The notes below the pieces were generated by a model. That model searched no databases. It worked only from the letters and a program-made list of their open reading frames with translations, and was not told the origin of the DNA. From the NCBI RefSeq assembly GCF_029866485.1, contig NZ_CP092332.1, positions 1,922,001-1,986,000 on the forward strand: a stretch of DNA of 64,000 nt, given 5' to 3'. Below, one piece after another: positions 1 through 64,000 of the stretch. Each line of letters starts with the position of its first letter. Position 1 is the stretch's first letter. The stretch is from Flavobacterium keumense. GTDB taxonomy: Bacteria; Bacteroidota; Bacteroidia; Flavobacteriales; Flavobacteriaceae. Position numbers and translations under genes: made by a program.

Positions 1-517
1 TTACAGCAGTTCTAAAGAATCGAGTATCTAAAACAATTATTTTGACTTTATTTCCATCAACATTAATTAGTCTAGAATTATAAACACCATCTCTAAAACG
101 TTCTGGAGCATCTTTGGATGTTCCTAAAAAATCTAATAATAATTGCTGACTTGCTCTCTTATAAGGGTATTCCTCTCCTCCATCATTTAGACCGTAATCA
201 TGATCGTCCCAAGTGCCTAAAATCTGTTTGTTAGCCATAAATTCTAAATAATCCGCATCATTTTTCTGAATGGCATAATTTTCTTTAAGCGCATTCATGT
301 CTTCGGTATCTGAATAAACATTATCTCCTCCCCAAATCCAAGCTACAGGAAGGTTTTCATCAATAGATTTCCATAACTCATTTTTGAGTCTTTGATTGTC
401 ACAAGAACCAAAAGCAATGGAATAAGTTTTGGTTTGAGAATGAATCGAACTAGTAATTAGGAATAAAATCAACCCTAGTGGGAATAATAATTTAGTACGT
501 GCAAATATCATTTTCAT
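1..517 (-). CDS. PhoD-type alkaline phosphatase/phosphodiesterase, 3' end cut by window edge
   Basis: About 172 N-terminal residues are visible, read on the minus strand from ATG at 517; the frame is open at base 1. Residues 1-27 form a signal peptide (basic MKMIFARTK, a hydrophobic stretch, then SIHSQ), so the enzyme is exported. The mature part starts with the family pattern AFGSCDNQR, then WIWGGDNVYSD and GTWDDHDYGLNDGGEEYP, which match the metal-ligand blocks of PhoD-like metallophosphatases (calcineurin-like fold). The family hydrolyses phosphomonoesters or diesters outside the cytoplasm; the substrate cannot be told from this part. A second in-frame ATG lies at 511. Confidence 0.85.
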   Translation of the reverse strand, partial: MKMIFARTKLLFPLGLILFLITSSIHSQTKTYSIAFGSCDNQRLKNELWKSIDENLPVAWIWGGDNVYSDTEDMNALKENYAIQKNDADYLEFMANKQILGTWDDHDYGLNDGGEEYPYKRASQQLLLDFLGTSKDAPERFRDGVYNSRLINVDGNKVKIIVLDTRFFRTAV

Positions 518-630
518 TAATTAAATAGAAAGGTAAATGTAACTGATTTTATTTATAATAAAAACAAAACCCAACAGAATTGAATCTATTGGGTCTTTAA
601 ATAATTTAAATTGATGTTATCATATATTCC

Positions 631-816
631 GTCCCTACGGGACTATCGATTGTCAAACTAATTTTTATTTACCAAGATGTTGTCCCGATGGGACTATTAT
701 AAATTGTTATTTTAATAAAATGGTAATCAAACAATAATTATATTTAATTGTCTCATTAGGGACTAAATTTTAGTAATTGATAATATTGCTCTAACTCTCA
801 AATGTCCCGTAGGGAT
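631..816. repeat. Cluster of four short GTCCC-GGGAC palindromes (REP-like)
   Basis: This is the only notable content of the 368-base gap between the phosphatase start and hisIE. Imperfect palindromes built on GTCCC...GGGAC occur at 631-643 (gtccctacgggac), 682-694 (gtcccgatgggac), 750-763 (gtctcattagggac) and 804-816 (gtcccgtagggat), separated by AT-rich DNA. The first copy is identical to one at 58718-58730. They have the size and placement of REP-like intergenic palindromes. Any one could fold into a short hairpin, but none carries the T-tract of a terminator. Confidence 0.7.
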
Positions 817-885
817 AATATTTAATGAAAAATTAGGTGTCTCTTTTGATTCAAATGAAGAAAAGATTTCTAAATTGAAATGAAT

Positions 886-1485
886 TTATTTCTGTCTTTT
901 TTTCAAAACTTCAATAACATCATTCATTTGAAAACCTTTGGCTTGAAGCAAAATAAGAAAGTGAAAAAGTAAATCAGCGCTTTCGCTCAAGAACAAATCA
1001 TCGTTAGCATCTTTGGCTTCAATCACTACTTCTACCGCTTCCTCTCCTACTTTTTGAGCAATTTTATTGATCCCTTTTTCGAATAAAGAGGCAACATAAC
1101 TTTTTTCGGCATCAGCATTTTCACGACGGGTTTTGATGGTTTTTTCTAAAGTTGAAATAAAACCATAATTCGGTTGGTTTTCTTCTGCCCAACAGGTATC
1201 GGTGCCATTATGACAAGTTGGTCCCTGCGGACGTACTTGAATCAATAAGGTATCATTATCACAATCGTTCTTGATACTTACTAGGTTTAAAAAGTTGCCG
1301 CTTTCTTCTCCTTTGGTCCAAAGACGTTGTTTGGAACGGCTATAAAAAGTTACTTTTTGAGTAGCTTGTGTTTTGGCGAAAGCCTCTTCGTTCATGTAGC
1401 CCAACATTAATACGGTTTTGGTTTCACTATCTTGAATAATGGCAGGAATTAATCCGTGAGCGCTTTTTGAAAAATCGATGTTCAT
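886..1485 (-). CDS. hisI: Bifunctional phosphoribosyl-AMP cyclohydrolase / phosphoribosyl-ATP pyrophosphatase
   Basis: This is the fused HisIE enzyme for steps 2 and 3 of histidine synthesis in the cytosol. Residues 1-105 are the HisI cyclohydrolase: WTKGEESGN, then NDCDNDTLL with the metal-binding Asp and Cys residues, then GPTCHNGTDTCW with the other two zinc cysteines. Residues 110-199 are the all-helical HisE pyrophosphatase, with the acidic metal-binding run EEAVEVVIEAKD and SADLLFH. The length of 199 aa is normal for the fusion. It is the last gene of the his operon, 33 bases after hisF. No terminator hairpin was found after it. Confidence 0.97.
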   Translation of the reverse strand: MNIDFSKSAHGLIPAIIQDSETKTVLMLGYMNEEAFAKTQATQKVTFYSRSKQRLWTKGEESGNFLNLVSIKNDCDNDTLLIQVRPQGPTCHNGTDTCWAEENQPNYGFISTLEKTIKTRRENADAEKSYVASLFEKGINKIAQKVGEEAVEVVIEAKDANDDLFLSESADLLFHFLILLQAKGFQMNDVIEVLKKRQK

Positions 1486-1518
1486 GTTTGTAATGATGAA
1501 TTATGAGTTTTGAATTAT

Positions 1519-2274
1519 TTAAATTCTTACTTCAATATGATTATTTTGTAATTCTTTTTTTAAGGTCTTAATTTCAATTTCTTTGAAATGAAAAACACTG
1601 GCTGCCAAAGCGGCATCTGCTTTTCCTTCGACAAAGGTATCAATAAAATGTTGCATATTCCCTGCTCCTCCTGAAGCAATAATAGGAATATTTACCAATT
1701 GTGACAATGTAGCCAAAGCCTCGTTAGCAAATCCATTTTTGGTTCCGTCATGATTCATAGAAGTAAACAAGATTTCTCCAGCTCCACGTGTAGCTACTTC
1801 TTTTGCCCAATCAAAAAGTTTAATTTCTGTTGGCACCTTACCTCCTACTAAATGTACTATCCATTCGCCATCAATTTGTTTGGCATCAATAGCTACCACT
1901 ACGCATTGGCTTCCAAATTTCTGAGCCAAATCAGTAATCAATTGCGGATTTTTTACCGCAGAAGAGTTGATCGATACTTTGTCTGCACCGTTTTGCAATA
2001 AGATTTCTACATCTTCTACTGATGCAATTCCCCCACCCACAGTAAACGGAATATTAATCGTTGCAGCAACTTTGCGAACTAAATCCACCAAAGTTTTGCG
2101 GCGTTCTTCTGTGGCAGAAATATCTAGAAAAACAAGTTCGTCAGCACCTTCATCCGAATAGATTTTTGCCAACTCTACAGGATCTCCTGCATCTCGTAAG
2201 TCAACAAAATTGACACCTTTGACAGTTCTTCCGTTTTTGATATCTAAACAAGGAATGATTCTTTTTGTAAGCAT
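1519..2274 (-). CDS. hisF: Imidazole glycerol phosphate synthase, cyclase subunit
   Basis: HisF closes the imidazole ring, using ammonia channelled from HisH, to give IGP and AICAR. It is a complete (beta/alpha)8 barrel of 251 aa. The two catalytic aspartates are in place: D11 in PCLDIKNGR and D130 in VVAIDAKQ. Phosphate-binding loops VGGGIAS (about 79-85) and IASGGAGN (about 200) are intact. It pairs with HisH encoded two genes upstream. The 48-base gap to hisA is AT-rich with no obvious signal. Confidence 0.98.
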
Positions 2275-2322
2275 AGTGTTAATGTAGCAATTGATTAATT
2301 TGTAAATTGATCAATTGTTTAA

Positions 2323-3048
2323 TTATGTTTTTAAAATATAGTTTTCTAATTGTTTCAACGAGATTCTTCCTTCGTAAATCGCTTTTCCAATGATGGTTCC
2401 TTCACAACCTAATTCGGCTAATTGCGGTAATTCATCAAATGTAGAAATACCACCTGAGGCAATTAATTTGATTCCTTTGGCTGTTGCCAAAATTTTAGCA
2501 TACAAATCAAAACTAGGCCCAGCCAACATGCCGTCTTTGGCTATATCGGTACAAATAACGTACTGAATCCCTTTGCTTTGATAGTCTTGAATAAAAGGTA
2601 CTAAATCTTCGTTAGAGTCTTCTAACCAACCCGACACAGCTATTTTTTCATTGGTAGCATCAGCTCCTAAAATGATTTTATCCGAACCGTACTCGGCAAT
2701 CCATTGCTCGAAAATAGCTCTATTTTTTACAGCAATACTTCCACCCGTGATTTGGTTAGCCCCTGATTCAAAAGCAATTTTTAAATCGGCATCGGATTTT
2801 AAGCCACCTCCAAAATCTATTTTCAATTTTGTTTGTGTAGCAATCTGTTCTAGAATTTTGTAATTCACAATTTTGCTTGACTTAGCACCATCTAAATCAA
2901 CCAAGTGTAAATACTCAATTCCGTGTGCTTCAAACGATTTGGCCACTTCAAGCGGATTCTCATTGTAGACAATTTTAGTGTCATAATCTCCTTTGGACAA
3001 ACGAACACATTTTCCGTCTATGATATCTATGGCTGGTATTATTCTCAT
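2323..3048 (-). CDS. hisA: ProFAR isomerase (phosphoribosylformimino-AICAR-P isomerase)
   Basis: HisA performs the Amadori rearrangement of ProFAR to PRFAR, step 4 of histidine synthesis. At 241 aa it has the usual length and is a homologue of HisF. The catalytic acids are D8 (IPAIDIIDG) and D130 (ILGADATN). Phosphate loops are FGGGLKS (about 79-85) and IASGGIST (about 196). It sits between hisH and hisF, the common order. Confidence 0.98.
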
Positions 3049-3076
3049 TCTATATTCGATTTACGATAGTTGAAAT

Positions 3077-3658
3077 TTATAATTTCAAGAAATTAGCTAA
3101 AATTTGTTCACCCACATCGCCACTTTTTTCTGGGTGAAATTGGGTTCCGTAAAAATTATTTTTTTGCAAAGCCGACGCATATTCTACATCATAATTGGTA
3201 TTGGCAATGGCTTCACTGCAATTGGGAACATAATAACTGTGTACTAAATACATGTATTCGTTATCATTAATTCCTTCAAATAAAGCCGATTTCAAATTGT
3301 AAATCTGATTCCACCCCATTTGAGGTACTTTCACCTGAGTAGAAAACCGAATAACATTCGCATCAAAAATCCCTAATCCGTCTGTATTTCCTTCTTCAGA
3401 ATGTTGGCACATTAACTGCATCCCTAAACAGATCCCTAAAACGGGTTGCTTCAAGGTTGGAATCAAATTATCCAAACCACTTTCTTTGAGTTTTTGCATG
3501 GCATAACTCGCTTCTCCAACTCCCGGAAAAATAACTTTATCCGCTTGCAGAATCTCGTCTGGATTATTAGTTAACACGGCTGTATATCCCAAACGTTCAA
3601 TAGCAAATAGAATGCTTTGAATATTTCCCGCGCCGTAATTGATGATAGCAATTTTCAT
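3077..3658 (-). CDS. hisH: Imidazole glycerol phosphate synthase, glutaminase subunit
   Basis: This class I glutamine amidotransferase feeds ammonia to HisF. The triad is visible: C77 in LGICLGMQ, H175 and E177 in TQFHPEKS. Oxyanion-loop residues FPGVGE lie near 44-49. Length 193 aa is normal. It is followed after 28 bases by hisA and preceded by a 78-base AT-rich gap after hisB. Confidence 0.98.
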   Translation of the reverse strand: MKIAIINYGAGNIQSILFAIERLGYTAVLTNNPDEILQADKVIFPGVGEASYAMQKLKESGLDNLIPTLKQPVLGICLGMQLMCQHSEEGNTDGLGIFDANVIRFSTQVKVPQMGWNQIYNLKSALFEGINDNEYMYLVHSYYVPNCSEAIANTNYDVEYASALQKNNFYGTQFHPEKSGDVGEQILANFLKL

Positions 3659-3736
3659 TTATTTTTAACCATTAAGAAATTAAGATTGGTTAAGATTTTT
3701 TATACTTAACCATTCATAATTTACAATTCATAATTA

Positions 3737-4870
3737 TTAAAGCATTCCTTTTGTACTTGGTAAAATCATTTTCTCAGTATCCCGTTTTACAGCTACTTTA
3801 ATCGCTTTGGCGAAAGCCTTAAAAATAGCTTCAATCTTATGATGTTCGTTAGTTCCTTCTGCTTTGATATTGATATTAGCTTTAGCACCATCAGAGAACG
3901 ATTTGAAAAAGTGGTAGAACATCTCTGTTGGCATTTTGCCTACCATTTCACGTTTGAATTCGGTTTCCCAAACCAACCAGTTTCTTCCTCCAAAATCAAT
4001 AGCTACTTGCGATAAGCAATCGTCCATTGGCAAACAAAAACCGTAGCGTTCAATGCCTAATTTATTTCCTAATGCTTTCGCAAAAACTTCTCCTAAAGCA
4101 ATCGCTGTATCTTCAATAGTATGGTGTTCATCTACCTCTAAATCGCCTTTTACGGTAATTTCTAAATCCATTTGACCGTGACGTGCAATTTGGTCTAGCA
4201 TGTGATCAAAAAAGGCAATACCTGTATCGATTTTGCTTTTTCCAGTTCCATCTAAATTCAGATTGATAAAAATATCCGTTTCGTGCGTTTTTCTTTCGAT
4301 AGTAGCAGAACGGGCTTCTAGTTTTAAAAACTCATAGATGGTTTTCCAATCGGTTGTTTGTAATGCAATGACATCGCTAAAATCTTCGTTTTCCTTGATT
4401 TCATCACTTCCTAAACCTTCTTGTTGTTTTAGAAAAATGGCTTTGGCACCTAAGTTTTTTGCTAAGGCAACATCGGTAATTCGGTCGCCCAATACAAATG
4501 AATTTGCTAAATCATACTTCGGATTGTCAATGTATTTGGTTAACATTCCGGTACGAGGTTTGCGTGTAGGTGCATTATCAGCAGGAAACGAACGGTCTAT
4601 AAATATATCGTCAAATAGAACTCCTTCGTTTTCAAACGCTCTTAAAATAAAGTTTTGTGTAGGCCAAAACGTATCTTCTGGAAAACTATCCGTCCCCAAT
4701 CCGTCTTGGTTGGTCACCATTGCCAATTCATAATCCAATTCGTTAGCAATTTTAGCCAAGTATTGAAACACTTTGGGGTAAAATTCTAATTTGTCTAAAC
4801 TGTCTAATTGAAAATCGGCGGGTTCAATAACGATGGTCCCATCACGATCTATAAATAATACTTTTTTCAT
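3737..4870 (-). CDS. hisB: Bifunctional histidinol-phosphatase / imidazoleglycerol-phosphate dehydratase
   Basis: The N-terminal HAD-type phosphatase (about 1-165) carries the DxDGT nucleophile motif (D8, D10), the zinc-type RKPRTGML segment and GDRITD. The C-terminal dehydratase (about 190-377) has the paired manganese-ligand motifs [10 protein letters not shown] and [12 protein letters not shown]. The enzyme thus catalyses steps 6 and 8 of the pathway. The fusion is the same type as in enterobacteria and is usual in Flavobacteriia. It follows the YdeI-like gene by 24 bases. Confidence 0.98.
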
Positions 4871-4894
4871 TTATTTTTTGTCAAAAAGTTAATT

Positions 4895-5515
4895 TTAATA
4901 TTCCATTCCTTTGCCTTGTTTGATAGTAGGAATCCATTTTTCTACGCGAGCTAGCCTAGTTTTTGACTGTTTTGCTTGTGAAAAGAAAAGTAAATAGGCT
5001 TTTTTTCTACCCGGTGTTAATCCCTCAAAGGCAATTCTTAATGCTTCGTCTTCATTTAATTTTTGTTGAAACTCTTCAGGAATCACCATTTCATCAGGTG
5101 TTTTGTATTGAATTTTAATTCCCGATTTTTCTATTTCAATGGCTTCAAAAATATAGGATTTAATACTCTTTTCTATACTTGCAATTTGATCAATACTTGT
5201 AAATTGTAATTGTCGTGTTGCTTGCATATTTTCGGTTTGTGTTACTAAAATTTGTTGGGTGTCTGCAAGCAAAGCGCCTTTGAAAAAACTAATCGCACAA
5301 AAAGCTTTAGTAGTGCCTAACATAATAATATTCTTATTTTGAAAGGTATAACACGGGTGGCTCCACTTCAATTCTTCTACTAGCCCACATTCTAGAATAA
5401 TACTTCTTAACAATTGTAATTCTTTTTCCCAAGTTCGCACACGGCACAAAGGAGTCGCCATTTTTGAACAGCGTCCGCAACCTTCATTAAAGTACGTTTC
5501 TATGTTAGGAATCAT
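4895..5515 (-). CDS. YdeI/OmpD-associated (DUF1801-type) protein inside the his operon
   Basis: This 206-aa protein has two recognisable parts. The N-terminus holds a cysteine cluster (GCGRCSKMATPLC, about 13-25) and the DUF1801-like stretch EELKWSHPCYTF and ISFFKGALL. The C-terminus (about 140-206) is the helical YdeI/OmdA-type domain, IPEEFQQKLNEDEALRIAFEGL, followed by TPGRKKAYLLFFSQAKQ and TRLARVEKWIP. The biochemical role of these proteins is not established, and nothing here points to histidine chemistry. It lies between hisC (13 bases upstream) and hisB (24 bases downstream) on the same strand, so it is presumably co-transcribed. Family call is firm; function is unknown. Confidence 0.8.
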   Translation of the reverse strand: MIPNIETYFNEGCGRCSKMATPLCRVRTWEKELQLLRSIILECGLVEELKWSHPCYTFQNKNIIMLGTTKAFCAISFFKGALLADTQQILVTQTENMQATRQLQFTSIDQIASIEKSIKSYIFEAIEIEKSGIKIQYKTPDEMVIPEEFQQKLNEDEALRIAFEGLTPGRKKAYLLFFSQAKQSKTRLARVEKWIPTIKQGKGMEY

Positions 5516-5528
5516 AATTGTCTAAAAT

Positions 5529-6587
5529 TTAATTCAAGGTTTTTAAAGCAGCCATTAATTTCTTATTTTCCTCTTCCGTTCCAATAGTCAAGCGCAAAGT
5601 ATTTTCGCACAAAGGTTGTCTTGTTCTATTGCGAATCACAATTCCTTTGGCGATTAATTCATCATAACGTTGATTTGCATTATCGACTTTAATCAAGATA
5701 AAGTTGGCTTCAGTAGGATATATTTTTGAAACAAAATTCACTTCATTTAATACTTTAAGTAATTGCTCTCTTTGTTCTATTATAGAATTTATTTCTTCTT
5801 TAATTTTAATTGGATTAGCCAAACGATCTAATGCTCTTTGTTGTGTCAATTCATTTACATTATATGGAGGCTTAATTTTGTTTAAAACCCCAATAATTGC
5901 AGCAGATGCATAACAAATTCCTAATCGAATTCCTGCCAAACCATACGCTTTTGACAAGGTTTGGGTAATAATTAAATTAGGATATGTATTGATTTTTTGA
6001 ATCCACGACGCTTTATCTGAAAAATCAATATAGGCTTCGTCAATCACCACTAATCCATTAAAATTGTCAAGTAAATACTGTACACTTTCCTCTGAAAAAG
6101 AATTTCCTGTTGGATTGTTGGGCGAACAAAGAAAAATCATTTTGGTATTTTTATCTACCGCTTTCATTATTACTTCCAATTGTGGTTGAAAATCTTCGGA
6201 AAGTAAAATCTCTCTATTTTCAATCGCATTCAGATTCGCCAAAACACCATACATTCCGTAAGTTGGTGGCAAAGTAATGACATTGTCTTTTTTTGGTTCA
6301 CAAAAAGCACGGAACAATAAATCCAACACTTCATCACTTCCATTTCCTAATAGGATTTGATTTTTATCCACACCATTTTGTTGGGCTAAAACCGATTTAA
6401 CCGTCACTTGTTGCGGGTCTGGATAGCGATTCACTCCATTTTCAAATGGATTTTCATTGGCATCCAAAAAAATCATATCAGCTGTATCAAAATTTTCAAA
6501 TTCATCGCGTGCTGACGAATAAGGCTTCATGGTTTTGACGTTCTCTCGAACTAAATTGTTGATGTTGAATTTATTTTCCATTTTCAA
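5529..6587 (-). CDS. hisC: Histidinol-phosphate aminotransferase
   Basis: This PLP enzyme converts imidazole-acetol phosphate and glutamate to histidinol phosphate. Fold type I motifs are clear: LDANENPF near 41-48, SPNNPTGN near 155-162, VIDEAYIDF near 181-189, the PLP lysine K213 in QTLSKAYGLAG, and the C-terminal RLTIGTEEEN. The start overlaps the end of hisD by up to 17 bases (6571-6587); an internal ATG at 6581 is an alternative start and still overlaps. The overlap suggests translational coupling. Confidence 0.97.
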   Translation of the reverse strand: MKMENKFNINNLVRENVKTMKPYSSARDEFENFDTADMIFLDANENPFENGVNRYPDPQQVTVKSVLAQQNGVDKNQILLGNGSDEVLDLLFRAFCEPKKDNVITLPPTYGMYGVLANLNAIENREILLSEDFQPQLEVIMKAVDKNTKMIFLCSPNNPTGNSFSEESVQYLLDNFNGLVVIDEAYIDFSDKASWIQKINTYPNLIITQTLSKAYGLAGIRLGICYASAAIIGVLNKIKPPYNVNELTQQRALDRLANPIKIKEEINSIIEQREQLLKVLNEVNFVSKIYPTEANFILIKVDNANQRYDELIAKGIVIRNRTRQPLCENTLRLTIGTEEENKKLMAALKTLN

Positions 6588-7863
6588 TCGCTTTTAAACG
6601 TAATGTAACCGCATTTTTGTGTGCTTGTAGACCTTCTTTCTCTGCCATAATTTCTATAGCTTTACCAATGTTTTGAATTCCAGTTTCGGAAATCTTTTGG
6701 AACGTCATCGACTTCATAAAACTATCCAAATTCACACCGCTATAATTTTTAGCGTATCCATTCGTTGGTAAAGTATGATTGGTTCCAGACGCGTAATCTC
6801 CAGCACTTTCTGGGGTATAATTGCCTATAAAAACCGACCCGGCATTTTCAATATTATCGACATAAAAATTATCATTTTCAGTACAAACTATAAAGTGTTC
6901 AGGGCCGTATTCATTGATTAAATCTAAGGCAATTGCTGCATTTTCAACAAAAATCAATTTGGAATTAGCAATGGCTTTTTCGGCAATTTCTTTTCTTGGT
7001 AAAACTGCTAATTGCGATTGTACTTCTTGTTCTACTGTGTCTATCATTTTCTTAGAAGTAGAAACTAAAATTACCTGACTATCTGTTCCGTGTTCGGCTT
7101 GACTTAATAAATCAGAAGCTACAAAAGCAGGTACGGCGCTATCATCGGCTACTACTAATAATTCTGATGGGCCTGCTGGCATATCAATAGCAACACCAAA
7201 TTGAGTCGCTAATTGTTTCGCCACCGTTACGTATTGATTTCCTGGTCCAAATATTTTATAGACTTTAGGAATAGTGGCGGTACCAAAAGTCATTGCAGCA
7301 ATCGCTTGGATTCCGCCTACTTTTATAATTTTGGTTACACCACAAAGGTTTGCCGCATACAAAATAGCAGGGTTTAAGTTGCCATTTTTATCGGGTGGCG
7401 AACATAAAACTACTTCTTTGCATCCCGCAATTGCAGCAGGAATAGCCAACATCAACACGGTTGAAAATAAAGGAGCAGTTCCTCCAGGAATATACAACCC
7501 TATCTTTTGAATGGGTCTTTTTTCTTGCCAACATTCCACTCCTTCTGCAGTTTCAACACTAACACGAGTTGTGTTTTGAGCTGCGTGGAATTTTTCGATG
7601 TTTGATTTGGCTAATTGAATCGCTTCTTTCAATTCTTCAGAAACAGCGGCAATAGCTAGTTCTATTTCAGCATTGGAAACCAAATTGTTTTCCAAAGCAA
7701 TTCCGTCAAACTGAGATGTATATTGTTGTACCGCTTCGTCTCCTTTGGATTGTACTGCTGCAAAGATTTCTTTTACAGTTGCTTCAATATCGTCCACAGT
7801 TTTAGTGGGTCTTTCTAATAAAGAAGCCCAATTTTCCTGTTTTGGATTGTATATTTTGTTCAT
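6571..7863 (-). CDS. hisD: Histidinol dehydrogenase
   Basis: HisD oxidises histidinol to histidine in two NAD-dependent steps at a zinc site. At 430 aa it has full family length. Characteristic segments are GLYIPGGTAPLFSTVLM, KIFGPGNQYV, AIDMPAGPSELLV, LLSQAEHGTDSQ (zinc and catalytic residues), YGPEHF and DYASGTNHTLPTNGYAKNYS. It is separated from hisG by 88 bases that contain a REP-like palindrome at 7930-7950. Confidence 0.98.
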   Translation of the reverse strand: MNKIYNPKQENWASLLERPTKTVDDIEATVKEIFAAVQSKGDEAVQQYTSQFDGIALENNLVSNAEIELAIAAVSEELKEAIQLAKSNIEKFHAAQNTTRVSVETAEGVECWQEKRPIQKIGLYIPGGTAPLFSTVLMLAIPAAIAGCKEVVLCSPPDKNGNLNPAILYAANLCGVTKIIKVGGIQAIAAMTFGTATIPKVYKIFGPGNQYVTVAKQLATQFGVAIDMPAGPSELLVVADDSAVPAFVASDLLSQAEHGTDSQVILVSTSKKMIDTVEQEVQSQLAVLPRKEIAEKAIANSKLIFVENAAIALDLINEYGPEHFIVCTENDNFYVDNIENAGSVFIGNYTPESAGDYASGTNHTLPTNGYAKNYSGVNLDSFMKSMTFQKISETGIQNIGKAIEIMAEKEGLQAHKNAVTLRLKAIENGK

Positions 7864-7929
7864 TTTTTAGATTTAAAGATTGAAAAATTGAAAGATTCAA
7901 TTGTACTTCAATTTAGCTATTTAGTCTTT

Positions 7930-7950
7930 CCCCCTTTGGGGGTTAGGGGG
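7930..7950. repeat. C5-TTT-G5-TTA-G5 palindromic element between hisG and hisD
   Basis: A run of five C, three T, five G, then TTA and five more G stands out sharply in AT-rich DNA. The C-run can pair with either G-run. It lies in the hisG-hisD gap, which is unusually large for this operon, and resembles the small GC-rich intergenic palindromes scattered in Bacteroidetes genomes. A role in mRNA processing or in setting the hisG/hisD ratio is possible but not shown. Confidence 0.5.
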
Positions 7951-7951
7951 C

Positions 7952-8809
7952 TTACAACACCATTTTTTCAATTGGGCAAACCAAAATGCCTTCGGCACCA
8001 GCTGCTTTTAATTCGTCAATTACTTCCCAAAACCGATCTTCTTCAATAACGGTGTGCACACTTGACCAACCTTCTTGTGCCAATGGCATTACTGTTGGAC
8101 TTTTTAAAACGGGTAAAATGGAACTAATTTCTTTTATTTTATCATTCGGTACATTCATCAAAATGTATTTTGATTTACGCGCTCTTAAAACCGATTGGAT
8201 TCGGAACTGCAATTTGTCTAAAATTACTTTGTTTTCAGGAGTCATTTTAGGTGAAACAGCTAAAACGGCTTCACTCTTAAAAATAACTTCTACTTCTTTT
8301 AAATTATTTTTAAACAAAGTACTTCCGCTAGAAACAATATCTACAATAGCATCGGCCAAACCAATGTTAGGTGCTATTTCTACAGAACCTGAGATTTGGT
8401 GCAAATCAACATTTACATTTTTAGAATTAAAGAAATCTAAAACAGTATTGGGATACGAAGTAGCAATTCGCAAGCCATCCAAATCTTTCACCGAATTATA
8501 GTTGAAACTTTTAGGAACAGCTACGGAAACTTTGCATTTTGAAAATCCTAATTTTTCAGCTACTTCAATGCTTTTACCTTTTTCAACTAATAGATTATCA
8601 CCAACAATAGCGACATCTACTACTCCGTCGATCAAATATTGAGGAATGTCTGAATTTCGTAAGTATAGAACTTCTAAAGGAAAATTTGAAGCGGTGGCTT
8701 TTAATTGGTCATTCCCATTGTTAATAGAAATACCGCAGTCTTTTAGGATTTGGATGCTATCTTCGTTTAAGCGCCCTGATTTTTGAATTGCAATTTTTAA
8801 AGTACTCAT
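7952..8809 (-). CDS. hisG: ATP phosphoribosyltransferase, long form
   Basis: HisG makes phosphoribosyl-ATP from ATP and PRPP, the committed and feedback-inhibited step of histidine synthesis. The 285-aa length and C-terminal ACT-like regulatory domain (about 210-285, ending GAEGILVCPIEKMVL) identify the long, HisZ-independent form, expected to bind histidine allosterically. Catalytic-domain motifs include QKSGRLNEDS at the N-terminus, DVAIVGDNLL and the PRPP loop VSSGSTLFKNN. It is the first structural gene of the operon, downstream of the attenuator at 8862-8977. Confidence 0.98.
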   Translation of the reverse strand: MSTLKIAIQKSGRLNEDSIQILKDCGISINNGNDQLKATASNFPLEVLYLRNSDIPQYLIDGVVDVAIVGDNLLVEKGKSIEVAEKLGFSKCKVSVAVPKSFNYNSVKDLDGLRIATSYPNTVLDFFNSKNVNVDLHQISGSVEIAPNIGLADAIVDIVSSGSTLFKNNLKEVEVIFKSEAVLAVSPKMTPENKVILDKLQFRIQSVLRARKSKYILMNVPNDKIKEISSILPVLKSPTVMPLAQEGWSSVHTVIEEDRFWEVIDELKAAGAEGILVCPIEKMVL

Positions 8810-8861
8810 TGTTTTGTTGTTTTTGTTTGTTGTGATTTGAGTACAACAGATTTTTAATAAA

Positions 8862-8893
8862 AAACCCGCTTGATGTACTCAAACGGGTTTTTA
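8862..8893 (-). terminator. his operon attenuator (intrinsic terminator)
   Basis: Read on the minus strand, AAAACCCGTTTGA, a loop GTACA and TCAAGCGGGTTTT form a 13-bp stem with one U-G pair, followed by a run of T. It lies between the leader peptide stop (8918) and hisG (8809). Its 5' arm also pairs with CTCAAGCG inside the leader peptide (8927-8934), giving two exclusive structures. It could additionally stop transcripts coming from pckA. Confidence 0.9.
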
Positions 8894-8917
8894 AATATGT
8901 GACTTACACGCATACCA

Positions 8918-8977
8918 TTAACACATCGCTTGAGAGCAATTTTGTAAATGATGATGATGTAATTGATTTGATAACAT
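8918..8977 (-). CDS. hisL: Histidine operon leader peptide (four consecutive His codons)
   Basis: A 19-codon frame, MLSNQLHHHHLQNCSQAMC, runs from ATG at 8977 to TAA at 8918. Codons 7-10 (8948-8959) are all CAT. The Ser-Gln-Ala codons (8927-8935) contain the antiterminator CTCAAGCG, complementary to CGTTTGAG in the 5' arm of the downstream terminator. A ribosome stalled for lack of His-tRNA on the CAT codons would leave this segment free to pair with the terminator arm and allow read-through. A ribosome reaching the stop codon would cover it and let the terminator form. Too short for standard gene finding; the supporting evidence is the geometry. Confidence 0.9.
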   Translation of the reverse strand: MLSNQLHHHHLQNCSQAMC

Positions 8978-9011
8978 AAATTTTAATTAGAAATTTTCTT
9001 GATTTCGTGTG

Positions 9012-9043
9012 CAAATATAAAATAAAATATAGTAACCACCCAA
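9012..9043 (-). promoter_or_regulatory. Promoter of the his operon leader
   Basis: On the minus strand, TTG (9043-9041), a 21-base spacer and TATATTTG (9019-9012) match the Bacteroidetes consensus TTG-N17-23-TAnnTTTG. Transcription would start a few bases downstream, about 30 bases before the leader peptide ATG at 8977. Confidence 0.75.
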
Positions 9044-9088
9044 TTATAATTATAACTTAAAACTATATTATTGTTAAAATACAAAACA

Positions 9089-10696
9089 CTAACTTAATGT
9101 TGGTCCTGCGCTAACTAATCGTTTTCCTTCTTCTGTATTGGTATATTGTTCAAAGTTTTTAATGTAACGGGCTGCTAGATCTTTTGCTCTACGCTCCCAT
9201 TCTGCTTTGTCTTGATACGTATCTCTTGGATCTAAAATACCATCGCTTACATTAGGTAAAACCGTTGGAATAGTTAAATTTAAGAACGGAATTGCTCGGG
9301 TTTCGGCTTCTTCAATTTCGCCACTAATAATGGCATCAATTATGGCTCTGGTATTTTTTAATGAAATTCGTTTACCTGTTCCATTCCATCCAGTGTTAAC
9401 CAAATAGGCTTTAGCACCGTGTTCTTTCATTTTCCCAATTAAGGTTTGAGAATAACGTGTTGGATGTAATGTCAAGAAAGCCTCTCCAAAAGCGGGTGAA
9501 AACGAAGGTACAGGTTCTGTGATTCCTCTTTCAGTACCGGCTAATTTTGAGGTATATCCGCATAAAAAGTGGTATTGTGCTTGATCATCATCCAAGATAG
9601 AAACTGGAGGCAATACTCCAAAAGCGTCTGCTGAAAGGTAAATTATTTTTTTTGCATGTCCCGCTTTTGAAGGCAATACAATTTTATTGATGTGATAAAT
9701 AGGATATGAAACTCTTGAGTTTTCAGTGATAGAATGGTCATAGTAATTAATTTCACCGTATTCATCTACAATTACATTTTCTAAAAGCGCATCCCTTTTG
9801 ATGGCTCTCCAAATGTCTGGTTCGTTTTTCTCTGATAAATCAATTACTTTAGCATAGCATCCACCTTCAAAATTGAACACTCCATTATCGTCCCAACCGT
9901 GTTCGTCATCTCCAATCAAATAGCGTTTTGGATCAGCTGAAAGAGTTGTTTTTCCAGTGCCTGAAAGACCAAAAAATATGGCTACATCTCCTTCTTCACC
10001 CACATTAGCAGAACAGTGCATAGAGGCCATTCCTTTAAGTGGTAAATAGTAGTTCATCATAGAGAACATTCCTTTTTTCATTTCGCCCCCATACCAAGTA
10101 CCTCCTATGAGTTGGATTTTTTCAGTAAGATTAAAGACAACAAAATTTTCAGAATTCAAACCGTGTTTTTGCCAATCGGGATTTGTAGTTTTAGAACCAT
10201 TCATAACAACAAAATCGGGTTCTCCAAAATTTTCTAATTCATATCCAGATGGTCTAATAAACATATTAGTTACAAAATGTGCCTGCCAAGCTACTTCCAT
10301 TACAAAACGAACCTTCAATCGGGTATCTGGATTGGTACCACAAAAAGCATCTACTACATATAATTTAGACGAAGTTGACAATTGTTTCAGCACTAATTTT
10401 TTTAAATCACGCCAAACGGATTGTGTAGTTGGGAAATTCACTTTATCATCCCAATAAATAGTATCTTTAGTTACATCATCTTTTACAATATATCGGTCTT
10501 TTGGTGAACGCCCCGTAAAAATTCCTGTTTTCACTGCTACCGCACCCGTATCGGTCAAAGCTCCTTTTTCAAATCCTTTTCTACGATGCGACATTTCATC
10601 TTGAAACAATTCTTCATAGGAAGGATTGTACGAAACTTCATGATATCCCGTAATTCCTAAATCGTGTAATTCTTGAATAATTCTGATGTTTTTCAT
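9089..10696 (-). CDS. pckA: Phosphoenolpyruvate carboxykinase (ATP)
   Basis: PckA converts oxaloacetate and ATP to PEP, CO2 and ADP, the entry to gluconeogenesis. The 535-aa protein is full length. It has the kinase-1a loop [15 protein letters not shown], the metal-binding [11 protein letters not shown], the GGxYAKxIDLS segment ([11 protein letters not shown]), the substrate loop [10 protein letters not shown] and the C-terminal [13 protein letters not shown]. It stands alone between the his promoter and the metal-efflux cluster. A TAATTTTG -7 element lies on the minus strand at 10734-10741. Confidence 0.98.
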
Positions 10697-10911
10697 TTTG
10701 TATTGTATTTATAAAAGAGCATTTTACATACATCAAAATTACGGAAAATAAAATTACGAAATCGATATAGTTTACAATAATATAACAAGAAATATGTATT
10801 ATTGTTATTTTTATAACAAAAGCTATAAATATTTCTATTTGTCCTAATTAATCGATATTATTTTTTTTGATATAATAATAAATAAGCTAATTCGTAAAAA
10901 AATAATGCCCC

Positions 10912-11400
10912 CTATTTATCATGATCTATTACCTCTTTTTCAGTAGTTGTATTCTGAAAACCTTCTCTGATTTCGGTATGACGTATTTCTCCTCCTGAAG
11001 TCCCAACTTTTTGCACTAAAAAAAGACTCACAACTCCAATACCTACTATGCATAATGAAACTAATTTCTCTTTTGTATTCTTTTTAAAATTCAAATACAA
11101 AGCAATTATTGAAAGTAAACCTAGAACATACAAGAGTAGCACTAGCTTCTCTGCTATTTCTTCATGCTCGTGAATAATATCCCAGCCTACATTAGGCATA
11201 TCTTTAACTAATTCTTCTGCACCTTCTCCAGTCCCCATACTTAAGGCTCCAAATATAGCTGCAACAATAAATAGAACATACGAAGTATTTCTTACTGAAT
11301 GATTTTTCAAAATTAATCCTACAATTAAAATTCCAAGAGCTAAAATGGTCCCAATAATTGGAAAATGGTTTACTACCATGTGTAAATGTGCTTCATTCAT
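10912..11400 (-). CDS. DUF2231-like four-helix membrane protein at the end of the metal-efflux cluster
   Basis: This 162-aa protein has four hydrophobic segments (about 12-32, 40-58, 85-104 and 114-131) and a hydrophilic C-tail. The first helix begins HMVVNHFPIIGTIL, similar to the HFPI-start of DUF2231 membrane proteins. Histidines flank the helices (HLHMVVNH; IIHEHEE near 76-82), which could bind heme or metal. It follows the CzcB-type adaptor by 39 bases on the same strand. Its role in metal resistance is inferred from position only. Confidence 0.6.
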   Translation of the reverse strand: MNEAHLHMVVNHFPIIGTILALGILIVGLILKNHSVRNTSYVLFIVAAIFGALSMGTGEGAEELVKDMPNVGWDIIHEHEEIAEKLVLLLYVLGLLSIIALYLNFKKNTKEKLVSLCIVGIGVVSLFLVQKVGTSGGEIRHTEIREGFQNTTTEKEVIDHDK

Positions 11401-11439
11401 ATTTTCTAAATTTTAAGTTTATTATTAATCTATTATTTT

Positions 11440-12558
11440 TTAATTGGCTACATCGAAAGTGCCTTTAGTTAAAATCTTTGAAGAAGTGTTAATAATCCCA
11501 TTAGGAAGGATTTCAACAAAATCTTTATTCTTTTCTCCAATGGAAACCGCTACTTTTTTAAATGAATAGACCTTGTCTTTGACATTTTCTAATAAAAGTA
11601 CAAAATTTTTGTTGCTTTCTGTAATCAATGCTTCCGTAGGAATCGCTACTCCTTTTTTAGAATGTGTTACAATCTTTGCTTCAACAAACATTCCTGTTAG
11701 TAATTTCTGTTTTACAGATTCGTCTAAATGTCCGTGAACATTAATTGTCCTGTCATTTCCTTCTATTGATTTTCCAACTAAATGCACTTCTGCTGGAAAA
11801 ACTTCTTTTGATGCTTCTGGAACTGTAAAATTAATTTTCTGTCCCACTTTTACTTTTAAAATATCTTTCTCAAAAACCGCCAATTCTAAATGCAAATGGT
11901 TGGTATCTACAATTTCTAATATCACGTCTGATGGAGCAATATACATTCCTACATTAGCATTCATTACTACTATATCTCCTGTAATTGGTGACGAAATAGT
12001 AACGATAGAAGTTAATTTTCCTTTTTCTACATTGGCCGGATTAATTTTTAGTAAGAGTAATTTTTCTCTTAAACTTTGATAGATTCCTTTGGCTTTACGG
12101 TAATCGCTTTCGGCTTTTAAGTAATTTTTTTGCGAACTGATTTTTTCGTTGAACAATGTTTTTTGACGTTCGTATTCTGATTTTAGATAGTTAATTTGTT
12201 CGGCTACTTCCAAATAGTCTTTTTGAATATCTAAAAATTCGGTGCTTTCCAAAGTAACCAACGCTTGACCTTTATGTACTTTGTCTCCCACTAAGAGTGT
12301 AGTAGATTTTACATAACCACCAATAAAAGTAGTAACTTGAGCTCTGTTTTGTGGAGGCACATCAATTTTCCCAGAAGTAACAATACTTACCTCAAAATCT
12401 TGTTCTGTTGGATTTGCAATTTGCATTCCTCCCGATTTGAATTGCGTTTCAGTTACGTGAATTAAACCGTCTTCTTTAGTTGTTGGTGCTTCATTTTTAG
12501 TTTCTTTACACCCCATTAAAAGAGTAAGTAAAGCAAAAGTATGTAGTGTTTTTTTCAT
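11440..12558 (-). CDS. CzcB/CusB-type RND periplasmic adaptor lipoprotein
   Basis: This is a membrane-fusion subunit linking the inner-membrane pump to the outer-membrane channel. The N-terminus is a lipoprotein signal, with the lipobox cysteine in LLTLLMGCKE. The protein then shows the split lipoyl/barrel-sandwich half TFIGGYVKSTTLLVGDKVHKG, a coiled-coil hairpin (about 120-170), the second lipoyl half SPITGDIVVMNANVGMYIAP, and a beta-barrel domain. Length is 372 aa. It lies 9 bases after the pump gene, so they are surely co-transcribed. Confidence 0.92.
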   Translation of the reverse strand: MKKTLHTFALLTLLMGCKETKNEAPTTKEDGLIHVTETQFKSGGMQIANPTEQDFEVSIVTSGKIDVPPQNRAQVTTFIGGYVKSTTLLVGDKVHKGQALVTLESTEFLDIQKDYLEVAEQINYLKSEYERQKTLFNEKISSQKNYLKAESDYRKAKGIYQSLREKLLLLKINPANVEKGKLTSIVTISSPITGDIVVMNANVGMYIAPSDVILEIVDTNHLHLELAVFEKDILKVKVGQKINFTVPEASKEVFPAEVHLVGKSIEGNDRTINVHGHLDESVKQKLLTGMFVEAKIVTHSKKGVAIPTEALITESNKNFVLLLENVKDKVYSFKKVAVSIGEKNKDFVEILPNGIINTSSKILTKGTFDVAN

Positions 12559-12567
12559 AATAATAGA

Positions 12568-15500
12568 TTAAAAATTAGGGTAATACAATTCTAATTTGGT
12601 AGTGTTGTATTGTAACAATGTATCTAAATAATCAACTTGAATATTCGTTCCATTTTCTAAACTTTGAATGTATTGAAAAAAATCAATTTCTCCGTTCTTA
12701 TAGCTCAAATTAGCTACTTTGATAATTTCTTCAGATAATATTTTTCCGTATTGATTGTAGTAATTAATAGCCTCTTGGTACTTAATTAAATCATTTTTCT
12801 TCTGGTCAATATAACGCTCAATTTTTTGTGTTTCAGATTGTTTTTGTTGTTCCCAACTTTTCAAATCCAATTGTGCTACTTTAATTTTAGAAGTAGTTCC
12901 TGTAAATAAAATTGGCAAAGCAATCCCAACTTGAAATCCATATAATGATTGTGTTAACCCTGTATTTCTACCTTGGAAATAATCAATAGTAATATCTGGT
13001 AACCAATGTTGTTTTTGTAGGCTTAATTGTTTTTTATAATTTGTTGTAATATACTCTAAATAAGACAAATGAAGTTCTTTCACTGAACTATTTGCTAAAG
13101 TATTTAGCAGACTCATTTGGCTATTTGAAACTACCACTTTTTCTTCTGATTGAACTAACGAATTAAGCACTTCATATTGTGCTAATTTATCTTTTTCAAT
13201 TTGAGCTTTTTTGGTTTGAATTTGTCCTGATTTTGCTTGAGCCGTAATTTTTTCTAAATAATTAGTTTCACCCAATTCAAAACGGCGCTTACTTGCTTTA
13301 GAAAAATTTTGATACAAACTATCCAAATACATATAGCGTTTTTCCTGATTTTGGAGGTAAACAATATGTTCATATACTTTAGAAACAGCCAAAGTTAATT
13401 TGTTTTTTTGCAACTCAAATCGGGCTTTTTCTCTTTCATACTCTGAAGCAAGAAGGTTTTTCTTTGCACCATAAACCGTAGGAAACTCAAATCGTTGTTG
13501 TACTCCAAATACTCGTAATGGAGCGTTGTTTAGCGCTAAATTATTTTGGTCGTAACTGTAATATACATTGGTTTTATCAAAAGAATAGGCCGTTTGAATC
13601 GATTCTTTTAATTTTTCTAATTGTAATTGCGAAGCCTTGATTTCTTTATTATTTTCTAATGCTAAATTGACAATACGTTCTCGTTCTGAAGCCGTATTTT
13701 GTGCCATTATAACTGTAGAACTCAACAAGAATAGCAGTAGATAGGTTGATTTATGATGCATTTTAAATTTAGGTTTCTTAAACTCTTTTGGGTCAAACAC
13801 TTTAAAAAGAACTGGTAAAACAATCATTGTCAAAATTGTGGCTGTGAATAAACCTCCAATTACTACTGTTGCTAATGGACGTTGCACTTCGGCTCCTGCT
13901 GAAGAAGAAATAGCCATGGGCAAAAATCCTAATGCTGCCGCTGCCGCTGTTAATAATACAGGACGCAATCTATTGGTAGTACCTTTTACAATTAATTCAT
14001 CCATAGTATTCATTCCGTGGTGTTTGAGTTCTTTAAAATGTTCAATTAAAACGATTCCGTTTAAAACTGCAATTCCAAAAAGTGCAATAAAACCAACACC
14101 TGCTGAAATACTAAACGGCAAATCACGAATCCATAAAAATAAAATTCCTCCTACTGCCGAAAGCGGTATTGCCGAATACACCATTAAAGCATCTTTTATG
14201 GATCCAAATGCAAAATACAATAGAATAAATATTAAAAATAAGGCAATTGGCACTGCTATAAGTAATCGCGCTTTGGCACTTTGAAGGTTTTCAAATTGCC
14301 CACCATACTTCACATAATAGCCAGATGGAAGTTGAATTTTAGTATCAACAATTTTCTGAATATCTGTTACAACACTTTGTAAATCGCGATTCCTTACGTT
14401 AATTCCCACTACAATTCTACGATTGGTATTATCTCTCGAAATCTTTGCAGGACCCGTAGTATAATCAATAGTAGCCAATTCACTTAACGGAATTTGTTGA
14501 CCGTTTGGAGTCGACACATATAGGTTTTTCAAATCCTCAATATCGTGTCTATTCGTTTCATTAAGACGTACTACCATGTCAAAACGTTTTTCTCCCTCAA
14601 ATACATTGCCTACTGTTTTTCCAGCAAAACTTAAAGCAATCATTTCGTTCAAATCAGCAATATTCAATCCATAACGTGCAATTTTAGAACGATCGTATTG
14701 CACAAACATTTGAGGTAAACCCTCTGTTTTTTCTATAATGATGTCAGATGCTCCTTCCACATTCTTAATAGCACTTTCTATTTCGTGTGCTTTTTGTGCC
14801 AAAATTTCTAGATTTTCTCCAAAAATCTTTACTGCCAAATCCGACCGTGTCCCGGAAACTAATTCGTTAAAACGCATTTCGATGGGTTGTGTAAATTCAA
14901 TTTCCATATTCGGAATTTGAGTTTCGACCGCCTTTTTGATTTTATCAGCCAATTCATCTTTGGATTTCGCTGACACCCATTCTGATTTAGGTTTTAGTTT
15001 TACAATAACATCGCTTTCTTCCATAGACATTGGGTCAGTTGGGACTTCGGCAGCACCAATTCTACTAACTACTTGATCTACTTCTGGGAAATTTTTCAAG
15101 ATGATTTTTTCAATTTTGGTGGTCGTTGCGATTGTTTTTGTTAAAGAAGTACCAGTTTTTAAAACAGGCTGGATAACAAAGTCACCTTCGTCTAAGGTGG
15201 GTATAAATTCTCCTCCCATAGTAGAGAACAATACGATTGCGAAAACTAAAAGACCAAATGCCCCGTACAATACTTTTTTAGTATTGGTTAAAGCCCAAGT
15301 AATAATGGGCAAGTACCATGAATTTAGTTTCAAAATCAATTTGCTTGCAAAAGAATCAGCACTTTCTTCTTTCGGTTTTAAAAATAATGAAGAAACTACT
15401 GGAACATACGTAAAACAAAAAAGCATGGCTCCAACTAAGGCAAAACTAAAGGTCATGGCCATAGGTTTGAACATCTTTCCTTCTATTCCAGATAAAGACA

Positions 15501-16902
15501 AAATAGGTATGAAAACGATCAAAATTATCAACTGTCCAAAAACAGCCGAGTTCATCATTTTAGAGGCACTTTTAAAAGTAATTTGGTCAATTTGTAGTTG
15601 ACGTTCTTCTTTTGAAAGAGTTGTCAAATGTGCTGATTTGTGAACGATTTGAAAAGCAATAAATTCAACAATAATTACCGTGCCATCGATAATAATTCCA
15701 AAATCAATAGCTCCTAAACTCATCAAATTGGCATCAATATCAAAAATATTCATTAAGGAAATAGCAAATAATAAACAAAGTGGTATAACGGATGCCACCA
15801 CTAAGCCTGAACGCCAATTCCCTAATAACAAAACCACTACAAAAATTACAATTAAGCACCCTAGAATTAAATTCTCCGCCACTGTAAAAGTCGTTTTTCC
15901 TACCAATTCACTTCGTTCCAAAAATCCGTTGATATACACGCCTTCTGGTAAATGTTTTTGGATTTCGGCTACTCTATTTTTAACATCAGCAATCACTTGT
16001 TTAGAATTTCCTCCTTTTAACATCATTACTTGTCCTAATACTTTCTCCCCTTCTCCATTACCAGTAATAGCTCCAAATCGGTTAGCGTGGCCAAAGTTTA
16101 CTGTTGCAATATTTTTAATATATACCGGTGTTCCATTGGTGTTTTTTACTACGATATTTTCAATATCTTCTAATGATTTTACTTTTCCTTCACCACGAAT
16201 GAAATAACTTTGATTTACTTTCTCAATATAAGCTCCTCCTGCTATACTATTGTTTTTTTCTAAAGCAGTAAATACATCGCTCATGCTAATGTTTATCGCT
16301 TTTAAGCTGGCTGGACTAATCGCAATTTCATATTGTTTTAAATAACCTCCCCAAGTATTAATTTCAACTACTCCTTTAATTCCAGACAATTGACGTTTCA
16401 CAACCCAATCTTGAATAGTTCTTAAATCAGTAACCGAATAATTGGCTTTAAATTCAGGTTTAACTTCTAAGGTATATTGGTATATTTCTCCTAAACCTGT
16501 TGTAATAGGTCCCATCTCAGGCGTACCAAAACCTTCTGGAATTTTTTCAGAAGCCGATTTTATTTTCTCGGCAATTAATTGTCTTGGTAAATAAGTTCCT
16601 AAATTGTCTTCAAAAACAATCGTTACCACTGACAACCCAAATTTTGAAATTGAACGAATTTCTTTCACACCTGGTAAATTGGCCATTTCTATCTCTACAG
16701 GATAGGTAATAAATTGCTCAATATCTTGCGTGGAAAGATTGCGAGATGTCGTAATAACTTGAACTTGATTATTGGTTACATCGGGGACAGCTCCAATTGA
16801 GATTTGGAATAAAGAGAAAATTCCAAAACCAAATATTCCAAGAGTGAATAGTAATACTATTAATTTGTTTTTTAAACTAAAAGCTATGATTTTCTCGAGC
16901 AT
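12568..16902 (-). CDS. CzcA/CusA-family heavy-metal RND pump fused to a TolC-like outer-membrane channel
   Basis: The protein is 1444 aa. Residues 1 to about 1040 are a complete heavy-metal RND proton antiporter: an N-terminal helix, two periplasmic loops and twelve membrane helices. TM4 reads DFGIIIDGTVIIVEF, the D...D...E signature of the divalent-cation (Zn/Co/Cd/Ni) branch rather than the Cu/Ag branch. RLRPVLLTAAAAALGFLPMA is the usual motif after TM10. Residues 1048-1068 form a signal-peptide-like segment (MHHK, hydrophobic, VIMAQ), and residues 1070-1444 are a helical CusC/TolC-type channel (long coiled coils, YQEAINYYNQYGKILSEE). No stop or frameshift separates the halves. Such fusions occur in Bacteroidetes; how one chain spans both membranes is unclear. 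Confidence 0.93.
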   Translation of the reverse strand: MLEKIIAFSLKNKLIVLLFTLGIFGFGIFSLFQISIGAVPDVTNNQVQVITTSRNLSTQDIEQFITYPVEIEMANLPGVKEIRSISKFGLSVVTIVFEDNLGTYLPRQLIAEKIKSASEKIPEGFGTPEMGPITTGLGEIYQYTLEVKPEFKANYSVTDLRTIQDWVVKRQLSGIKGVVEINTWGGYLKQYEIAISPASLKAINISMSDVFTALEKNNSIAGGAYIEKVNQSYFIRGEGKVKSLEDIENIVVKNTNGTPVYIKNIATVNFGHANRFGAITGNGEGEKVLGQVMMLKGGNSKQVIADVKNRVAEIQKHLPEGVYINGFLERSELVGKTTFTVAENLILGCLIVIFVVVLLLGNWRSGLVVASVIPLCLLFAISLMNIFDIDANLMSLGAIDFGIIIDGTVIIVEFIAFQIVHKSAHLTTLSKEERQLQIDQITFKSASKMMNSAVFGQLIILIVFIPILSLSGIEGKMFKPMAMTFSFALVGAMLFCFTYVPVVSSLFLKPKEESADSFASKLILKLNSWYLPIITWALTNTKKVLYGAFGLLVFAIVLFSTMGGEFIPTLDEGDFVIQPVLKTGTSLTKTIATTTKIEKIILKNFPEVDQVVSRIGAAEVPTDPMSMEESDVIVKLKPKSEWVSAKSKDELADKIKKAVETQIPNMEIEFTQPIEMRFNELVSGTRSDLAVKIFGENLEILAQKAHEIESAIKNVEGASDIIIEKTEGLPQMFVQYDRSKIARYGLNIADLNEMIALSFAGKTVGNVFEGEKRFDMVVRLNETNRHDIEDLKNLYVSTPNGQQIPLSELATIDYTTGPAKISRDNTNRRIVVGINVRNRDLQSVVTDIQKIVDTKIQLPSGYYVKYGGQFENLQSAKARLLIAVPIALFLIFILLYFAFGSIKDALMVYSAIPLSAVGGILFLWIRDLPFSISAGVGFIALFGIAVLNGIVLIEHFKELKHHGMNTMDELIVKGTTNRLRPVLLTAAAAALGFLPMAISSSAGAEVQRPLATVVIGGLFTATILTMIVLPVLFKVFDPKEFKKPKFKMHHKSTYLLLFLLSSTVIMAQNTASERERIVNLALENNKEIKASQLQLEKLKESIQTAYSFDKTNVYYSYDQNNLALNNAPLRVFGVQQRFEFPTVYGAKKNLLASEYEREKARFELQKNKLTLAVSKVYEHIVYLQNQEKRYMYLDSLYQNFSKASKRRFELGETNYLEKITAQAKSGQIQTKKAQIEKDKLAQYEVLNSLVQSEEKVVVSNSQMSLLNTLANSSVKELHLSYLEYITTNYKKQLSLQKQHWLPDITIDYFQGRNTGLTQSLYGFQVGIALPILFTGTTSKIKVAQLDLKSWEQQKQSETQKIERYIDQKKNDLIKYQEAINYYNQYGKILSEEIIKVANLSYKNGEIDFFQYIQSLENGTNIQVDYLDTLLQYNTTKLELYYPNF

Positions 16903-16925
16903 TGTATACTTTTATTTATAAGTCA

Positions 16926-16933
16926 CAAAAATA
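16926..16933 (-). promoter_or_regulatory. Candidate -7 element upstream of the RND pump gene
   Basis: TATTTTTG on the minus strand fits TAnnTTTG, 24 bases before the czcA-like ATG at 16902. No TTG lies at the proper -33 distance; instead the direct repeat at 16955-16971 sits there, as expected for an activator-dependent promoter. Confidence 0.5.
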
Positions 16934-16954
16934 ACATATAAATATAGCTCTTTT

Positions 16955-16971
16955 CTTAAGAATTACTTAAG
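16955..16971. promoter_or_regulatory. Candidate response-regulator box 2 (TTAAG-N6-TTAAG)
   Basis: The plus strand reads cTTAAGaattacTTAAG, two pentamers with an 11-base period, the half-site spacing typical of OmpR/PhoB-family regulators. It overlaps the stop codon of the sensor kinase and lies just upstream of the -7 element for the RND pump. A matching site with the same period and shared AC before the second half occurs at 22231-22247 ahead of the first gene of the cluster. Confidence 0.5.
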
Positions 16972-18359
16972 TCTTTACTTAGAAACGATAAGTTAACTTG
17001 GGTACCAATATTTTCTTCACTAGTTATTTTTACTTCAATTGAAAGCAAAGAACACAATCGTTGTACTATAGACAACCCAATTCCAACCCCCTTTATATCT
17101 GGTGAAATTGTAATTGCGTTAGAACGGAAAAAGGGTTGAAATACTTTTTCTAAATCGGCCTTAGGTATTCCAATACCTGAGTCAGAAATGGTACATTCTA
17201 TTAGATGTAAATTTTGCCTCAGTTCAATTTCAATTACTCCATTTTCTTTAGAATATTTTAGCGCATTTGAAATTAAGTTATTGATAATTATAGCAAGTAA
17301 ATGCTGATCTGATTCACAATAAAAATCATCTTTAAACAAAGTTGTTATAGTAATTCCTTTTGATTCGATTAAAACGGACTGTCTTGCTATGACTTCCAAA
17401 AATAAAGCATTCAAATAGACCGACTCAATTTTTAGGGATTGTTTTTCATTTTCGTACCGTGCTAACAACAATAATTGATCAACTAGATGGTTGAGATGAT
17501 TGACCTCAGTAATGCAAAAATTAATTTTATCTTCATACTCTTGGGGCGTTCTTGGCTTTCTGGTTAAAACCTCCAAAGTTCCTTTTATAACCGTTAAGGG
17601 AGTTCTTAACTCATGAGATGCATCAGAGGTAAATTGTTTCTCGCGTTCAATTGCATTCTCTAAACGATCCAATAAATTATTAATTGTTTTTGATAAAACA
17701 TACAATTCATCTTTTGTTTTTGGTAATACTATTCGCGACTTTAAATTGTCTTTAGTGATAGCATCAGAAGTTGTCATTATAGTATTGATGGGTTTAATAC
17801 TTCTTCCTGCAATGATTCGTGCAATTAAAAACAAAACCCCTAAAATAGAAGGATATGCAATTAATAATACTTCTAATAAATCACGAAGAACCATTTGGGC
17901 ATTTTCTAATGACATGGCTACCATTACATATCCTACAATACTTTTTTCTTGATAAATAGGTAATTGTGTTTGGCGAATCAATTTTCCGTCTAATTTATAA
18001 TCATACAATTGACCTGAAGAAATTTGAGAATTAAATCTAAGATTACTACGTTTCAAATTGGGTGACTTTTCAACTAATTTTTTGTTTTCATCGATAAACT
18101 GAACAAAAACAGGATTCACATCTATGGTATTGTGTTCTCTTTCTAGCCATTCATTCTTATGAAGTAAATGAAAATCATTATTATTAACGGAAATCTCCGT
18201 TAAATGTTTGGCCGATTCTGATTGTATATCATCACTGATATGACTATAAACACTGAACCGTACACTAAAATAGATAACAAAAAAAACAACTGCAATCAGC
18301 AAAGCAGTGGTAATAATATAATGTGATGCGATTCGATTTTTAAAAGAAAGTTGTTGCAT
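16956..18359 (-). CDS. Sensor histidine kinase of the metal-efflux cluster
   Basis: A 467-aa membrane kinase. TM1 is at about 16-36, followed by a periplasmic sensor region (about 40-160), TM2 (about 163-183), a HAMP linker (SIKPINTIM) and a HisKA domain with the phospho-accepting H249 in TSDASHELRTPLTVIKG. The HATPase_c domain follows, with N-box IINNLISNALKYS and G-boxes DSGIGIP and KGVGIGLSIVQRL. Architecture and position match CusS/CzcS-type metal sensors. The periplasmic part has a few histidines, but no ligand can be assigned. It starts 3 bases after the regulator gene. Confidence 0.93.
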   Translation of the reverse strand: MQQLSFKNRIASHYIITTALLIAVVFFVIYFSVRFSVYSHISDDIQSESAKHLTEISVNNNDFHLLHKNEWLEREHNTIDVNPVFVQFIDENKKLVEKSPNLKRSNLRFNSQISSGQLYDYKLDGKLIRQTQLPIYQEKSIVGYVMVAMSLENAQMVLRDLLEVLLIAYPSILGVLFLIARIIAGRSIKPINTIMTTSDAITKDNLKSRIVLPKTKDELYVLSKTINNLLDRLENAIEREKQFTSDASHELRTPLTVIKGTLEVLTRKPRTPQEYEDKINFCITEVNHLNHLVDQLLLLARYENEKQSLKIESVYLNALFLEVIARQSVLIESKGITITTLFKDDFYCESDQHLLAIIINNLISNALKYSKENGVIEIELRQNLHLIECTISDSGIGIPKADLEKVFQPFFRSNAITISPDIKGVGIGLSIVQRLCSLLSIEVKITSEENIGTQVNLSFLSKDLSNS

Positions 18360-18362
18360 AAA

Positions 18363-19022
18363 TTAGTCATTTGCGATGTATCCTACTCCACGAATAGTTT
18401 TGATACAATCTTCTTCTTTTTTTATATTTAATTTCTTGCGAATGGAATTCATAAAAACATCGATTACTCCTGTGTCGTAGTCAAAATGAATGTCCCAAAC
18501 CTCTTCTATTATTTGGGTCCGTGTACAAACTTTTCCTTTATTTTTAACTAAATAACATAGCAATTCAAATTCACGATGCGTCAAAGTTACTTCTTGATTG
18601 TTAACATAAACCAAACGATTACTGAGATTTATTTCGATGCTACCTAAATTTAAAACCTGTGTTTCTTGATTTCGAAAATGAATTTTAATTCGTGCTACTA
18701 ATTCATCAAAACTAAATGGTTTTTTAACATAGTCATTAGCACCTGCCTGAAGACCTTCAATAGTTTCTTGAACGGTATCCTTTGCGGTCAAAAAAATAAT
18801 AGGTGTAGTTTTATTTTTTTTACGAAATTCTCTACAAACCTCAATACCAGTTATTTTGGGCAACATCCAGTCCAATAAAACTAAATCGAAATTATTTTCT
18901 AAAAGTAGTTGTAAAGCTGCCTCTCCATTTGATGCAGTAGTAATACTATAACCCTCCTCTTCCAATCCTTGCTGTAAGAATTGAATGATTCCAACTTCAT
19001 CTTCTACAAGTAATATGCGCAT
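18363..19022 (-). CDS. OmpR-family response regulator of the metal-efflux cluster
   Basis: A 219-aa regulator. The receiver domain (1-115) has acidic pocket E7-D8, phospho-acceptor D51 in LVLLDWMLPKITG and the conserved lysine in VKKPFSFDEL. The winged-helix DNA-binding domain (about 125-219) has LTHREFELLCYLVKNKG and the typical end IKTIRGVGYIAND. It is the partner of the kinase immediately downstream and resembles CusR/CzcR. It lies 11 bases after the DUF3570 gene in the same transcription unit. The TTAAG-N6-TTAAG repeats at 16955 and 22231 are its likely targets. Confidence 0.95.
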   Translation of the reverse strand: MRILLVEDEVGIIQFLQQGLEEEGYSITTASNGEAALQLLLENNFDLVLLDWMLPKITGIEVCREFRKKNKTTPIIFLTAKDTVQETIEGLQAGANDYVKKPFSFDELVARIKIHFRNQETQVLNLGSIEINLSNRLVYVNNQEVTLTHREFELLCYLVKNKGKVCTRTQIIEEVWDIHFDYDTGVIDVFMNSIRKKLNIKKEEDCIKTIRGVGYIAND

Positions 19023-19033
19023 TATAAAAATAT

Positions 19034-20506
19034 TTATTGCATAATAAATTTGAAAGCAATTGTTGCTATGCTTGCCTTAAGTTTATCACTTCGTTTATAT
19101 TGATGGAATCTAAAATCAACATTTTTAAGTCCAAATTGCCAAATTTTGGCTGAAGCAAAAATATCAGTGTAATTAATTCCAAAACCCAACTGCTTGGTAC
19201 CAAAGTTAGCTAAATCTGGATCAGATGTGTAAAATTGTTCCGAAGAAAGATGCATTTCGTAAGGTGCATAAAACTTGGATGCTGTTTGTTTATAATACCG
19301 AAATGTTGGAAATACAGTGAATTTATCCGATAATTTAAACGGCAATTCTACACTAGCTGTATGCGCTTGAATATCCCAATCATCTGAATAATACCTGTAA
19401 TACGTACGTAAAACCAAATATTCATTGATATAATAATTAATACGAGCTCCAATAGGTAATTTAAAACGGGTATTAGGTAATCGCTCTATATCATCAGCTA
19501 ATTTGAATACACCTGTATTAGTAGTGTTTTCATAATTAGCAATATATTGCGGTTGACCAATAAAAAAATTAGTTTTATCAGCAAAATAGATACGATGATA
19601 TGGTGTTGATAATAATCCTTGTTGTTGGAGAACATCAAAGAAAACAGAAAACTGAAATCGTTTAGTTAGTATTTGAGAAAATCCAAATGAAGCCGAATAG
19701 GAATTTCTATTCGTCAAAGCTAAATCCTTAAATTTAGTAGGAAGATACGTTTCTGTAGCTGAAATCCCGTTTTCATTGTAAACAGTTACTCCGCTAAAAT
19801 AACCTTGATTTAAAAAGTTAGTACCATATTTTGAATATTCATGTAATTCCGTTGGATAAATAGGACGCCATTGATCTAAATACACGTTGACTTTTATATT
19901 TATCTCTGTGTTTTTTTCATTAAAAAGCGCGGCAATTCCTCCACCAAATCCAGCAGAGGTGTAATCATATTCATTAGAGAATGATACATCTGCATTCCAA
20001 ATAAAATTTCTAGAATCACTACTATGACTGTAATTAGCCATTACAGAAACTAATTCATCGCTTTTGGAGGCTCCCGAAGATGCCTGCCAAGGGGATCCAT
20101 ATGGCCCTGTAGCTGAAGTTGATTTAGTATTAGCTCTTTTGTCGTCATCGTCATCGTCGCCACCTGAAGCTCCTGAATTATTAGACCCCGAAGCTCCAGA
20201 TGCATTAAATGGATTAATATTACTTGATGAAGCTGATGAGTAAGCAGAAATTCCAGCATCTATTGTCAAAACATCATCATCATTCAAAGGCATTGCTATG
20301 GTAATATTAGAAGCAATATCTGTTAGTTTTTCTGAACCAATTCCACCACCAACAGCTGATTTAGATCCATCCTGTTGGTAATAACTGGCTAAAAAATCAA
20401 TTTCGGTACTTTCTAAAACCCTTTTTTTGAATGTGGGTTGCTTACTTCCTTGCGAATAAATACAAGTTATACAAAACAGAAACAAAATCGTCGTATGTTT
20501 TTTCAT
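19034..20506 (-). CDS. DUF3570 outer-membrane beta-barrel-like protein with SGAS motifs
   Basis: From the ATG at 20506 this is a 490-aa exported protein with signal peptide MKKHTTILFLFCITCIYSQ. The longer frame from 20548 would put 14 hydrophilic-mixed residues ahead of it and is less likely. The body is rich in alternating aromatic and polar strands, as in outer-membrane barrels, and ends with a C-terminal phenylalanine strand (IATIAFKFIMQ). A low-complexity loop holds three SGAS motifs (residues 103-106, 111-114, 144-147) and a run of six Asp. The [S/T]GA[S/T] core resembles the acceptor motif used by ApbE flavin transferases, and apbE lies two genes upstream. Function of DUF3570 proteins is not established. 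Confidence 0.8.
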   Translation of the reverse strand: MKKHTTILFLFCITCIYSQGSKQPTFKKRVLESTEIDFLASYYQQDGSKSAVGGGIGSEKLTDIASNITIAMPLNDDDVLTIDAGISAYSSASSSNINPFNASGASGSNNSGASGGDDDDDDKRANTKSTSATGPYGSPWQASSGASKSDELVSVMANYSHSSDSRNFIWNADVSFSNEYDYTSAGFGGGIAALFNEKNTEINIKVNVYLDQWRPIYPTELHEYSKYGTNFLNQGYFSGVTVYNENGISATETYLPTKFKDLALTNRNSYSASFGFSQILTKRFQFSVFFDVLQQQGLLSTPYHRIYFADKTNFFIGQPQYIANYENTTNTGVFKLADDIERLPNTRFKLPIGARINYYINEYLVLRTYYRYYSDDWDIQAHTASVELPFKLSDKFTVFPTFRYYKQTASKFYAPYEMHLSSEQFYTSDPDLANFGTKQLGFGINYTDIFASAKIWQFGLKNVDFRFHQYKRSDKLKASIATIAFKFIMQ

Positions 20507-20532
20507 TGATAGAGTCATATCTAAATTAACAA

Positions 20533-20742
20533 TTAGTTGCAACCACATCCGCCACCCGATTTTCCTCCATTGGCTCCAGCGGCAGCTTCTCTATAAACTT
20601 GAAAAGTTGTTTCATATTTTTCAGCTGTTCGTGCGGCTAATTTCATATCGACATCATTGATTTTTTCTTTTTCATATTCTTTAACAATAGTGCAAGACTG
20701 CATTAATAAAAGAATAAACAAGGCTAAGCTTATATTTTTCAT
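20533..20742 (-). CDS. DUF4266 small lipoprotein with C-terminal Gly/Cys motif
   Basis: A 69-aa protein with a lipoprotein signal (MKNISLALFILLLMQSC, lipobox Cys17). A short charged helical part follows (KEYEKEKINDVDMKLAARTAEKYE split around residues 20-45), then an Ala/Gly-rich tail ending GGKSGGGCGCN. The two tail cysteines could bind a metal, form a disulfide or carry a modification. Its start overlaps the apbE stop by 4 bases and its end is 27 bases before the DUF3570 start, so all are translated from one message. This family regularly sits beside DUF3570 genes as far as I know; function unknown. Confidence 0.85.
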   Translation of the reverse strand: MKNISLALFILLLMQSCTIVKEYEKEKINDVDMKLAARTAEKYETTFQVYREAAAGANGGKSGGGCGCN

Positions 20743-21725
20743 TTGTTATATTTTTTAATGTCAATTCCTTTTGAAGCATGAATTTTTCCTTTATCATCGA
20801 CAATGATACATTCAATTCCTTTTAATTGGTTCACTAAATCTAATCCCACTTCAACTCCCAAGACAAAGATCCCTGTGGCTAAAGCATCAGCAATTTCGGT
20901 TTGTTTGGCAAATACTGAAACACTCACCACTCCTTGTGCCGGATAACCTGTTCTTGGGTCAATGATATGTGAATAACGGATTCCGTTGAATACTACGAAT
21001 TTTTCATAACTCCCTGAAGTCTCAACTGCACTATTTTCTAGAGGGAAAGTAGCAAAAACCTTATTTTTGTTCATTGGATTTATGATACCTACTGTCCATT
21101 GTTTATTATTACTTTGTCTTCCCCACGCATTAATATCTCCGGATACGTTTACAATACCTGACTTACACCCGTTAGCTAATAGTACATCCTTGACTTTATC
21201 AGCAATATAACCTTGTCCAATACCACCAAGACCTAATTTCATTCCTGCTAGTTTCAAGAAAATTGTTTGATTGGATTTATCCAAAACAATGTTTTTATAC
21301 CCAATTTTAGCCACCGATTTTTTTATCATTTCTTCAGAAGGCATAGAAGTCATGCTACCATCAAATTTCCAAATTTTATCCATTGAAGCATAGGTAATAT
21401 CAAAAGCACCTTCTGTTATTTCAGAAATTTTAATGGCTCTTTCTACTAAATCAAAAACTTCTGAGTCTACTTTCACAGCTTGAATACCTGCATTTTTGTT
21501 TACTAATGAAATTTGGGTAGTTGGAATCCAATCGGATATTTGATTTTCAATACGTTTTACTTCAGCAATGGCTAAATCTATATACTTTTTAGCTTCAACA
21601 GAATCTTTAGCTACTACTGTAATTTCAAATGGACTACCCAACATGGATATTTTTCTCTTATACTCTGCTTGAGCAAACAGTGAAAAACTAACAACTAGGG
21701 CTAAAAACGAAAGTACTATTTTCAT
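20739..21725 (-). CDS. apbE: FAD:protein FMN transferase (ApbE family)
   Basis: ApbE moves the FMN part of FAD onto Ser/Thr of a target protein outside the cytoplasm. The 328-aa protein has a signal peptide (residues 1-20, ending LFAQA). Family segments follow: ISDWIPTTQISLVNKNAG, GAFDITYASMDKIWKF, LGGIGQGYIADKVKDVLL, NVSGDINAWG and the catalytic-region SHIIDPRTGYP followed by ADALATGIFVLG. Its start overlaps the thioredoxin-like gene by 4 bases and its end overlaps the DUF4266 gene by 4 bases. No Nqr or Rnf genes are nearby, so its substrate is probably in this cluster. Confidence 0.93.
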   Translation of the reverse strand: MKIVLSFLALVVSFSLFAQAEYKRKISMLGSPFEITVVAKDSVEAKKYIDLAIAEVKRIENQISDWIPTTQISLVNKNAGIQAVKVDSEVFDLVERAIKISEITEGAFDITYASMDKIWKFDGSMTSMPSEEMIKKSVAKIGYKNIVLDKSNQTIFLKLAGMKLGLGGIGQGYIADKVKDVLLANGCKSGIVNVSGDINAWGRQSNNKQWTVGIINPMNKNKVFATFPLENSAVETSGSYEKFVVFNGIRYSHIIDPRTGYPAQGVVSVSVFAKQTEIADALATGIFVLGVEVGLDLVNQLKGIECIIVDDKGKIHASKGIDIKKYNK

Positions 21726-22156
21726 TTTTTCTCGAATGAATGAATGAGTTGAATATATTCAGTTGCTGAAATATTTTTGTATCCTTCAATCCCTAAAACA
21801 GCTCCTGATTTATCTAACAAAAGGACTAAAGGAAAATTACCCGAGGGATTATATAGCCCAGCCAATTTTTTATTAGCCTCAGTTAGAATTGGATTTAACT
21901 GATTAACCTTTTTCTTCGGAAAGTCAGCTTTATAAATTACCCAATTAGTCTCTGATTCTTTTTTAAACTCAGCAGATTGCCAAACGGTTTTATCTAATTT
22001 TATACAAGGTGCACACCAATCTGAACCCGAAAAAACTAAAACGATATTCTTATTTTCAGCTAAAGCTTGATTTTGTGCTTCTTCAAAAGAAGGCTTCCAA
22101 TTTTGAGAATATCCAAAGGCTGTAAAAAATAATAGAAATAATACTGTCTTTTTCAT
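21722..22156 (-). CDS. Exported thioredoxin-like protein
   Basis: Read from ATG at 22156 (MKKTVLFLLFFTAFGYSQ), which gives a clean signal peptide; the longer frame from 22180 adds eight residues in front of it. The mature protein of about 125 aa is a thioredoxin fold with SGSDWCAPCIKLDK (CxxC) and GNFPLVLLLD with the conserved cis-Pro. It should act as a periplasmic thiol reductant or disulfide handler. It is the first gene of the Trx-ApbE-DUF4266-DUF3570 set, and the DUF4266 tail cysteines are a plausible client. Confidence 0.88.
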   Translation of the reverse strand: MKKTVLFLLFFTAFGYSQNWKPSFEEAQNQALAENKNIVLVFSGSDWCAPCIKLDKTVWQSAEFKKESETNWVIYKADFPKKKVNQLNPILTEANKKLAGLYNPSGNFPLVLLLDKSGAVLGIEGYKNISATEYIQLIHSFEKK

Positions 22157-22185
22157 TTGAAAACTATAAATATGTATCAATTATA

Positions 22186-22193
22186 CAAAAGTA
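22186..22193 (-). promoter_or_regulatory. Candidate -7 element for the thioredoxin-ApbE-DUF3570 operon
   Basis: TACTTTTG on the minus strand fits TAnnTTTG, 30 bases before the ATG at 22156. No well-placed TTG is seen at -33. The TTAAG direct repeat at 22231-22247 lies upstream of it. Confidence 0.45.
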
Positions 22194-22230
22194 ACTCAAA
22201 ATCAATGGATTTATTTTAAACGCAATTTAA

Positions 22231-22247
22231 ATTAAGCTAAACTTAAG
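22231..22247. promoter_or_regulatory. Candidate response-regulator box 1 (TTAAG-N6-TTAAG)
   Basis: The plus strand reads aTTAAGctaaacTTAAG, with the same pentamers, 11-base period and AC before the second half as the site at 16955-16971. Position upstream of the -7 element at 22186-22193 fits an activator site at the head of the whole cluster. It could instead serve the divergent LTA-synthase-like gene starting at 22369. Confidence 0.5.
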
Positions 22248-22368
22248 TTTTGATTTTGCATCACATCAAAGTAAAAAATATCATTTAATAATAAATTATA
22301 GAGGTGTTAATTTACATCCATTCATATTACTCTCAAATTGCTTATTTTTGCAAAAAAACTAATCTATT

Positions 22369-24465
22369 ATGTCTTCAATTAAAAACTTATCTCCTTTTTA
22401 TAATCTGACTTTATTTTATATCATCGTAAGTTTTATTTTAAGAATTGTATTGTTGTTTCATCCCATTACACAAGCAACTTTTTCATGGATAGATACACTA
22501 AAAATTTTTAGTCTAGGTGTTGTTTCTGATTGCTTAGTTTTTACAGTAATCAGTGGTTTTTTATGGTTGTATTTGATTTTTATTTCCAACTCAAAATACT
22601 TGAAACCAACAGGATACATCATTTTTGGATTACTGGTTAGTTTATTTTTATATGTTGCATTTGGTAATACCATTCTCAATGAATATGGAGGTGCTTTGCC
22701 TGAAATAGGAATGGTTTTTATTGGTCTAAAAACACTGCTTTTTGGATTGTTGTTATTTCTTCCAAAATATAGACATACCATTCGTTTTTGGTTGTTTTCA
22801 TTTGTTATTTTTCTTTTTGTCACTTTGATTCTTCAAAATGCGATTAGTGAATTTTTCTTTTGGAATGAATTTGGAGTAAAATACAATTTTATTGCTGTGA
22901 ATTATTTGGTTTACACCAATGAAGTAATTGGAAACATCATGCAGTCGTATCCTGTTATCCCAATCTTTACGACACTTTTTTTAGTATCTGGAACAATAAC
23001 TTATTTCATTGTACAACATTCTAAAAACTATATTGAATCGATTCCTTCTTTTACCGAAAAAATCAAAATTTCAGGAGTATATTTGGTTATGTTAGCCCTT
23101 TCATTGGCTACAATTCCATATTTGGCTGCCAAAGAAAATTCTCAAAACATCTTTACCAATGAATTGCAGTCGAACGGAATCTATAAATTCTATTTGGCTT
23201 TTATTCATAGCGAATTGGATTATTTTAAATTTTACAAAACGATACCAACTCAAGAAGCCTATACTACTTTGAAAGAACAAATTCCAGGTATTACAACCGA
23301 ATCTACTTCTAGACCAATTACCGCAAAAGGTCAAGAAAATCATAAAAATGTGGTACTGATTACAATTGAAAGCTACAGTGCTGATTTTATGAAAGTCTAC
23401 GGAAACGAAAACAATATCACGCCGTTTTTAGATGAGTTAGCGACCCAAAGTTTACAATTTACAAATTTGTATGCTGTAGGAAATAGAACCGTTCGCGGAC
23501 TAGAAGCGGTAACGCTTTGCTTTCCTCCTACGGCAGGTGAAAGTGTAGTAAAAAGAAAAGACAATAAGAATAAATTTTCGACAGGAAATATCTTCAACCA
23601 AAAAGGATATCAAGTAAAATACTTGTATGGTGGTGATGCTTTCTTTGATAATATGGAAGATTTTTTCTCTGGAAATGGGTATGCCATTGTCGATAAAAAA
23701 TCATTACGCCCAAACGAAATTACCTTTGCTAATGTTTGGGGAGTTTGTGATGAAGATATGGCTAACAAAGCAATTAAAGTGATGAATGCCGAAGCACAAT
23801 TGGGTAAGCCTTTCTTTAATCATTGGATGACGGTAAGTAATCATAGACCTTTTACGTATCCAAACAATAAAATCGATATTCCAGGCGATGCCAAGTCCAG
23901 AGACGGCGGAGTTAAATACACGGATTATGCTTTGAGAAAATTTTTTGAAATGGCAAAAAAACAGCCTTGGTTTCAAAATACGGTTTTTGTGATTGTGGCA
24001 GATCATTGCGCATCTAGTGCCGGAAAAACTGAATTGCCATTAGACAAATACAGAATTCCAGCTTTAGTATATAGTCCAGGCTTTATAGCTCCTCAAAAAT
24101 ACACTCAATTAATGTCTCAAATAGATGTAATGCCAACGGTAATGGGATTATTGAACTTCAACTACCAAAGTAAATTTTACGGACAAGATGTGTTCCAATC
24201 TGATTACAAACCAAGAGCTTTGATTGCAACCTACCAAGATTTAGGTTTGATAAAAGACAATGTATTAACAATTATTTCGCCAAAACAACAAGTCAAACAA
24301 TTCCAATTAAGTTTGAAACCCGACCAAAAAACAGCTCCCGAGTTCCAACTCTATTATAACCAAGTATTGTTGAAAAAGGAAAGAACCGACTTAGTTAAAG
24401 AAACCGTTTCATATTACCAAACGGCTTCGGATATGCTAAAGAAAAAGAAATACCAAAAAAACTAA
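22369..24465 (+). CDS. LTA-synthase-like membrane sulfatase/phosphotransferase
   Basis: A 698-aa protein with five membrane helices in the first 230 residues, followed by an extracytoplasmic alkaline-phosphatase-superfamily domain. VLITIESYSADFM carries the metal-binding Glu, NLYAVGNRTVRGLEA the probable Thr nucleophile, and VIVADHCASSAG the DH metal ligands; the family block HWMTVSNHRPFTYP is also present. In Gram-positive bacteria such enzymes polymerise glycerol phosphate. In Gram-negatives, homologues transfer phosphoglycerol or phosphoethanolamine to envelope glycans or lipids, so that is the likely activity. A TATTTTTG -7 element lies at 22343-22350. Confidence 0.88.
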   Translation: MSSIKNLSPFYNLTLFYIIVSFILRIVLLFHPITQATFSWIDTLKIFSLGVVSDCLVFTVISGFLWLYLIFISNSKYLKPTGYIIFGLLVSLFLYVAFGNTILNEYGGALPEIGMVFIGLKTLLFGLLLFLPKYRHTIRFWLFSFVIFLFVTLILQNAISEFFFWNEFGVKYNFIAVNYLVYTNEVIGNIMQSYPVIPIFTTLFLVSGTITYFIVQHSKNYIESIPSFTEKIKISGVYLVMLALSLATIPYLAAKENSQNIFTNELQSNGIYKFYLAFIHSELDYFKFYKTIPTQEAYTTLKEQIPGITTESTSRPITAKGQENHKNVVLITIESYSADFMKVYGNENNITPFLDELATQSLQFTNLYAVGNRTVRGLEAVTLCFPPTAGESVVKRKDNKNKFSTGNIFNQKGYQVKYLYGGDAFFDNMEDFFSGNGYAIVDKKSLRPNEITFANVWGVCDEDMANKAIKVMNAEAQLGKPFFNHWMTVSNHRPFTYPNNKIDIPGDAKSRDGGVKYTDYALRKFFEMAKKQPWFQNTVFVIVADHCASSAGKTELPLDKYRIPALVYSPGFIAPQKYTQLMSQIDVMPTVMGLLNFNYQSKFYGQDVFQSDYKPRALIATYQDLGLIKDNVLTIISPKQQVKQFQLSLKPDQKTAPEFQLYYNQVLLKKERTDLVKETVSYYQTASDMLKKKKYQKN

Positions 24466-24468
24466 GTT

Positions 24469-24498
24469 AAAAAGGAGCGATTTACATCGCTCCTTTTT
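24469..24498. terminator. Bidirectional intrinsic terminator
   Basis: A perfect 12-bp stem (AAAAAGGAGCGA / TCGCTCCTTTTT) with a 6-base loop lies between the convergent LTA-synthase-like and phospholipase-like genes. The A and T tracts make it work from both sides. Confidence 0.92.
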
Positions 24499-24503
24499 AC
24501 TAT

Positions 24504-25508
24504 TTAATCGAAATCTTTTTCACTTTCTAAACCAAATAATTTTCCTTGGTTCCAAAGCAATAAATCTGCTTTTAAATTTGGTTTATTTCGCTCTGTCAAC
24601 TCTGGTGTATCTATACTTGATAAATCAGGTTTTCCTGCATTAACCCATGCAGTATACCAATAACTAGACGTCATTACAATCGCTTTTTTTAATTGTTTTT
24701 CAACCATTCCATTCAACGCCTGATTGTATTTCTTTACATATTCATCTGTATGAATTAAATCATTAAACTTGTTTTTAGCTATACCTCCTTTTGAATCCAA
24801 ATTGTACATTTTATCATTAGCCATTGACTCTCTTAAATTTTTATCAGCCAACAATAATGGAGCAATCAAACTATGAGAATCATTGATAATAGCCCAAGTA
24901 GTTGCTTCTACATTAGTAATATATTTTGCCTCTTCTGTATGAAAATTATAGTCTTTTCCAAACATCTCTGGAATACGCGCTTCCCATAAAGCGTGAATCC
25001 CTTTTTGATTAGTCAATAAACCATCATGATTTACCGCAGTGTGCAAAGGCATATGGGCATCTCCAATGTAATGACCTAAATCAGCTGCCAAAAACAAAAT
25101 TTCGGTTTTACGTTTGTCTTTAAAGGCTTTAGTTAATTTTACCATTACATCTTGAATGTACCAAGGCAAAATACCATTACTGGTTAAGAATTTTTCATCG
25201 TATTTTCTCTTTGCTAATTCCGAAGTTTTGGGAATTGTATCGGCAGCACCATAATTTTCTAAATCAATATAATGACGTGGTTTTTCTGTATTATCTCGCA
25301 ATGTATATTTTCTTAAATCTGGAACTGTCGATTCCTGTGTTACAAAATCAATATGATTATAAAAAAATGTACGTACAGGTTCTGGAAGCGCTAAAACAGC
25401 CGCTTTATTAATGTGTTCATGGCCAAAAGGTCCCCAAGAAATTGTTGCAAATAGTACAAAAGTTGCTATAATCGAGATGGCAACTGTCCTAAGTGAATTT
25501 GATTTCAT
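24504..25508 (-). CDS. Zinc-dependent phospholipase C / S1-P1 nuclease-like exported protein
   Basis: Start taken at 25508 (MKSNSLRTVAISIIATFVLFATIS), which provides a signal peptide; the longer frame from 25547 adds 13 residues before it. The mature N-terminus begins W-G-PFGHEHINKAAV, and Trp plus His near the N-terminus are zinc ligands in this family. Further His/Asp ligand blocks are RHYIDLENYG, LAADLGHYIGDAHMPLH and GIHALWE. The fold is shared by bacterial phospholipase C and S1/P1 nucleases, so substrate choice remains open. About 334 aa. Confidence 0.8.
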   Translation of the reverse strand: MKSNSLRTVAISIIATFVLFATISWGPFGHEHINKAAVLALPEPVRTFFYNHIDFVTQESTVPDLRKYTLRDNTEKPRHYIDLENYGAADTIPKTSELAKRKYDEKFLTSNGILPWYIQDVMVKLTKAFKDKRKTEILFLAADLGHYIGDAHMPLHTAVNHDGLLTNQKGIHALWEARIPEMFGKDYNFHTEEAKYITNVEATTWAIINDSHSLIAPLLLADKNLRESMANDKMYNLDSKGGIAKNKFNDLIHTDEYVKKYNQALNGMVEKQLKKAIVMTSSYWYTAWVNAGKPDLSSIDTPELTERNKPNLKADLLLWNQGKLFGLESEKDFD

Positions 25509-25553
25509 ATTTAATAAATTTAGGTTGTAAATGTATTTATAGAGCATTAAAAA

Positions 25554-27581
25554 TTATAATAGTCCATTATTTTTTCTGACGAACCATTCTGACGCTAGCA
25601 AAAAAGAAATAATAACGAGTAACCAAAACCAATCTATCAAAGAGGTTCTCACCATTACGTTTTTTTGAACTGGTTTATAGCTTTCTTCTTCTATTAATTG
25701 ATGTAATAAGGTGTCAATTTGCGCGGGCATATACAGCTTGCCTTGTGTCTGATTAGCCAATTGATTTAATTTTTCAAAATCAGGATTCGTAAATTGTTTT
25801 TCGACATCAAAATTGAGTATTTCAAAATAACCCGAATACTTTTCTTTGGAATTTAATTCGGTCACGGTAAACTTATATTTTCCTGCTGGAATTCCATCCA
25901 AATTCACTTTGTAAGAATTAGAACCCTTAAGTAAATCATAATTCATAACTGCTTTTGTTTGGATATTTAAAACACTAATATTCAATCTCGCCTTTTCGTC
26001 AAACTCTTGATTTTTATTGAAATATTGTGCGCTTATTACTATATTATCTCCTGAATTATAGAATTGTTCGTGTTCGACTTCCAATGATTTTTTACTGCTA
26101 TTGGAAGCCAAAAACTGAATAATCTTATCAATAAAAACATCATATTTTTCAAAAGAATGATTATCTACAAAGCTTTTTGCACGCCATTTCCAACTATTTT
26201 CTCCTAAAAGATACGCAGTACGTTTCTCCTGATTTTCTACAAAAGCAAGCAAAGGAGATTGCGTAGTAATTCCTTTAATTTTTGAAGAAAGTAAAACAGA
26301 AGTATTTCCTTTAGTTGTAATTGTTCCAAAACTATTTTGTAAAGGAGGGAAAGATTCAAATCCAATATTATCTAAAGCAAACAAATTAAATTGGGAATTG
26401 AAGCCTGCGAAATAGTCCTCCGATTGACTTCCCATTTTGAATTGTAGCTCATTTTGTTGTTGATTTAAAAAACCAAAATCAGTACTCGTTCCTGTAATTA
26501 TAAATGAATTAATACCCGCTAATTTCATTTCGTCGAAAACGGATTTACAACTAGAGCTGGGTTGATACAAAATAACAATATTGTATTTATTTAACCCATT
26601 GATAATGTTAGGTTTGAATATAACTACTTTACGTTGAGAATTAGATTCAATAGCTCGTTTTAAAGTACCAACATCTGGGTGATTTATTGCTGAAATTAAA
26701 GCGATATCTGTCTTTTGATTCATCACTTCAACAACAAAGTTTTTAGTATTATTAAAATAATTTTTCTCTTTTTTTGAGGAAGATATAGTGGCTTGAAATA
26801 ATTGTAATCCTATTGCATTTGCAGGAAGCAATAATTGAATCACAGCTGTTTTATTGGAAGGAGAAAAAGAAACATTTTGGTTAGCAATGACAGCTTTATT
26901 TTGATAAATTTTAAAATTAGCTTCGATTTTTTGGTCTCCAGAATAAGAAACAAATGCTTCTACTGGAAATTTATTTTTATAAAAAGCATATTTATTAGCA
27001 TTAATCTGGTTGATTTTTAAATCAAATACTTTTGACGTATCTCCTAATACAATGGGATACACTTTATTTGCAGTATCAAAACTATATACATAATCAGCAC
27101 CTGTAGTTTGATTCCCATCTGTTAGAATAATAGTGGGGAAGTTTTTGTTTCTGTAGGTTTGTTTTAATCCTATTGCAACAGCATCCAAATTAGTTTGCTT
27201 TCCTTTAAAATTGAATCTTTTCGATAACTGTAAATCTTTTGAAAATTGATACGATTGAATGGTAAACTTTTCCTTCAACGCAGTATTGGAAACTATTTTT
27301 TGATATACTTTTCGAGCCTCGACATTGGACTTTAAAAACGGAATGGAAGTCGAATTATCCATAACTACAACTAAAGGCGTTTTTTCTATTTCAAAAGAAT
27401 TCGTTGTTATCGTTGGATTTATCAATAAAACAAAGATGGCTAGAAATGATAAAAAACGTAAAAAAGCCAAAAACAAATTCAGTTTAGATTTGTTTTTGGC
27501 TTTATATAAATATTGGAAAAAGGCTAAACCACCAGCTATGAAAACAGAAAGAATCAGTAATACCTTTGTGATGGTGTCCAT
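25554..27581 (-). CDS. Membrane-anchored VWA-domain protein
   Basis: A 675-aa protein with two N-terminal helices (about 6-25 and 36-58), a von Willebrand A-like domain with the MIDAS motif DNSTS (about residues 75-79) and ILTDGNQTTG, a long periplasmic beta-rich part, and a C-terminal helix (about 648-666, DWFWLLVIISFLLASEW). The arrangement resembles the Bacteroidetes membrane VWA proteins related to Bat (aerotolerance) proteins, but no bat/moxR genes are adjacent. Exact function unknown. Confidence 0.8.
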   Translation of the reverse strand: MDTITKVLLILSVFIAGGLAFFQYLYKAKNKSKLNLFLAFLRFLSFLAIFVLLINPTITTNSFEIEKTPLVVVMDNSTSIPFLKSNVEARKVYQKIVSNTALKEKFTIQSYQFSKDLQLSKRFNFKGKQTNLDAVAIGLKQTYRNKNFPTIILTDGNQTTGADYVYSFDTANKVYPIVLGDTSKVFDLKINQINANKYAFYKNKFPVEAFVSYSGDQKIEANFKIYQNKAVIANQNVSFSPSNKTAVIQLLLPANAIGLQLFQATISSSKKEKNYFNNTKNFVVEVMNQKTDIALISAINHPDVGTLKRAIESNSQRKVVIFKPNIINGLNKYNIVILYQPSSSCKSVFDEMKLAGINSFIITGTSTDFGFLNQQQNELQFKMGSQSEDYFAGFNSQFNLFALDNIGFESFPPLQNSFGTITTKGNTSVLLSSKIKGITTQSPLLAFVENQEKRTAYLLGENSWKWRAKSFVDNHSFEKYDVFIDKIIQFLASNSSKKSLEVEHEQFYNSGDNIVISAQYFNKNQEFDEKARLNISVLNIQTKAVMNYDLLKGSNSYKVNLDGIPAGKYKFTVTELNSKEKYSGYFEILNFDVEKQFTNPDFEKLNQLANQTQGKLYMPAQIDTLLHQLIEEESYKPVQKNVMVRTSLIDWFWLLVIISFLLASEWFVRKNNGLL

Positions 27582-27632
27582 TGTGTATTAAAATTTCAGT
27601 TTGAGTCTAAAAATCAAACTATTAGTAACCTA

Positions 27633-28379
27633 TTATGTTAGCATTCCGCCACAAACATTAAGTACTTGACCCGTCACAAAAGCACTCATGTCTGAAGCAA
27701 AGAAAAGGCACGCATTAGCTACATCATCAGTGGTTCCACCACGTTTTAATGGAATTCCATCTCTCCATCCTTGCACTACTTCCGGACTTAATTTAGCTGT
27801 CATTTCAGTTTCAATAAAACCTGGCGCAATAGCATTACAACGAATGTTTCTTGATCCTAATTCTAAAGCAATTGATTTGGTAAACCCAATCACTCCTGCT
27901 TTAGATGCAGCATAATTGGCTTGACCTGCATTCCCCTTCACTCCTACCACACTACTCATGTTGATGATAGAACCAGAACGCTGTTTCAAAAAAGTTTTTT
28001 GAGTAGCTTTTGTCATATTGAAAACCGATTTCAAATTCACATCAATTACTTGATCATAATCAGCTTCAGACATACGCATTAATAAATTATCCTTAGTAAT
28101 TCCGGCATTATTAATTAAAATATCAACGGTTCCAAACTCTTCAATAACCGCATCTACGAAAGCCTGTGCTTCATTAAAATCAGCAGCATTAGATTGATAT
28201 CCTTTGGCTTTAATTCCCATAGCATTCAATTCATTTTCTAAAGCCAAAGCCGATTCAACAGATGAGCTATACGTAAATGCAATATTAGCACCGTGTTTTG
28301 CAAACACTTCAGCTACTCCTTTACCGATTCCACGGCTGGCACCAGTAATAATGGCTACCTTTCCTTCTAGTAATTTCAT
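27633..28379 (-). CDS. fabG: 3-oxoacyl-[acyl-carrier-protein] reductase
   Basis: This short-chain dehydrogenase reduces beta-ketoacyl-ACP with NADPH in fatty acid elongation. The 248-aa protein has the Rossmann motif TGASRGIG (13-20), NNAG (90-93), and the catalytic S143, Y156 and K160 in MSSVVGVKGNAGQANYAASKAG. NADPH preference is suggested by the basic and Ser residues after beta-2. A TATATTTG -7 element lies on the minus strand at 28453-28460. Confidence 0.93.
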   Translation of the reverse strand: MKLLEGKVAIITGASRGIGKGVAEVFAKHGANIAFTYSSSVESALALENELNAMGIKAKGYQSNAADFNEAQAFVDAVIEEFGTVDILINNAGITKDNLLMRMSEADYDQVIDVNLKSVFNMTKATQKTFLKQRSGSIINMSSVVGVKGNAGQANYAASKAGVIGFTKSIALELGSRNIRCNAIAPGFIETEMTAKLSPEVVQGWRDGIPLKRGGTTDDVANACLFFASDMSAFVTGQVLNVCGGMLT

Positions 28380-28607
28380 AGTATAAAAACGAAATAGATT
28401 ATTTTAATTAGATTAATGCTGATTATACTCTTAATTAGAGGTAATCAAAGTTCAAATATAGTAATAAATGAAGAATTTACGAAACGGATTCAGAGTTACA
28501 TTTATCGAAATAAGATGATGGTTATTTAAAATATTATATATATTTATACAATTAATTTATTACGATTGCGTTATAAATAATCCTAAATCAACTATACCCA
28601 AATAATT

Positions 28608-29789
28608 ATGACAAAAACAAACTTAGTAGGTGCCTTTTTGATTGCTATCAGCTTACTATCTTGCAGCAATCACGACAACAATTCAACAACAGATCTTTAT
28701 CCGAATGTAACCGCTACTTTTTCCGGAAAAATTGATTTATATAATTTGAGTAATTATGCCAATCAATCTAAACCTGCTTACATAACAAAAGATAATACCG
28801 CAGGAAATCCAATAACTGACAAAGGCGCTACCTTAGGAAGAGTTTTATTTTATGATAAAAATTTATCTTCTAATAATACTATTTCTTGTGCTTCTTGCCA
28901 TATTCAAGCTAATGCTTTTGGTGATACCGAAATTGCTAGTACCGGTGTTAATGGAACCACAACTAGACATGCCATGCGATTAATTAATAGTAGATTCGCC
29001 AACGAAACTAAGTTTTTTTGGGATGAAAGAGCTGCTACCTTGGAAACACAAGCCTCTGAACCTATCAAAAATCATATAGAAATGGGATTTAGTGGTACTA
29101 GTGGAGATGGTTCAATAAGTACATTAATTGCAAAATTACAAGGCATCGGATATTACAAAGAACTTTTTAAATACGTGTATGGCTCAGAAGAAATAACCGA
29201 GAATAAATTACAATTGGCATTAGCACAATTTGTTAGAAGCATTCAATCATTTGACTCAAAATACGATACTGGCAGAGCGGCAGTACAGAATGACAACCAA
29301 GCTTTTCCGAACTTTACCGCTCAAGAAAATCAAGGGAAAAATTTATTCTTAGCACCTCCTGTATTTGACGCTAATGGAATTAGGACATCTGGCGGACTTG
29401 GATGTGCTGGATGCCACGCTCCTCCTGAATTTGACATCGACCCTAACACAAAAAACAATGGGGTAATTGGAATTTTAAATGGTACTGGCATAGATATTAG
29501 CAATACAAAAGCCCCTTCATTAAGAGACTTAGTAAAATCCGATGGTACTCCAAATGGTCCTATGATGCATACTGGTAATTTTACAACATTGCAAAACGTT
29601 ATTGGTCATTACGGAAATATAAATATAGCTCCAAGAAATACTAATCTAGACCCGAGATTAACCCCAAATGGATTTGGGCAGCAATTAAATTTAACAGCAA
29701 CTGAAGTAAATGCACTGATTGCCTTTATAAAAACATTAACAGGTACTAATGTATACACGGATCCTAAATGGTCTAGCCCATTCAAATAA
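28608..29789 (+). CDS. Di-heme cytochrome c peroxidase (CcpA/MauG family) lipoprotein
   Basis: A 393-aa exported protein with lipobox SLLSCSNH. It has two CXXCH heme sites, CASCH near residue 95 and CAGCH near residue 266, in the order and spacing of bacterial di-heme peroxidases. Other family features are GRVLFYDKNLSSNNTISCASCH, FWDERAATLETQA and APSLRDL...MMHTGNF with an axial Met/His region. It would reduce hydrogen peroxide in the periplasm with electrons from cytochrome c. It stands alone, divergent from fabG. Confidence 0.93.
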   Translation: MTKTNLVGAFLIAISLLSCSNHDNNSTTDLYPNVTATFSGKIDLYNLSNYANQSKPAYITKDNTAGNPITDKGATLGRVLFYDKNLSSNNTISCASCHIQANAFGDTEIASTGVNGTTTRHAMRLINSRFANETKFFWDERAATLETQASEPIKNHIEMGFSGTSGDGSISTLIAKLQGIGYYKELFKYVYGSEEITENKLQLALAQFVRSIQSFDSKYDTGRAAVQNDNQAFPNFTAQENQGKNLFLAPPVFDANGIRTSGGLGCAGCHAPPEFDIDPNTKNNGVIGILNGTGIDISNTKAPSLRDLVKSDGTPNGPMMHTGNFTTLQNVIGHYGNINIAPRNTNLDPRLTPNGFGQQLNLTATEVNALIAFIKTLTGTNVYTDPKWSSPFK

Positions 29790-29791
29790 TA

Positions 29792-29819
29792 AAAGCGCCC
29801 ATTTTTGTATGGGCGCTTT
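29792..29819. terminator. Intrinsic terminator after the cytochrome c peroxidase gene
   Basis: A perfect 11-bp stem (AAAGCGCCCAT / ATGGGCGCTTT) with a 6-base loop begins three bases after the stop codon. The GC-rich core stands out. The T tract is short on the plus strand. Confidence 0.85.
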
Positions 29820-29842
29820 CGTTATATAAAAAATGTAGAAAA

Positions 29843-30272
29843 TTAAAAGGCTACATTCCACCTTGGTAATCGGTTATTTTCATCTAGAAAATTTTGCAAA
29901 ATTTGCCCTTCTATATAAGTAGGAATTACTTTTACTTTATCATTAAAAGTAGTGTACCAAAGCACTTCTAAACGTTCAATATTTTCCAATTTCATTTGAG
30001 CTGGCCAAGAATATTTTCTTCCCGTTTTAGCAAAATTGATGACCGTTTACAATTTTGTCATACAAACCGCCATTCTTACTTTTTAAAGTTCCATTATTTT
30101 GAACAGTTCCTGTAGAACCTACCATAATCAATTCTTTTTCTTCACCATCAATAGAATACACCAAGAAAATTCCACTAGCTGTTTCTGGAGCATTACATAC
30201 TTCTTCCAAACTATCTTCTTGAACAAAAGTAAAACTATTACTTTCTTTAAACTTTTTTAATTCTTTATACAT
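29843..30272 (-). pseudogene. GIY-YIG-like protein gene broken by a one-base frameshift
   Basis: The first 80 codons (30272 to about 30033) encode MYKELKKFKESNSF... and a segment reading GIFLVYSIDGEEK, LIMVGSTG and GGLYDKIVNGHQF, which is reminiscent of the GIY...YVG core of GIY-YIG nucleases. The frame then stops at 30027. If one T of the ATTTTG run at about 30030-30036 is removed, the frame continues with AKTGRKYSWPAQMKLENIE and runs through LEVLWYTTF to a natural stop at 29843. That would give 142 aa. Length and content argue for a recent frameshift or a sequencing error. The family call is tentative. Confidence 0.65.
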
Positions 30273-30296
30273 TTTATATTACTGCATTTATTAAAC

Positions 30297-30326
30297 AAAA
30301 TACCCCACGAAACCGTGAGGTATTTT
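30297..30326. terminator. Intrinsic terminator downstream of sucD
   Basis: A 13-base arm (AAAATACCCCACG) and CGTGAGGTATTTT pair with one mismatch around a 4-base loop, between the sucD stop (30349) and the broken gene. Read on the minus strand it ends in TATTTTGTTT, suited to ending the lpx-sucD transcript. Confidence 0.8.
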
Positions 30327-30348
30327 ACATTCTATATTAAGTTTAGGA

Positions 30349-31221
30349 CTAACCTAAAACTTCTTTTACTTTTTTACCAATTTCAGCTGGAGAATCCACT
30401 ACGTGAATTCCGTTCTCTCTCATAATTTGTTTTTTAGCTTCAGCTGTATCATCAGAACCACCAACAATAGCACCTGCATGTCCCATTGTACGTCCTGCTG
30501 GAGCTGTAACTCCTGCTATAAATCCAACTACTGGTTTACGGTTTCCATCGGCTTTGATCCATTTAGCAGCATCTGCTTCTAATTGACCTCCAATTTCTCC
30601 AATCATAACGATACAATTGGTTTCTGGATCGTTCATTAACAATTCAACTGCTTCTTTGGTAGTAGTTCCAATAATTGGATCTCCACCAATTCCAATAGCA
30701 GTAGTAATTCCTAATCCTTGTTTAGCTACTTGATCAGCTGCTTCATAAGTTAAAGTACCTGATTTAGATACGATACCTACTGTTCCTTTTTTGAAAACAA
30801 AACCTGGCATAATTCCCACCTTAGCTTCACCTGCAGTGATAACACCCGGACAGTTAGGCCCTATAAGTCTTGCATTTCTTTCTTTAACATAGCTATTGGC
30901 TTTAATCATATCTGCTACAGGAATTCCTTCTGTAATAGCAATAATTACTTTGATTCCAGCATCAGCAGCCTCCATAATTGCATCGGCAGCAAAAGCTGGC
31001 GGAACGAAAATGATTGAAGTATCAGCACCTGCTTGTTCTACAGCATCCTTTACAGTATTAAAAACAGGACGATCTAAATGCGTAGTTCCTCCTTTTCCTG
31101 GAGTTACACCACCTACAACGTTAGTACCATATTCAATCATCTGAGAAGCGTGAAACGTTCCTTCGCTCCCAGTAAATCCTTGAACAATTATTTTGGAATT
31201 TTTATTAACTAAAACACTCAT
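30349..31221 (-). CDS. sucD: Succinate-CoA ligase, alpha subunit
   Basis: SucD, with SucB (not in this window), links succinyl-CoA hydrolysis to nucleotide phosphorylation in the TCA cycle. The 290-aa protein has the CoA-binding Rossmann part ([20 protein letters not shown]), the power-helix region and the phospho-histidine H248 in [13 protein letters not shown]. It has its own -7 element TACTTTTG at 31257-31264 on the minus strand, so it can be expressed apart from the lpx genes upstream. Confidence 0.97.
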
Positions 31222-31305
31222 GATATATTTTTTATATGATTTTAAAAATTGTTATACAAAAGTACGGTTTTGAAATTATTTTTGAACTTTTTAATTGAAA
31301 ATAAA

Positions 31306-31668
31306 TTAAGAAATTTGACTCATTTGATATCCTCTGTACAATTTATTATCTTTTATTTGCCAAATTACTATAAAATTTGCTAAAAACATCTCTTCTCTTG
31401 GATTTTCAATAGTCTTTACATAATGCGAATAGCGAACAGAAACCAAGTCGTTTTCAGAAAGAATATGACTAATTCTAACTTTAGAACGCACGTACGCTTT
31501 ATTCAATTCACCAGCTAAGTTAACAATAGAATCGTAATTCATTTGAACAAATCCTTTACTGCTGTTCCAATCCAAAATAATTTCGGGATGCAAAAAATCT
31601 TTCATGACTTCGGCATCGATCAAGGCATCTGATTTGTAAAAACTTTGCACTAATTTTTTAGCAGACAT
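31306..31668 (-). CDS. NTF2/SnoaL-like small protein
   Basis: A 120-aa soluble protein with the alpha+beta cone pattern of the NTF2-like superfamily: an N-terminal helix with the block SFYKSDALIDAEVMKDFLHP, followed by strands VRISHILSENDLVSVRYSHYV and FIVIWQIKDNKLYRGYQMSQ. It has no catalytic signature that I can name. Its start overlaps the stop of the upstream lpxD-like gene by one base, so translation is probably coupled. Confidence 0.65.
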   Translation of the reverse strand: MSAKKLVQSFYKSDALIDAEVMKDFLHPEIILDWNSSKGFVQMNYDSIVNLAGELNKAYVRSKVRISHILSENDLVSVRYSHYVKTIENPREEMFLANFIVIWQIKDNKLYRGYQMSQIS

Positions 31669-32597
31669 TATTTCAATTTATTTAATAGTTCAGGTATTTT
31701 TTTAATATTGGCCAATTGTTTCAATTTCTCTCTTGATTCTTCTATTGGAGTTCCAAAATACGATTTTCCTCCTTCAATAGATTTGGTCACTCCAGTTTGC
31801 CCCATTACTACTGCTTTTGTACCAATTGTGATTCCACTTGTAGTTCCTACTTGCCCCCAAAGTGTCACTTCATCTTCAATAACCACACAACCAGCAATAC
31901 CAGTTTGAGAAGCTATTAAACATTTTTTCCCAATTACGGTATCATGACCAACATGTACTTGGTTGTCTAATTTACTTCCTTCTCCGATGGTTGTATCTCC
32001 TGTAACTCCTTTGTCAATGGTACAAAGTGCACCAATACCAACATTATTTTCAATAACTACTCTTCCTCCCGAAAGTAATTGATCAAAACCTTCTGGACGT
32101 TTCTTGTAATAAAAAGCATCTCCACCAATCACGGTTCCTGCATGAACAATTACATTATCGCCAATTATCGTATGGTCATAAATGGCAACGTTAGAATGAA
32201 TTAAACAATTATTTCCAATCACAACATGATTACCAATAAATGTATTGGGTTGTATTATAGTACCTTGACCAATTTTTGCCGAAGGCGAAATAGATACATT
32301 TGAAGATTGAAAAGGCATAAAATGTCTTGTCAATAGATTAAAATCTCTAAATGGATCTTCTGAAATTAATAAAGCTTTACCTTCTGGACACTCTACTTCT
32401 TTATTAATTAAAATGATGGTAGCTTTGGACTGTAATGCCTTGTCGTAATATTTAGGATGATCTACAAAGACAATATCTCCTGGTTCTACCACATGAATTT
32501 CGTTCATTCCCAAAACAGGAAAACTAGCATCCCCAACAAAATCACATTGAATTATGTTGGCAATTTCTTTTAAAGTTTGTGGTTTTGGAAATTTCAT
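31668..32597 (-). CDS. Second LpxD-like acyltransferase (left-handed beta-helix)
   Basis: A 309-aa paralogue of lpxD. The N-terminal uridine-binding-like part (about 1-95) precedes a long hexapeptide-repeat helix (IGQGTIIQPNTFIGNHVVIG, and further coils to about 285). The catalytic-type histidine segment is present as NQVHVGHDTVIG, and GGDAFYYKKRPEGFDQL replaces the GxDGFGF block of true LpxD. It is shorter than the LpxD at 35497-36540. It may acylate a related sugar nucleotide; the acceptor and acyl chain are unknown. Confidence 0.75.
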   Translation of the reverse strand: MKFPKPQTLKEIANIIQCDFVGDASFPVLGMNEIHVVEPGDIVFVDHPKYYDKALQSKATIILINKEVECPEGKALLISEDPFRDFNLLTRHFMPFQSSNVSISPSAKIGQGTIIQPNTFIGNHVVIGNNCLIHSNVAIYDHTIIGDNVIVHAGTVIGGDAFYYKKRPEGFDQLLSGGRVVIENNVGIGALCTIDKGVTGDTTIGEGSKLDNQVHVGHDTVIGKKCLIASQTGIAGCVVIEDEVTLWGQVGTTSGITIGTKAVVMGQTGVTKSIEGGKSYFGTPIEESREKLKQLANIKKIPELLNKLK

Positions 32598-32662
32598 GTG
32601 CTATAAAATAATTAAGGTTGATAACACAAGTGCGATCAACCTTTTATAATTTTTGGATTACT

Positions 32663-33229
32663 TTATTCTTTTACACGTTCCATATAAGAACCTGTAGCAG
32701 TGTCAATTTTAATTTTATCCCCTTCGTTAATAAACAAAGGAACGTTTACTGTTGCACCTGTTTCTACTGTTGCAGATTTGGTAGCGTTAGTTGCTGTATT
32801 TCCTTTTACACCTGGTTCAGCATAAGTCACTTCTAAAATAATAGAAGCCGGCATATCTACAGAAAGTGGTGCTTCAGTTTCAGCATTAATCTGGATCATT
32901 ACATTAGTTCCTTCTTTCAATAAATCTGGATTATCTAATACATTTTTATTCAAGGTAATTTGTTCAAAAGACTCATTATTCATAAAATGAAATTGATCTC
33001 CTTCTGCATAAAGATATTGGAATGTATGAGTTTCTACACGAACTTCATCAATTTTATGACCCGCAGAAAAAGTGTTATCTAATACTTTTCCGTTAGTCAA
33101 AGATTTCAATTTTGTTCTTACAAAAGCAGGACCTTTACCTGGTTTTACATGAAGAAATTCAATGATTTTGTAAATATCGTTATTGTATTTAATACATAAT
33201 CCGTTTCTAATATCTGATGTACTTGCCAT
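32663..33229 (-). CDS. efp: Translation elongation factor P
   Basis: EF-P relieves ribosome stalling at polyproline. The 188-aa protein has three beta-barrel domains. The tip loop reads HVKPGKGPAF, with Lys32 at the position that is modified in some bacteria; I see no epmA/epmB nearby. The C-terminus ends GDKIKIDTATGSYMERVKE, as is usual. It sits in the lipid A cluster, a common place in this group. Confidence 0.97.
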   Translation of the reverse strand: MASTSDIRNGLCIKYNNDIYKIIEFLHVKPGKGPAFVRTKLKSLTNGKVLDNTFSAGHKIDEVRVETHTFQYLYAEGDQFHFMNNESFEQITLNKNVLDNPDLLKEGTNVMIQINAETEAPLSVDMPASIILEVTYAEPGVKGNTATNATKSATVETGATVNVPLFINEGDKIKIDTATGSYMERVKE

Positions 33230-33262
33230 TTTAAATTGTATTTGTTATTTAATCTAATTTTA

Positions 33263-34048
33263 TTAATAATTTCCGCTATATCCTTTCATTACTCCTCTTG
33301 ACGAATTTCGAATAAAATCTAGTATTTCATCACGTTCTGGAGTAGCTTCCATCTCTGCCTCAATAATACCAATTGCTTGGGTAGTATTGTAATTTTTTTG
33401 ATACAGAATACGGTAGATATCTTGAATTTCTCTAATTTTTTCTGTTGTAAAACCTCTTCGTCTTAAGCCAATAGAATTAATTCCCACATAAGACAACGGC
33501 TCTTTGGCTGCTTTTGTAAAAGGCGGAACATCTTTTCTTACCAATGAACCTCCAGAAATCATAGCATGGTCACCAATATGTATGAATTGATGTACTGCTG
33601 CTAAACCTCCAATGACAGCATAATTACCCACAATAACATGTCCTGCCAAAGCAACTCCATTTACAATGATGGCATTATTTCCTACAACACAATCGTGAGC
33701 AATATGTGCATAAGCCATTACTAAACAATTATCTCCAATAACCGTCTGTCCGGAGGCAACAGTTCCTCTATTGATGGTAACACATTCTCTAATAGTACAA
33801 TTATCTCCTATAATTGCTAAGGAATCTTCACCTCCAAATTTTAAATCTTGAGGTACTGCTGAAATAACTGCTCCTGGAAAAATATTACAATTTTTTCCAA
33901 TTCTGGCACCTTCCATTATCGTAACATTGGAACCAATCCAAGTACCATCACCAATAACTACATTGTTATGGATTGTTGTGAAAGGCTCTATAACTACATT
34001 TTTGGCAATTTTAGCGCCAGGATGAACATATGCTAACGGTTGATTCAT
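33263..34048 (-). CDS. lpxA: Acyl-ACP--UDP-N-acetylglucosamine O-acyltransferase
   Basis: LpxA starts lipid A synthesis by 3-O-acylation of UDP-GlcNAc. At 261 aa it has the usual length. Hexapeptide repeats (IGDGTWIGSNVTIMEG onward) form the beta-helix, with the catalytic-region sequence MAYAHIAHDCVVGNNAIIVN. The C-terminal helical part carries NSIGLRRRGFTTEKIREI. It follows lpxC/fabZ by 67 bases. Confidence 0.97.
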   Translation of the reverse strand: MNQPLAYVHPGAKIAKNVVIEPFTTIHNNVVIGDGTWIGSNVTIMEGARIGKNCNIFPGAVISAVPQDLKFGGEDSLAIIGDNCTIRECVTINRGTVASGQTVIGDNCLVMAYAHIAHDCVVGNNAIIVNGVALAGHVIVGNYAVIGGLAAVHQFIHIGDHAMISGGSLVRKDVPPFTKAAKEPLSYVGINSIGLRRRGFTTEKIREIQDIYRILYQKNYNTTQAIGIIEAEMEATPERDEILDFIRNSSRGVMKGYSGNY

Positions 34049-34115
34049 CTGTTTCGTTTTATAATTTCTATTAATTAGAAAATTCGCAGTAAAACTACAG
34101 CGAATTTTCTAAATT

Positions 34116-35504
34116 TTATTGTTTTTTAGCGATTTGTGCCATTAATTCTGCTTCTGCCACTAATTTACCATTAGCATAAGCATTAGCTTGCATATGACAA
34201 ATACCTCTTCGTATTGGAGTAATCAAGTCACATTTGAAAATCAAAGTATCTCCAGGGAGTACTTTGTGTTTGAACTTAACATTATCCATTTTCATGAAAT
34301 AAGTCAAATAATTTTCTGGATCAGGAACTGTACTTAAAACCAAAACTCCTCCTGTTTGCGCCATTGCTTCCACAATTAAAACACCAGGCATTACTGGAGC
34401 TTCAGGAAAATGACCTACGAAGAAATTCTCGTTCATGGTTACATTTTTCATTCCCACCACATGATTTTCTGACATTTCGATAATTCTATCAATCAATAAA
34501 AAAGGAGGGCGATGTGGCAATGTAGCCATGATTTGATGAATATCCATCAATGGTTCTTGATGTAAATCATAGGTTGGAACAAAATTACGTTGTTCTATTT
34601 TGATAATTTTAGACAGCTTTTTTGCAAATTGTGTATTAACATAATGGCCTGGTTTATTGGCAATAACTTTCCCTTGGATTCTTGTACCAATCAAAGATAA
34701 ATCACCCACAACATCTAACAATTTATGTCTAGCTGCCTCGTTAGGATAATGCAACGTTAAATTATCTAAAATACCATTTGGTTTCACAGTTAGTTCGTCT
34801 TTTCCAAATGCTTTTTTAAGATTTTCCATTGTAGCAGCAGAAATTTCTTTATCTACATATACAATAGCGTTATTTAAATCACCACCTTTAATCAATCCAT
34901 TATCCAAAAGAGATTCTAATTCATGTAAAAAACTAAACGTTCTTGAGTCTGAAAATTCTTGTTTGAACTCAGAAAGACATTTCATTGTGGCATTTTGAGT
35001 GCCTAAAATTTTAGTTCCAAAATCTACCATCGTAGTAATGCAATAATTATCACTTGGCATTACTAAAATTTCACTTCCTGTTGCTTCATCTGTAAAAGAA
35101 ATTACTTCTTTAACTACATACACATTACGTTTAGCCTCTTGTTCCTCAACTCCTGCTTTTTCAATCGCTTCTACAAAATATTTAGAAGAGCCATCCATAA
35201 TAGGTAACTCTGATGAATTCAACTCAATGATAACATTATCCAAATCACAACCTGTTAATGCTGCTAAAACATGTTCTGGAGTTTGAATTTGAACCCCTAA
35301 TTTCTCTAAATTAGTACCGCGTTGTGTATTAACAACATAATTAGCATCTGCTTCAATAACAGGTTGACCTTCTAAATCTACTCGAATAAAGGTAAAACCA
35401 TTATTTGCTGGAGCAGGTTTGAAAGTCATTGTAACTTCTTTACCTGTATGCAATCCAACACCCGTTAATGAGATTGCTGTTTTGATGGTTTTTTGTTTAA
35501 CCAT
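34116..35504 (-). CDS. lpxC/fabZ: Bifunctional UDP-acyl-GlcNAc deacetylase / 3-hydroxyacyl-ACP dehydratase
   Basis: A 462-aa fusion. Residues 1 to about 305 are LpxC with zinc-ligand segments [11 protein letters not shown] and [11 protein letters not shown] and the GVGLHTGK start. Residues about 315-462 are FabZ with [13 protein letters not shown] (catalytic His) and the block [21 protein letters not shown] (catalytic Glu). The fusion couples the committed step of lipid A synthesis to fatty acid elongation, and is characteristic of Bacteroidetes. Its start overlaps lpxD by 8 bases. Confidence 0.97.
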
Positions 35505-36540
35505 TTTGTTTATTTTTTTGGTTTAGTATTTCTTTTTTTAACTCTTCTAACTCCGCTACAATTTTAGGTAGGTTTTTAAAATGAATGTATGATTTTGAAA
35601 AATCAGTATAGCCAAAAGCAAGACTCCCTTGCATAATTTGTCCATCCTTTACATTTTTAGTGATACCCGATTTGGCCTTAATCCCGACATTATCTCCCAC
35701 TGTAATATGGCCCGCAAAACCTACTTGCCCCCCAATCATACCGTTTTTCCCAATTTTAGTAGAACCTGCGATTCCTGTTTGAGCAGCTATTACAGTATTT
35801 TCTCCAATTTCTACATTATGAGCAATTTGAATTTGATTGTCTAATTTAACTCCTTTACGAATGATTGTAGAACCCATTGTAGCTCTATCTATCGTAGTGC
35901 AGGCACCTATCTCAACATCATCTTCAATAACTACATTCCCAATTTGAGGAATTTTTTTGTAAGTACCGTCTGGATTGGGTGCAAACCCAAAACCGTCGGC
36001 ACCTATAACCGCTCCGGAATGAATTGTACAATTATTTCCAATTACCGTTTCAGAATAAATTTTTCCTCCTGCAAAAATAGTTACATTGTCTCCAATCACT
36101 GCATTATCACCGATAAATGAATTGGGGTAAATTTTGACATTATTTCCTAAAACCACGTTTTTACCAACATAACTAAAACTTCCAAGATACAAATCAGTAC
36201 CATATTGAACCGTTTCATCCATAAAAGAAGGATTTTCAATACCTGTCTTGTTCAATTTTACTTGATTATAGAATTCTAACAGTTTAGTAAAGGCGCTGTA
36301 TGCATCTTTTACTTTAATCAAAGTAGTAGTTAAATTAGTTTCAGGAACGAATGTTTTATTAACTATCGTTACAGATGCTTGTGTAGTGTATATAAAATTT
36401 TGATATTTGGGATTAGACAAAAAAGTTAAAGAACCTTCTTGCCCCTCCTCTATTTTTGACAATTTAAAAACTTCGGCATTAGGATTACCTACTACTTCTC
36501 CTTCTAAAATTCCCGCTATTTGTTCTGCTGTAAACTTCAT
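35497..36540 (-). CDS. lpxD: UDP-3-O-(3-hydroxyacyl)glucosamine N-acyltransferase
   Basis: LpxD adds the second acyl chain during lipid A synthesis. The 347-aa protein has the N-terminal uridine-binding domain (to about 100), hexapeptide coils, the family block [20 protein letters not shown] and the catalytic histidine in [16 protein letters not shown] short helical C-terminus follows. It heads the lpx cluster; a TATTTTTG -7 element lies on the minus strand at 36634-36641. Confidence 0.96.
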
Positions 36541-36668
36541 TCTAAAGGATTATTTTTTTCATAGGCATAGAAAAACACCCGTTTAAAGGATTTTGAATAT
36601 ACAATATGAATAGCTTGTTTTTGTTCATTCGGACAAAAATATAAAAAATAGATTTTATTACAGCGTTT

Positions 36669-37898
36669 TTAAACCAGTTGTTTTGGAAAGCAAATGTAAT
36701 ATTTAGTTACCAATTTTGATAATGATTTCAAATTCAATTGGTCTGACGCTTCTACTACATCTTCAATAGTTTTATCTTTTTTCAAAATACGAATAGGTTC
36801 AGCTTCTTTGCTGTAAGCTTGATTTTTTATTTTCCCTTTAAAAATAAAGTAATTACTATCTGAAATTGATATATTATTTTCTACCGAAAAACGTTCTTGT
36901 AATAGTGCTATTTCATCAAAAACAACTTTCTCAGAAGCCACTTTTATCTTAGGCAAATCTCTATTGATAATCATTTTACTCAATGAAGACAAAATAAAGT
37001 CATCTTGTCGCTGCCACGATTTTAAGGCACTGATAATATCAAAATCATCCAATTGAGAAAACAAATCCAATGTTTGAGCATCAAAATCTTCAAGAGTAAT
37101 TCGGTTTTGCATAAAAAACAACAACGGCTCACTGCAAGGCAATTGAACTCCTTTTAAAACCAATTCTTTGGCACGTTTCAATGTTTTAGTCAAAATTAAT
37201 TCAGCGACCAAACTAGTTTTATGCAAATAGGCTTGCCAATACATTAAGCGTCGTGACATCAAGAATTTCTCTACCGAATAAATTCCTTTTTCCTCAATGA
37301 CCAAAACATCATCCACCACATTCATCATTTGAATCAAACGCTCAGAATTGACATTTCCTTCAGCCACACCAGAATAAAAACTATCCCGTTTTAAATAATC
37401 CATTCGATCCATATCCAACTGACTTGATATCAATTGCAACATGAATTTACGATGGTATTCTCCTTTAAAAACCTGAATAGCCAAGCTCAATTGTCCATTG
37501 AATTCTTGATTCAATTGATTCATGAACAACAATGATATAGCCTCATGATGAACATCCTCGACAATGCTTTTTTCCATGGCGTGAGAAAATGGACCGTGAC
37601 CGATATCATGCAATAATATGGCTATGTATAGAGCATTTTCTTCTTCCTCAGAAATAGAAACTCCTTTAAATCGAAGTACATCAACTGCTTTTTGCATCAA
37701 ATGCATGCATCCTAAAGCGTGATGAAAACGAGTATGATTGGCTCCAGGATAGACCAAATAAGATAATCCCATTTGAGAAATACGTCTCAAACGTTGAAAA
37801 TAAGGATGCTGAATTAAGTCGTAGATTAAAGCGTTTGGAATAGTTATAAATCCATAAATAGGATCATTAAATATTTTAAGTTTATTGATTGGGTTCAC
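36669..37898 (-). CDS. HD-domain phosphohydrolase (dNTPase/SAMHD1-like)
   Basis: A 409-aa cytosolic protein of the HD superfamily. The metal site is visible as TRFHHALGCMHLM (first His) and LLHDIGHGPFSHAMEK (HD pair), followed by DMDRMDYLKRDSFYSGV (last Asp), the order seen in dGTPases and SAMHD1-like enzymes. The likely substrates are dNTPs, but specificity cannot be read from the sequence. A TATATTTG -7 element is on the minus strand at 37919-37926. Confidence 0.87.
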   Translation of the reverse strand: MNPINKLKIFNDPIYGFITIPNALIYDLIQHPYFQRLRRISQMGLSYLVYPGANHTRFHHALGCMHLMQKAVDVLRFKGVSISEEEENALYIAILLHDIGHGPFSHAMEKSIVEDVHHEAISLLFMNQLNQEFNGQLSLAIQVFKGEYHRKFMLQLISSQLDMDRMDYLKRDSFYSGVAEGNVNSERLIQMMNVVDDVLVIEEKGIYSVEKFLMSRRLMYWQAYLHKTSLVAELILTKTLKRAKELVLKGVQLPCSEPLLFFMQNRITLEDFDAQTLDLFSQLDDFDIISALKSWQRQDDFILSSLSKMIINRDLPKIKVASEKVVFDEIALLQERFSVENNISISDSNYFIFKGKIKNQAYSKEAEPIRILKKDKTIEDVVEASDQLNLKSLSKLVTKYYICFPKQLV

Positions 37899-37938
37899 AA
37901 TGTATTGCTTTAAGGCAACAAATATAGGGAATTTTGAA

Positions 37939-37971
37939 TTGATTTTTGAAATGCTTTTTTTCGTAAATTTG
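37939..37971 (+). promoter_or_regulatory. Promoter of the 77-aa gene
   Basis: TTG (37939-37941), a 22-base spacer and TAAATTTG (37964-37971) match the Bacteroidetes promoter consensus, 38 bases before the ATG at 38010. Confidence 0.6.
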
Positions 37972-38009
37972 TTAGTAACACGTATTAATTTCTATTTAAT
38001 TTTCAAACG

Positions 38010-38243
38010 ATGAACAACGAACAATTTCAGAAAGACAAACTTCATTTAATTCATTGGATTACCCAAATTCAAGATCATACGTTGATTGAAAAAATTAAAT
38101 GTTTAATGAGTGCTTCTAATGAGAATTTACACCTCACTAAAGAACAAGAATTACTACTAGCAATAGAAAAAGGCAAAGAAATCAGCTCTCAAAAAAATGT
38201 CGATGAATTGAGTATCGATTCCAAAACTGACTATGAATTATAA
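38010..38243 (+). CDS. Small hypothetical protein, antitoxin-like
   Basis: A 77-aa charged, mostly helical protein with no signal peptide. Its plan, an N-terminal helix with KLHLIHWITQIQDHTLIEKI and then a low-complexity linker and KEQELLLAIEKGKEISS, resembles small Bacteroidetes antitoxins of RelE/ParE-type pairs. No toxin gene follows: a terminator starts two bases after the stop. It has its own promoter and terminator, so it is a genuine single-gene unit. Function is unknown. Confidence 0.65.
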   Translation: MNNEQFQKDKLHLIHWITQIQDHTLIEKIKCLMSASNENLHLTKEQELLLAIEKGKEISSQKNVDELSIDSKTDYEL

Positions 38244-38244
38244 A

Positions 38245-38270
38245 AAAAGGAGAGCTACTGCTCTCCTTTT
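38245..38270. terminator. Bidirectional intrinsic terminator
   Basis: A perfect 11-bp stem (AAAAGGAGAGC / GCTCTCCTTTT) with loop TACT lies between the convergent 77-aa gene and the DUF1080 gene. Confidence 0.92.
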
Positions 38271-38286
38271 AGTTTGTGATTATTTT

Positions 38287-39078
38287 TTATAATCTTCTTA
38301 ACCAAATGTTTCTGAATTGTGTTTTACAACCGTGATCTTGAAGCGAAATAACATCTTCACCATGAGCTTCTGGGTAATTGTGTAATCCCATATATAAAGT
38401 CAATCCATTTATTGTAGCGTTATTTTGAACCACAACTCCATTATGAAAAACAGTGATTCTAGCAGGCGCATCAATCAATCCATTCGCTTTAAAGCGAGGT
38501 GCAGTATAAATTACATCATATACATTCCATTCTAAAGGCGTTTTCATCGCATTAACCAAAGGCGGGTGATCCTTATAAATACTTCCTGCTTGACCATTAG
38601 CATAAGTTCTATTATTGTACGAGTCTAGTACTTGTAACTCGTATCGATTTTGAAAAAAAATACCACTATTACCTCTCATTTGTCCGCCGTCAACCACTTC
38701 ATCTGGAGCACTCCACTCGATGTGTAACTGACAATCTCCAAATTTCATTATAGTTTGAATGTCTCCTGATTCCGGAACTACTTCAAAATAATCATTATTT
38801 ACAATTTTCCATCCCGCAGGCTTACTATTGTCTTTTTTATTCACCCACTGATTTAAGTTTTTACCATCAAATAAGATAATTGCATCCGAAGGTGCATCCC
38901 CAATTTTCTTAGCGGGAGTAATTACTTTTACTTCTGGATTCCAAATTTCAGTCATTTCAGGTTTCATTGGCATTGGCGAAACCTCTGGAGGAGTGTTTAC
39001 AAAAGCGTGTTGTGCAAAAGACGCTGTAACTGAAAATACAGTTAGCAATACAGCGTTTTTAATTGTTTTAGTTTTCAT
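38287..39078 (-). CDS. Exported DUF1080 (3-keto-disaccharide hydrolase-like) protein
   Basis: A 263-aa protein with a signal peptide (MKTKTIKNAVLLTVFSVTASFAQ). The mature part is a beta-jelly-roll DUF1080 domain: AIILFDGKNLNQWVNKKD, GDCQLHIEWSAP, RGNSGIFFQNRYELQVLDSY, and C-terminal LQDHGCKTQFRNIWLRRL. Members hydrolyse 3-keto-disaccharides or bind glucans. No carbohydrate locus surrounds it, so the substrate is open. Confidence 0.9.
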   Translation of the reverse strand: MKTKTIKNAVLLTVFSVTASFAQHAFVNTPPEVSPMPMKPEMTEIWNPEVKVITPAKKIGDAPSDAIILFDGKNLNQWVNKKDNSKPAGWKIVNNDYFEVVPESGDIQTIMKFGDCQLHIEWSAPDEVVDGGQMRGNSGIFFQNRYELQVLDSYNNRTYANGQAGSIYKDHPPLVNAMKTPLEWNVYDVIYTAPRFKANGLIDAPARITVFHNGVVVQNNATINGLTLYMGLHNYPEAHGEDVISLQDHGCKTQFRNIWLRRL

Positions 39079-39275
39079 AGTTTTTTGTTAATTTGATAAA
39101 GTATAAAAGTAGTAAATTCGTTTTGACAAGCAAGTTAAAGCGAATTATTTTTTTAAGTAGTGGAAAATTCTGTTTGTCACTATTTTAGCTTAAGTAATTT
39201 CAAAAAATTATATTTATTTTAGCAAAGCAACGTTTTAAAAACTGTAAATTGCCCTTCGGTAATAGATAACGCTTT

Positions 39276-40832
39276 ATGGAAGACATTATAAAAATACTTT
39301 GGGTAGATGATGAAATCGACCTATTAAAACCACACATTTTATTTCTTGAAAAGAAAAATTACAGTGTTACAACTTGTAATAACGGTTTGGACGCTATTGC
39401 TATTTTTGAAAAAAATAATTTTGATATTGTGTTTTTGGACGAAAATATGCCAGGAATGAGTGGATTAGAAACGCTTTCAGAAATGAAAGAAAAAAAATCA
39501 TCCGTGCCTATGATTATGATTACCAAAAGCGAGGAAGAATACATTATGGAAGAAGCCATTGGTTCTAAAATTGCCGACTATTTAATAAAGCCCGTAAATC
39601 CGAATCAAATCCTGTTAAGTTTAAAAAAGAATCTAGACCACTCTCGTTTAATTTCTCAAAAAACCACTTTAGATTATCAAAAAGAATTTAGAAAGATCAC
39701 CATGGAAATGGCTACCGTAAATTCTTTTGAAGATTGGATTGAATTGTATAAAAAATTGATTTTTTGGGAATTACAGCTCGAAAACATCAATGATATTGGA
39801 ATGAGTTCCATCTTGGAATCTCAAAAAATAGAGGCTAATTCTCAATTTGGAAAATTTATCGAACGAAATTATGAATCTTGGTTTGAACCAAAAGCCAATC
39901 GTCCTGTTTTATCCCATACTTTGTTTAAAGAATTAGTTGTTCCAGAAATTACAAAAAAAGACAAACCCGTACTTTTTATTGTTATTGATAACCTGCGTTA
40001 CGATCAATGGGAAGTTATAGAGAATGCTGTAAGTAATCATTATAAATTAGAAAAAGAAATACCTTATTATGCTATTTTGCCCACAGCAACTCAATATGCT
40101 CGAAATGCTATTTTTTCAGGTTTATTGCCTTTAGAAATGGAAAAACAATTTCCAGAATATTGGAAAAATGATACTGACGAAGGAGGAAAAAATATGTTTG
40201 AAGCCGAGTTTTTAACTGCACAGTTAAAACGTCTCGGATTGAACATCAAACAGGATTATTTTAAAATTACTAATCTGGCCAGCGGACGTAAATTAGTAGA
40301 AAGTTTCAAATCGTTAAAAAATAATGATTTAGTTACAATTGTCTATAATTTCGTCGATATGCTTTCTCATGCTAAAACTGAAATGGAGGTAATTAAAGAA
40401 TTAGCTCCTGACGATAAAGCGTATCGATCTCTAACCTTAAGTTGGTTCAAAAATTCACCTCTTTTAGGTATGATTCAACAAGCACAAAAAATGGGATTTA
40501 AGTTAATAATTACCACAGACCACGGCACTATTAATGTTAAAAATCCTTCAAAAGTAGTGGGAGACAAAAATACGAGCTTGAATTTACGCTACAAAACAGG
40601 TCGAAGCCTTACCTACGAAAACAAAGATGTTTACGCTGTAAAAGATCCTAAAAAAATAGGATTGCCTAGCATCAATATGAGTAGTTCTTATATTTTTGCA
40701 AAAAATGATTTGTTTTTGGCGTATGTCAATAACTTCAATCATTATGTTAGTTATTATAAAAATACGTACCAGCATGGAGGCATTTCGTTAGAAGAAATGA
40801 TTGTCCCTTTTTTGGTTTTTAATCCCCGATAA
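39276..40832 (+). CDS. porX: PorX, response regulator with PglZ/alkaline-phosphatase output domain (T9SS regulator)
   Basis: A 518-aa two-part regulator. The receiver (1-120) has D11-D12, phospho-acceptor D55 in IVFLDENMPGMSG, and a conserved Lys in YLIKPVNP. A helical linker follows, then an alkaline-phosphatase-superfamily (PglZ) domain with LFIVIDNLRYDQW, LPTATQYARNAIFSG and TDHGTI. PorX acts with PorY and a sigma factor to control type IX secretion genes, and its output domain cleaves phosphodiester nucleotides in studied homologues. porY is not in this window. Its stop abuts the tsaE ATG directly. Confidence 0.95.
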   Translation: MEDIIKILWVDDEIDLLKPHILFLEKKNYSVTTCNNGLDAIAIFEKNNFDIVFLDENMPGMSGLETLSEMKEKKSSVPMIMITKSEEEYIMEEAIGSKIADYLIKPVNPNQILLSLKKNLDHSRLISQKTTLDYQKEFRKITMEMATVNSFEDWIELYKKLIFWELQLENINDIGMSSILESQKIEANSQFGKFIERNYESWFEPKANRPVLSHTLFKELVVPEITKKDKPVLFIVIDNLRYDQWEVIENAVSNHYKLEKEIPYYAILPTATQYARNAIFSGLLPLEMEKQFPEYWKNDTDEGGKNMFEAEFLTAQLKRLGLNIKQDYFKITNLASGRKLVESFKSLKNNDLVTIVYNFVDMLSHAKTEMEVIKELAPDDKAYRSLTLSWFKNSPLLGMIQQAQKMGFKLIITTDHGTINVKNPSKVVGDKNTSLNLRYKTGRSLTYENKDVYAVKDPKKIGLPSINMSSSYIFAKNDLFLAYVNNFNHYVSYYKNTYQHGGISLEEMIVPFLVFNPR

Positions 40833-41246
40833 ATGGAAATAGTATTTACCATAGACAAACTTGAATTGGTTGCCCAACAAATCATTGCCCAACAACCAAA
40901 TAAAGTGATCCTTTTTAATGGAGAAATGGGTGTTGGAAAAACGACTTTAATTAAACAATTATGCAAAGAGCTTGGAGTATTAGACGCAACAAGTAGTCCA
41001 ACTTTTTCTTTAGTTAATGAATACGAAACTACTGCTAATCAAATTGTTTACCATTTTGATTTTTATCGGTTGAAAAATGAAATGGAAGCTTTGGATATGG
41101 GAGCCGATGATTATTTTTATTCGGAAAATTGGTGTTTTATCGAATGGGCAGAAAAAATTCCAAACCTTATTCCAGAACATCATTCGGTGATAACTATTGA
41201 ATTACTTCCTGACGGAAAACGTCATTTAAAGTTAATCCATTTGTAA
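40833..41246 (+). CDS. tsaE: tRNA t6A biosynthesis ATPase TsaE
   Basis: TsaE is the ATPase partner of TsaB/TsaD in threonylcarbamoyl transfer to A37 of tRNA. The 137-aa protein has Walker A GEMGVGKTTL (about 29-38), SPTFSLVNEY (switch-like) and the C-terminal FIEWAEKIPNLIPE. It begins at the base after the porX stop, so the two are co-transcribed. A Sua5-type gene for the preceding t6A step is at 53187-53807. Confidence 0.96.
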   Translation: MEIVFTIDKLELVAQQIIAQQPNKVILFNGEMGVGKTTLIKQLCKELGVLDATSSPTFSLVNEYETTANQIVYHFDFYRLKNEMEALDMGADDYFYSENWCFIEWAEKIPNLIPEHHSVITIELLPDGKRHLKLIHL

Positions 41247-41300
41247 TCATTCAGATGTAGAAAAAAATACGTAAATTGTACCTCTTAATTTGAATCAACA

Positions 41301-42494
41301 ATGTCGCTATCACCTTTTACTAAAGAACAATTATTGCCTCAGGAAGAGAAACTCGAAATTGCAAAGCAAAAAAGCGAACTTTTTATTGGTATTCCAAAAG
41401 AAACCAGTCATCAAGAACGCCGAATTTGCTTGACACCTGACGCTGTGAATTCATTGACTTGCCATGGACATCGTGTGATGATTGAGTCAGGTGCTGGTGA
41501 AAGTTCGAGTTATTCTGACAAGGAATATTCCGATGCTGGAGCCGAGATAACTCAAGATCCAAAAAGAGTATTTGGTTGCCCGATGATTCTAAAAGTAGAA
41601 CCAGCAAGTTTGCCAGAGATCGAAATGATGAATCAAAATACTATTGTCATTTCGGCCATTCAGATTAAGACCAGAAAAAAAGAATATTTTGAAGCTTTGG
41701 CAAAGAAAAAAATAACCGCTTTGGCTTTCGAATACATTAAAGATGAAGATGGTACGTATCCTGCAGTCAAATCCTTAAGCGAAATTGCTGGAACAGCATC
41801 GGTATTAATTGCAGCTGAATTGATGATTACCAATCAATTTGGAAAAGGCTTACTATTTGGCAATATAACGGGGGTTCCTCCTACAGATGTGGTTATTTTA
41901 GGTGCTGGAACAGTGGGCGAATTTGCTGCAAAAACTGCTATTGGGCTGGGTGCTAATGTCAAAGTTTTTGATAATTCAATTACCAAATTACGTCGTTTGC
42001 AAAACAATTTAAACCAACGTATTTTCACTTCTACAATTCAGCCTAAATCATTGCTAAAAGCATTAAGACGTTGCGATGTGGCTATTGGCGCTATGCGCGG
42101 CATAGAACGTTGTCCTGTAGTAGTAACCGAAACCATGGTGGAACACATGAAAAAAGGCGCTGTCATAGTAGATGTCAGTATTGATACAGGAGGCTGTTTT
42201 GAAACTTCAGAGGTAACCACTCACGAAAAACCAACCTTTATCAAAAACAATGTGGTGCATTATTGTGTTCCCAACATCCCTTCTCGCTATTCAAAAACCG
42301 CTTCACTATCCATCAGTAATATTATTACGCCTTATTTGATGCAAATTGCCGAAGATGGGGGTATCGAAAGTGCCATTCGTTGTAACAAAGGATTAAAAAA
42401 CGGTGTATATATGTACCACGGAATATTGACCAACAAAGCTATTAGCGATTGGTTTGGCCTACCAGATAGCGATATTAATTTAATTGTTTTTTAA
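41301..42494 (+). CDS. ald: Alanine dehydrogenase family protein
   Basis: A 397-aa member of the alanine dehydrogenase / NAD(P) transhydrogenase alpha-type family. The N-terminal substrate domain has GIPKETSHQERRICLTPDAV and the NAD domain has VVILGAGTVGEFAAKTAIGLGANV. The block GAVIVDVSIDTGGCFETS and NIPSRYSKTASLSISN are typical of alanine dehydrogenase. It interconverts alanine and pyruvate. It is 25-30 residues longer at the N-terminus than classic enzymes, as seen in this phylum. Confidence 0.88.
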   Translation: MSLSPFTKEQLLPQEEKLEIAKQKSELFIGIPKETSHQERRICLTPDAVNSLTCHGHRVMIESGAGESSSYSDKEYSDAGAEITQDPKRVFGCPMILKVEPASLPEIEMMNQNTIVISAIQIKTRKKEYFEALAKKKITALAFEYIKDEDGTYPAVKSLSEIAGTASVLIAAELMITNQFGKGLLFGNITGVPPTDVVILGAGTVGEFAAKTAIGLGANVKVFDNSITKLRRLQNNLNQRIFTSTIQPKSLLKALRRCDVAIGAMRGIERCPVVVTETMVEHMKKGAVIVDVSIDTGGCFETSEVTTHEKPTFIKNNVVHYCVPNIPSRYSKTASLSISNIITPYLMQIAEDGGIESAIRCNKGLKNGVYMYHGILTNKAISDWFGLPDSDINLIVF

Positions 42495-42515
42495 ATTAAG
42501 TTTCCTTTACCTTTG
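42484..42515 (+). promoter_or_regulatory. Promoter of the DUF4258 gene
   Basis: TTG (42484-42486), a 21-base spacer and TACCTTTG (42508-42515) match the Bacteroidetes consensus; the TTG overlaps the last codons of the alanine dehydrogenase gene. Confidence 0.6.
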
Positions 42516-42530
42516 CTAAAAATTTAGTGT

Positions 42531-42905
42531 ATGAAATTCTTTCAACGTTTTGCGTATTATTTTGTGGGCCTTATTATGGGGCTGTTCTTCGTTTCAATGG
42601 TGTTTAGCGGAAAAGATACCCGTTGTAATTATTTCCCAAATGCACGCGTTTTAAATGATTTAAGAAACAAACCATTTAATTATTCTCCAAAGGCAACTCA
42701 AATTCTAGCACAACCTTGGATTGATACTACCGATATTAGAAACACATTACAATATGGCGATATCGATTTTGACCAAAGTAATATTGCTGTGGGAAAAGGA
42801 AAAAAATATGTTATTGAAGGCAAAACAGTAAAAAATCAAGAAATCATACTTACTATAACCAACTATTCTGATAAAGTAGTTTTAGAGGATATAGCTAAAA
42901 AGTAA
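42531..42905 (+). CDS. DUF4258 membrane-anchored protein
   Basis: A 124-aa protein with one N-terminal membrane helix (about 8-26, AYYFVGLIMGLFFVSMVF) and a small alpha+beta domain of the DUF4258 type: IRNTLQYGDIDFDQSNIAVGKGKKYVIEG, split here by the usual loop, and EIILTITNYSDKVVLEDI. The role is unknown. It converges directly on ung, with no base between the stop codons. Confidence 0.8.
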   Translation: MKFFQRFAYYFVGLIMGLFFVSMVFSGKDTRCNYFPNARVLNDLRNKPFNYSPKATQILAQPWIDTTDIRNTLQYGDIDFDQSNIAVGKGKKYVIEGKTVKNQEIILTITNYSDKVVLEDIAKK

Positions 42906-43583
42906 TTATTGATTCAGCCAATTTATTGGTTTCAGGCCTTTAGATTCTAAATACGCATTGGTTTTACTAAAATGCTTATTCCCAAACCATTTTCCTTGAT
43001 TGGCACTCATAGGCGATGGATGTCCGGATTCTAAAACCAAATGTTTTTCTCGGTTTATCTTAGCTCCTTTTTTGTGAGCAAAACTGCCCCAAAGTAAAAA
43101 AACGACATGTTCTTTTTCATCCGATATTTTTTGAATCACGGCATCTGTAAATTGACCCCATTGCAAATGTTTATGACTATTCGGCAAGTCCTCTCTAACG
43201 GTCAATCCAGCATTCAATAACAAAACGCCTTGATTAGCCCACGACTCCAAATTCCCAGAATTAGGTATAAATATATTACCCAAATCATCTACTAATTCCC
43301 TGTAAATATTACGCAAAGAAGGTGGAATTTTTATACCATCATTGACTGAAAAACACAAGCCATTCGCCTCTCCTTTTCCGTGATAAGGATCTTGACCAAT
43401 GATCACTACTTTGGTATGTGAAAAACTACACTGTTCAAAAGCAGAAAAAATCAAATCTTTAGGAGGGTAACAGGTGTGATTTTGATACTCCAAATCCACT
43501 ATTCCTAGTAATTCACTGAAATAGGGTTGCTGAATTTCTTCTGCTAAAATAGCTCGCCATTTTGAATTCAATTGGAGTTGCAT
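42906..43583 (-). CDS. ung: Uracil-DNA glycosylase
   Basis: Ung removes uracil from DNA at the start of base excision repair. The 225-aa protein has the catalytic water-activating motif VIIGQDPYHGKGEANGLCFSV and the DNA-intercalation loop GHPSPMSANQGKWFGNKHFSKTN, with the catalytic His. LLLNAGLTVR and VVFLLWG are also conserved. Length is normal for family 1. Confidence 0.98.
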   Translation of the reverse strand: MQLQLNSKWRAILAEEIQQPYFSELLGIVDLEYQNHTCYPPKDLIFSAFEQCSFSHTKVVIIGQDPYHGKGEANGLCFSVNDGIKIPPSLRNIYRELVDDLGNIFIPNSGNLESWANQGVLLLNAGLTVREDLPNSHKHLQWGQFTDAVIQKISDEKEHVVFLLWGSFAHKKGAKINREKHLVLESGHPSPMSANQGKWFGNKHFSKTNAYLESKGLKPINWLNQ

Positions 43584-43676
43584 AGTACTAATTATAAGTG
43601 GGCATAAAATTATACTTTTTCTTCAAGAAACTCTTCTTAAACTTTGTAACTTTGCTCCTTAGCAACAAATTAATCA

Positions 43677-45842
43677 ATGATATCCATTACCGAAAAGACC
43701 TTACAAGATTTACAATTTCCTACCGTTTTAGAAACGATATCGGCTATTTGTAATACTGATATTGGAAAAGAGAAAGCACTTGAAATCACGCCTTTCAAAG
43801 ACAAAGAAAGCTTAATGGAGGCTTTGTTACAAACCTCGGAGTATGTGTCGTCTTTTCAAAATAATAATGCGATACCCAATCACGGATTTGACGCTATCAC
43901 TCACGAAATTAAATTTTTAGCTATTGAGGATAGTTTTTTGGAAGTGGGTAGTTTTAGAAAAATTGCCAACTTATCCAGTACTGTTAATTTCTTGCTGAAT
44001 TTCTTGAGAAAATTCCACGATTATTATCCCAATTTAAATAATAGGGCCTCAAGAGTAGCATTCACCAAAGATATCATTACAATGGTCGATGAAGTAGTCG
44101 ATAAATACGGAGAAATTAAAGATAATGCTTCGCCTGATTTATTGAACATTCGTAGAGATATGAATGTGGTTCGTGGAAAAGTCAATCAAAGTTTTGGAGT
44201 GGCTTTAACGCAATACAATTCACTAGGTTATTTGGATGAAATTAAAGAAAGTTTTGTTCAAAATCGTCGTGTTTTAGCCGTTTTAGCAATGTATCGTCGT
44301 AAAGTAAAAGGATCGATTTTAGGAAGTTCCAAGACAGGAAGTATTGCCTATATCGAACCCGAAACTACCTTAAAATATTCGCGTGAATTAAGCAATTTAG
44401 AATACGAAGAAAAGGAAGAAATTACTCGGATTTTAAAACAATTATCGAATAAAATTCGGCCGTATTTGGATTTACTTATCGAATACCAAAATTTCTTAAG
44501 TGATGTTGATGTTATTGCTGCCAAAGCAAAATATGCCAACAAAATCAATGCGATTTTACCAACAATAACCGATGAACGTCGCTTGTATTTCAGAGATGCC
44601 TTCCATCCTATTTTGTATTTGACTAATGCAGAAAAAAACGAAATAACGTATCCGCAAACTATCGAATTGCAACAAGAAAACCGAATCATCGTCATTTCGG
44701 GACCGAATGCGGGAGGAAAAACTATTTCTTTAAAAACGGTTGGTTTATTGCAATTAATGCTCCAATCGGGAATGTTGATTCCGGTTCACGAACGCAGCGA
44801 AACCTTCTTGTTTGATAGAATTTTAACTGACATTGGTGACAACCAATCGATAGAAAATCATTTAAGCACGTACAGCTATCGCTTAAAAAACATGAATTAT
44901 TTCTTGAAAAAATGCAACAAAAATACGATGTTTTTGATAGACGAATTTGGTACCGGTTCGGATCCAGAATTAGGAGGAGCATTGGCAGAAATTTTCTTGG
45001 AAGAATTCTATCATCGTGAAGCTTTTGGAATCATTACAACCCACTATTCTAATTTAAAAATTTTGGCTAACGAATTGCCATTTGCTACCAATGCCAACAT
45101 GCTTTTTGATGAAAAATCATTAGAGCCTATGTATAAATTGGTTTTAGGTCAAGCGGGAAGTTCATTTACTTTTGAAGTAGCTCAAAAAAATGGGATTCCG
45201 TATGGCTTAATTAATCGTGCTAAAAAGAAAATTGAAGTAGGTAAAGTACGTTTTGATAAAACTATTGCCACACTTCAAAAAGAACGCTCTAAATTAGAAA
45301 AAACGTCCTTAACACTGAAAGAAGAAGAAACCAAAGCGCGTGAGGAAAGTAAAAAAATGGAGACTATCAATCTCAAAATCAAACAAAAATTAGAGAGTTA
45401 TCAGGAATTGTACGATAGCAATCAAAAGACAATCTACATTGGCCAAAAAATTGAAGATATAGCCGAGAAATATTTCAATAATAAAAATAAGAAAGAGCTA
45501 ATTGGTGAATTTTTAAAGATTGTTGAAATAGAAAATTCCAAACGTAAAAAAGCAACTGCAAAAGAAACTAAGGTAATTGCTGAAAAGAAAAAAGAAATAA
45601 TTAAAGAAGTGACTGTTCAGGTAGAAGAAATTCGTGCCGAGAAAAAAGCTAAAAAAGTAAAAGTCGTAATCGAAAAACCACGACCAATTCTTAAAGTGGG
45701 CGATCGTGTCCGAATGATTGACGGAAAAGCCGTGGGAAGTATTGATAGTATTGAGAAAAACAAAGCTACTGTCAATTACGGATTATTTACCTCCAAGGTA
45801 AGTTTAGATGAATTAGAATTAGTTGAAGCTGTAAAAAAATAA
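43677..45842 (+). CDS. mutS2: MutS2-type DNA-binding ATPase lacking an Smr domain
   Basis: A 721-aa protein with MutS-like lever and clamp helices (about 1-310) and an ABC ATPase: Walker A ISGPNAGGKTISLK, signature-region block STYSYRLKNMNYFL, Walker B TMFLIDEFGTGSDPELGG and ITTHYSNLK. A long coiled coil follows (about 520-650) and then a KOW-like end (LKVGDRVRMIDGKAVGSIDSI). Classic MutS2 ends in an Smr nuclease domain; that is absent here. Homologues act in recombination control or rescue of collided ribosomes. A TAACTTTG -7 element lies at 43647-43654. Confidence 0.92.
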   Translation: MISITEKTLQDLQFPTVLETISAICNTDIGKEKALEITPFKDKESLMEALLQTSEYVSSFQNNNAIPNHGFDAITHEIKFLAIEDSFLEVGSFRKIANLSSTVNFLLNFLRKFHDYYPNLNNRASRVAFTKDIITMVDEVVDKYGEIKDNASPDLLNIRRDMNVVRGKVNQSFGVALTQYNSLGYLDEIKESFVQNRRVLAVLAMYRRKVKGSILGSSKTGSIAYIEPETTLKYSRELSNLEYEEKEEITRILKQLSNKIRPYLDLLIEYQNFLSDVDVIAAKAKYANKINAILPTITDERRLYFRDAFHPILYLTNAEKNEITYPQTIELQQENRIIVISGPNAGGKTISLKTVGLLQLMLQSGMLIPVHERSETFLFDRILTDIGDNQSIENHLSTYSYRLKNMNYFLKKCNKNTMFLIDEFGTGSDPELGGALAEIFLEEFYHREAFGIITTHYSNLKILANELPFATNANMLFDEKSLEPMYKLVLGQAGSSFTFEVAQKNGIPYGLINRAKKKIEVGKVRFDKTIATLQKERSKLEKTSLTLKEEETKAREESKKMETINLKIKQKLESYQELYDSNQKTIYIGQKIEDIAEKYFNNKNKKELIGEFLKIVEIENSKRKKATAKETKVIAEKKKEIIKEVTVQVEEIRAEKKAKKVKVVIEKPRPILKVGDRVRMIDGKAVGSIDSIEKNKATVNYGLFTSKVSLDELELVEAVKK

Positions 45843-45843
45843 A

Positions 45844-46260
45844 ATGCAAAACCTCCCTCAACATAAAAAAATCATTTTGTTTGACGGACTTTGCAACTTG
45901 TGTGCTACCTCGGTGCAATTCATTATCAAAAGAGATAAAAAAGACATTTTTCGGTTTGTCTCTTTACAATCGGATTTGGGACAAGAATTACTTCAACAGC
46001 TTCCAATTTCCGAACAAAAAATAGATAGTATTATTCTATATGAATCAAATAAAGCCTATTATTACAAATCAGAAGCTGTTTTTGAAATTGTAAAAAGTAT
46101 TGGAGGATTTTTTTATTGTTTACTCATTTTTAAATGGCTTCCAACAGCTGTAACGAATACTATTTATGATTACGTAGCCAGAAATCGCTACAGATGGTGG
46201 GGTAAAAAAGAGCATTGTTTAGTTCCTACAAAAGGCCTGCAATCTAAATTTTTAGAATAA
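45844..46260 (+). CDS. Thiol-disulfide oxidoreductase-like DCC family protein
   Basis: A 138-aa protein of the DCC family. The N-terminal motif ILFDGLCNLC (DxxCxxC) gives the family its name, and the C-terminal part has WLPTAVTNTIYDYVARNRYRWWG. One hydrophobic stretch (about 84-100) may be membrane-associated. It starts two bases after the mutS2 stop and is likely co-transcribed. The biochemical role is not established. Confidence 0.9.
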   Translation: MQNLPQHKKIILFDGLCNLCATSVQFIIKRDKKDIFRFVSLQSDLGQELLQQLPISEQKIDSIILYESNKAYYYKSEAVFEIVKSIGGFFYCLLIFKWLPTAVTNTIYDYVARNRYRWWGKKEHCLVPTKGLQSKFLE

Positions 46261-46336
46261 ATTGTCTTATATGACAAATGTCATAAAATAACCTGTTATA
46301 TCGAATTAAATTTGGCTTATCTTAAAAGTCTTAATT

Positions 46337-46462
46337 ATGAGAAATTTACCATTATACTCTTGGGCAAACGGTTCCTTTATTATGATAGTTGTTTTTGGTT
46401 TGGTAATACTAGGGTTAGTTGGAGCCGTGCTAATAATGATGAATTCTGGTAAAAAGAAATAA
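46337..46462 (+). CDS. 41-aa single-helix membrane protein
   Basis: A short frame beginning MRNLPLYSWANGSFIM continues through a hydrophobic helix (about 14-36) to a basic end, NSGKKK. The helix, positive-inside tail and the strong terminator placed right after its stop (46471-46502) support a real gene. It is too short for usual gene calling. I recall similar tiny proteins in flavobacteria but cannot name a function. Confidence 0.7.
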   Translation: MRNLPLYSWANGSFIMIVVFGLVILGLVGAVLIMMNSGKKK

Positions 46463-46470
46463 AGAGGTAA

Positions 46471-46502
46471 AAAAAGAGGATATTGTGTGATATCCTCTTT
46501 TT
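46471..46502. terminator. Bidirectional intrinsic terminator
   Basis: A perfect 13-bp stem (AAAAAGAGGATAT / ATATCCTCTTTTT) with a 6-base loop separates the small membrane protein gene from convergent ettA. Confidence 0.93.
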
Positions 46503-46522
46503 ATTTATTGAAATTAAAAGTA

Positions 46523-48217
46523 TTAACTTCGTATCAATTTTCTGTATTTCAATCGTTTTGGAGTTAAATCCCCTCCTAAACGTTTCTTTTTGTTTTCTTC
46601 ATAGTCAGAGAAACTTCCTTCAAAGAAATACACCTCAGAGTTTCCTTCAAAAGCCAAAATATGGGTACAAATTCTATCCAAGAACCATCTGTCGTGCGAA
46701 ATTACTACTGCACATCCTGCAAAATTCTCTAGCCCTTCTTCTAAGGCACGAAGCGTGTTGACATCCAAGTCATTCGTTGGCTCATCTAATAACAAAACGT
46801 TTCCTTCTTCTTTCAAGGTCATAGCCAAGTGCAAACGGTTTCTTTCTCCACCAGAAAGCATCGATACTTTTTTATTTTGATCGCTTCCGCCAAAGTTAAA
46901 ACGAGAGAGATACGCTCTAGAATTCACTTGTCTTCCGCCCATCATAATTAATTCTTGCCCATCGCAAAAATTCTCCCAAATGGTTTTGTCCGGATTGATA
47001 TTCGAATGCGATTGATCTACGTAAGCAATTTTAACGGTTTCACCAATAGTAAATTCTCCAGCATCTGGTTTTTCTTCTCCCATTATCATTCGGAAAATAG
47101 TCGATTTACCAGCACCATTAGGCCCAATAATCCCCACAATTCCGGCTTGAGGCAATGTAAAGTTCAAATTATCATACAACAACTTATCTCCAAAAGCTTT
47201 AGCTACATTTTTAGCTTCAATTACATTGGTTCCTAAACGAGGGCCATTTGGAATATAAATCTCTAATTTTTCATCCAATTGTTTTTGGTCTTCATTTAAC
47301 AATTTATCATAATTCTGTAAACGCGCTTTTTGTTTGGTTTGACGCCCTTTGGCACCTTGACGAACCCAATCCAACTCACGTTCTAAAGTTTTTCTGCGTT
47401 TAGACGCTACTTTTTCTTCCTGAGCCAAACGATTTGATTTTTGGTCCAACCAAGAAGAATAATTTCCTTTCCATGGAATACCTTCTCCTCTATCCAATTC
47501 CAAAATCCAACCCGCTACATTATCTAAGAAATAACGGTCATGCGTTACTGCAATTACAGTTCCGGCATATTGTGCTAAGTGTTGTTCTAACCAAAGTACG
47601 CTTTCAGCATCCAAGTGATTCGTTGGCTCATCCAAAAGCAATACGTCAGGCTGTTGCAATAACAAACGGCATAAAGCTACACGACGGCGTTCCCCTCCTG
47701 ACAAATTCTTGATTGGAGTATCGCCTTCTGGAGTACGCAACGCATCCATGGCTATTTCTAATTTGGTATCGATTTCCCAAGCACCTAAAGCATCTATTTT
47801 GTCTTGTAAAGCGGCTTGACGATCCATCAATTTATCCATTTTGTCTTGATCTTCATAATTTTCTGGAAGACCAAATAAATCATTGATTTGATTGTATTCT
47901 TCTAAAACGGCCATCGTTTCAGCAACACCTTCTCGAACAATCTCGATTACTGTTTTAGAATCGTCTAATTGTGGTTCTTGTTCCAAATAACCAACTGTAT
48001 ATCCAGGAGCAAAAACAACATCTCCTTGGTAATTTTTATCAACTCCTGCAATAATTTTTAACAGCGAAGATTTACCAGAACCATTTAATCCTAGAATACC
48101 AATTTTAGCCCCGTAAAAGAAACTTAGATAAATATCTTTTAATACCTGTTTGTTGCTGCTTGAATACGTCTTACTCAATTTTGACATTGAGAATATTACT
48201 TTCTTATCGTCTGACAT
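46523..48217 (-). CDS. ettA: Energy-dependent translational throttle protein EttA (ABC-F ATPase)
   Basis: EttA binds the ribosomal E site and gates entry into elongation by ADP/ATP ratio. The 564-aa protein has two ABC domains: Walker A GLNGSGKSSLLK and GPNGAGKSTIFR, signatures LSGGERRRVALC and LSGGERNRLHLA, Walker B VLLLDEPTNHLD and VLLLDEPTNDLD. Between them lie the basic linker (RRKTLERELDWVRQGAKGRQ) and the arm typical of EttA. No membrane domain is present. Confidence 0.96.
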   Translation of the reverse strand: MSDDKKVIFSMSKLSKTYSSSNKQVLKDIYLSFFYGAKIGILGLNGSGKSSLLKIIAGVDKNYQGDVVFAPGYTVGYLEQEPQLDDSKTVIEIVREGVAETMAVLEEYNQINDLFGLPENYEDQDKMDKLMDRQAALQDKIDALGAWEIDTKLEIAMDALRTPEGDTPIKNLSGGERRRVALCRLLLQQPDVLLLDEPTNHLDAESVLWLEQHLAQYAGTVIAVTHDRYFLDNVAGWILELDRGEGIPWKGNYSSWLDQKSNRLAQEEKVASKRRKTLERELDWVRQGAKGRQTKQKARLQNYDKLLNEDQKQLDEKLEIYIPNGPRLGTNVIEAKNVAKAFGDKLLYDNLNFTLPQAGIVGIIGPNGAGKSTIFRMIMGEEKPDAGEFTIGETVKIAYVDQSHSNINPDKTIWENFCDGQELIMMGGRQVNSRAYLSRFNFGGSDQNKKVSMLSGGERNRLHLAMTLKEEGNVLLLDEPTNDLDVNTLRALEEGLENFAGCAVVISHDRWFLDRICTHILAFEGNSEVYFFEGSFSDYEENKKKRLGGDLTPKRLKYRKLIRS

Positions 48218-48253
48218 ATTGTTTGTTTTTTATTTTAAAATTTGATGTAGCTA

Positions 48254-48283
48254 CAAAGATAGTTTTAAATAAAAATAATGCAA
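48254..48283 (-). promoter_or_regulatory. Promoter of ettA
   Basis: On the minus strand, TTG (48283-48281), a 19-base spacer and TATCTTTG (48261-48254) give a near-perfect Bacteroidetes promoter, 37 bases before the ATG at 48217. Confidence 0.75.
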
Positions 48284-48414
48284 TAACTCTAGTTGAAATT
48301 ATTAGGTTTTAGGATGAAATGATGCCGATTATCGATTAATTACGTCACTCAAAGAAAAAGTATATAGCGCTTTTTGATTGTTAGTAGTTTTATTCATATC
48401 AAAATTCTTGAGCT

Positions 48415-49434
48415 ATGAAAAACATCCGAACCATTGATTTATTTGATTTCAATTTAGAAAAAGGGAAACAACTAGAACATATTGCGTTATCGTATGAAGT
48501 TGTTGGACAACCCCTTGGCACTGCTCCTATCATTATTGTAAATCATTCGTTAACAGGCAATGCAACTGTGAGCGGACGATACGGATGGTGGAATGGTTTA
48601 ATTGGCGAAAACAAAACGATTGACATCAACATTTATACAATCATATCGTTCAATATTCCAGGAAATGGATTTGAAGACAATTACGAGGCATTAATCCCTA
48701 ATTATCGAGATTTTACTATCAGAGATATTGCAGCAATTTTTTGGGAAGGTCTTTTTCATCTAAAAGTAAAAAATGTATTTGCTGTTATTGGCGGTAGTTT
48801 AGGTGGAGCAATAGCATGGGAAATGGCCGCATTACAGCCGAACCGAATTGAAAATCTAATTCCAATTGCGTCCGATTGGAAAGCCACTGATAAAGTGATT
48901 GCTAATGTTTTGATTCAAGATCAAATTCTAAATAATTCAGAAGATCCAATTGTAGATGCGCGTTATATTGCTAATTTACGGTATAGAAATCAAGAATATG
49001 TAAATCAAATTTTTAAGAGAACTAATTTAGAAATTAGTTCCATAAGCCCTATTGAAAAATGTGTATTTACCAATAATAAGTGCCAAATTGCTGGATTTAG
49101 ATTGATGAATTTTTTACTCTTAAGTAATGATTTAACTCGCAATAGAAGGGATTTTTTATCCATTGCCAATACCATAAAAGCCAATATTCATCTCATTGGA
49201 ATTGAAGCTTATGGATTATTCTCTGCCGATGAAAATAGAATTACGTTTCTAAAATTGAGAAAAATTAAACCCAATGTTTTTTATCATGAAATTGAATCTA
49301 GCTTCGGTAACGATGCTTATTTAAAAGAAACAGAACGAATAGCTTTTTTATTAAAACCTATTTTCAAATCCAAAAAAACAATCATTAGAAATAAATTCAA
49401 CTATACTATGGGAAATTATTTTATGAATACCTAA
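48415..49434 (+). CDS. MetX-like alpha/beta hydrolase with altered catalytic triad
   Basis: A 339-aa relative of homoserine O-acetyltransferase. The nucleophile elbow is intact (VIGGSLGGAIAWEMAALQP, Ser128), and VNHSLTGNA plus SFNIPGNG match the family. The acid and base positions are changed: where MetX has IGxxSDxxF the sequence is IGIEAYGLF (Tyr266), and where MetX has GHDAFL it is GNDAYL (Asn299). The C-terminus has an extra basic tail of about 25 residues. It probably does not work as a normal acetyltransferase. It is a single-gene unit between ettA and a small membrane protein gene. Confidence 0.8.
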   Translation: MKNIRTIDLFDFNLEKGKQLEHIALSYEVVGQPLGTAPIIIVNHSLTGNATVSGRYGWWNGLIGENKTIDINIYTIISFNIPGNGFEDNYEALIPNYRDFTIRDIAAIFWEGLFHLKVKNVFAVIGGSLGGAIAWEMAALQPNRIENLIPIASDWKATDKVIANVLIQDQILNNSEDPIVDARYIANLRYRNQEYVNQIFKRTNLEISSISPIEKCVFTNNKCQIAGFRLMNFLLLSNDLTRNRRDFLSIANTIKANIHLIGIEAYGLFSADENRITFLKLRKIKPNVFYHEIESSFGNDAYLKETERIAFLLKPIFKSKKTIIRNKFNYTMGNYFMNT

Positions 49435-49456
49435 TACAAATAGCGAATATTTGGAT

Positions 49457-49639
49457 TTATACTCTACCTTTCAATGAGCTAAATACCCAAGCATTAGCTA
49501 AAAACCCCACTCCGACAGCAGCAAAGCCCCAACCTGCAACGTCGTCATATCTGAAGGCTCCAAGACCTATCAGCAAAAGTCCCATAACAATCATTAGTAA
49601 AGTTGCCCATCCTAAAATGGTATTCTTATTCATTCCCAT
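49457..49639 (-). CDS. CAL67264-family two-helix small membrane protein
   Basis: A 60-aa protein with two hydrophobic helices (about 10-27 and 35-53) separated by FRYDDVAGW. It matches my memory of the small flavobacterial CAL67264 membrane family, whose function is unknown. ATG codons at 49639 and 49633 are both possible starts. Confidence 0.75.
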   Translation of the reverse strand: MGMNKNTILGWATLLMIVMGLLLIGLGAFRYDDVAGWGFAAVGVGFLANAWVFSSLKGRV

Positions 49640-49684
49640 AACTTGAAATTTTAAATTTTGAGGTACAAATATCTAAATTTTGAA

Positions 49685-50686
49685 CTAATTAAAAATTGTA
49701 TATAGCATTTCTTTTAACAAATCTGCTTGAGACAAATTAGCACCAACTCCTTTGCTCTTTACATCGATTTTCCTTAGAGAAGTAATAATTTGGCTCACTT
49801 TTTTCATTGGATAATTTTTTAAAGCAACATCATAATCATTTAAAAAATAAGTTGAAATTCCCAAAGCAACAGCTACATTTTTAGGATTTTTATCTTTCAA
49901 TCCGTGGTATTTCAAGACCTTGACAAAAAAACCAAATACAATCCCTGTAGTAACCACTAGAGGATTGGCTTTGGGATTTTCTGAAAAGTAGTGCGCAATA
50001 TGGAATGCCTTAGCTTGATTTCGAGATCCTAGAGCTTTCAGTAACTCAAAGTTATTAAAGTCTTTACTAAAACCTATATTCTCTTCAATGTGCTGTGGAT
50101 TAATTGTACTTCCTGCCGGAAGTATAATTTGTAGTTTCTCCAATTCATTATTAATTTTACTCAAATCAGTTCCTAAAAATTCTACCAACATAGCAGCAGC
50201 TTTAGGTTCGATAGAGTATTTTTTACCAGCCAAGACACGTTTTATCCAGTCGCCAACTTGATTCTCGTACAACTTTTTACTTTCGTAAACAATCCCTTTT
50301 TGTGCTAGTAATTTCGTTGCTTTTTTACGTTTATCCAAGGTTTTGTATTTGTAACAAAAAACCAGGACCGTAGATTCCATTGGATTTTCTAAATAACTCT
50401 CTATTTTATCAATTGTTCGAGACAATTCTTGAGCTTCTTTAACAATCACTACTTGTCGTTCGGCCATCATTGGGTAGCGCTTAGCAGTCGAAACAATATC
50501 ATCAATGATGACATCCCGACCATACAAAACCGTTTGATTGAAACCTTTTTCTTCTTCTGAAAGGACATTTTGTTCAATAAAATCAGATAATTTATCGATA
50601 TAATACGGCTCTTCTCCCATCAAAAAATAGATTGGTTTGATGTTTCTTGCCTTAATATCATTTACAATTTTTACTACTTCGTCCAC
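49685..50686 (-). CDS. holA: DNA polymerase III, delta subunit
   Basis: HolA is part of the clamp loader that opens the sliding clamp. The 333-aa protein shows the family pattern: PIYFLMGEEPYYIDKLSDFIE at the N-terminus, RYPMMAERQVVIVKEAQEL, VLVFCYKYKTLDKRKKATKLL, and the C-terminal helical collar LVVTTGIVFGFFVKVLKYHGL. It lacks a Walker A motif, as expected for delta. Divergent from the HsdR-N gene. Confidence 0.93.
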   Translation of the reverse strand: MDEVVKIVNDIKARNIKPIYFLMGEEPYYIDKLSDFIEQNVLSEEEKGFNQTVLYGRDVIIDDIVSTAKRYPMMAERQVVIVKEAQELSRTIDKIESYLENPMESTVLVFCYKYKTLDKRKKATKLLAQKGIVYESKKLYENQVGDWIKRVLAGKKYSIEPKAAAMLVEFLGTDLSKINNELEKLQIILPAGSTINPQHIEENIGFSKDFNNFELLKALGSRNQAKAFHIAHYFSENPKANPLVVTTGIVFGFFVKVLKYHGLKDKNPKNVAVALGISTYFLNDYDVALKNYPMKKVSQIITSLRKIDVKSKGVGANLSQADLLKEMLYTIFN

Positions 50687-50749
50687 AAAAAGTTGTTTTG
50701 GTTAGGTCTTTATTCGGAAATTTGAAATTTAAAATAGTAATTTTGGCGT

Positions 50750-51205
50750 ATGCAACAATTGAATTTTTCATCCTATTCTTTCCGTTTCAAAAATAGCGAA
50801 AATAAAGTGTCTATTTTTGATCCCATCAGGAAAAAATTTATAATTCTTACTCCCGAAGAATGGGTTCGTCAGCACGTTGTTCAATTTTTAATGGCCGAAA
50901 AAAACTATCCCAAGTCATTGATTAACGTTGAAAAAGTTTTAAAAGTCAACGGATTACGAAAAAGATACGATGTTGTGGTGTATAATTCAGATGGTTCTAT
51001 ATTTATATTAATCGAATGTAAAGCCCCTGAAGTGACTATTTCACAAAGTACTTTCGATCAAATTGCTCAATATAATATGACTTTGAAATCAAATTATCTA
51101 ATGGTGACTAATGGCTTGAATCATTACTTTTGCCAAATGGATTTTGAAAATAAAAAATACCAATTCTTAACAGAACTACCCCACTATCAATTAAATAGAA
51201 TCTAG
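50750..51205 (+). CDS. HsdR N-terminal-domain (type I restriction nuclease-like) protein
   Basis: A 151-aa stand-alone PD-(D/E)xK-type domain related to the N-terminal nuclease part of type I restriction R subunits. Active-site-like residues are in RYDVVVYNSDGS followed by FILIECKAP (D, then ExK), with ISQSTFDQIAQYNMTLKSNYLMVTNG after it. No HsdM/HsdS or helicase genes are near, so it is not a restriction system here. A TAATTTTG element ends 4 bases before the ATG, which suggests a nearly leaderless message. The stop abuts the glycosyltransferase ATG. Confidence 0.85.
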   Translation: MQQLNFSSYSFRFKNSENKVSIFDPIRKKFIILTPEEWVRQHVVQFLMAEKNYPKSLINVEKVLKVNGLRKRYDVVVYNSDGSIFILIECKAPEVTISQSTFDQIAQYNMTLKSNYLMVTNGLNHYFCQMDFENKKYQFLTELPHYQLNRI

Positions 51206-52207
51206 ATGAAAATAGCAGTTGTTATACTCAATTGGAATGGAAAACAATTACTAGAACAATTTTTACCTTCTGTAGTTCAATTTTCCAAAGAAGCAACTGT
51301 TTATGTTGCCGACAATGCATCTACAGATGATTCAGTGGCTTTTGTAAAGGCTAATTTTCCTGAGGTTTCTATTGTGGTAAATCCAACTAATACGGGTTAT
51401 GCGGGAGGATATAATGAAGCATTACAACATATTGATGCCGATGTTTATGCTTTAGTCAATTCAGATATTGAGGTGACCGAAAATTGGCTACAGCCTATCA
51501 TCAAAGCATTTCAAAACGAACCTACAACTGCCATTATTCAACCGAAGATTTTAGACTTCAAGAACAAAGACTATTTTGAATATGCAGGAGCAGCAGGAGG
51601 CTATATTGACCAATACGGTTATCCTTTTTGTCGCGGTCGCCTATTTGACACTTTAGAGAAAGACAATGGTCAATACGATACCAATCAAGAAATCTTTTGG
51701 GCTTCAGGAGCTTGTTTCTTTATTAGGAGTCAAGTGTACAATGAATTAAATGGATTTGACACTTCCTTTTTTGCACACCAAGAAGAAATTGATCTGTGTT
51801 GGAGGGTTAAAAATAAAGGATATACAATTAAGTATTTATTTGAATCAAAGGTATATCATGTGGGTGGTGCTACTTTACAGCAAGGGAATCCAAAAAAAAC
51901 CGAATTGAATTTTAGGAATTCATTGTCGATGCTCACCAAGAATTTACCACAAAAAGACTTGTATCGAATACTTTTTATCCGAATGGTGTTGGACGGAATA
52001 GCAGGAATTCAATTTTTGTTACAGGGAAAAATAAAACACTTTTGGGCAATTCTAAAAGCACACTTTGCATTTTATGCTCGATATTCTGAAAATTATGCTA
52101 AACGAAGTAATTTTCAACAAAAAGAATACTATATCGTAAAAAGTATCGTTTATAGCTACTTTGTAAAGAAAATTCGTTTTTTTAACGATATAATTACGCT
52201 CAAATAA
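51206..52207 (+). CDS. Family 2 glycosyltransferase
   Basis: A 333-aa GT-A enzyme of the rhamnosyltransferase-like GT2 group. It has VILNWNGKQLLEQFLPS, VADNASTDDSVAFVK, the DxD-like VNSDIEV, WASGACFFIRSQVYNELNGFD and the acidic acceptor motif HQEEIDLCWRVKNKGY. It would add a sugar to an envelope glycan or lipid. No other polysaccharide genes are present here, so the acceptor is unknown. Confidence 0.9.
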   Translation: MKIAVVILNWNGKQLLEQFLPSVVQFSKEATVYVADNASTDDSVAFVKANFPEVSIVVNPTNTGYAGGYNEALQHIDADVYALVNSDIEVTENWLQPIIKAFQNEPTTAIIQPKILDFKNKDYFEYAGAAGGYIDQYGYPFCRGRLFDTLEKDNGQYDTNQEIFWASGACFFIRSQVYNELNGFDTSFFAHQEEIDLCWRVKNKGYTIKYLFESKVYHVGGATLQQGNPKKTELNFRNSLSMLTKNLPQKDLYRILFIRMVLDGIAGIQFLLQGKIKHFWAILKAHFAFYARYSENYAKRSNFQQKEYYIVKSIVYSYFVKKIRFFNDIITLK

Positions 52208-52260
52208 ATTTTAAAAACTAAATTTGCTTACAATCAATTAATCCAATAAAATCATCATTT

Positions 52261-53094
52261 ATGAAAAAAGTTGTAATTGCTTTATCGGTGTTAGCTCTTT
52301 TAAGTTCTTGTGTTTCTAAAAAGAAATATGCTGAACTAGAAGCTAAAAACAAAGAGACTCAAGACTTATTAAATACTTGTACTGTAAAATTGAACTCCTG
52401 TTTAGAAGAAAAAGCATCTTTAGCAGCTACAGCTGCTGCTTTGAAAGATCAAAATAAAAATCTAATGGAAACTTCGAAAGAAATGGCTATTTTATCAACA
52501 AAAGGAGCTCAAAACATTGAAAAAGCATTAGAATCTATCAAAGAAAAAGATTTAAAAATCAGCAGAATGCAAGATGCTTTGACCAAAAAAGATAGTGTAA
52601 CTTTAGCTGTTGTTACTAGTTTAAAAAGCGCAGTTGGATTATCTGACCCAGATATTGAAATCAATGTTGAGAAAGGAGTGGTTTTTATTTCTATTGCTGA
52701 CAAACTATTGTTTAAAAGTGGTAGTTATGAGGTGACTGACAGAGCCAAAGGAGTGTTAGCAAAAGTAGCAAAAGTAATTAACGACAAACCCGATTTTGAA
52801 TGTATGGTAGAAGGACATACAGATAATGTACCTTACGTTGGCAATAAAATTTTATTAGATAACTGGGACTTAAGTGTTAAACGTTCTACTTCAATTGTTC
52901 GTGTTTTAACAAATCAATTGGGGGTTAAACCTTCTCAATTGATTGCTGCAGGTAGAAGTTCTTATGTACCATTAGTAGAAAACAACTCTGCTGAAAACAG
53001 AGCTCGTAACAGAAGAACACGCATTGTTGTGTTACCTAAAATTGACCAATTCTATGAAATGGTAGAAAAAGAAATGAAGAAACAACAAAAATAA
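52261..53094 (+). CDS. OmpA-family peptidoglycan-binding lipoprotein
   Basis: A 277-aa lipoprotein (LALLSSCVSKKKYAEL, lipobox Cys17). A coiled-coil stalk (about 20-115, many Lys/Glu/Ala) precedes an OmpA C-terminal domain (about 140-265) with LLFKSGSYEVTDRAKGVL, MVEGHTDNVPY and AENRARNRRTRIVVLPK; Asp and Arg are the peptidoglycan-contacting residues. It tethers the outer membrane to the wall. A TAAATTTG -7 element lies at 52219-52226. Confidence 0.93.
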   Translation: MKKVVIALSVLALLSSCVSKKKYAELEAKNKETQDLLNTCTVKLNSCLEEKASLAATAAALKDQNKNLMETSKEMAILSTKGAQNIEKALESIKEKDLKISRMQDALTKKDSVTLAVVTSLKSAVGLSDPDIEINVEKGVVFISIADKLLFKSGSYEVTDRAKGVLAKVAKVINDKPDFECMVEGHTDNVPYVGNKILLDNWDLSVKRSTSIVRVLTNQLGVKPSQLIAAGRSSYVPLVENNSAENRARNRRTRIVVLPKIDQFYEMVEKEMKKQQK

Positions 53095-53110
53095 AATTGT
53101 TTACATTAAT

Positions 53111-53146
53111 AAAAAAAACGTCTTGACTAATCAAGACGTTTTTTTT
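53111..53146. terminator. Strong bidirectional intrinsic terminator
   Basis: A perfect 16-bp stem (eight A, then CGTCTTGA; TCAAGACG, then eight T) with loop CTAA lies after the OmpA lipoprotein gene and before the convergent Sua5-type gene. Confidence 0.95.
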
Positions 53147-53186
53147 TATGTAAATTTTTAAAATACAAATAGTTATACACAACTAA

Positions 53187-53807
53187 CTAAAGTATATCTA
53201 CATTTCCTTTTCCTTCTCTGACAATTATCGGTTCATGCCCTGATAAGTCAATTATGGTAGAGGCTGTATTATCTCCATAACCACCATCAATTACCATATC
53301 TACCAAATTTTGCCATTTTTCAAAAATCAATTCTGGGTCAGTCGTATATTCAATCACATCATCTTCATCGTGAATAGAAGTGGATACAATTGGATTTCCT
53401 AATTGCCTAACGATTTCTAATGCAATGGAATTGTCTGGTACACGAATTCCCACTGTAGTTTTCTTTTTAAATTCTTTAGGTAAATTAGAACTTCCAGGTA
53501 AAATAAAAGTATAAGGTCCTGGCAAAGCTCGTTTTAAAATTTTAAAAGTAGCCGTATCAATTTGTTTCACATAATCAGATAAATTACTCAAATCGTGACA
53601 AATGAATGAGAAATTGGCTTTCTCTAATTTCACGCCTTTGATTCGGGCAATCCGCTCTAACGCCTTTGTATTTGTAATATCACAACCCAATCCATAGACT
53701 GTATCGGTTGGATAGATTACTAAACCTCCTTCTTTCAATACCTTTACCACTTTGGCAATAGCCGATTCACTCGGTTTATCAGGGTATATTTTTATAAATT
53801 CAGCCAT
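53187..53807 (-). CDS. L-threonylcarbamoyladenylate synthase (Sua5/YciO/YrdC family)
   Basis: A 206-aa enzyme of the Sua5/YrdC family, which makes the threonylcarbamoyl-AMP used for t6A tRNA modification. Motifs are GGLVIYPTDTVYGLGCD (ATP/threonine pocket), KRALPGPYTFILPGS and VGIRVPDN, then PIVSTSIHDEDD and DGGYGDNTASTIIDL. TsaE at 40833 acts in the same pathway. The YciO subgroup, of less certain role, cannot be excluded. Confidence 0.9.
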   Translation of the reverse strand: MAEFIKIYPDKPSESAIAKVVKVLKEGGLVIYPTDTVYGLGCDITNTKALERIARIKGVKLEKANFSFICHDLSNLSDYVKQIDTATFKILKRALPGPYTFILPGSSNLPKEFKKKTTVGIRVPDNSIALEIVRQLGNPIVSTSIHDEDDVIEYTTDPELIFEKWQNLVDMVIDGGYGDNTASTIIDLSGHEPIIVREGKGNVDIL

Positions 53808-53842
53808 AGTTTGTGTTTTTTATTTTATCACCTTGAGTGATT

Positions 53843-56179
53843 TTACCCAATAATCTCCAATTTTGCAAAACGCAATAACAATTTTTTAATACCACCTACT
53901 TCAAAACGAATTTCCGCTTTTCGATCAGCACCCACACCTTCCATATTGATGACTTCACCTTTACCAAAACGCTCGTGCATTACGATATTTCCAGCTACTA
54001 ATTTATTGTCAAACAAATTAGCATTGCCCGAAGATGGCGCGTTTCCTGCTACAGGTTTCAATCGTCTAATAGGACTGTCCGGTTTAGGTTGATTATCCGT
54101 AATGTATTTGGGCGGAGTTCCTGAAATAGGTTTGGCTAACCGCAATTTGGATTTGTCCACATCGCCAAAAATATCACTATCAATCATCGGTTTGTAGCGG
54201 TAATTTGATTCGGCAGGCGTTAAATATTCTAAATATTGTCCGTCAATTTCTTCAATAAAACGAGAAGGTTCACTATCGGTTAATTTTCCCCAACGGTAAC
54301 GCGATTGCGCATAGGTTAAATACGCTTGATGCTCGGCACGAGTTAAGGCAACATAAAACAAACGGCGTTCTTCTTCGAGTTCAGAACGGGTACTCATACT
54401 CATCGCACTTGGAAATAAATCTTCTTCCATTCCTACCACAAAAACGTGTGGAAACTCCAATCCTTTTGCCAAGTGAATCGTCATCAACGCCACACGGTCT
54501 TCATCGCTAGTGTCTTTATCCAAATCGGTAGCCAAAGCCACATCTTCTAAAAATTCAGATAAAGCACCACGAGCGCCATCAATTTCTTTTTGACCTTCGG
54601 TAAAATCCTTGATACCGTTGAGTAGTTCCTCAATGTTTTGAATTTTAGCCATACCTTCGGGTGTAGCATCTTTTTTTAGTTCTTGTACCAAACCTGTTTT
54701 TTTGGCCACATGATCTGTAATGTAAAACGCATCTTGATTTTCATTAATAATTTGAAAACTCTTAATCATGTTCACAAAATCAGTTAGCTTTTGCTTGGTT
54801 CCCGAATTCAGTTTCAAGTCGATTTTGTCAATGTTTTGCATCACTTCAAAAATCGAACGCTTGTAATGATTGGCTGCAATAGTCAACTTTTCAACAGTGG
54901 TATCCCCTATTCCTCGGGCAGGATAATTAATCACACGAATCAGTGCTTCTTCATCTTTTGGATTTATTATCAAACGCAGATAACACAAAACGTCTTTGAT
55001 TTCTTTTCTTTGATAAAAAGAGAGTCCGCCATAAATTCGATACGGAATATCCCGTTTGCGCAAAGCATCTTCCATAGCTCGCGATTGCGCATTGGTACGA
55101 TATAAAATAGCAAATTGACCGTTTAGCATTTGGTTTTGCATCTTTTGTTCAAAAATCGTACTGGCGACAAAACGGCCTTCTTCGGCATCGGTCAAACTGC
55201 GGTGTACCTTTATTTTTGGACCAAAATCATTGGCCGTCCAAACAATCTTATCCAGTTTGGTTTTATTCTTATCGATAATGGTATTGGCCGCCTCAACAAT
55301 ATTTCGGGTCGAACGATAATTTTGTTCCAAACGAAAGGTTTTCACATTGTCGTAATCCTTTTGGAAATTCAAAATATTGTTAATGTTGGCACCGCGAAAG
55401 GCGTAAATACTCTGCGCATCATCTCCCACTACACAGATATTTTGAAATTTATCCGACAAGGCACGAACAATCAAATACTGGGAATGATTGGTATCTTGGT
55501 ACTCATCCACCAAAATATAGCGGAAACGATTCTGGTATTTGGCTAATATTTCAGGAAAACGAGTGAGTAATTCATTCGTTTTCAATAACAAATCATCAAA
55601 GTCCATTGCACCTGCTTTGAAACAACGCTCGACATAATTTTGGTAAATTTCGCCCAAACGCGGTTTCTTAGACATCGCATCGGCTTCTTGTAATTCGGGA
55701 TTATTGAAATAGGCTTTTACCGTAATCAAACTGTTTTTATAAGACGAGATTCGACCTAAAACTTGTTTCGGTTTGTAGATATCTTTGTCCAATTGCATTT
55801 CCTTGATAATCGAAGAAATCAAACGCACGGAGTCTTGCGAATCGTAAATCGTAAAATTTGACGGGTAGCCCAAATGTTCTGCCTCTGAACGCAAAATCCG
55901 CGCAAAAACTGAGTGAAAGGTTCCCATCCAAAGATTCTTAGCCTCACTGGCTCCCACAATAGACGCTATACGGTTTTTCATTTCGCGCGCGGCTTTGTTG
56001 GTAAAGGTTAATGCCAAAATATTAAACGCATCGATACCTTGGTGCATCAAATAGGCAATTCGAATGGTCAACACTCGCGTTTTACCAGAACCTGCACCCG
56101 CAATGATAATCATTGGGCCGTCTTTTTGAAGGACTGGTTCGCGTTGCGCTTCGTTCAATTGATCAATATAGTGCTGCAT
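53843..56179 (-). CDS. uvrD: UvrD/PcrA/Rep-family 3'-5' DNA helicase
   Basis: A 778-aa superfamily 1 helicase. Motifs in order: IIAGAGSGKTRVLTIR (I), ALTFTNKAAREMKNRI (Ia), ILVDEYQDTNHSQY (II), VVGDDAQSIYAFRGA (III), FRLEQNYRST (IV), VALMTIHLAKGLEFPHVFVVG (V), RRLFYVALTRAEHQAYLTYA (VI). The C-terminus has a small Tudor-like part, IVMHERFGKGEVINMEGVG, as in PcrA. Roles include excision repair and removal of RNA polymerase or RecA. A TATTTTTG -7 element is on the minus strand at 56202-56209. Confidence 0.95.
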   Translation of the reverse strand: MQHYIDQLNEAQREPVLQKDGPMIIIAGAGSGKTRVLTIRIAYLMHQGIDAFNILALTFTNKAAREMKNRIASIVGASEAKNLWMGTFHSVFARILRSEAEHLGYPSNFTIYDSQDSVRLISSIIKEMQLDKDIYKPKQVLGRISSYKNSLITVKAYFNNPELQEADAMSKKPRLGEIYQNYVERCFKAGAMDFDDLLLKTNELLTRFPEILAKYQNRFRYILVDEYQDTNHSQYLIVRALSDKFQNICVVGDDAQSIYAFRGANINNILNFQKDYDNVKTFRLEQNYRSTRNIVEAANTIIDKNKTKLDKIVWTANDFGPKIKVHRSLTDAEEGRFVASTIFEQKMQNQMLNGQFAILYRTNAQSRAMEDALRKRDIPYRIYGGLSFYQRKEIKDVLCYLRLIINPKDEEALIRVINYPARGIGDTTVEKLTIAANHYKRSIFEVMQNIDKIDLKLNSGTKQKLTDFVNMIKSFQIINENQDAFYITDHVAKKTGLVQELKKDATPEGMAKIQNIEELLNGIKDFTEGQKEIDGARGALSEFLEDVALATDLDKDTSDEDRVALMTIHLAKGLEFPHVFVVGMEEDLFPSAMSMSTRSELEEERRLFYVALTRAEHQAYLTYAQSRYRWGKLTDSEPSRFIEEIDGQYLEYLTPAESNYRYKPMIDSDIFGDVDKSKLRLAKPISGTPPKYITDNQPKPDSPIRRLKPVAGNAPSSGNANLFDNKLVAGNIVMHERFGKGEVINMEGVGADRKAEIRFEVGGIKKLLLRFAKLEIIG

Positions 56180-56285
56180 TTGGAAATTTAATTATGGATA
56201 GCAAAAATAAGGATTAGCAATGTATAAATGTAACAATTGGAAAATTAAAATTCATTTGAAAACTAATAAATGATAACCATATTAT

Positions 56286-57054
56286 TTACTTAAAAAACAC
56301 ATCGTATCCAAAACGAATTAAAGTTCCAATTACCACAATCAAAAAGAAGATTCGGATAAATTGATTTCCTTTATTAATAGCCATTTTAGCACCCAAAAAA
56401 CCACCCAAAGCATTACTAAACGCCATTGGAATAGCAATTGCCCAAATGATTTTTCCTTTGATAAAAAACAAACAAATCGAACCAAAATTAGTAGCCAAAT
56501 TGACCATTTTTGCATTCGCAGAAGCGTGTAAAAAATCAAACCCCATCAAAGCAATAAACGCCACCACCAAAAAACTTCCTGTTCCAGGTCCTATATAAAC
56601 CATCATACAATCCCACCACAAAACTGATGGTCACAGCATTGATTAGTTGTCTTTTAGGAGAACTATTCTTTTCAATGTGTTGTCCAAAATTTTTCTTGGC
56701 GTAGGTACAAATCACTAAAAAAGACAGCACCACTAACAGAATAGGTTTCATAAAATCATTGCTCACATAGGTCAACAAAGTCGACCCTAAAAACGCTGAC
56801 GGAAAGGCTAACAACATCATGATCGAAAGCAATTTCCAGTTCATATCTACTTTTTTAAGGTATTGGTAGGCCGCAAACGAAGTCCCGCTAAATGCCGGAA
56901 TCTTCAAACTTCCCACTACAGTCGAAACGGGTAAATTGGGCAATAAAATTAATCCCATGGGAGTTTGAATTAAGCCACCACCACCCACAACGGCATCGAT
57001 AAATCCAGCAAAAAAAGCAGCCAAACAAAGTAAAACAATGATGTAGTTTTCCAT
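56286..57054 (-). pseudogene. TauE/SafE-family permease gene split by a one-base frameshift
   Basis: The first part (57054 to about 56605) encodes AAFFAGFIDAVVGGGGLIQTP and several helices up to VTISFVVGLYDG, then reads out of frame to a stop at 56536. The rest is open in another frame (to stop 56286) as IGPGTGSFLVVAFIALMGFDF and the C-terminal helices. Removing one base of TTTATA around 56600-56608 joins them as VGLYDGFIGPGTGSF, the usual family sequence, giving 255 aa. The family exports sulfite, sulfoacetate or similar anions. The break could be a real mutation or a sequence error. Confidence 0.88.
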
Positions 57055-57091
57055 AAAAGATTGAGGTTAAGTAATTTATTTTATTCTCTAC

Positions 57092-57228
57092 ACGTCACTT
57101 CGAGTGGTTTAAAAAGAAATGAGCTAACTTTTCTTTTTAAATTGTATCGAGAAGCCGTGACTATTTTTGTAAGTTCTCGATACATTTTTTGTTCCGCTTC
57201 ACTGCACAAAAAACACTCGAACTGACGT
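57092..57228. repeat. 137-bp element with nested inverted repeats
   Basis: The outer arms acgtcacttcgagtg (57092-57106) and cactcgaactgacgt (57214-57228) pair with one mismatch. Inner arms tgtatcgagaa (57143-57153) and ttctcgataca (57174-57184) pair perfectly. The whole would fold into one long stem. It lies between a broken gene and the 174-aa gene and has no coding frame. The design fits a MITE or a large REP/BIME-like element; I recall closely similar TCGAGAA/TTCTCGA repeats in flavobacterial genomes. Confidence 0.65.
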
Positions 57229-57313
57229 AATATAAATTGATTCGTATGCAATAAAATATTCCGTTACATTTTCAAAAAGCGTATTTTTGTGTTTCAAAAA
57301 TAGAAAAAAACAA

Positions 57314-57835
57314 ATGGAAACAGTCAAAATACTTGAAATCCTTGGATATACATTACCTTCTTTAGTAACGGGTGGCGTTGCTTATTTTTTATTTGACAAC
57401 TATTTTAAAGACCAAGAGAAAATTCGTCGTTGGTTATTGCAAAAAGAAAACAAAAAAGACATTTTACCTTTGCGCTTGCAAGCCTACGAACGATTGAGTT
57501 TATTAATGGAACGCATCAATCCCTCACAAATATTGTTGCGAAATAGCCCTGTAACCAACGATAAAAAAGAATATGAGAATTTTATCATTGACCAAATCCA
57601 ACAAGAATTTGAACACAATCTAAGCCAACAAATTTATGTGTCTGGCGAATGTTGGTCTATTATTCAAACGGCTAAGAATGCGACTATCCAATTGATACGC
57701 ATTGCCGCTCAAAACGAAAAAGTACAAACTGCCACTGACTTGAGAGAATTTGTAGTGAGTAGTTTAGTAGATAAAGCCGCTCCTACTTATGCTGCCTTGG
57801 ACTTGATCAAACAAGAAGTGGGACAGTTGTGGTAG
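57314..57835 (+). CDS. Hypothetical protein with one N-terminal membrane helix
   Basis: Read from ATG at 57314 (METVKILEILGYTLPSLVTG); the longer frame from 57287 adds nine residues and crosses an A-rich tract. The 173-aa product has one helix (about 10-27, LGYTLPSLVTGGVAYFLF) and a cytosolic helical domain with LPLRLQAYERLSLLMERI, IQQEFEHNLSQQIYVS and DKAAPTYAALDLIKQEVGQLW. This pattern is common in Bacteroidetes proteins of unknown role. No catalytic motif is evident. Confidence 0.75.
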   Translation: METVKILEILGYTLPSLVTGGVAYFLFDNYFKDQEKIRRWLLQKENKKDILPLRLQAYERLSLLMERINPSQILLRNSPVTNDKKEYENFIIDQIQQEFEHNLSQQIYVSGECWSIIQTAKNATIQLIRIAAQNEKVQTATDLREFVVSSLVDKAAPTYAALDLIKQEVGQLW

Positions 57836-57951
57836 AATAAATTTATTTTTTATATTTGATTTAATCTGCAACTGGACTTAGATCAAAATTGGTTTTTATT
57901 ACAAAAATATAACCGTTTGTAACTAGTTGTATGAATAATATGCATAAATAA

Positions 57952-58287
57952 ATGAATGAGCAGTTATTTCAGAACAAGACAAAACAACTAATGAGTTTAA
58001 ACGGACAGACAGTAAGAATTATTGTAAGTGAGCCTTGGGATTGGAAAGAAATTCTTTTCGGTAAAATTCTTTCTGATAGAGGAGGCAACAAACTTTTAGT
58101 TAAGCTGACCAAACCACTTACAGGTGACAAATTGACAAGTGACTTAATTGAACTTAGTCCAAGATACGAAAAAACAACCTTCAAAACGCTTTTACAACAT
58201 TACTCTGTTACAGTTGCAGGTGCTCTTGTAACAGAAAACCCAGGTGAATTTGATTATATAATTATCGGCAGCGTAATATTAGATTAA
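57952..58287 (+). CDS. Hypothetical protein, first of an unknown pair
   Basis: A 111-aa soluble protein with mixed strands: SLNGQTVRIIVSEPWDWKEI, LLVKLTKPLTGDKLTSDLIEL, and C-terminal ENPGEFDYIIIGSVIL. I do not recognise a family. The next gene starts one base after its stop, so the pair is an operon. Both lie between two repeat-bearing stretches (57092-57228 and 58718-58842), which suggests an accessory insertion. Codon use is somewhat richer in GAC, ACA and AAC than neighbours. Confidence 0.65.
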   Translation: MNEQLFQNKTKQLMSLNGQTVRIIVSEPWDWKEILFGKILSDRGGNKLLVKLTKPLTGDKLTSDLIELSPRYEKTTFKTLLQHYSVTVAGALVTENPGEFDYIIIGSVILD

Positions 58288-58288
58288 A

Positions 58289-58642
58289 ATGACAAATAAC
58301 GAATTGAGCCATCGAGTTAATAATGCAATCATCTTACTGACGGAAGGACATACGTTCAAAATTGGTGACCTGACTTTTGATGCTAAAGATGAACATCATT
58401 TTTCTGTAACAGGTTGGACACTTTGCAATGACATAAAAAACTTGACTAAACAGAGTGCATTGGATGAAATAAACGAAACGAAAACTTTGTTTAATAAAAT
58501 GATTTCAGTTTCGCCAAAACTTACTAACTTCATTAAAGACAGACAAATTAAATATTCTTTAGGTTATGATTATGGAATGGGTGGAATTGAAATTTGTAAT
58601 GAAACTAACGGACAAATTAAATGGACTATAGAATTAGAGTAA
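58289..58642 (+). CDS. Hypothetical protein, second of an unknown pair
   Basis: A 117-aa soluble protein: helix NNELSHRVNNAIILLTEG, strands HTFKIGDLTFDAKDEHHFSV, helix TKQSALDEINETKTLFNKM and a C-terminal strand pair ending GGIEICNETNGQIKWTIELE. It may be an immunity-type or SMI1-like small protein, but no motif proves this. The start is one base after the previous stop. Confidence 0.65.
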   Translation: MTNNELSHRVNNAIILLTEGHTFKIGDLTFDAKDEHHFSVTGWTLCNDIKNLTKQSALDEINETKTLFNKMISVSPKLTNFIKDRQIKYSLGYDYGMGGIEICNETNGQIKWTIELE

Positions 58643-58717
58643 TAAAAAATATCCTTCTTGTTGCCTCACAAAATGAAACTCAACGAAGTTAAATTCTTGT
58701 AGTAGTTCAAACATATC

Positions 58718-58842
58718 GTCCCTACGGGACTTTACTATTAGTTAACATTATTTATTACCAATATTCTGCTCCTAACGGAGCAATTTTTACAAAAAAATGA
58801 GAATAATCTCGTAGCGATGCCATATCGGTAGCCCCACAGGGG
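58718..58842. repeat. Second cluster of small GC palindromes (REP-like)
   Basis: Three palindromes follow in a row: gtccctacgggac (58718-58730, identical to 631-643), gctcctaacggagc (58768-58781) and cccc-aca-gggg (58832-58842), the last ending one base before the DUF1697 stop codon region. Flanks also match the first cluster: catat before the first unit and a ttattaccaa/tatttaccaa stretch before the second. This shared order marks a composite repeated element. Confidence 0.7.
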
Positions 58843-58843
58843 A

Positions 58844-59392
58844 TTAATCAAACGCATTATACATTTCCAACAACTGCGACACCGTATTCCAATTTCGTAT
58901 CGTGGCCGTCACATTTAGTTTTTTCTCAATATATTTTTGGTCTAGTCTGGTTTTTCCTGCGCTTACTGCGTATTTGATGTAAATTTTATTGGCATCAATA
59001 TGCGCTTGATCTGGTTTCACTTGACTCATTTTTAAATCATTAATGGCCTCATTTCGCAAAGCCATCGATACAAAAGCGACATAGAGTTTTTTGGTATCCA
59101 AGTCTTTTTCTTTCAAATAGGGATTGTTAGTTAAACAGGCTTCTAAATCAGATTTGGCAATCACCACCACAGGCACTTCGTGACCAAATGCTTTGAAGAT
59201 TTCTTGTTTGATGAGGAAACCTACTTTAGCTGGATTGTCTTCTTCAGTAGTCACAAACACATTTCCTGATTGAATGTAGGTGGTCACATTTTGAAATCCA
59301 ATGTTTTCCAAAGTCGTTTTTAATGCCTCCATTTTAATCATATTGTGTCCGGAAACATTGATGCCACGAAGTAAAGCGAGATGGGTTGTCAT
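58844..59392 (-). CDS. DUF1697 family protein
   Basis: A 182-aa soluble protein with the family hallmarks: LLRGINVSGHNMIKMEALK at the N-terminus, TTYIQSGNVFVTTEED, VPVVVIAKSDLEACLTNNPY, and the C-terminal KLNVTATIRNWNTVSQLLEM. The two ferredoxin-like halves are intact. The function of DUF1697 proteins is unknown. Monocistronic, ahead of the YhcH gene's 3' end by 41 bases. Confidence 0.92.
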   Translation of the reverse strand: MTTHLALLRGINVSGHNMIKMEALKTTLENIGFQNVTTYIQSGNVFVTTEEDNPAKVGFLIKQEIFKAFGHEVPVVVIAKSDLEACLTNNPYLKEKDLDTKKLYVAFVSMALRNEAINDLKMSQVKPDQAHIDANKIYIKYAVSAGKTRLDQKYIEKKLNVTATIRNWNTVSQLLEMYNAFD

Positions 59393-59433
59393 TGTAATTT
59401 ACGATTTAGGATATACGATATACGAAGTACGAT

Positions 59434-59853
59434 TTATTGAATTAAGACTTTAATCACTACTTTCTTTACTTCAGCAGCGGATTCTGTTTGAACACAAGGT
59501 TGGTGCAAATCATCTGGAAAAAAAATAGTAAACATTCCTTTTGAAACGCGCACTAAAGAAGTTGTACCTTCGTAAAACGTATAGTCTTTATCTTCGTCTT
59601 GTTCCAGTATCTTTTGATTGTTTTTTGTAGTTACTCCCATGAATTCCTCACCACGAATCACATATTGAATATCAATGTATTTTTTATGACTTTCTAATTT
59701 ACATTCGTTCAAAGGCTTGGTTGGGTATTCTTGTACCAACGCAAAAATAGTATCGCCTTCTATATCGTGCCTCCCTGAGGAAATGGTATCTAAATCAGTG
59801 TTGTGCAAAAAGGCAAAACCTTTGGCTATTCTTTCGTTTATAGTACTGTACAA
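59434..59853 (-). CDS. YhcH/YjgK/YiaL family protein
   Basis: A 139-aa cupin-like protein of the DUF386 family: GRHDIEGDTIFALVQEY, ESHKKYIDIQYVIRGEE, and FTIFFPDDLHQPCV, which carry the His/Glu residues of the presumed metal site. Family members take part in sialic acid or sugar-acid metabolism, or in biofilm formation. No sugar-acid genes are adjacent, so the role here is open. Confidence 0.92.
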   Translation of the reverse strand: MYSTINERIAKGFAFLHNTDLDTISSGRHDIEGDTIFALVQEYPTKPLNECKLESHKKYIDIQYVIRGEEFMGVTTKNNQKILEQDEDKDYTFYEGTTSLVRVSKGMFTIFFPDDLHQPCVQTESAAEVKKVVIKVLIQ

Positions 59854-59962
59854 CTGGTAATTATCTAGGGTATCGAGAATTATTTTGTTAATTTATTTTT
59901 TTCAAATATATCATTTTCAAACGCTATTTTCTATTTTCCAAACAAAAAACTATCTTCGCAGT

Positions 59963-62071
59963 ATGCAGCAAAATCTTCTACAAACTCCTATCGAATACCT
60001 TAAAGGCGTTGGCCCTCATCGGGGCGAACTCTTGCGTAAGGAATTGGGAATTCATAAGTACGGAGATTTAGTGAATTTCTTTCCCAATCGCTACATCGAC
60101 AGAACGCGGTATTATAAAATTAATGAGTTACAAAACACCACCTCTGAAGTCCAAATCATTGGCAAAATAATCCACATTAAAACGGTCGAATTTGGTAAAA
60201 ATAAAAAACGTTTGGTCGCCACTTTTGTTGATGATACGGGTCAAATGGAACTGGTTTGGTTTCAAGGTCATAAATGGATTCGAGAAAGTTTAAAGTTGAA
60301 TGAAGTCATCGTGATTTTTGGAAAATGCTCCTCATTCAATGGTACGTTTAACATGGCGCATCCTGAAATGGAATTGCTTAGCGAACATCAAAAAAGTCTT
60401 CGCTCGGCCATGCAAGCCATTTATCCTTCTACCGAAACCTTGGCGAATCGAGGTGTTTCGAACCGAGTTATTATCAAAATGATGCAACAATTGTTTTTGG
60501 AAACACAAAATTTGTTTTCAGAAACTTTGCCCGATTATTTGATTAACGAATTAAAACTGATTTCTAAGAAAGCCGCCTTATTCAACATTCATTTTCCTAA
60601 AAGTTCGGAAGCTTTGGCGAAAGCCCAATTCCGATTGAAGTTTGAAGAATTGTTCTTTATTCAGCTGCAATTGATTACCAAAAACCTAATTCAGAAACAC
60701 AAAATAAAAGGACATCCGTTTACTTCTGTTGGGCAACATTTCAATGATTTTTATCAAAATCATTTGCCTTTTGAGTTGACCAATGCGCAAAAAAGAGTGA
60801 TTAAAGAAATCCGCACCGATATGGGAAGTAATGCCCAAATGAATCGGTTGCTGCAAGGTGATGTAGGTTCTGGAAAAACCATTGTTGCGTTTATGAGTAT
60901 GCTTTTGGCTATTGATAACGGCTTTCAAGCTTGCTTGATGGCGCCAACAGAAATTTTAGCCAACCAACATTTTTTAGGCTTGTCCGAATTGGCGAAGACC
61001 GCCAATATCAACATTCAATTATTAACCGGTTCTACTAAAACTGCTGACAGAAAAATAATTCATGAAGCATTGGAAGACGGCAGTTTACATATCCTTATCG
61101 GAACCCATGCTTTATTAGAAGATAAAGTACAGTTTAAGAATTTGGGACTCGCGGTAATTGATGAGCAACATCGTTTTGGCGTAGAGCAGCGTTCTAAGTT
61201 ATGGAAGAAGAACGAAATTCCACCACATGTTTTAGTAATGACTGCCACTCCTATTCCGCGTACCTTAGCAATGAGTTTGTATGGTGATTTGGATATTTCA
61301 GTGATAGACGAATTGCCTCCGGGACGAAAACCCATTCAAACTGTACATCGTTTTGACAGCAACCGATTGAAAGTTTGGAAGTTTTTGAAAGACGAAATTG
61401 CATTGGGCAGGCAAATTTATATTGTCTATCCGTTGATTCAGGAATCCGAAAAAATGGATTTCAAAGATTTGATGGATGGCTACGAAAGTATTTCAAGAGA
61501 TTTTCCGCTGCCGCAGTATTCTATTTCCATTTTACACGGAAAAATGAAACCCGCGGATAAAGAATCTGAAATGAAACGCTTTGCCGAAGGGAAAACCAAT
61601 ATTATGGTAGCCACCACAGTAATTGAGGTTGGGGTTAATGTTCCTAATGCCAGCGTAATGATTATTGAAAGTGCGGAACGTTTTGGACTGTCACAATTAC
61701 ATCAATTGCGTGGTCGTGTGGGGCGTGGCGCCGAACAAAGTTATTGTATTTTGATGACGAGCCACAAATTGAGTTCTGATAGTAAAATCCGAATGGAAAC
61801 GATGGTAAGTACCAATGATGGCTTTGAAATTGCCGAAGTCGATTTAAAATTACGCGGTCCTGGTGATTTAATGGGAACGCAACAAAGCGGTGTTTTGAAT
61901 CTTCAAATTGCGGATATTGTAAAGGATAAAGATATTTTACTATTAGCTAGAAATTATGCAATACAATTACTTCGAGAAGATGCCAGCATGCATAAGCCAG
62001 AGCATGCTACCTTGCGTGCTGTATTTATAGAAATGACTAAAAAGAAAAATATTTGGAATTATATAAGTTGA
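59963..62071 (+). CDS. recG: ATP-dependent DNA helicase RecG
   Basis: RecG remodels stalled replication forks and Holliday junctions. Start chosen at 59963 (MQQNLLQTPIEYLKGVGPHRG); the longer frame from 59885 reads 26 unusual residues through the promoter region. The 702-aa protein has the wedge OB domain (about 50-150), Walker A QGDVGSGKTIVAF, DEQHRFGVEQR (DEQH box), MTATPIPRTLAM and the C-terminal helicase block QLRGRVGRGAEQSYCILM with LRGPGDLMGTQQSG. Length and motif order are normal. It is transcribed away from the YhcH gene. Confidence 0.97.
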   Translation: MQQNLLQTPIEYLKGVGPHRGELLRKELGIHKYGDLVNFFPNRYIDRTRYYKINELQNTTSEVQIIGKIIHIKTVEFGKNKKRLVATFVDDTGQMELVWFQGHKWIRESLKLNEVIVIFGKCSSFNGTFNMAHPEMELLSEHQKSLRSAMQAIYPSTETLANRGVSNRVIIKMMQQLFLETQNLFSETLPDYLINELKLISKKAALFNIHFPKSSEALAKAQFRLKFEELFFIQLQLITKNLIQKHKIKGHPFTSVGQHFNDFYQNHLPFELTNAQKRVIKEIRTDMGSNAQMNRLLQGDVGSGKTIVAFMSMLLAIDNGFQACLMAPTEILANQHFLGLSELAKTANINIQLLTGSTKTADRKIIHEALEDGSLHILIGTHALLEDKVQFKNLGLAVIDEQHRFGVEQRSKLWKKNEIPPHVLVMTATPIPRTLAMSLYGDLDISVIDELPPGRKPIQTVHRFDSNRLKVWKFLKDEIALGRQIYIVYPLIQESEKMDFKDLMDGYESISRDFPLPQYSISILHGKMKPADKESEMKRFAEGKTNIMVATTVIEVGVNVPNASVMIIESAERFGLSQLHQLRGRVGRGAEQSYCILMTSHKLSSDSKIRMETMVSTNDGFEIAEVDLKLRGPGDLMGTQQSGVLNLQIADIVKDKDILLLARNYAIQLLREDASMHKPEHATLRAVFIEMTKKKNIWNYIS

Positions 62072-62169
62072 ACTAATCAACTCAAAATAATAACTCCAAG
62101 TTAGTCTATTATTAAATTCAATACCCTAAATTTGTGAATTGCGTTAATATGACACTATAATAAACTCTT

Positions 62170-63228
62170 ATGAAAATAAAAACTCTTGTTTACTCCTTAT
62201 TAATTATAGGATTAGTTGGTTTAATTGGTTACCGAATTACAAAAAATAGTGATTCCAAAGGGCCTAAAGACAAAGAAAAAGACAAACAGCCTATTACGGT
62301 AAGCGGATCGGTAGTTCACTTACAAACATTTGATAATAATTTAGCCCTTTCGGGTTCTATTGAAGCCAATGAGCAAGTGGAGATTCGTTCTGAGGTTTCA
62401 GGAATTGTAAAAAATATCTATTTCCAAGAAGGTAGTAATGTTACGAAAGGCCAAGTACTGTTCAAAGTGAATGATATTGAACTGAAAGCGCAATTGGCTC
62501 AAGCCAAAACCAAAGAAAGTTTAGCTTCTGAAAATGAAAGGAGAGCTAAATTACTGTTACAAAAAGAAGCAATTAGTCAAGAAGAATACGATGTTGCACG
62601 CGCTGACTATCAATCTGCGAAAGCGCAAAGTCAATTGATTCAAGCACAAATTGAGAAAACTTCGGTACGCGCGCCTTTTTCAGGAAAGATTGGTTTGCGT
62701 TCTATTTCGCCTGGGACATATGTTACTCCTACCCTTTTAGTAGCAAAATTGGTCAATGTTAACCAACTGAAAATCACTTTTTCTATTCCTGAAAAATATG
62801 CTTCGCAAGTAAAAAAGAATGCCATCATTACGTTTAAAGTAACAGGAGCTGAACAACAAACTTATTCGGCTACAATTTATGCTATTGAACCCGAAGTAGA
62901 AATTGCGACACGAACTTTAAAAGTGCGTGCTTTGGCAGACAATAAAGACGGAAAATTATTACCAGGTACATTTGCAAACGTTCAATTGCCTTTGGATATT
63001 ATCAAAGATGCCGTGGTTATTCCAACAGAAGCGATAATTCCAGTTCAAGACGGAAAAAAAGTATTCGTTGCTAACAAAGGAATGGCGAAAGAAATAATGG
63101 TGGAGACAGCCACAAGAACTGATGCGTCTATTTTAGTACTTTCAGGTTTAAAAGCAGGAGATACGGTTTTGACTTCGGGAGTGATGTCTTTGAAAGACGA
63201 AGCACCAATTATCGTTAAAGTTAAATAA
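62170..63228 (+). CDS. RND efflux periplasmic adaptor (HlyD/AcrA family)
   Basis: A 352-aa membrane-fusion protein with an N-terminal membrane anchor (about 5-23, LVYSLLIIGLVGLIGY). The lipoyl half EIRSEVSGIVKNIYFQEGSNVTKGQVL is followed by a coiled-coil hairpin (about 100-160), then VRAPFSGKIGLRSISPGTYV and the beta-barrel/MP domains with GTFANVQLPL. It belongs to the multidrug (HAE1) type and is followed after 35 bases by its pump. Not related in detail to the metal adaptor at 11440. Confidence 0.93.
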   Translation: MKIKTLVYSLLIIGLVGLIGYRITKNSDSKGPKDKEKDKQPITVSGSVVHLQTFDNNLALSGSIEANEQVEIRSEVSGIVKNIYFQEGSNVTKGQVLFKVNDIELKAQLAQAKTKESLASENERRAKLLLQKEAISQEEYDVARADYQSAKAQSQLIQAQIEKTSVRAPFSGKIGLRSISPGTYVTPTLLVAKLVNVNQLKITFSIPEKYASQVKKNAIITFKVTGAEQQTYSATIYAIEPEVEIATRTLKVRALADNKDGKLLPGTFANVQLPLDIIKDAVVIPTEAIIPVQDGKKVFVANKGMAKEIMVETATRTDASILVLSGLKAGDTVLTSGVMSLKDEAPIIVKVK

Positions 63229-63263
63229 AACTAATCGATTCACTTTTATTTTAAAAAACAGTA

Positions 63264-64000
63264 ATGAGTTTATCTACTTTAAGCATAAAAAGACCCGTTT
63301 TTACTATTGTAATCAATTTGACTATTATATTATTTGGATTGATTGGTTACAGCTTTTTGGGAATCCGAGAATTTCCATCCATTGATCCTGCGCAGGTATC
63401 TATACGCACTAATTACACTGGAGCAAATTCTGATATTATTGAGTCGCAAATTACAGAACCTCTAGAAAAAGCGATTAATTCAATTGACGGAATCCGCAAT
63501 GTTACTTCTTCAAGTATTCAAGGAAGTAGTAATATTACAGTCGAGTTTAATTTGGACAAAAATTTAGAAGAAGCAGCTAATGACGTTCGAGACAAAGTAT
63601 CTCAAGCTACTCGAAATTTGCCACAAGATATTGATGCACCGCCAGTAGTTTCTAAGGCTGATGCTAATAGTGACGCCATCATTTCGATGACTATTCAGAG
63701 TGATTCGAGAAACGCATTAGAATTAAGTGATTTTGCCGAAAACGTAATTGGGCAACGTTTGGAAACTATTCCAGGTGTGAGTGGTATCCAAATTTGGGGA
63801 CAAAAACGATACGCAATGCGTTTGTGGATTGACCCCGTAAAATTGGCTTCGTACGGTTGCACCGTTTCTGAAGTTCGAAATGCGTTAAGCAAACAAAACG
63901 TAGAATTACCTTCAGGAAAAATCACCGGTGCCAATACCGAATTAACGGTGAGAACCATTGGAAATTTGTCCAAAGCGGAAGAATTTAACAATATTATCAT
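63264..64000 (+). CDS. AcrB/HAE1-type RND multidrug efflux permease, 3' end cut by window edge
   Basis: The first 245 residues are visible from ATG at 63264, open to the last base. They show the N-terminal amphipathic start and TM1 (SIKRPVFTIVINLTIILFGLIG) and the first porter subdomains: YTGANSDIIESQITEPLEKAI, DPAQVSIRTNY, GVSGIQIWGQKRYAMRLWIDP and the LPSGKITG loop. This pattern fits hydrophobic/amphiphilic efflux (HAE1) rather than metal efflux. It forms an operon with the adaptor upstream; an outer-membrane gene may follow beyond the window. Confidence 0.93.
   Translation, partial: MSLSTLSIKRPVFTIVINLTIILFGLIGYSFLGIREFPSIDPAQVSIRTNYTGANSDIIESQITEPLEKAINSIDGIRNVTSSSIQGSSNITVEFNLDKNLEEAANDVRDKVSQATRNLPQDIDAPPVVSKADANSDAIISMTIQSDSRNALELSDFAENVIGQRLETIPGVSGIQIWGQKRYAMRLWIDPVKLASYGCTVSEVRNALSKQNVELPSGKITGANTELTVRTIGNLSKAEEFNNII

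What the first reader, a model, noticed from the sequence alone, without database searches (positions are those of the whole stretch)
8862..9043. Complete His-codon attenuator in front of a flavobacterial his operon
The sequence shows a promoter (9012-9043), a 19-codon leader with four CAT codons in a row (8948-8959), an 8-base antiterminator CTCAAGCG (8927-8934) inside the leader, and a 13-bp terminator stem (8862-8893) whose 5' arm is complementary to it. The stop codon lies just past the antiterminator, exactly where a ribosome would mask it. The mechanism is known from enterobacterial hisL; in a phylum without Shine-Dalgarno-led initiation it is notable and probably unannotated.
Basis: partly seen in the sequence, partly recalled or inferred. 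Interest (0 to 1): 0.75.

Follow-up and report, generated by a model that had tools for sequence, protein, structure and literature searches.

The report
Histidine operon leader-peptide attenuator in Flavobacterium
In front of the histidine genes of a Flavobacterium lies a short histidine-rich reading frame and an RNA switch that should shut the genes off when histidine is plentiful; the design is the classical one, with an extra RNA strand beside the first gene whose role is not known.

Summary
The window carries a 19-codon leader (MLSNQLHHHHLQNCSQAMC), a proximal hairpin, an antiterminator strand and an intrinsic terminator before a complete his operon. All 110 family loci examined have a leader with two or more consecutive His codons (103 with three or more); 109 have a terminator by my rule. 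Spacing is nearly invariant, and all three helices show compensatory changes. Folding predicts the window's antiterminator at 0.99 with a ribosome stalled on His codon 2 and 0.00 with one at the stop. In other families of the phylum leader and terminator arm are rewritten together.

The kind is known: a 2021 F. psychrophilum transcriptome paper reported leader-peptide attenuation clues and a conserved 5' element before hisG, and Rfam holds the sister trp element, also present in this genome.

New here, as far as I could search: element D, a strand between terminator and hisG that pairs with the terminator loop and 5' arm. It tracks 16 loops (0 of 2000 permutations) and in my sample is confined to the window's family and family f2. 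Its role is unknown; I suggest a second, translational tier. Some distant families keep a His-rich leader without a visible intrinsic terminator.

The parts
9012..9043 (-). Promoter: TTG 9043-9041 and -7 box TATATTTG 9019-9012; transcription start predicted near 9007, 5' UTR about 30 nt
   Evidence: Sequence; full TAnnTTTG match with a TTG at the right distance (L001); box position -12 to -5 from PMC9723704 (passages)
8918..8977 (-). Leader ORF MLSNQLHHHHLQNCSQAMC plus stop
   Evidence: Sequence; same ORF type in 110 of 110 family loci
8948..8959 (-). Four CAT (His) codons in a row, the sensing codons
   Evidence: runs of 2, 3 or 4 His in 7, 57 and 46 of 110 loci
8904..8962 (-). Proximal (1:2) hairpin; its 5' side contains the His codons, its top holds the antiterminator strand
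   Evidence: conserved 15-pair part with 8 pairs changed on both sides
8927..8934 (-). Antiterminator strand CTCAAGCG inside the leader ORF
8878..8885 (-). Its partner CGTTTGAG in the terminator 5' arm
   Evidence: All 8 pairs form in 92 of 110 rows, at least 6 in all 110
8859..8892 (-). Intrinsic terminator: 14-pair stem 8892-8879/8873-8860, loop 8878-8874, T run 8864-8859
8835..8845 (-). Element D, TGTACTCAAAT, complementary to 8884-8874 (terminator 5' arm and loop), 25 nt before the hisG start codon
7952..8809 (-). hisG, first gene of the operon
   Evidence: TIGR00070, 191.4 bits, cut-off 75.75
886..7863 (-). Rest of the operon: hisD, hisC, an unnamed ORF (4895-5515), hisNB, hisH, hisA, hisF, hisIE
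   Evidence: Each his gene over its NCBIfam cut-off; the unnamed ORF has no NCBIfam match

Best explanation
A ribosome-mediated transcription attenuator of the his operon, working like enterobacterial hisL. RNA polymerase transcribes the leader with a ribosome behind it. With enough His-tRNA the ribosome reaches the stop codon and covers CUCAAGCG; the 5' arm then pairs with the 3' arm and transcription ends before hisG. When His-tRNA is short the ribosome stalls on the CAU codons, which breaks the proximal hairpin but leaves CUCAAGCG free; it pairs with the 5' arm and transcription goes on. With no ribosome, in this window's RNA, the proximal hairpin holds CUCAAGCG and termination is the default. 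Shown: sequence, conservation, spacing, covariation, in-silico switching. Inferred: leader translation, coupling of ribosome and polymerase, response to histidine.
For: His run in 110 of 110 family loci examined, terminator by rule in 109. First His run to antiterminator 13 nt in 94 of 109, antiterminator to stop 3 nt in 103 of 109. Two-sided changes at 3 of 8 antiterminator pairs, 7 of 14 terminator pairs, 8 of 15 proximal-hairpin pairs. L061 has leader strand, 5' arm and 3' arm all changed with both pairings kept. P(antiterminator) in the window 0.00 without ribosome, 0.99 stalled, 0.00 at stop; means over 109 loci 0.59, 0.95, 0.00. Outside the family, leaders fit their own arm better than arms of other families: 18.7 against 13.2, 28 of 49 in the top 5%. 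The same genome has the Rfam trp leader before trpE.
Against: No expression data. Antiterminator covariation is modest: 5'-arm strand identical in 103 of 110 rows, 6 two-sided cells; the shuffle control does not correct for relatedness. In 21 of 49 loci outside the family own-arm fit is not in the top 5%, and L238 and L304 fit worse than every swap. In one locus (L079) the modelled stall does not favour the antiterminator. Footprint sizes are assumed.
Confidence: 0.93

Rival explanations
1. Two-tier attenuator: the classical switch plus element D, which in read-through mRNA pairs with the terminator loop and 5' arm next to the hisG start (as a pseudoknot or by strand exchange) and lowers hisG translation, unless the leader strand already occupies the 5' arm because a ribosome is stalled. 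This extends the best explanation rather than replacing it.
For: Best downstream complement beats shuffled spacers at p 0.05 in 63 of 109 family loci; among 42 strict cases 16 loops are tracked, Watson-Crick 0.855 against 0.502 permuted, 0 of 2000; 6 of 6 tested f2 loci; 71 of 77 named loci; D ends 13-20 nt before hisG in 34 of 42 strict cases, random placement mean 11.
Against: 46 of 109 family loci do not reach p 0.05. Nested equilibrium folds favour the terminator stem (mean P 0.84) over the D duplex (0.15); in the window 0.98 and 0.01. Modelled openness of the hisG start region does not differ between ribosome states. In the duplex types printed for the named loci, mostly Flavobacterium, D often lies 22-36 nt from the start, so the distance is not fixed. 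D is made after the terminator and cannot affect that decision.
Confidence: 0.3
2. No regulation: the hairpin is an ordinary terminator of the upstream gene pckA and the ORF is fortuitous.
For: pckA lies upstream on the same strand.
Against: The ORF, its His run and its codon-exact spacing to the pairing strands are conserved; a promoter lies between pckA and the leader; in many relatives the sequence further upstream differs while the leader stays (part of the output seen).
Confidence: 0.02
3. A histidine- or tRNA-binding RNA (riboswitch, T-box) or a repressor such as HisR controls the operon, and the leader ORF plays no part.
For: T-boxes and HisR control his genes in other phyla (PMC9413887, start of abstract in the listing).
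Against: No Rfam family reaches its gathering score in the window; the covarying helices are explained by leader, antiterminator and terminator; codon-exact spacing has no use in a ligand sensor. A repressor site was not searched for.
Confidence: 0.03

Closest known systems
Enterobacterial his attenuator hisL (details recalled; mentioned in PMC8305728 and PMC4046918, passages or abstract)
   Same: His-codon leader ORF, proximal hairpin, antiterminator, terminator, all before hisG
   Different: Different sequence; shorter leader and fewer His codons than hisL (recalled: 7 in a row); no Rfam match in the window; element D has no counterpart that I recall
Structured 5' element upstream of hisG and leader-peptide attenuation clues in F. 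psychrophilum (PMC9723704, passages)
   Same: Very probably the same element: R1 finds it upstream of hisG in F. psychrophilum (L182, 119.3 bits)
   Different: In the passages seen no antiterminator, spacing or D is described; its supplement was not available to me
Bacteroid-trp, RF01692 (table entry in PMC2864571)
   Same: Leader ORF with Trp codons and a terminator before trpE; in this genome 66.7 bits, gathering score 49, leader MITNTNNTWWWNNLRQSS
   Different: Senses Trp; other arms; no D-like complement in the 8 relatives tested
Histidine leader peptide before hisS/hisZ in bacilli (PMC2965389, passages)
   Same: Short ORF with a stretch of His codons and attenuation
   Different: Controls synthetase genes in Firmicutes, no sequence relation shown

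Membership tests
Ribosome-mediated transcription attenuator (hisL/trpL type) | Short leader ORF with codons for the amino acid that the operon makes | tested here: met
   Four His codons in the window; 110 of 110 family loci
Ribosome-mediated transcription attenuator (hisL/trpL type) | Intrinsic terminator between leader and first gene | tested here: met
   14-pair stem and T run; 109 of 110 by rule; pair counts
Ribosome-mediated transcription attenuator (hisL/trpL type) | Antiterminator that excludes the terminator | tested here: met
   8 pairs with the 5' arm; 97.8% of cells paired, modest covariation
Ribosome-mediated transcription attenuator (hisL/trpL type) | Ribosome position decides between the two folds | tested here: met
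   Spacing and in-silico folding with assumed footprints; computation only
Ribosome-mediated transcription attenuator (hisL/trpL type) | Leader is translated and read-through rises when the amino acid is short | not testable with these tools
   Needs ribosome profiling and term-seq
Any Rfam family, among them His_leader (RF00514, accession recalled) | Score at or above the gathering score | tested here: not met
   0 matches in the whole window
Bacteroid-trp RF01692 | Score at or above the gathering score at this locus | tested here: not met
   No match in the window; the one match in this genome is upstream of trpE

The most novel reading that the evidence does not exclude
The flavobacterial his leader is a five-strand device: the terminator's 5' arm and loop are contested by the leader strand, the 3' arm and a third strand D near the hisG start, so that one ribosome position sets both transcription read-through and hisG translation. 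D was added within the window's order to an attenuator that spans the phylum, while other lineages (f24, f3, f51) kept the His-rich leader, show no intrinsic terminator by my rule in all but one of 36 leaders, and have a G-poor, C-richer spacer, as Rho-dependent attenuation would need.
Probability: 0.27. Interest if true: 0.68.

Novelty: new variant of a known kind. Interest (0 to 1): 0.48.

Why it matters
Ribosome-mediated attenuation needs a ribosome close behind RNA polymerase. Here it is conserved in bacteria whose ribosomes do not use Shine-Dalgarno sequences (PMC9976891 abstract in listing; PMC6847099 passages), and in part of the family the leader start lies so near the promoter box that the transcript may be nearly leaderless. 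The his leader is thus a natural readout of transcription-translation coupling in this group. Element D, if it acts on translation, would add a control layer to one of the oldest textbook switches. The alignment and model also allow annotation of a his leader that the Rfam copy searched does not match in the window.

Tried and rejected
Weak R1 hits were not counted as leaders. Of 392 phylum genomes 118 have a hit at E 0.01 (with stricter filters), but only 48 score 66 bits or more: 44 in family f1, two in f2, one each in f35 and f39. Of the 20 places fetched, four (L234, L236, L237, L239) are terminators without a His leader or hisG, L236 being the second hit in the window's own genome. In one search, 78 of 162 matches score 85 bits or more; the rest are 47 bits or less, most of them on the opposite strand over the same hairpin.

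ilvD of the own genome shows no leader-peptide attenuator in the stretch read; for the two homoserine dehydrogenase matches the stretch read lies inside the long ORF and says nothing.

Scripts mended: one search used an off-by-one terminator index and a wrong antiterminator offset for leaders like the window's, so its antiterminator and terminator columns are void. One search mended the terminator index but kept the wrong offset and gave 0 for the window's antiterminator; one search replaces that part.

Rows dropped: of 267 family genomes with HisG 110 were studied, towards the high-scoring end; five listed hits on short contigs (G121, G165, G228, G278, G281) were passed over and the lower part of the list was not fetched. 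L101 was left out of the spacing count and L059 out of the D and folding tests, because their strands did not fit my search patterns. Of 252 phylum genomes with HisG 102 outside f1 were studied; low-scoring HisG groups such as f18 and f14 were not listed and not examined. Eleven more of the 113 loci came from R1 hits and are biased; all eleven have a leader. L257 was not tested for D (spacer of 2 nt by my start estimate).

The -7 box rule accepts one mismatch and prefers the nearer box on ties, which favours short distances; 13 of 110 loci had no box by this rule.

Literature: eight full-text searches. In the listings and passages seen I found no description of D or of a phylum-wide his leader. 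Most subscription papers are outside that library; Lopatovskaya et al. 2010 (seen only as a reference) may hold Bacteroidetes cases. Papers: passages seen of PMC9723704, PMC4833913, PMC8305728, PMC7366714, PMC2864571, PMC6847099, PMC9976891, PMC2965389 and PMC1262725; others as listings or starts of abstracts only.

Full report
Anatomy. On the minus strand, between pckA (9089-10696) and hisG (7952-8809), lie a Bacteroidota-type promoter, a 19-codon leader ORF with four CAT codons and a 14-pair terminator. The operon behind it is complete: hisG, hisD, hisC, an unnamed ORF, hisNB, hisH, hisA, hisF, hisIE, all but the unnamed ORF over an NCBIfam cut-off. The leader region folds far better than shuffled sequence (z -5.38). 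No Rfam family matches in the window. The closest named genome found is Flavobacterium ammonificans, HisG 96% identical.

Conservation. HisG occurs in 267 of 299 genomes searched in the window's family. I studied 110 loci, the window's own included, towards the high-scoring end of that list. All 110 have a short ORF with at least two His codons in a row, 103 with three or more; 109 have a terminator by my rule, and the last (L047) has one with a mismatch. The end of the first His run and the antiterminator are 13 nt apart in 94 of 109, antiterminator and stop codon 3 nt apart in 103 of 109; the window has 6 nt there. Among 80 named relatives, mostly Flavobacterium and including F. johnsoniae and F. 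psychrophilum, model R1 finds it in 77; two are cut by contig ends and one holds only 40 nt upstream.

Structure. On alignment A2 (110 rows) the antiterminator pairs in 97.8% of cells with two-sided changes at 3 of 8 pairs, the terminator in 89.3% with 7 of 14, the proximal hairpin in 88.1% with 8 of 15 and 92 two-sided cells against 28.5 in shuffles. The inner part of the proximal hairpin alone is weaker: 22 of its pair-level shuffle comparisons are not decisive, since 96 and 152 of 500 shuffles reach the observed counts of changed pairs and pair types. The shuffle control ignores relatedness; the slide control keeps it, and the true register is clearly best for pairing. In L061 the leader strand (TTCAGGTG), the 5' arm (CATCTGAA) and the 3' arm (TCAGATGG) have all changed and both pairings survive.

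Switching in silico. For transcripts that end before the 3' arm, with ribosome footprints of assumed size blocked, the window's antiterminator has probability 0.00 without a ribosome, 0.99 with one stalled at His codon 2 and 0.00 with one at the stop codon. Means over 109 loci are 0.59, 0.95 and 0.00; the stall gives at least 0.5 in 108 of 109 and beats both other states in 105. In 66 of 109 loci the antiterminator also reaches 0.5 without any ribosome, so default termination is not general.

Spread. Outside the family I examined 113 hisG upstream regions (102 picked by HisG search alone, 11 from R1 hits). A His-rich leader beyond 60 shuffles is seen in 100 of 113, 89 of 102 in the unbiased part; 49 of the 100 have an intrinsic terminator by my rule. 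Arms differ between families (for example CCGTCTGAG, GGCTTACC, CTACCTG, CCGGCGC), yet leaders fit their own arm: mean score 18.7 against 13.2 with arms of other families, 28 of 49 in the top 5%, two of 49 at the bottom. In f24 (28 of 29 loci with a significant leader, one with a terminator by rule), f3 (7 of 7, none) and f51 (1 of 1, none) the leader stays but no intrinsic terminator is visible; the f24 spacer is 8.9% G and 23.7% C. Rho-dependent control there is a guess.

Element D. Downstream of the terminator, 25 nt before hisG in the window, TGTACTCAAAT is complementary to GTTTGAGTACA of the 5' arm and loop. In 63 of 109 family loci the best downstream complement reaches p 0.05 against shuffled spacers, about five being expected. 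By a strict rule 42 of 109 carry it, with 16 different loops, and D follows them: Watson-Crick fraction 0.855 against 0.502 when D strands are permuted among loops, 0 of 2000. It is present in 6 of 6 tested loci of f2 and in 71 of 77 named loci. Of the other 42 loci with a terminator tested outside f1 and f2 one reaches p 0.05 (L242), and none of 8 trp leaders does. In the strict set D ends 13-20 nt before the start codon in 34 of 42, against 11 for random placement; in the duplex types printed for the named loci it is often farther, 22-36 nt. Its effect is unknown. It is made after the terminator and cannot influence that decision; its place suggests translation of hisG, through a pseudoknot with the terminator loop or by strand exchange. 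Against this, nested equilibrium folds favour the terminator over the D duplex, and modelled openness of the start region does not differ between states. I hold it at about 0.3.

Near-leaderless leaders. In 42 of 97 family loci with a -7 box by a lenient rule, nine or fewer bases lie between box and leader start. With the box at -12 to -5 the 5' UTR would be about 2-5 nt, whereas leaderless mRNAs are 5.5% of those mapped in F. psychrophilum (PMC9723704, passages). The window has about 30 nt.

Known or new. The 2021 F. psychrophilum paper reports strong clues for leader-peptide attenuation upstream of amino-acid operons and a structured element upstream of hisG, shared with other genera and without Rfam hit (PMC9723704, passages). 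The sister trp element is Rfam RF01692, listed in 2010 (PMC2864571, table), and lies upstream of trpE here (66.7 bits); a likely pheA leader, MCNNRFYFSNTYYFFFRK, is visible too. What I did not find in the papers seen is the pairing logic tested across the phylum, element D, and the lineages without a terminator.

Noticed in passing
f24 loci (L311, L312, L315-L318, L320-L330, L337, L340-L350) and f3 loci (L288, L289, L291-L295): His-rich leaders with scattered His codons (e.g. MKKNQLHTSHCFHHDVHHAHHGHHHVH) but no intrinsic terminator by my rule (one f24 exception); the f24 spacer is G-poor and C-richer, and many f24 leaders start with GTG a few bases after a TAnnTTTG-like box.
   Followed up: partly
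L266, L269, L277, L283 (f8) and L284 (f9): Leaders ending in HHSS with an inverted repeat such as TTCCTCTTGAGAGGAA over the stop codon and no terminator by my rule; other f8 loci (L251, L272, L278) have a terminator.
   Followed up: no
G000:C1:1704448-1704566 (-), upstream of trpE; L352: Bacteroid-trp RF01692 at 66.7 bits; trp leader MITNTNNTWWWNNLRQSS.
   Followed up: partly
L351, upstream of pheA in the own genome: Likely phe leader MCNNRFYFSNTYYFFFRK followed by a hairpin with a T run.
   Followed up: no
window 4895-5515 (-): A 206-aa ORF inside the his operon, between hisC and hisNB, without an NCBIfam match.
   Followed up: no
L221 (G440, f35) and L222 (G539, f39): Leader and HisG much like the window's order in genomes placed outside its class; transfer or misplaced contigs are both possible.
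   Followed up: no
Leader starts of about 42 family loci, e.g. L007, L009, L013: The -7 box lies 6-9 nt before the leader start codon, so the leader transcript may be nearly leaderless.
   Followed up: partly
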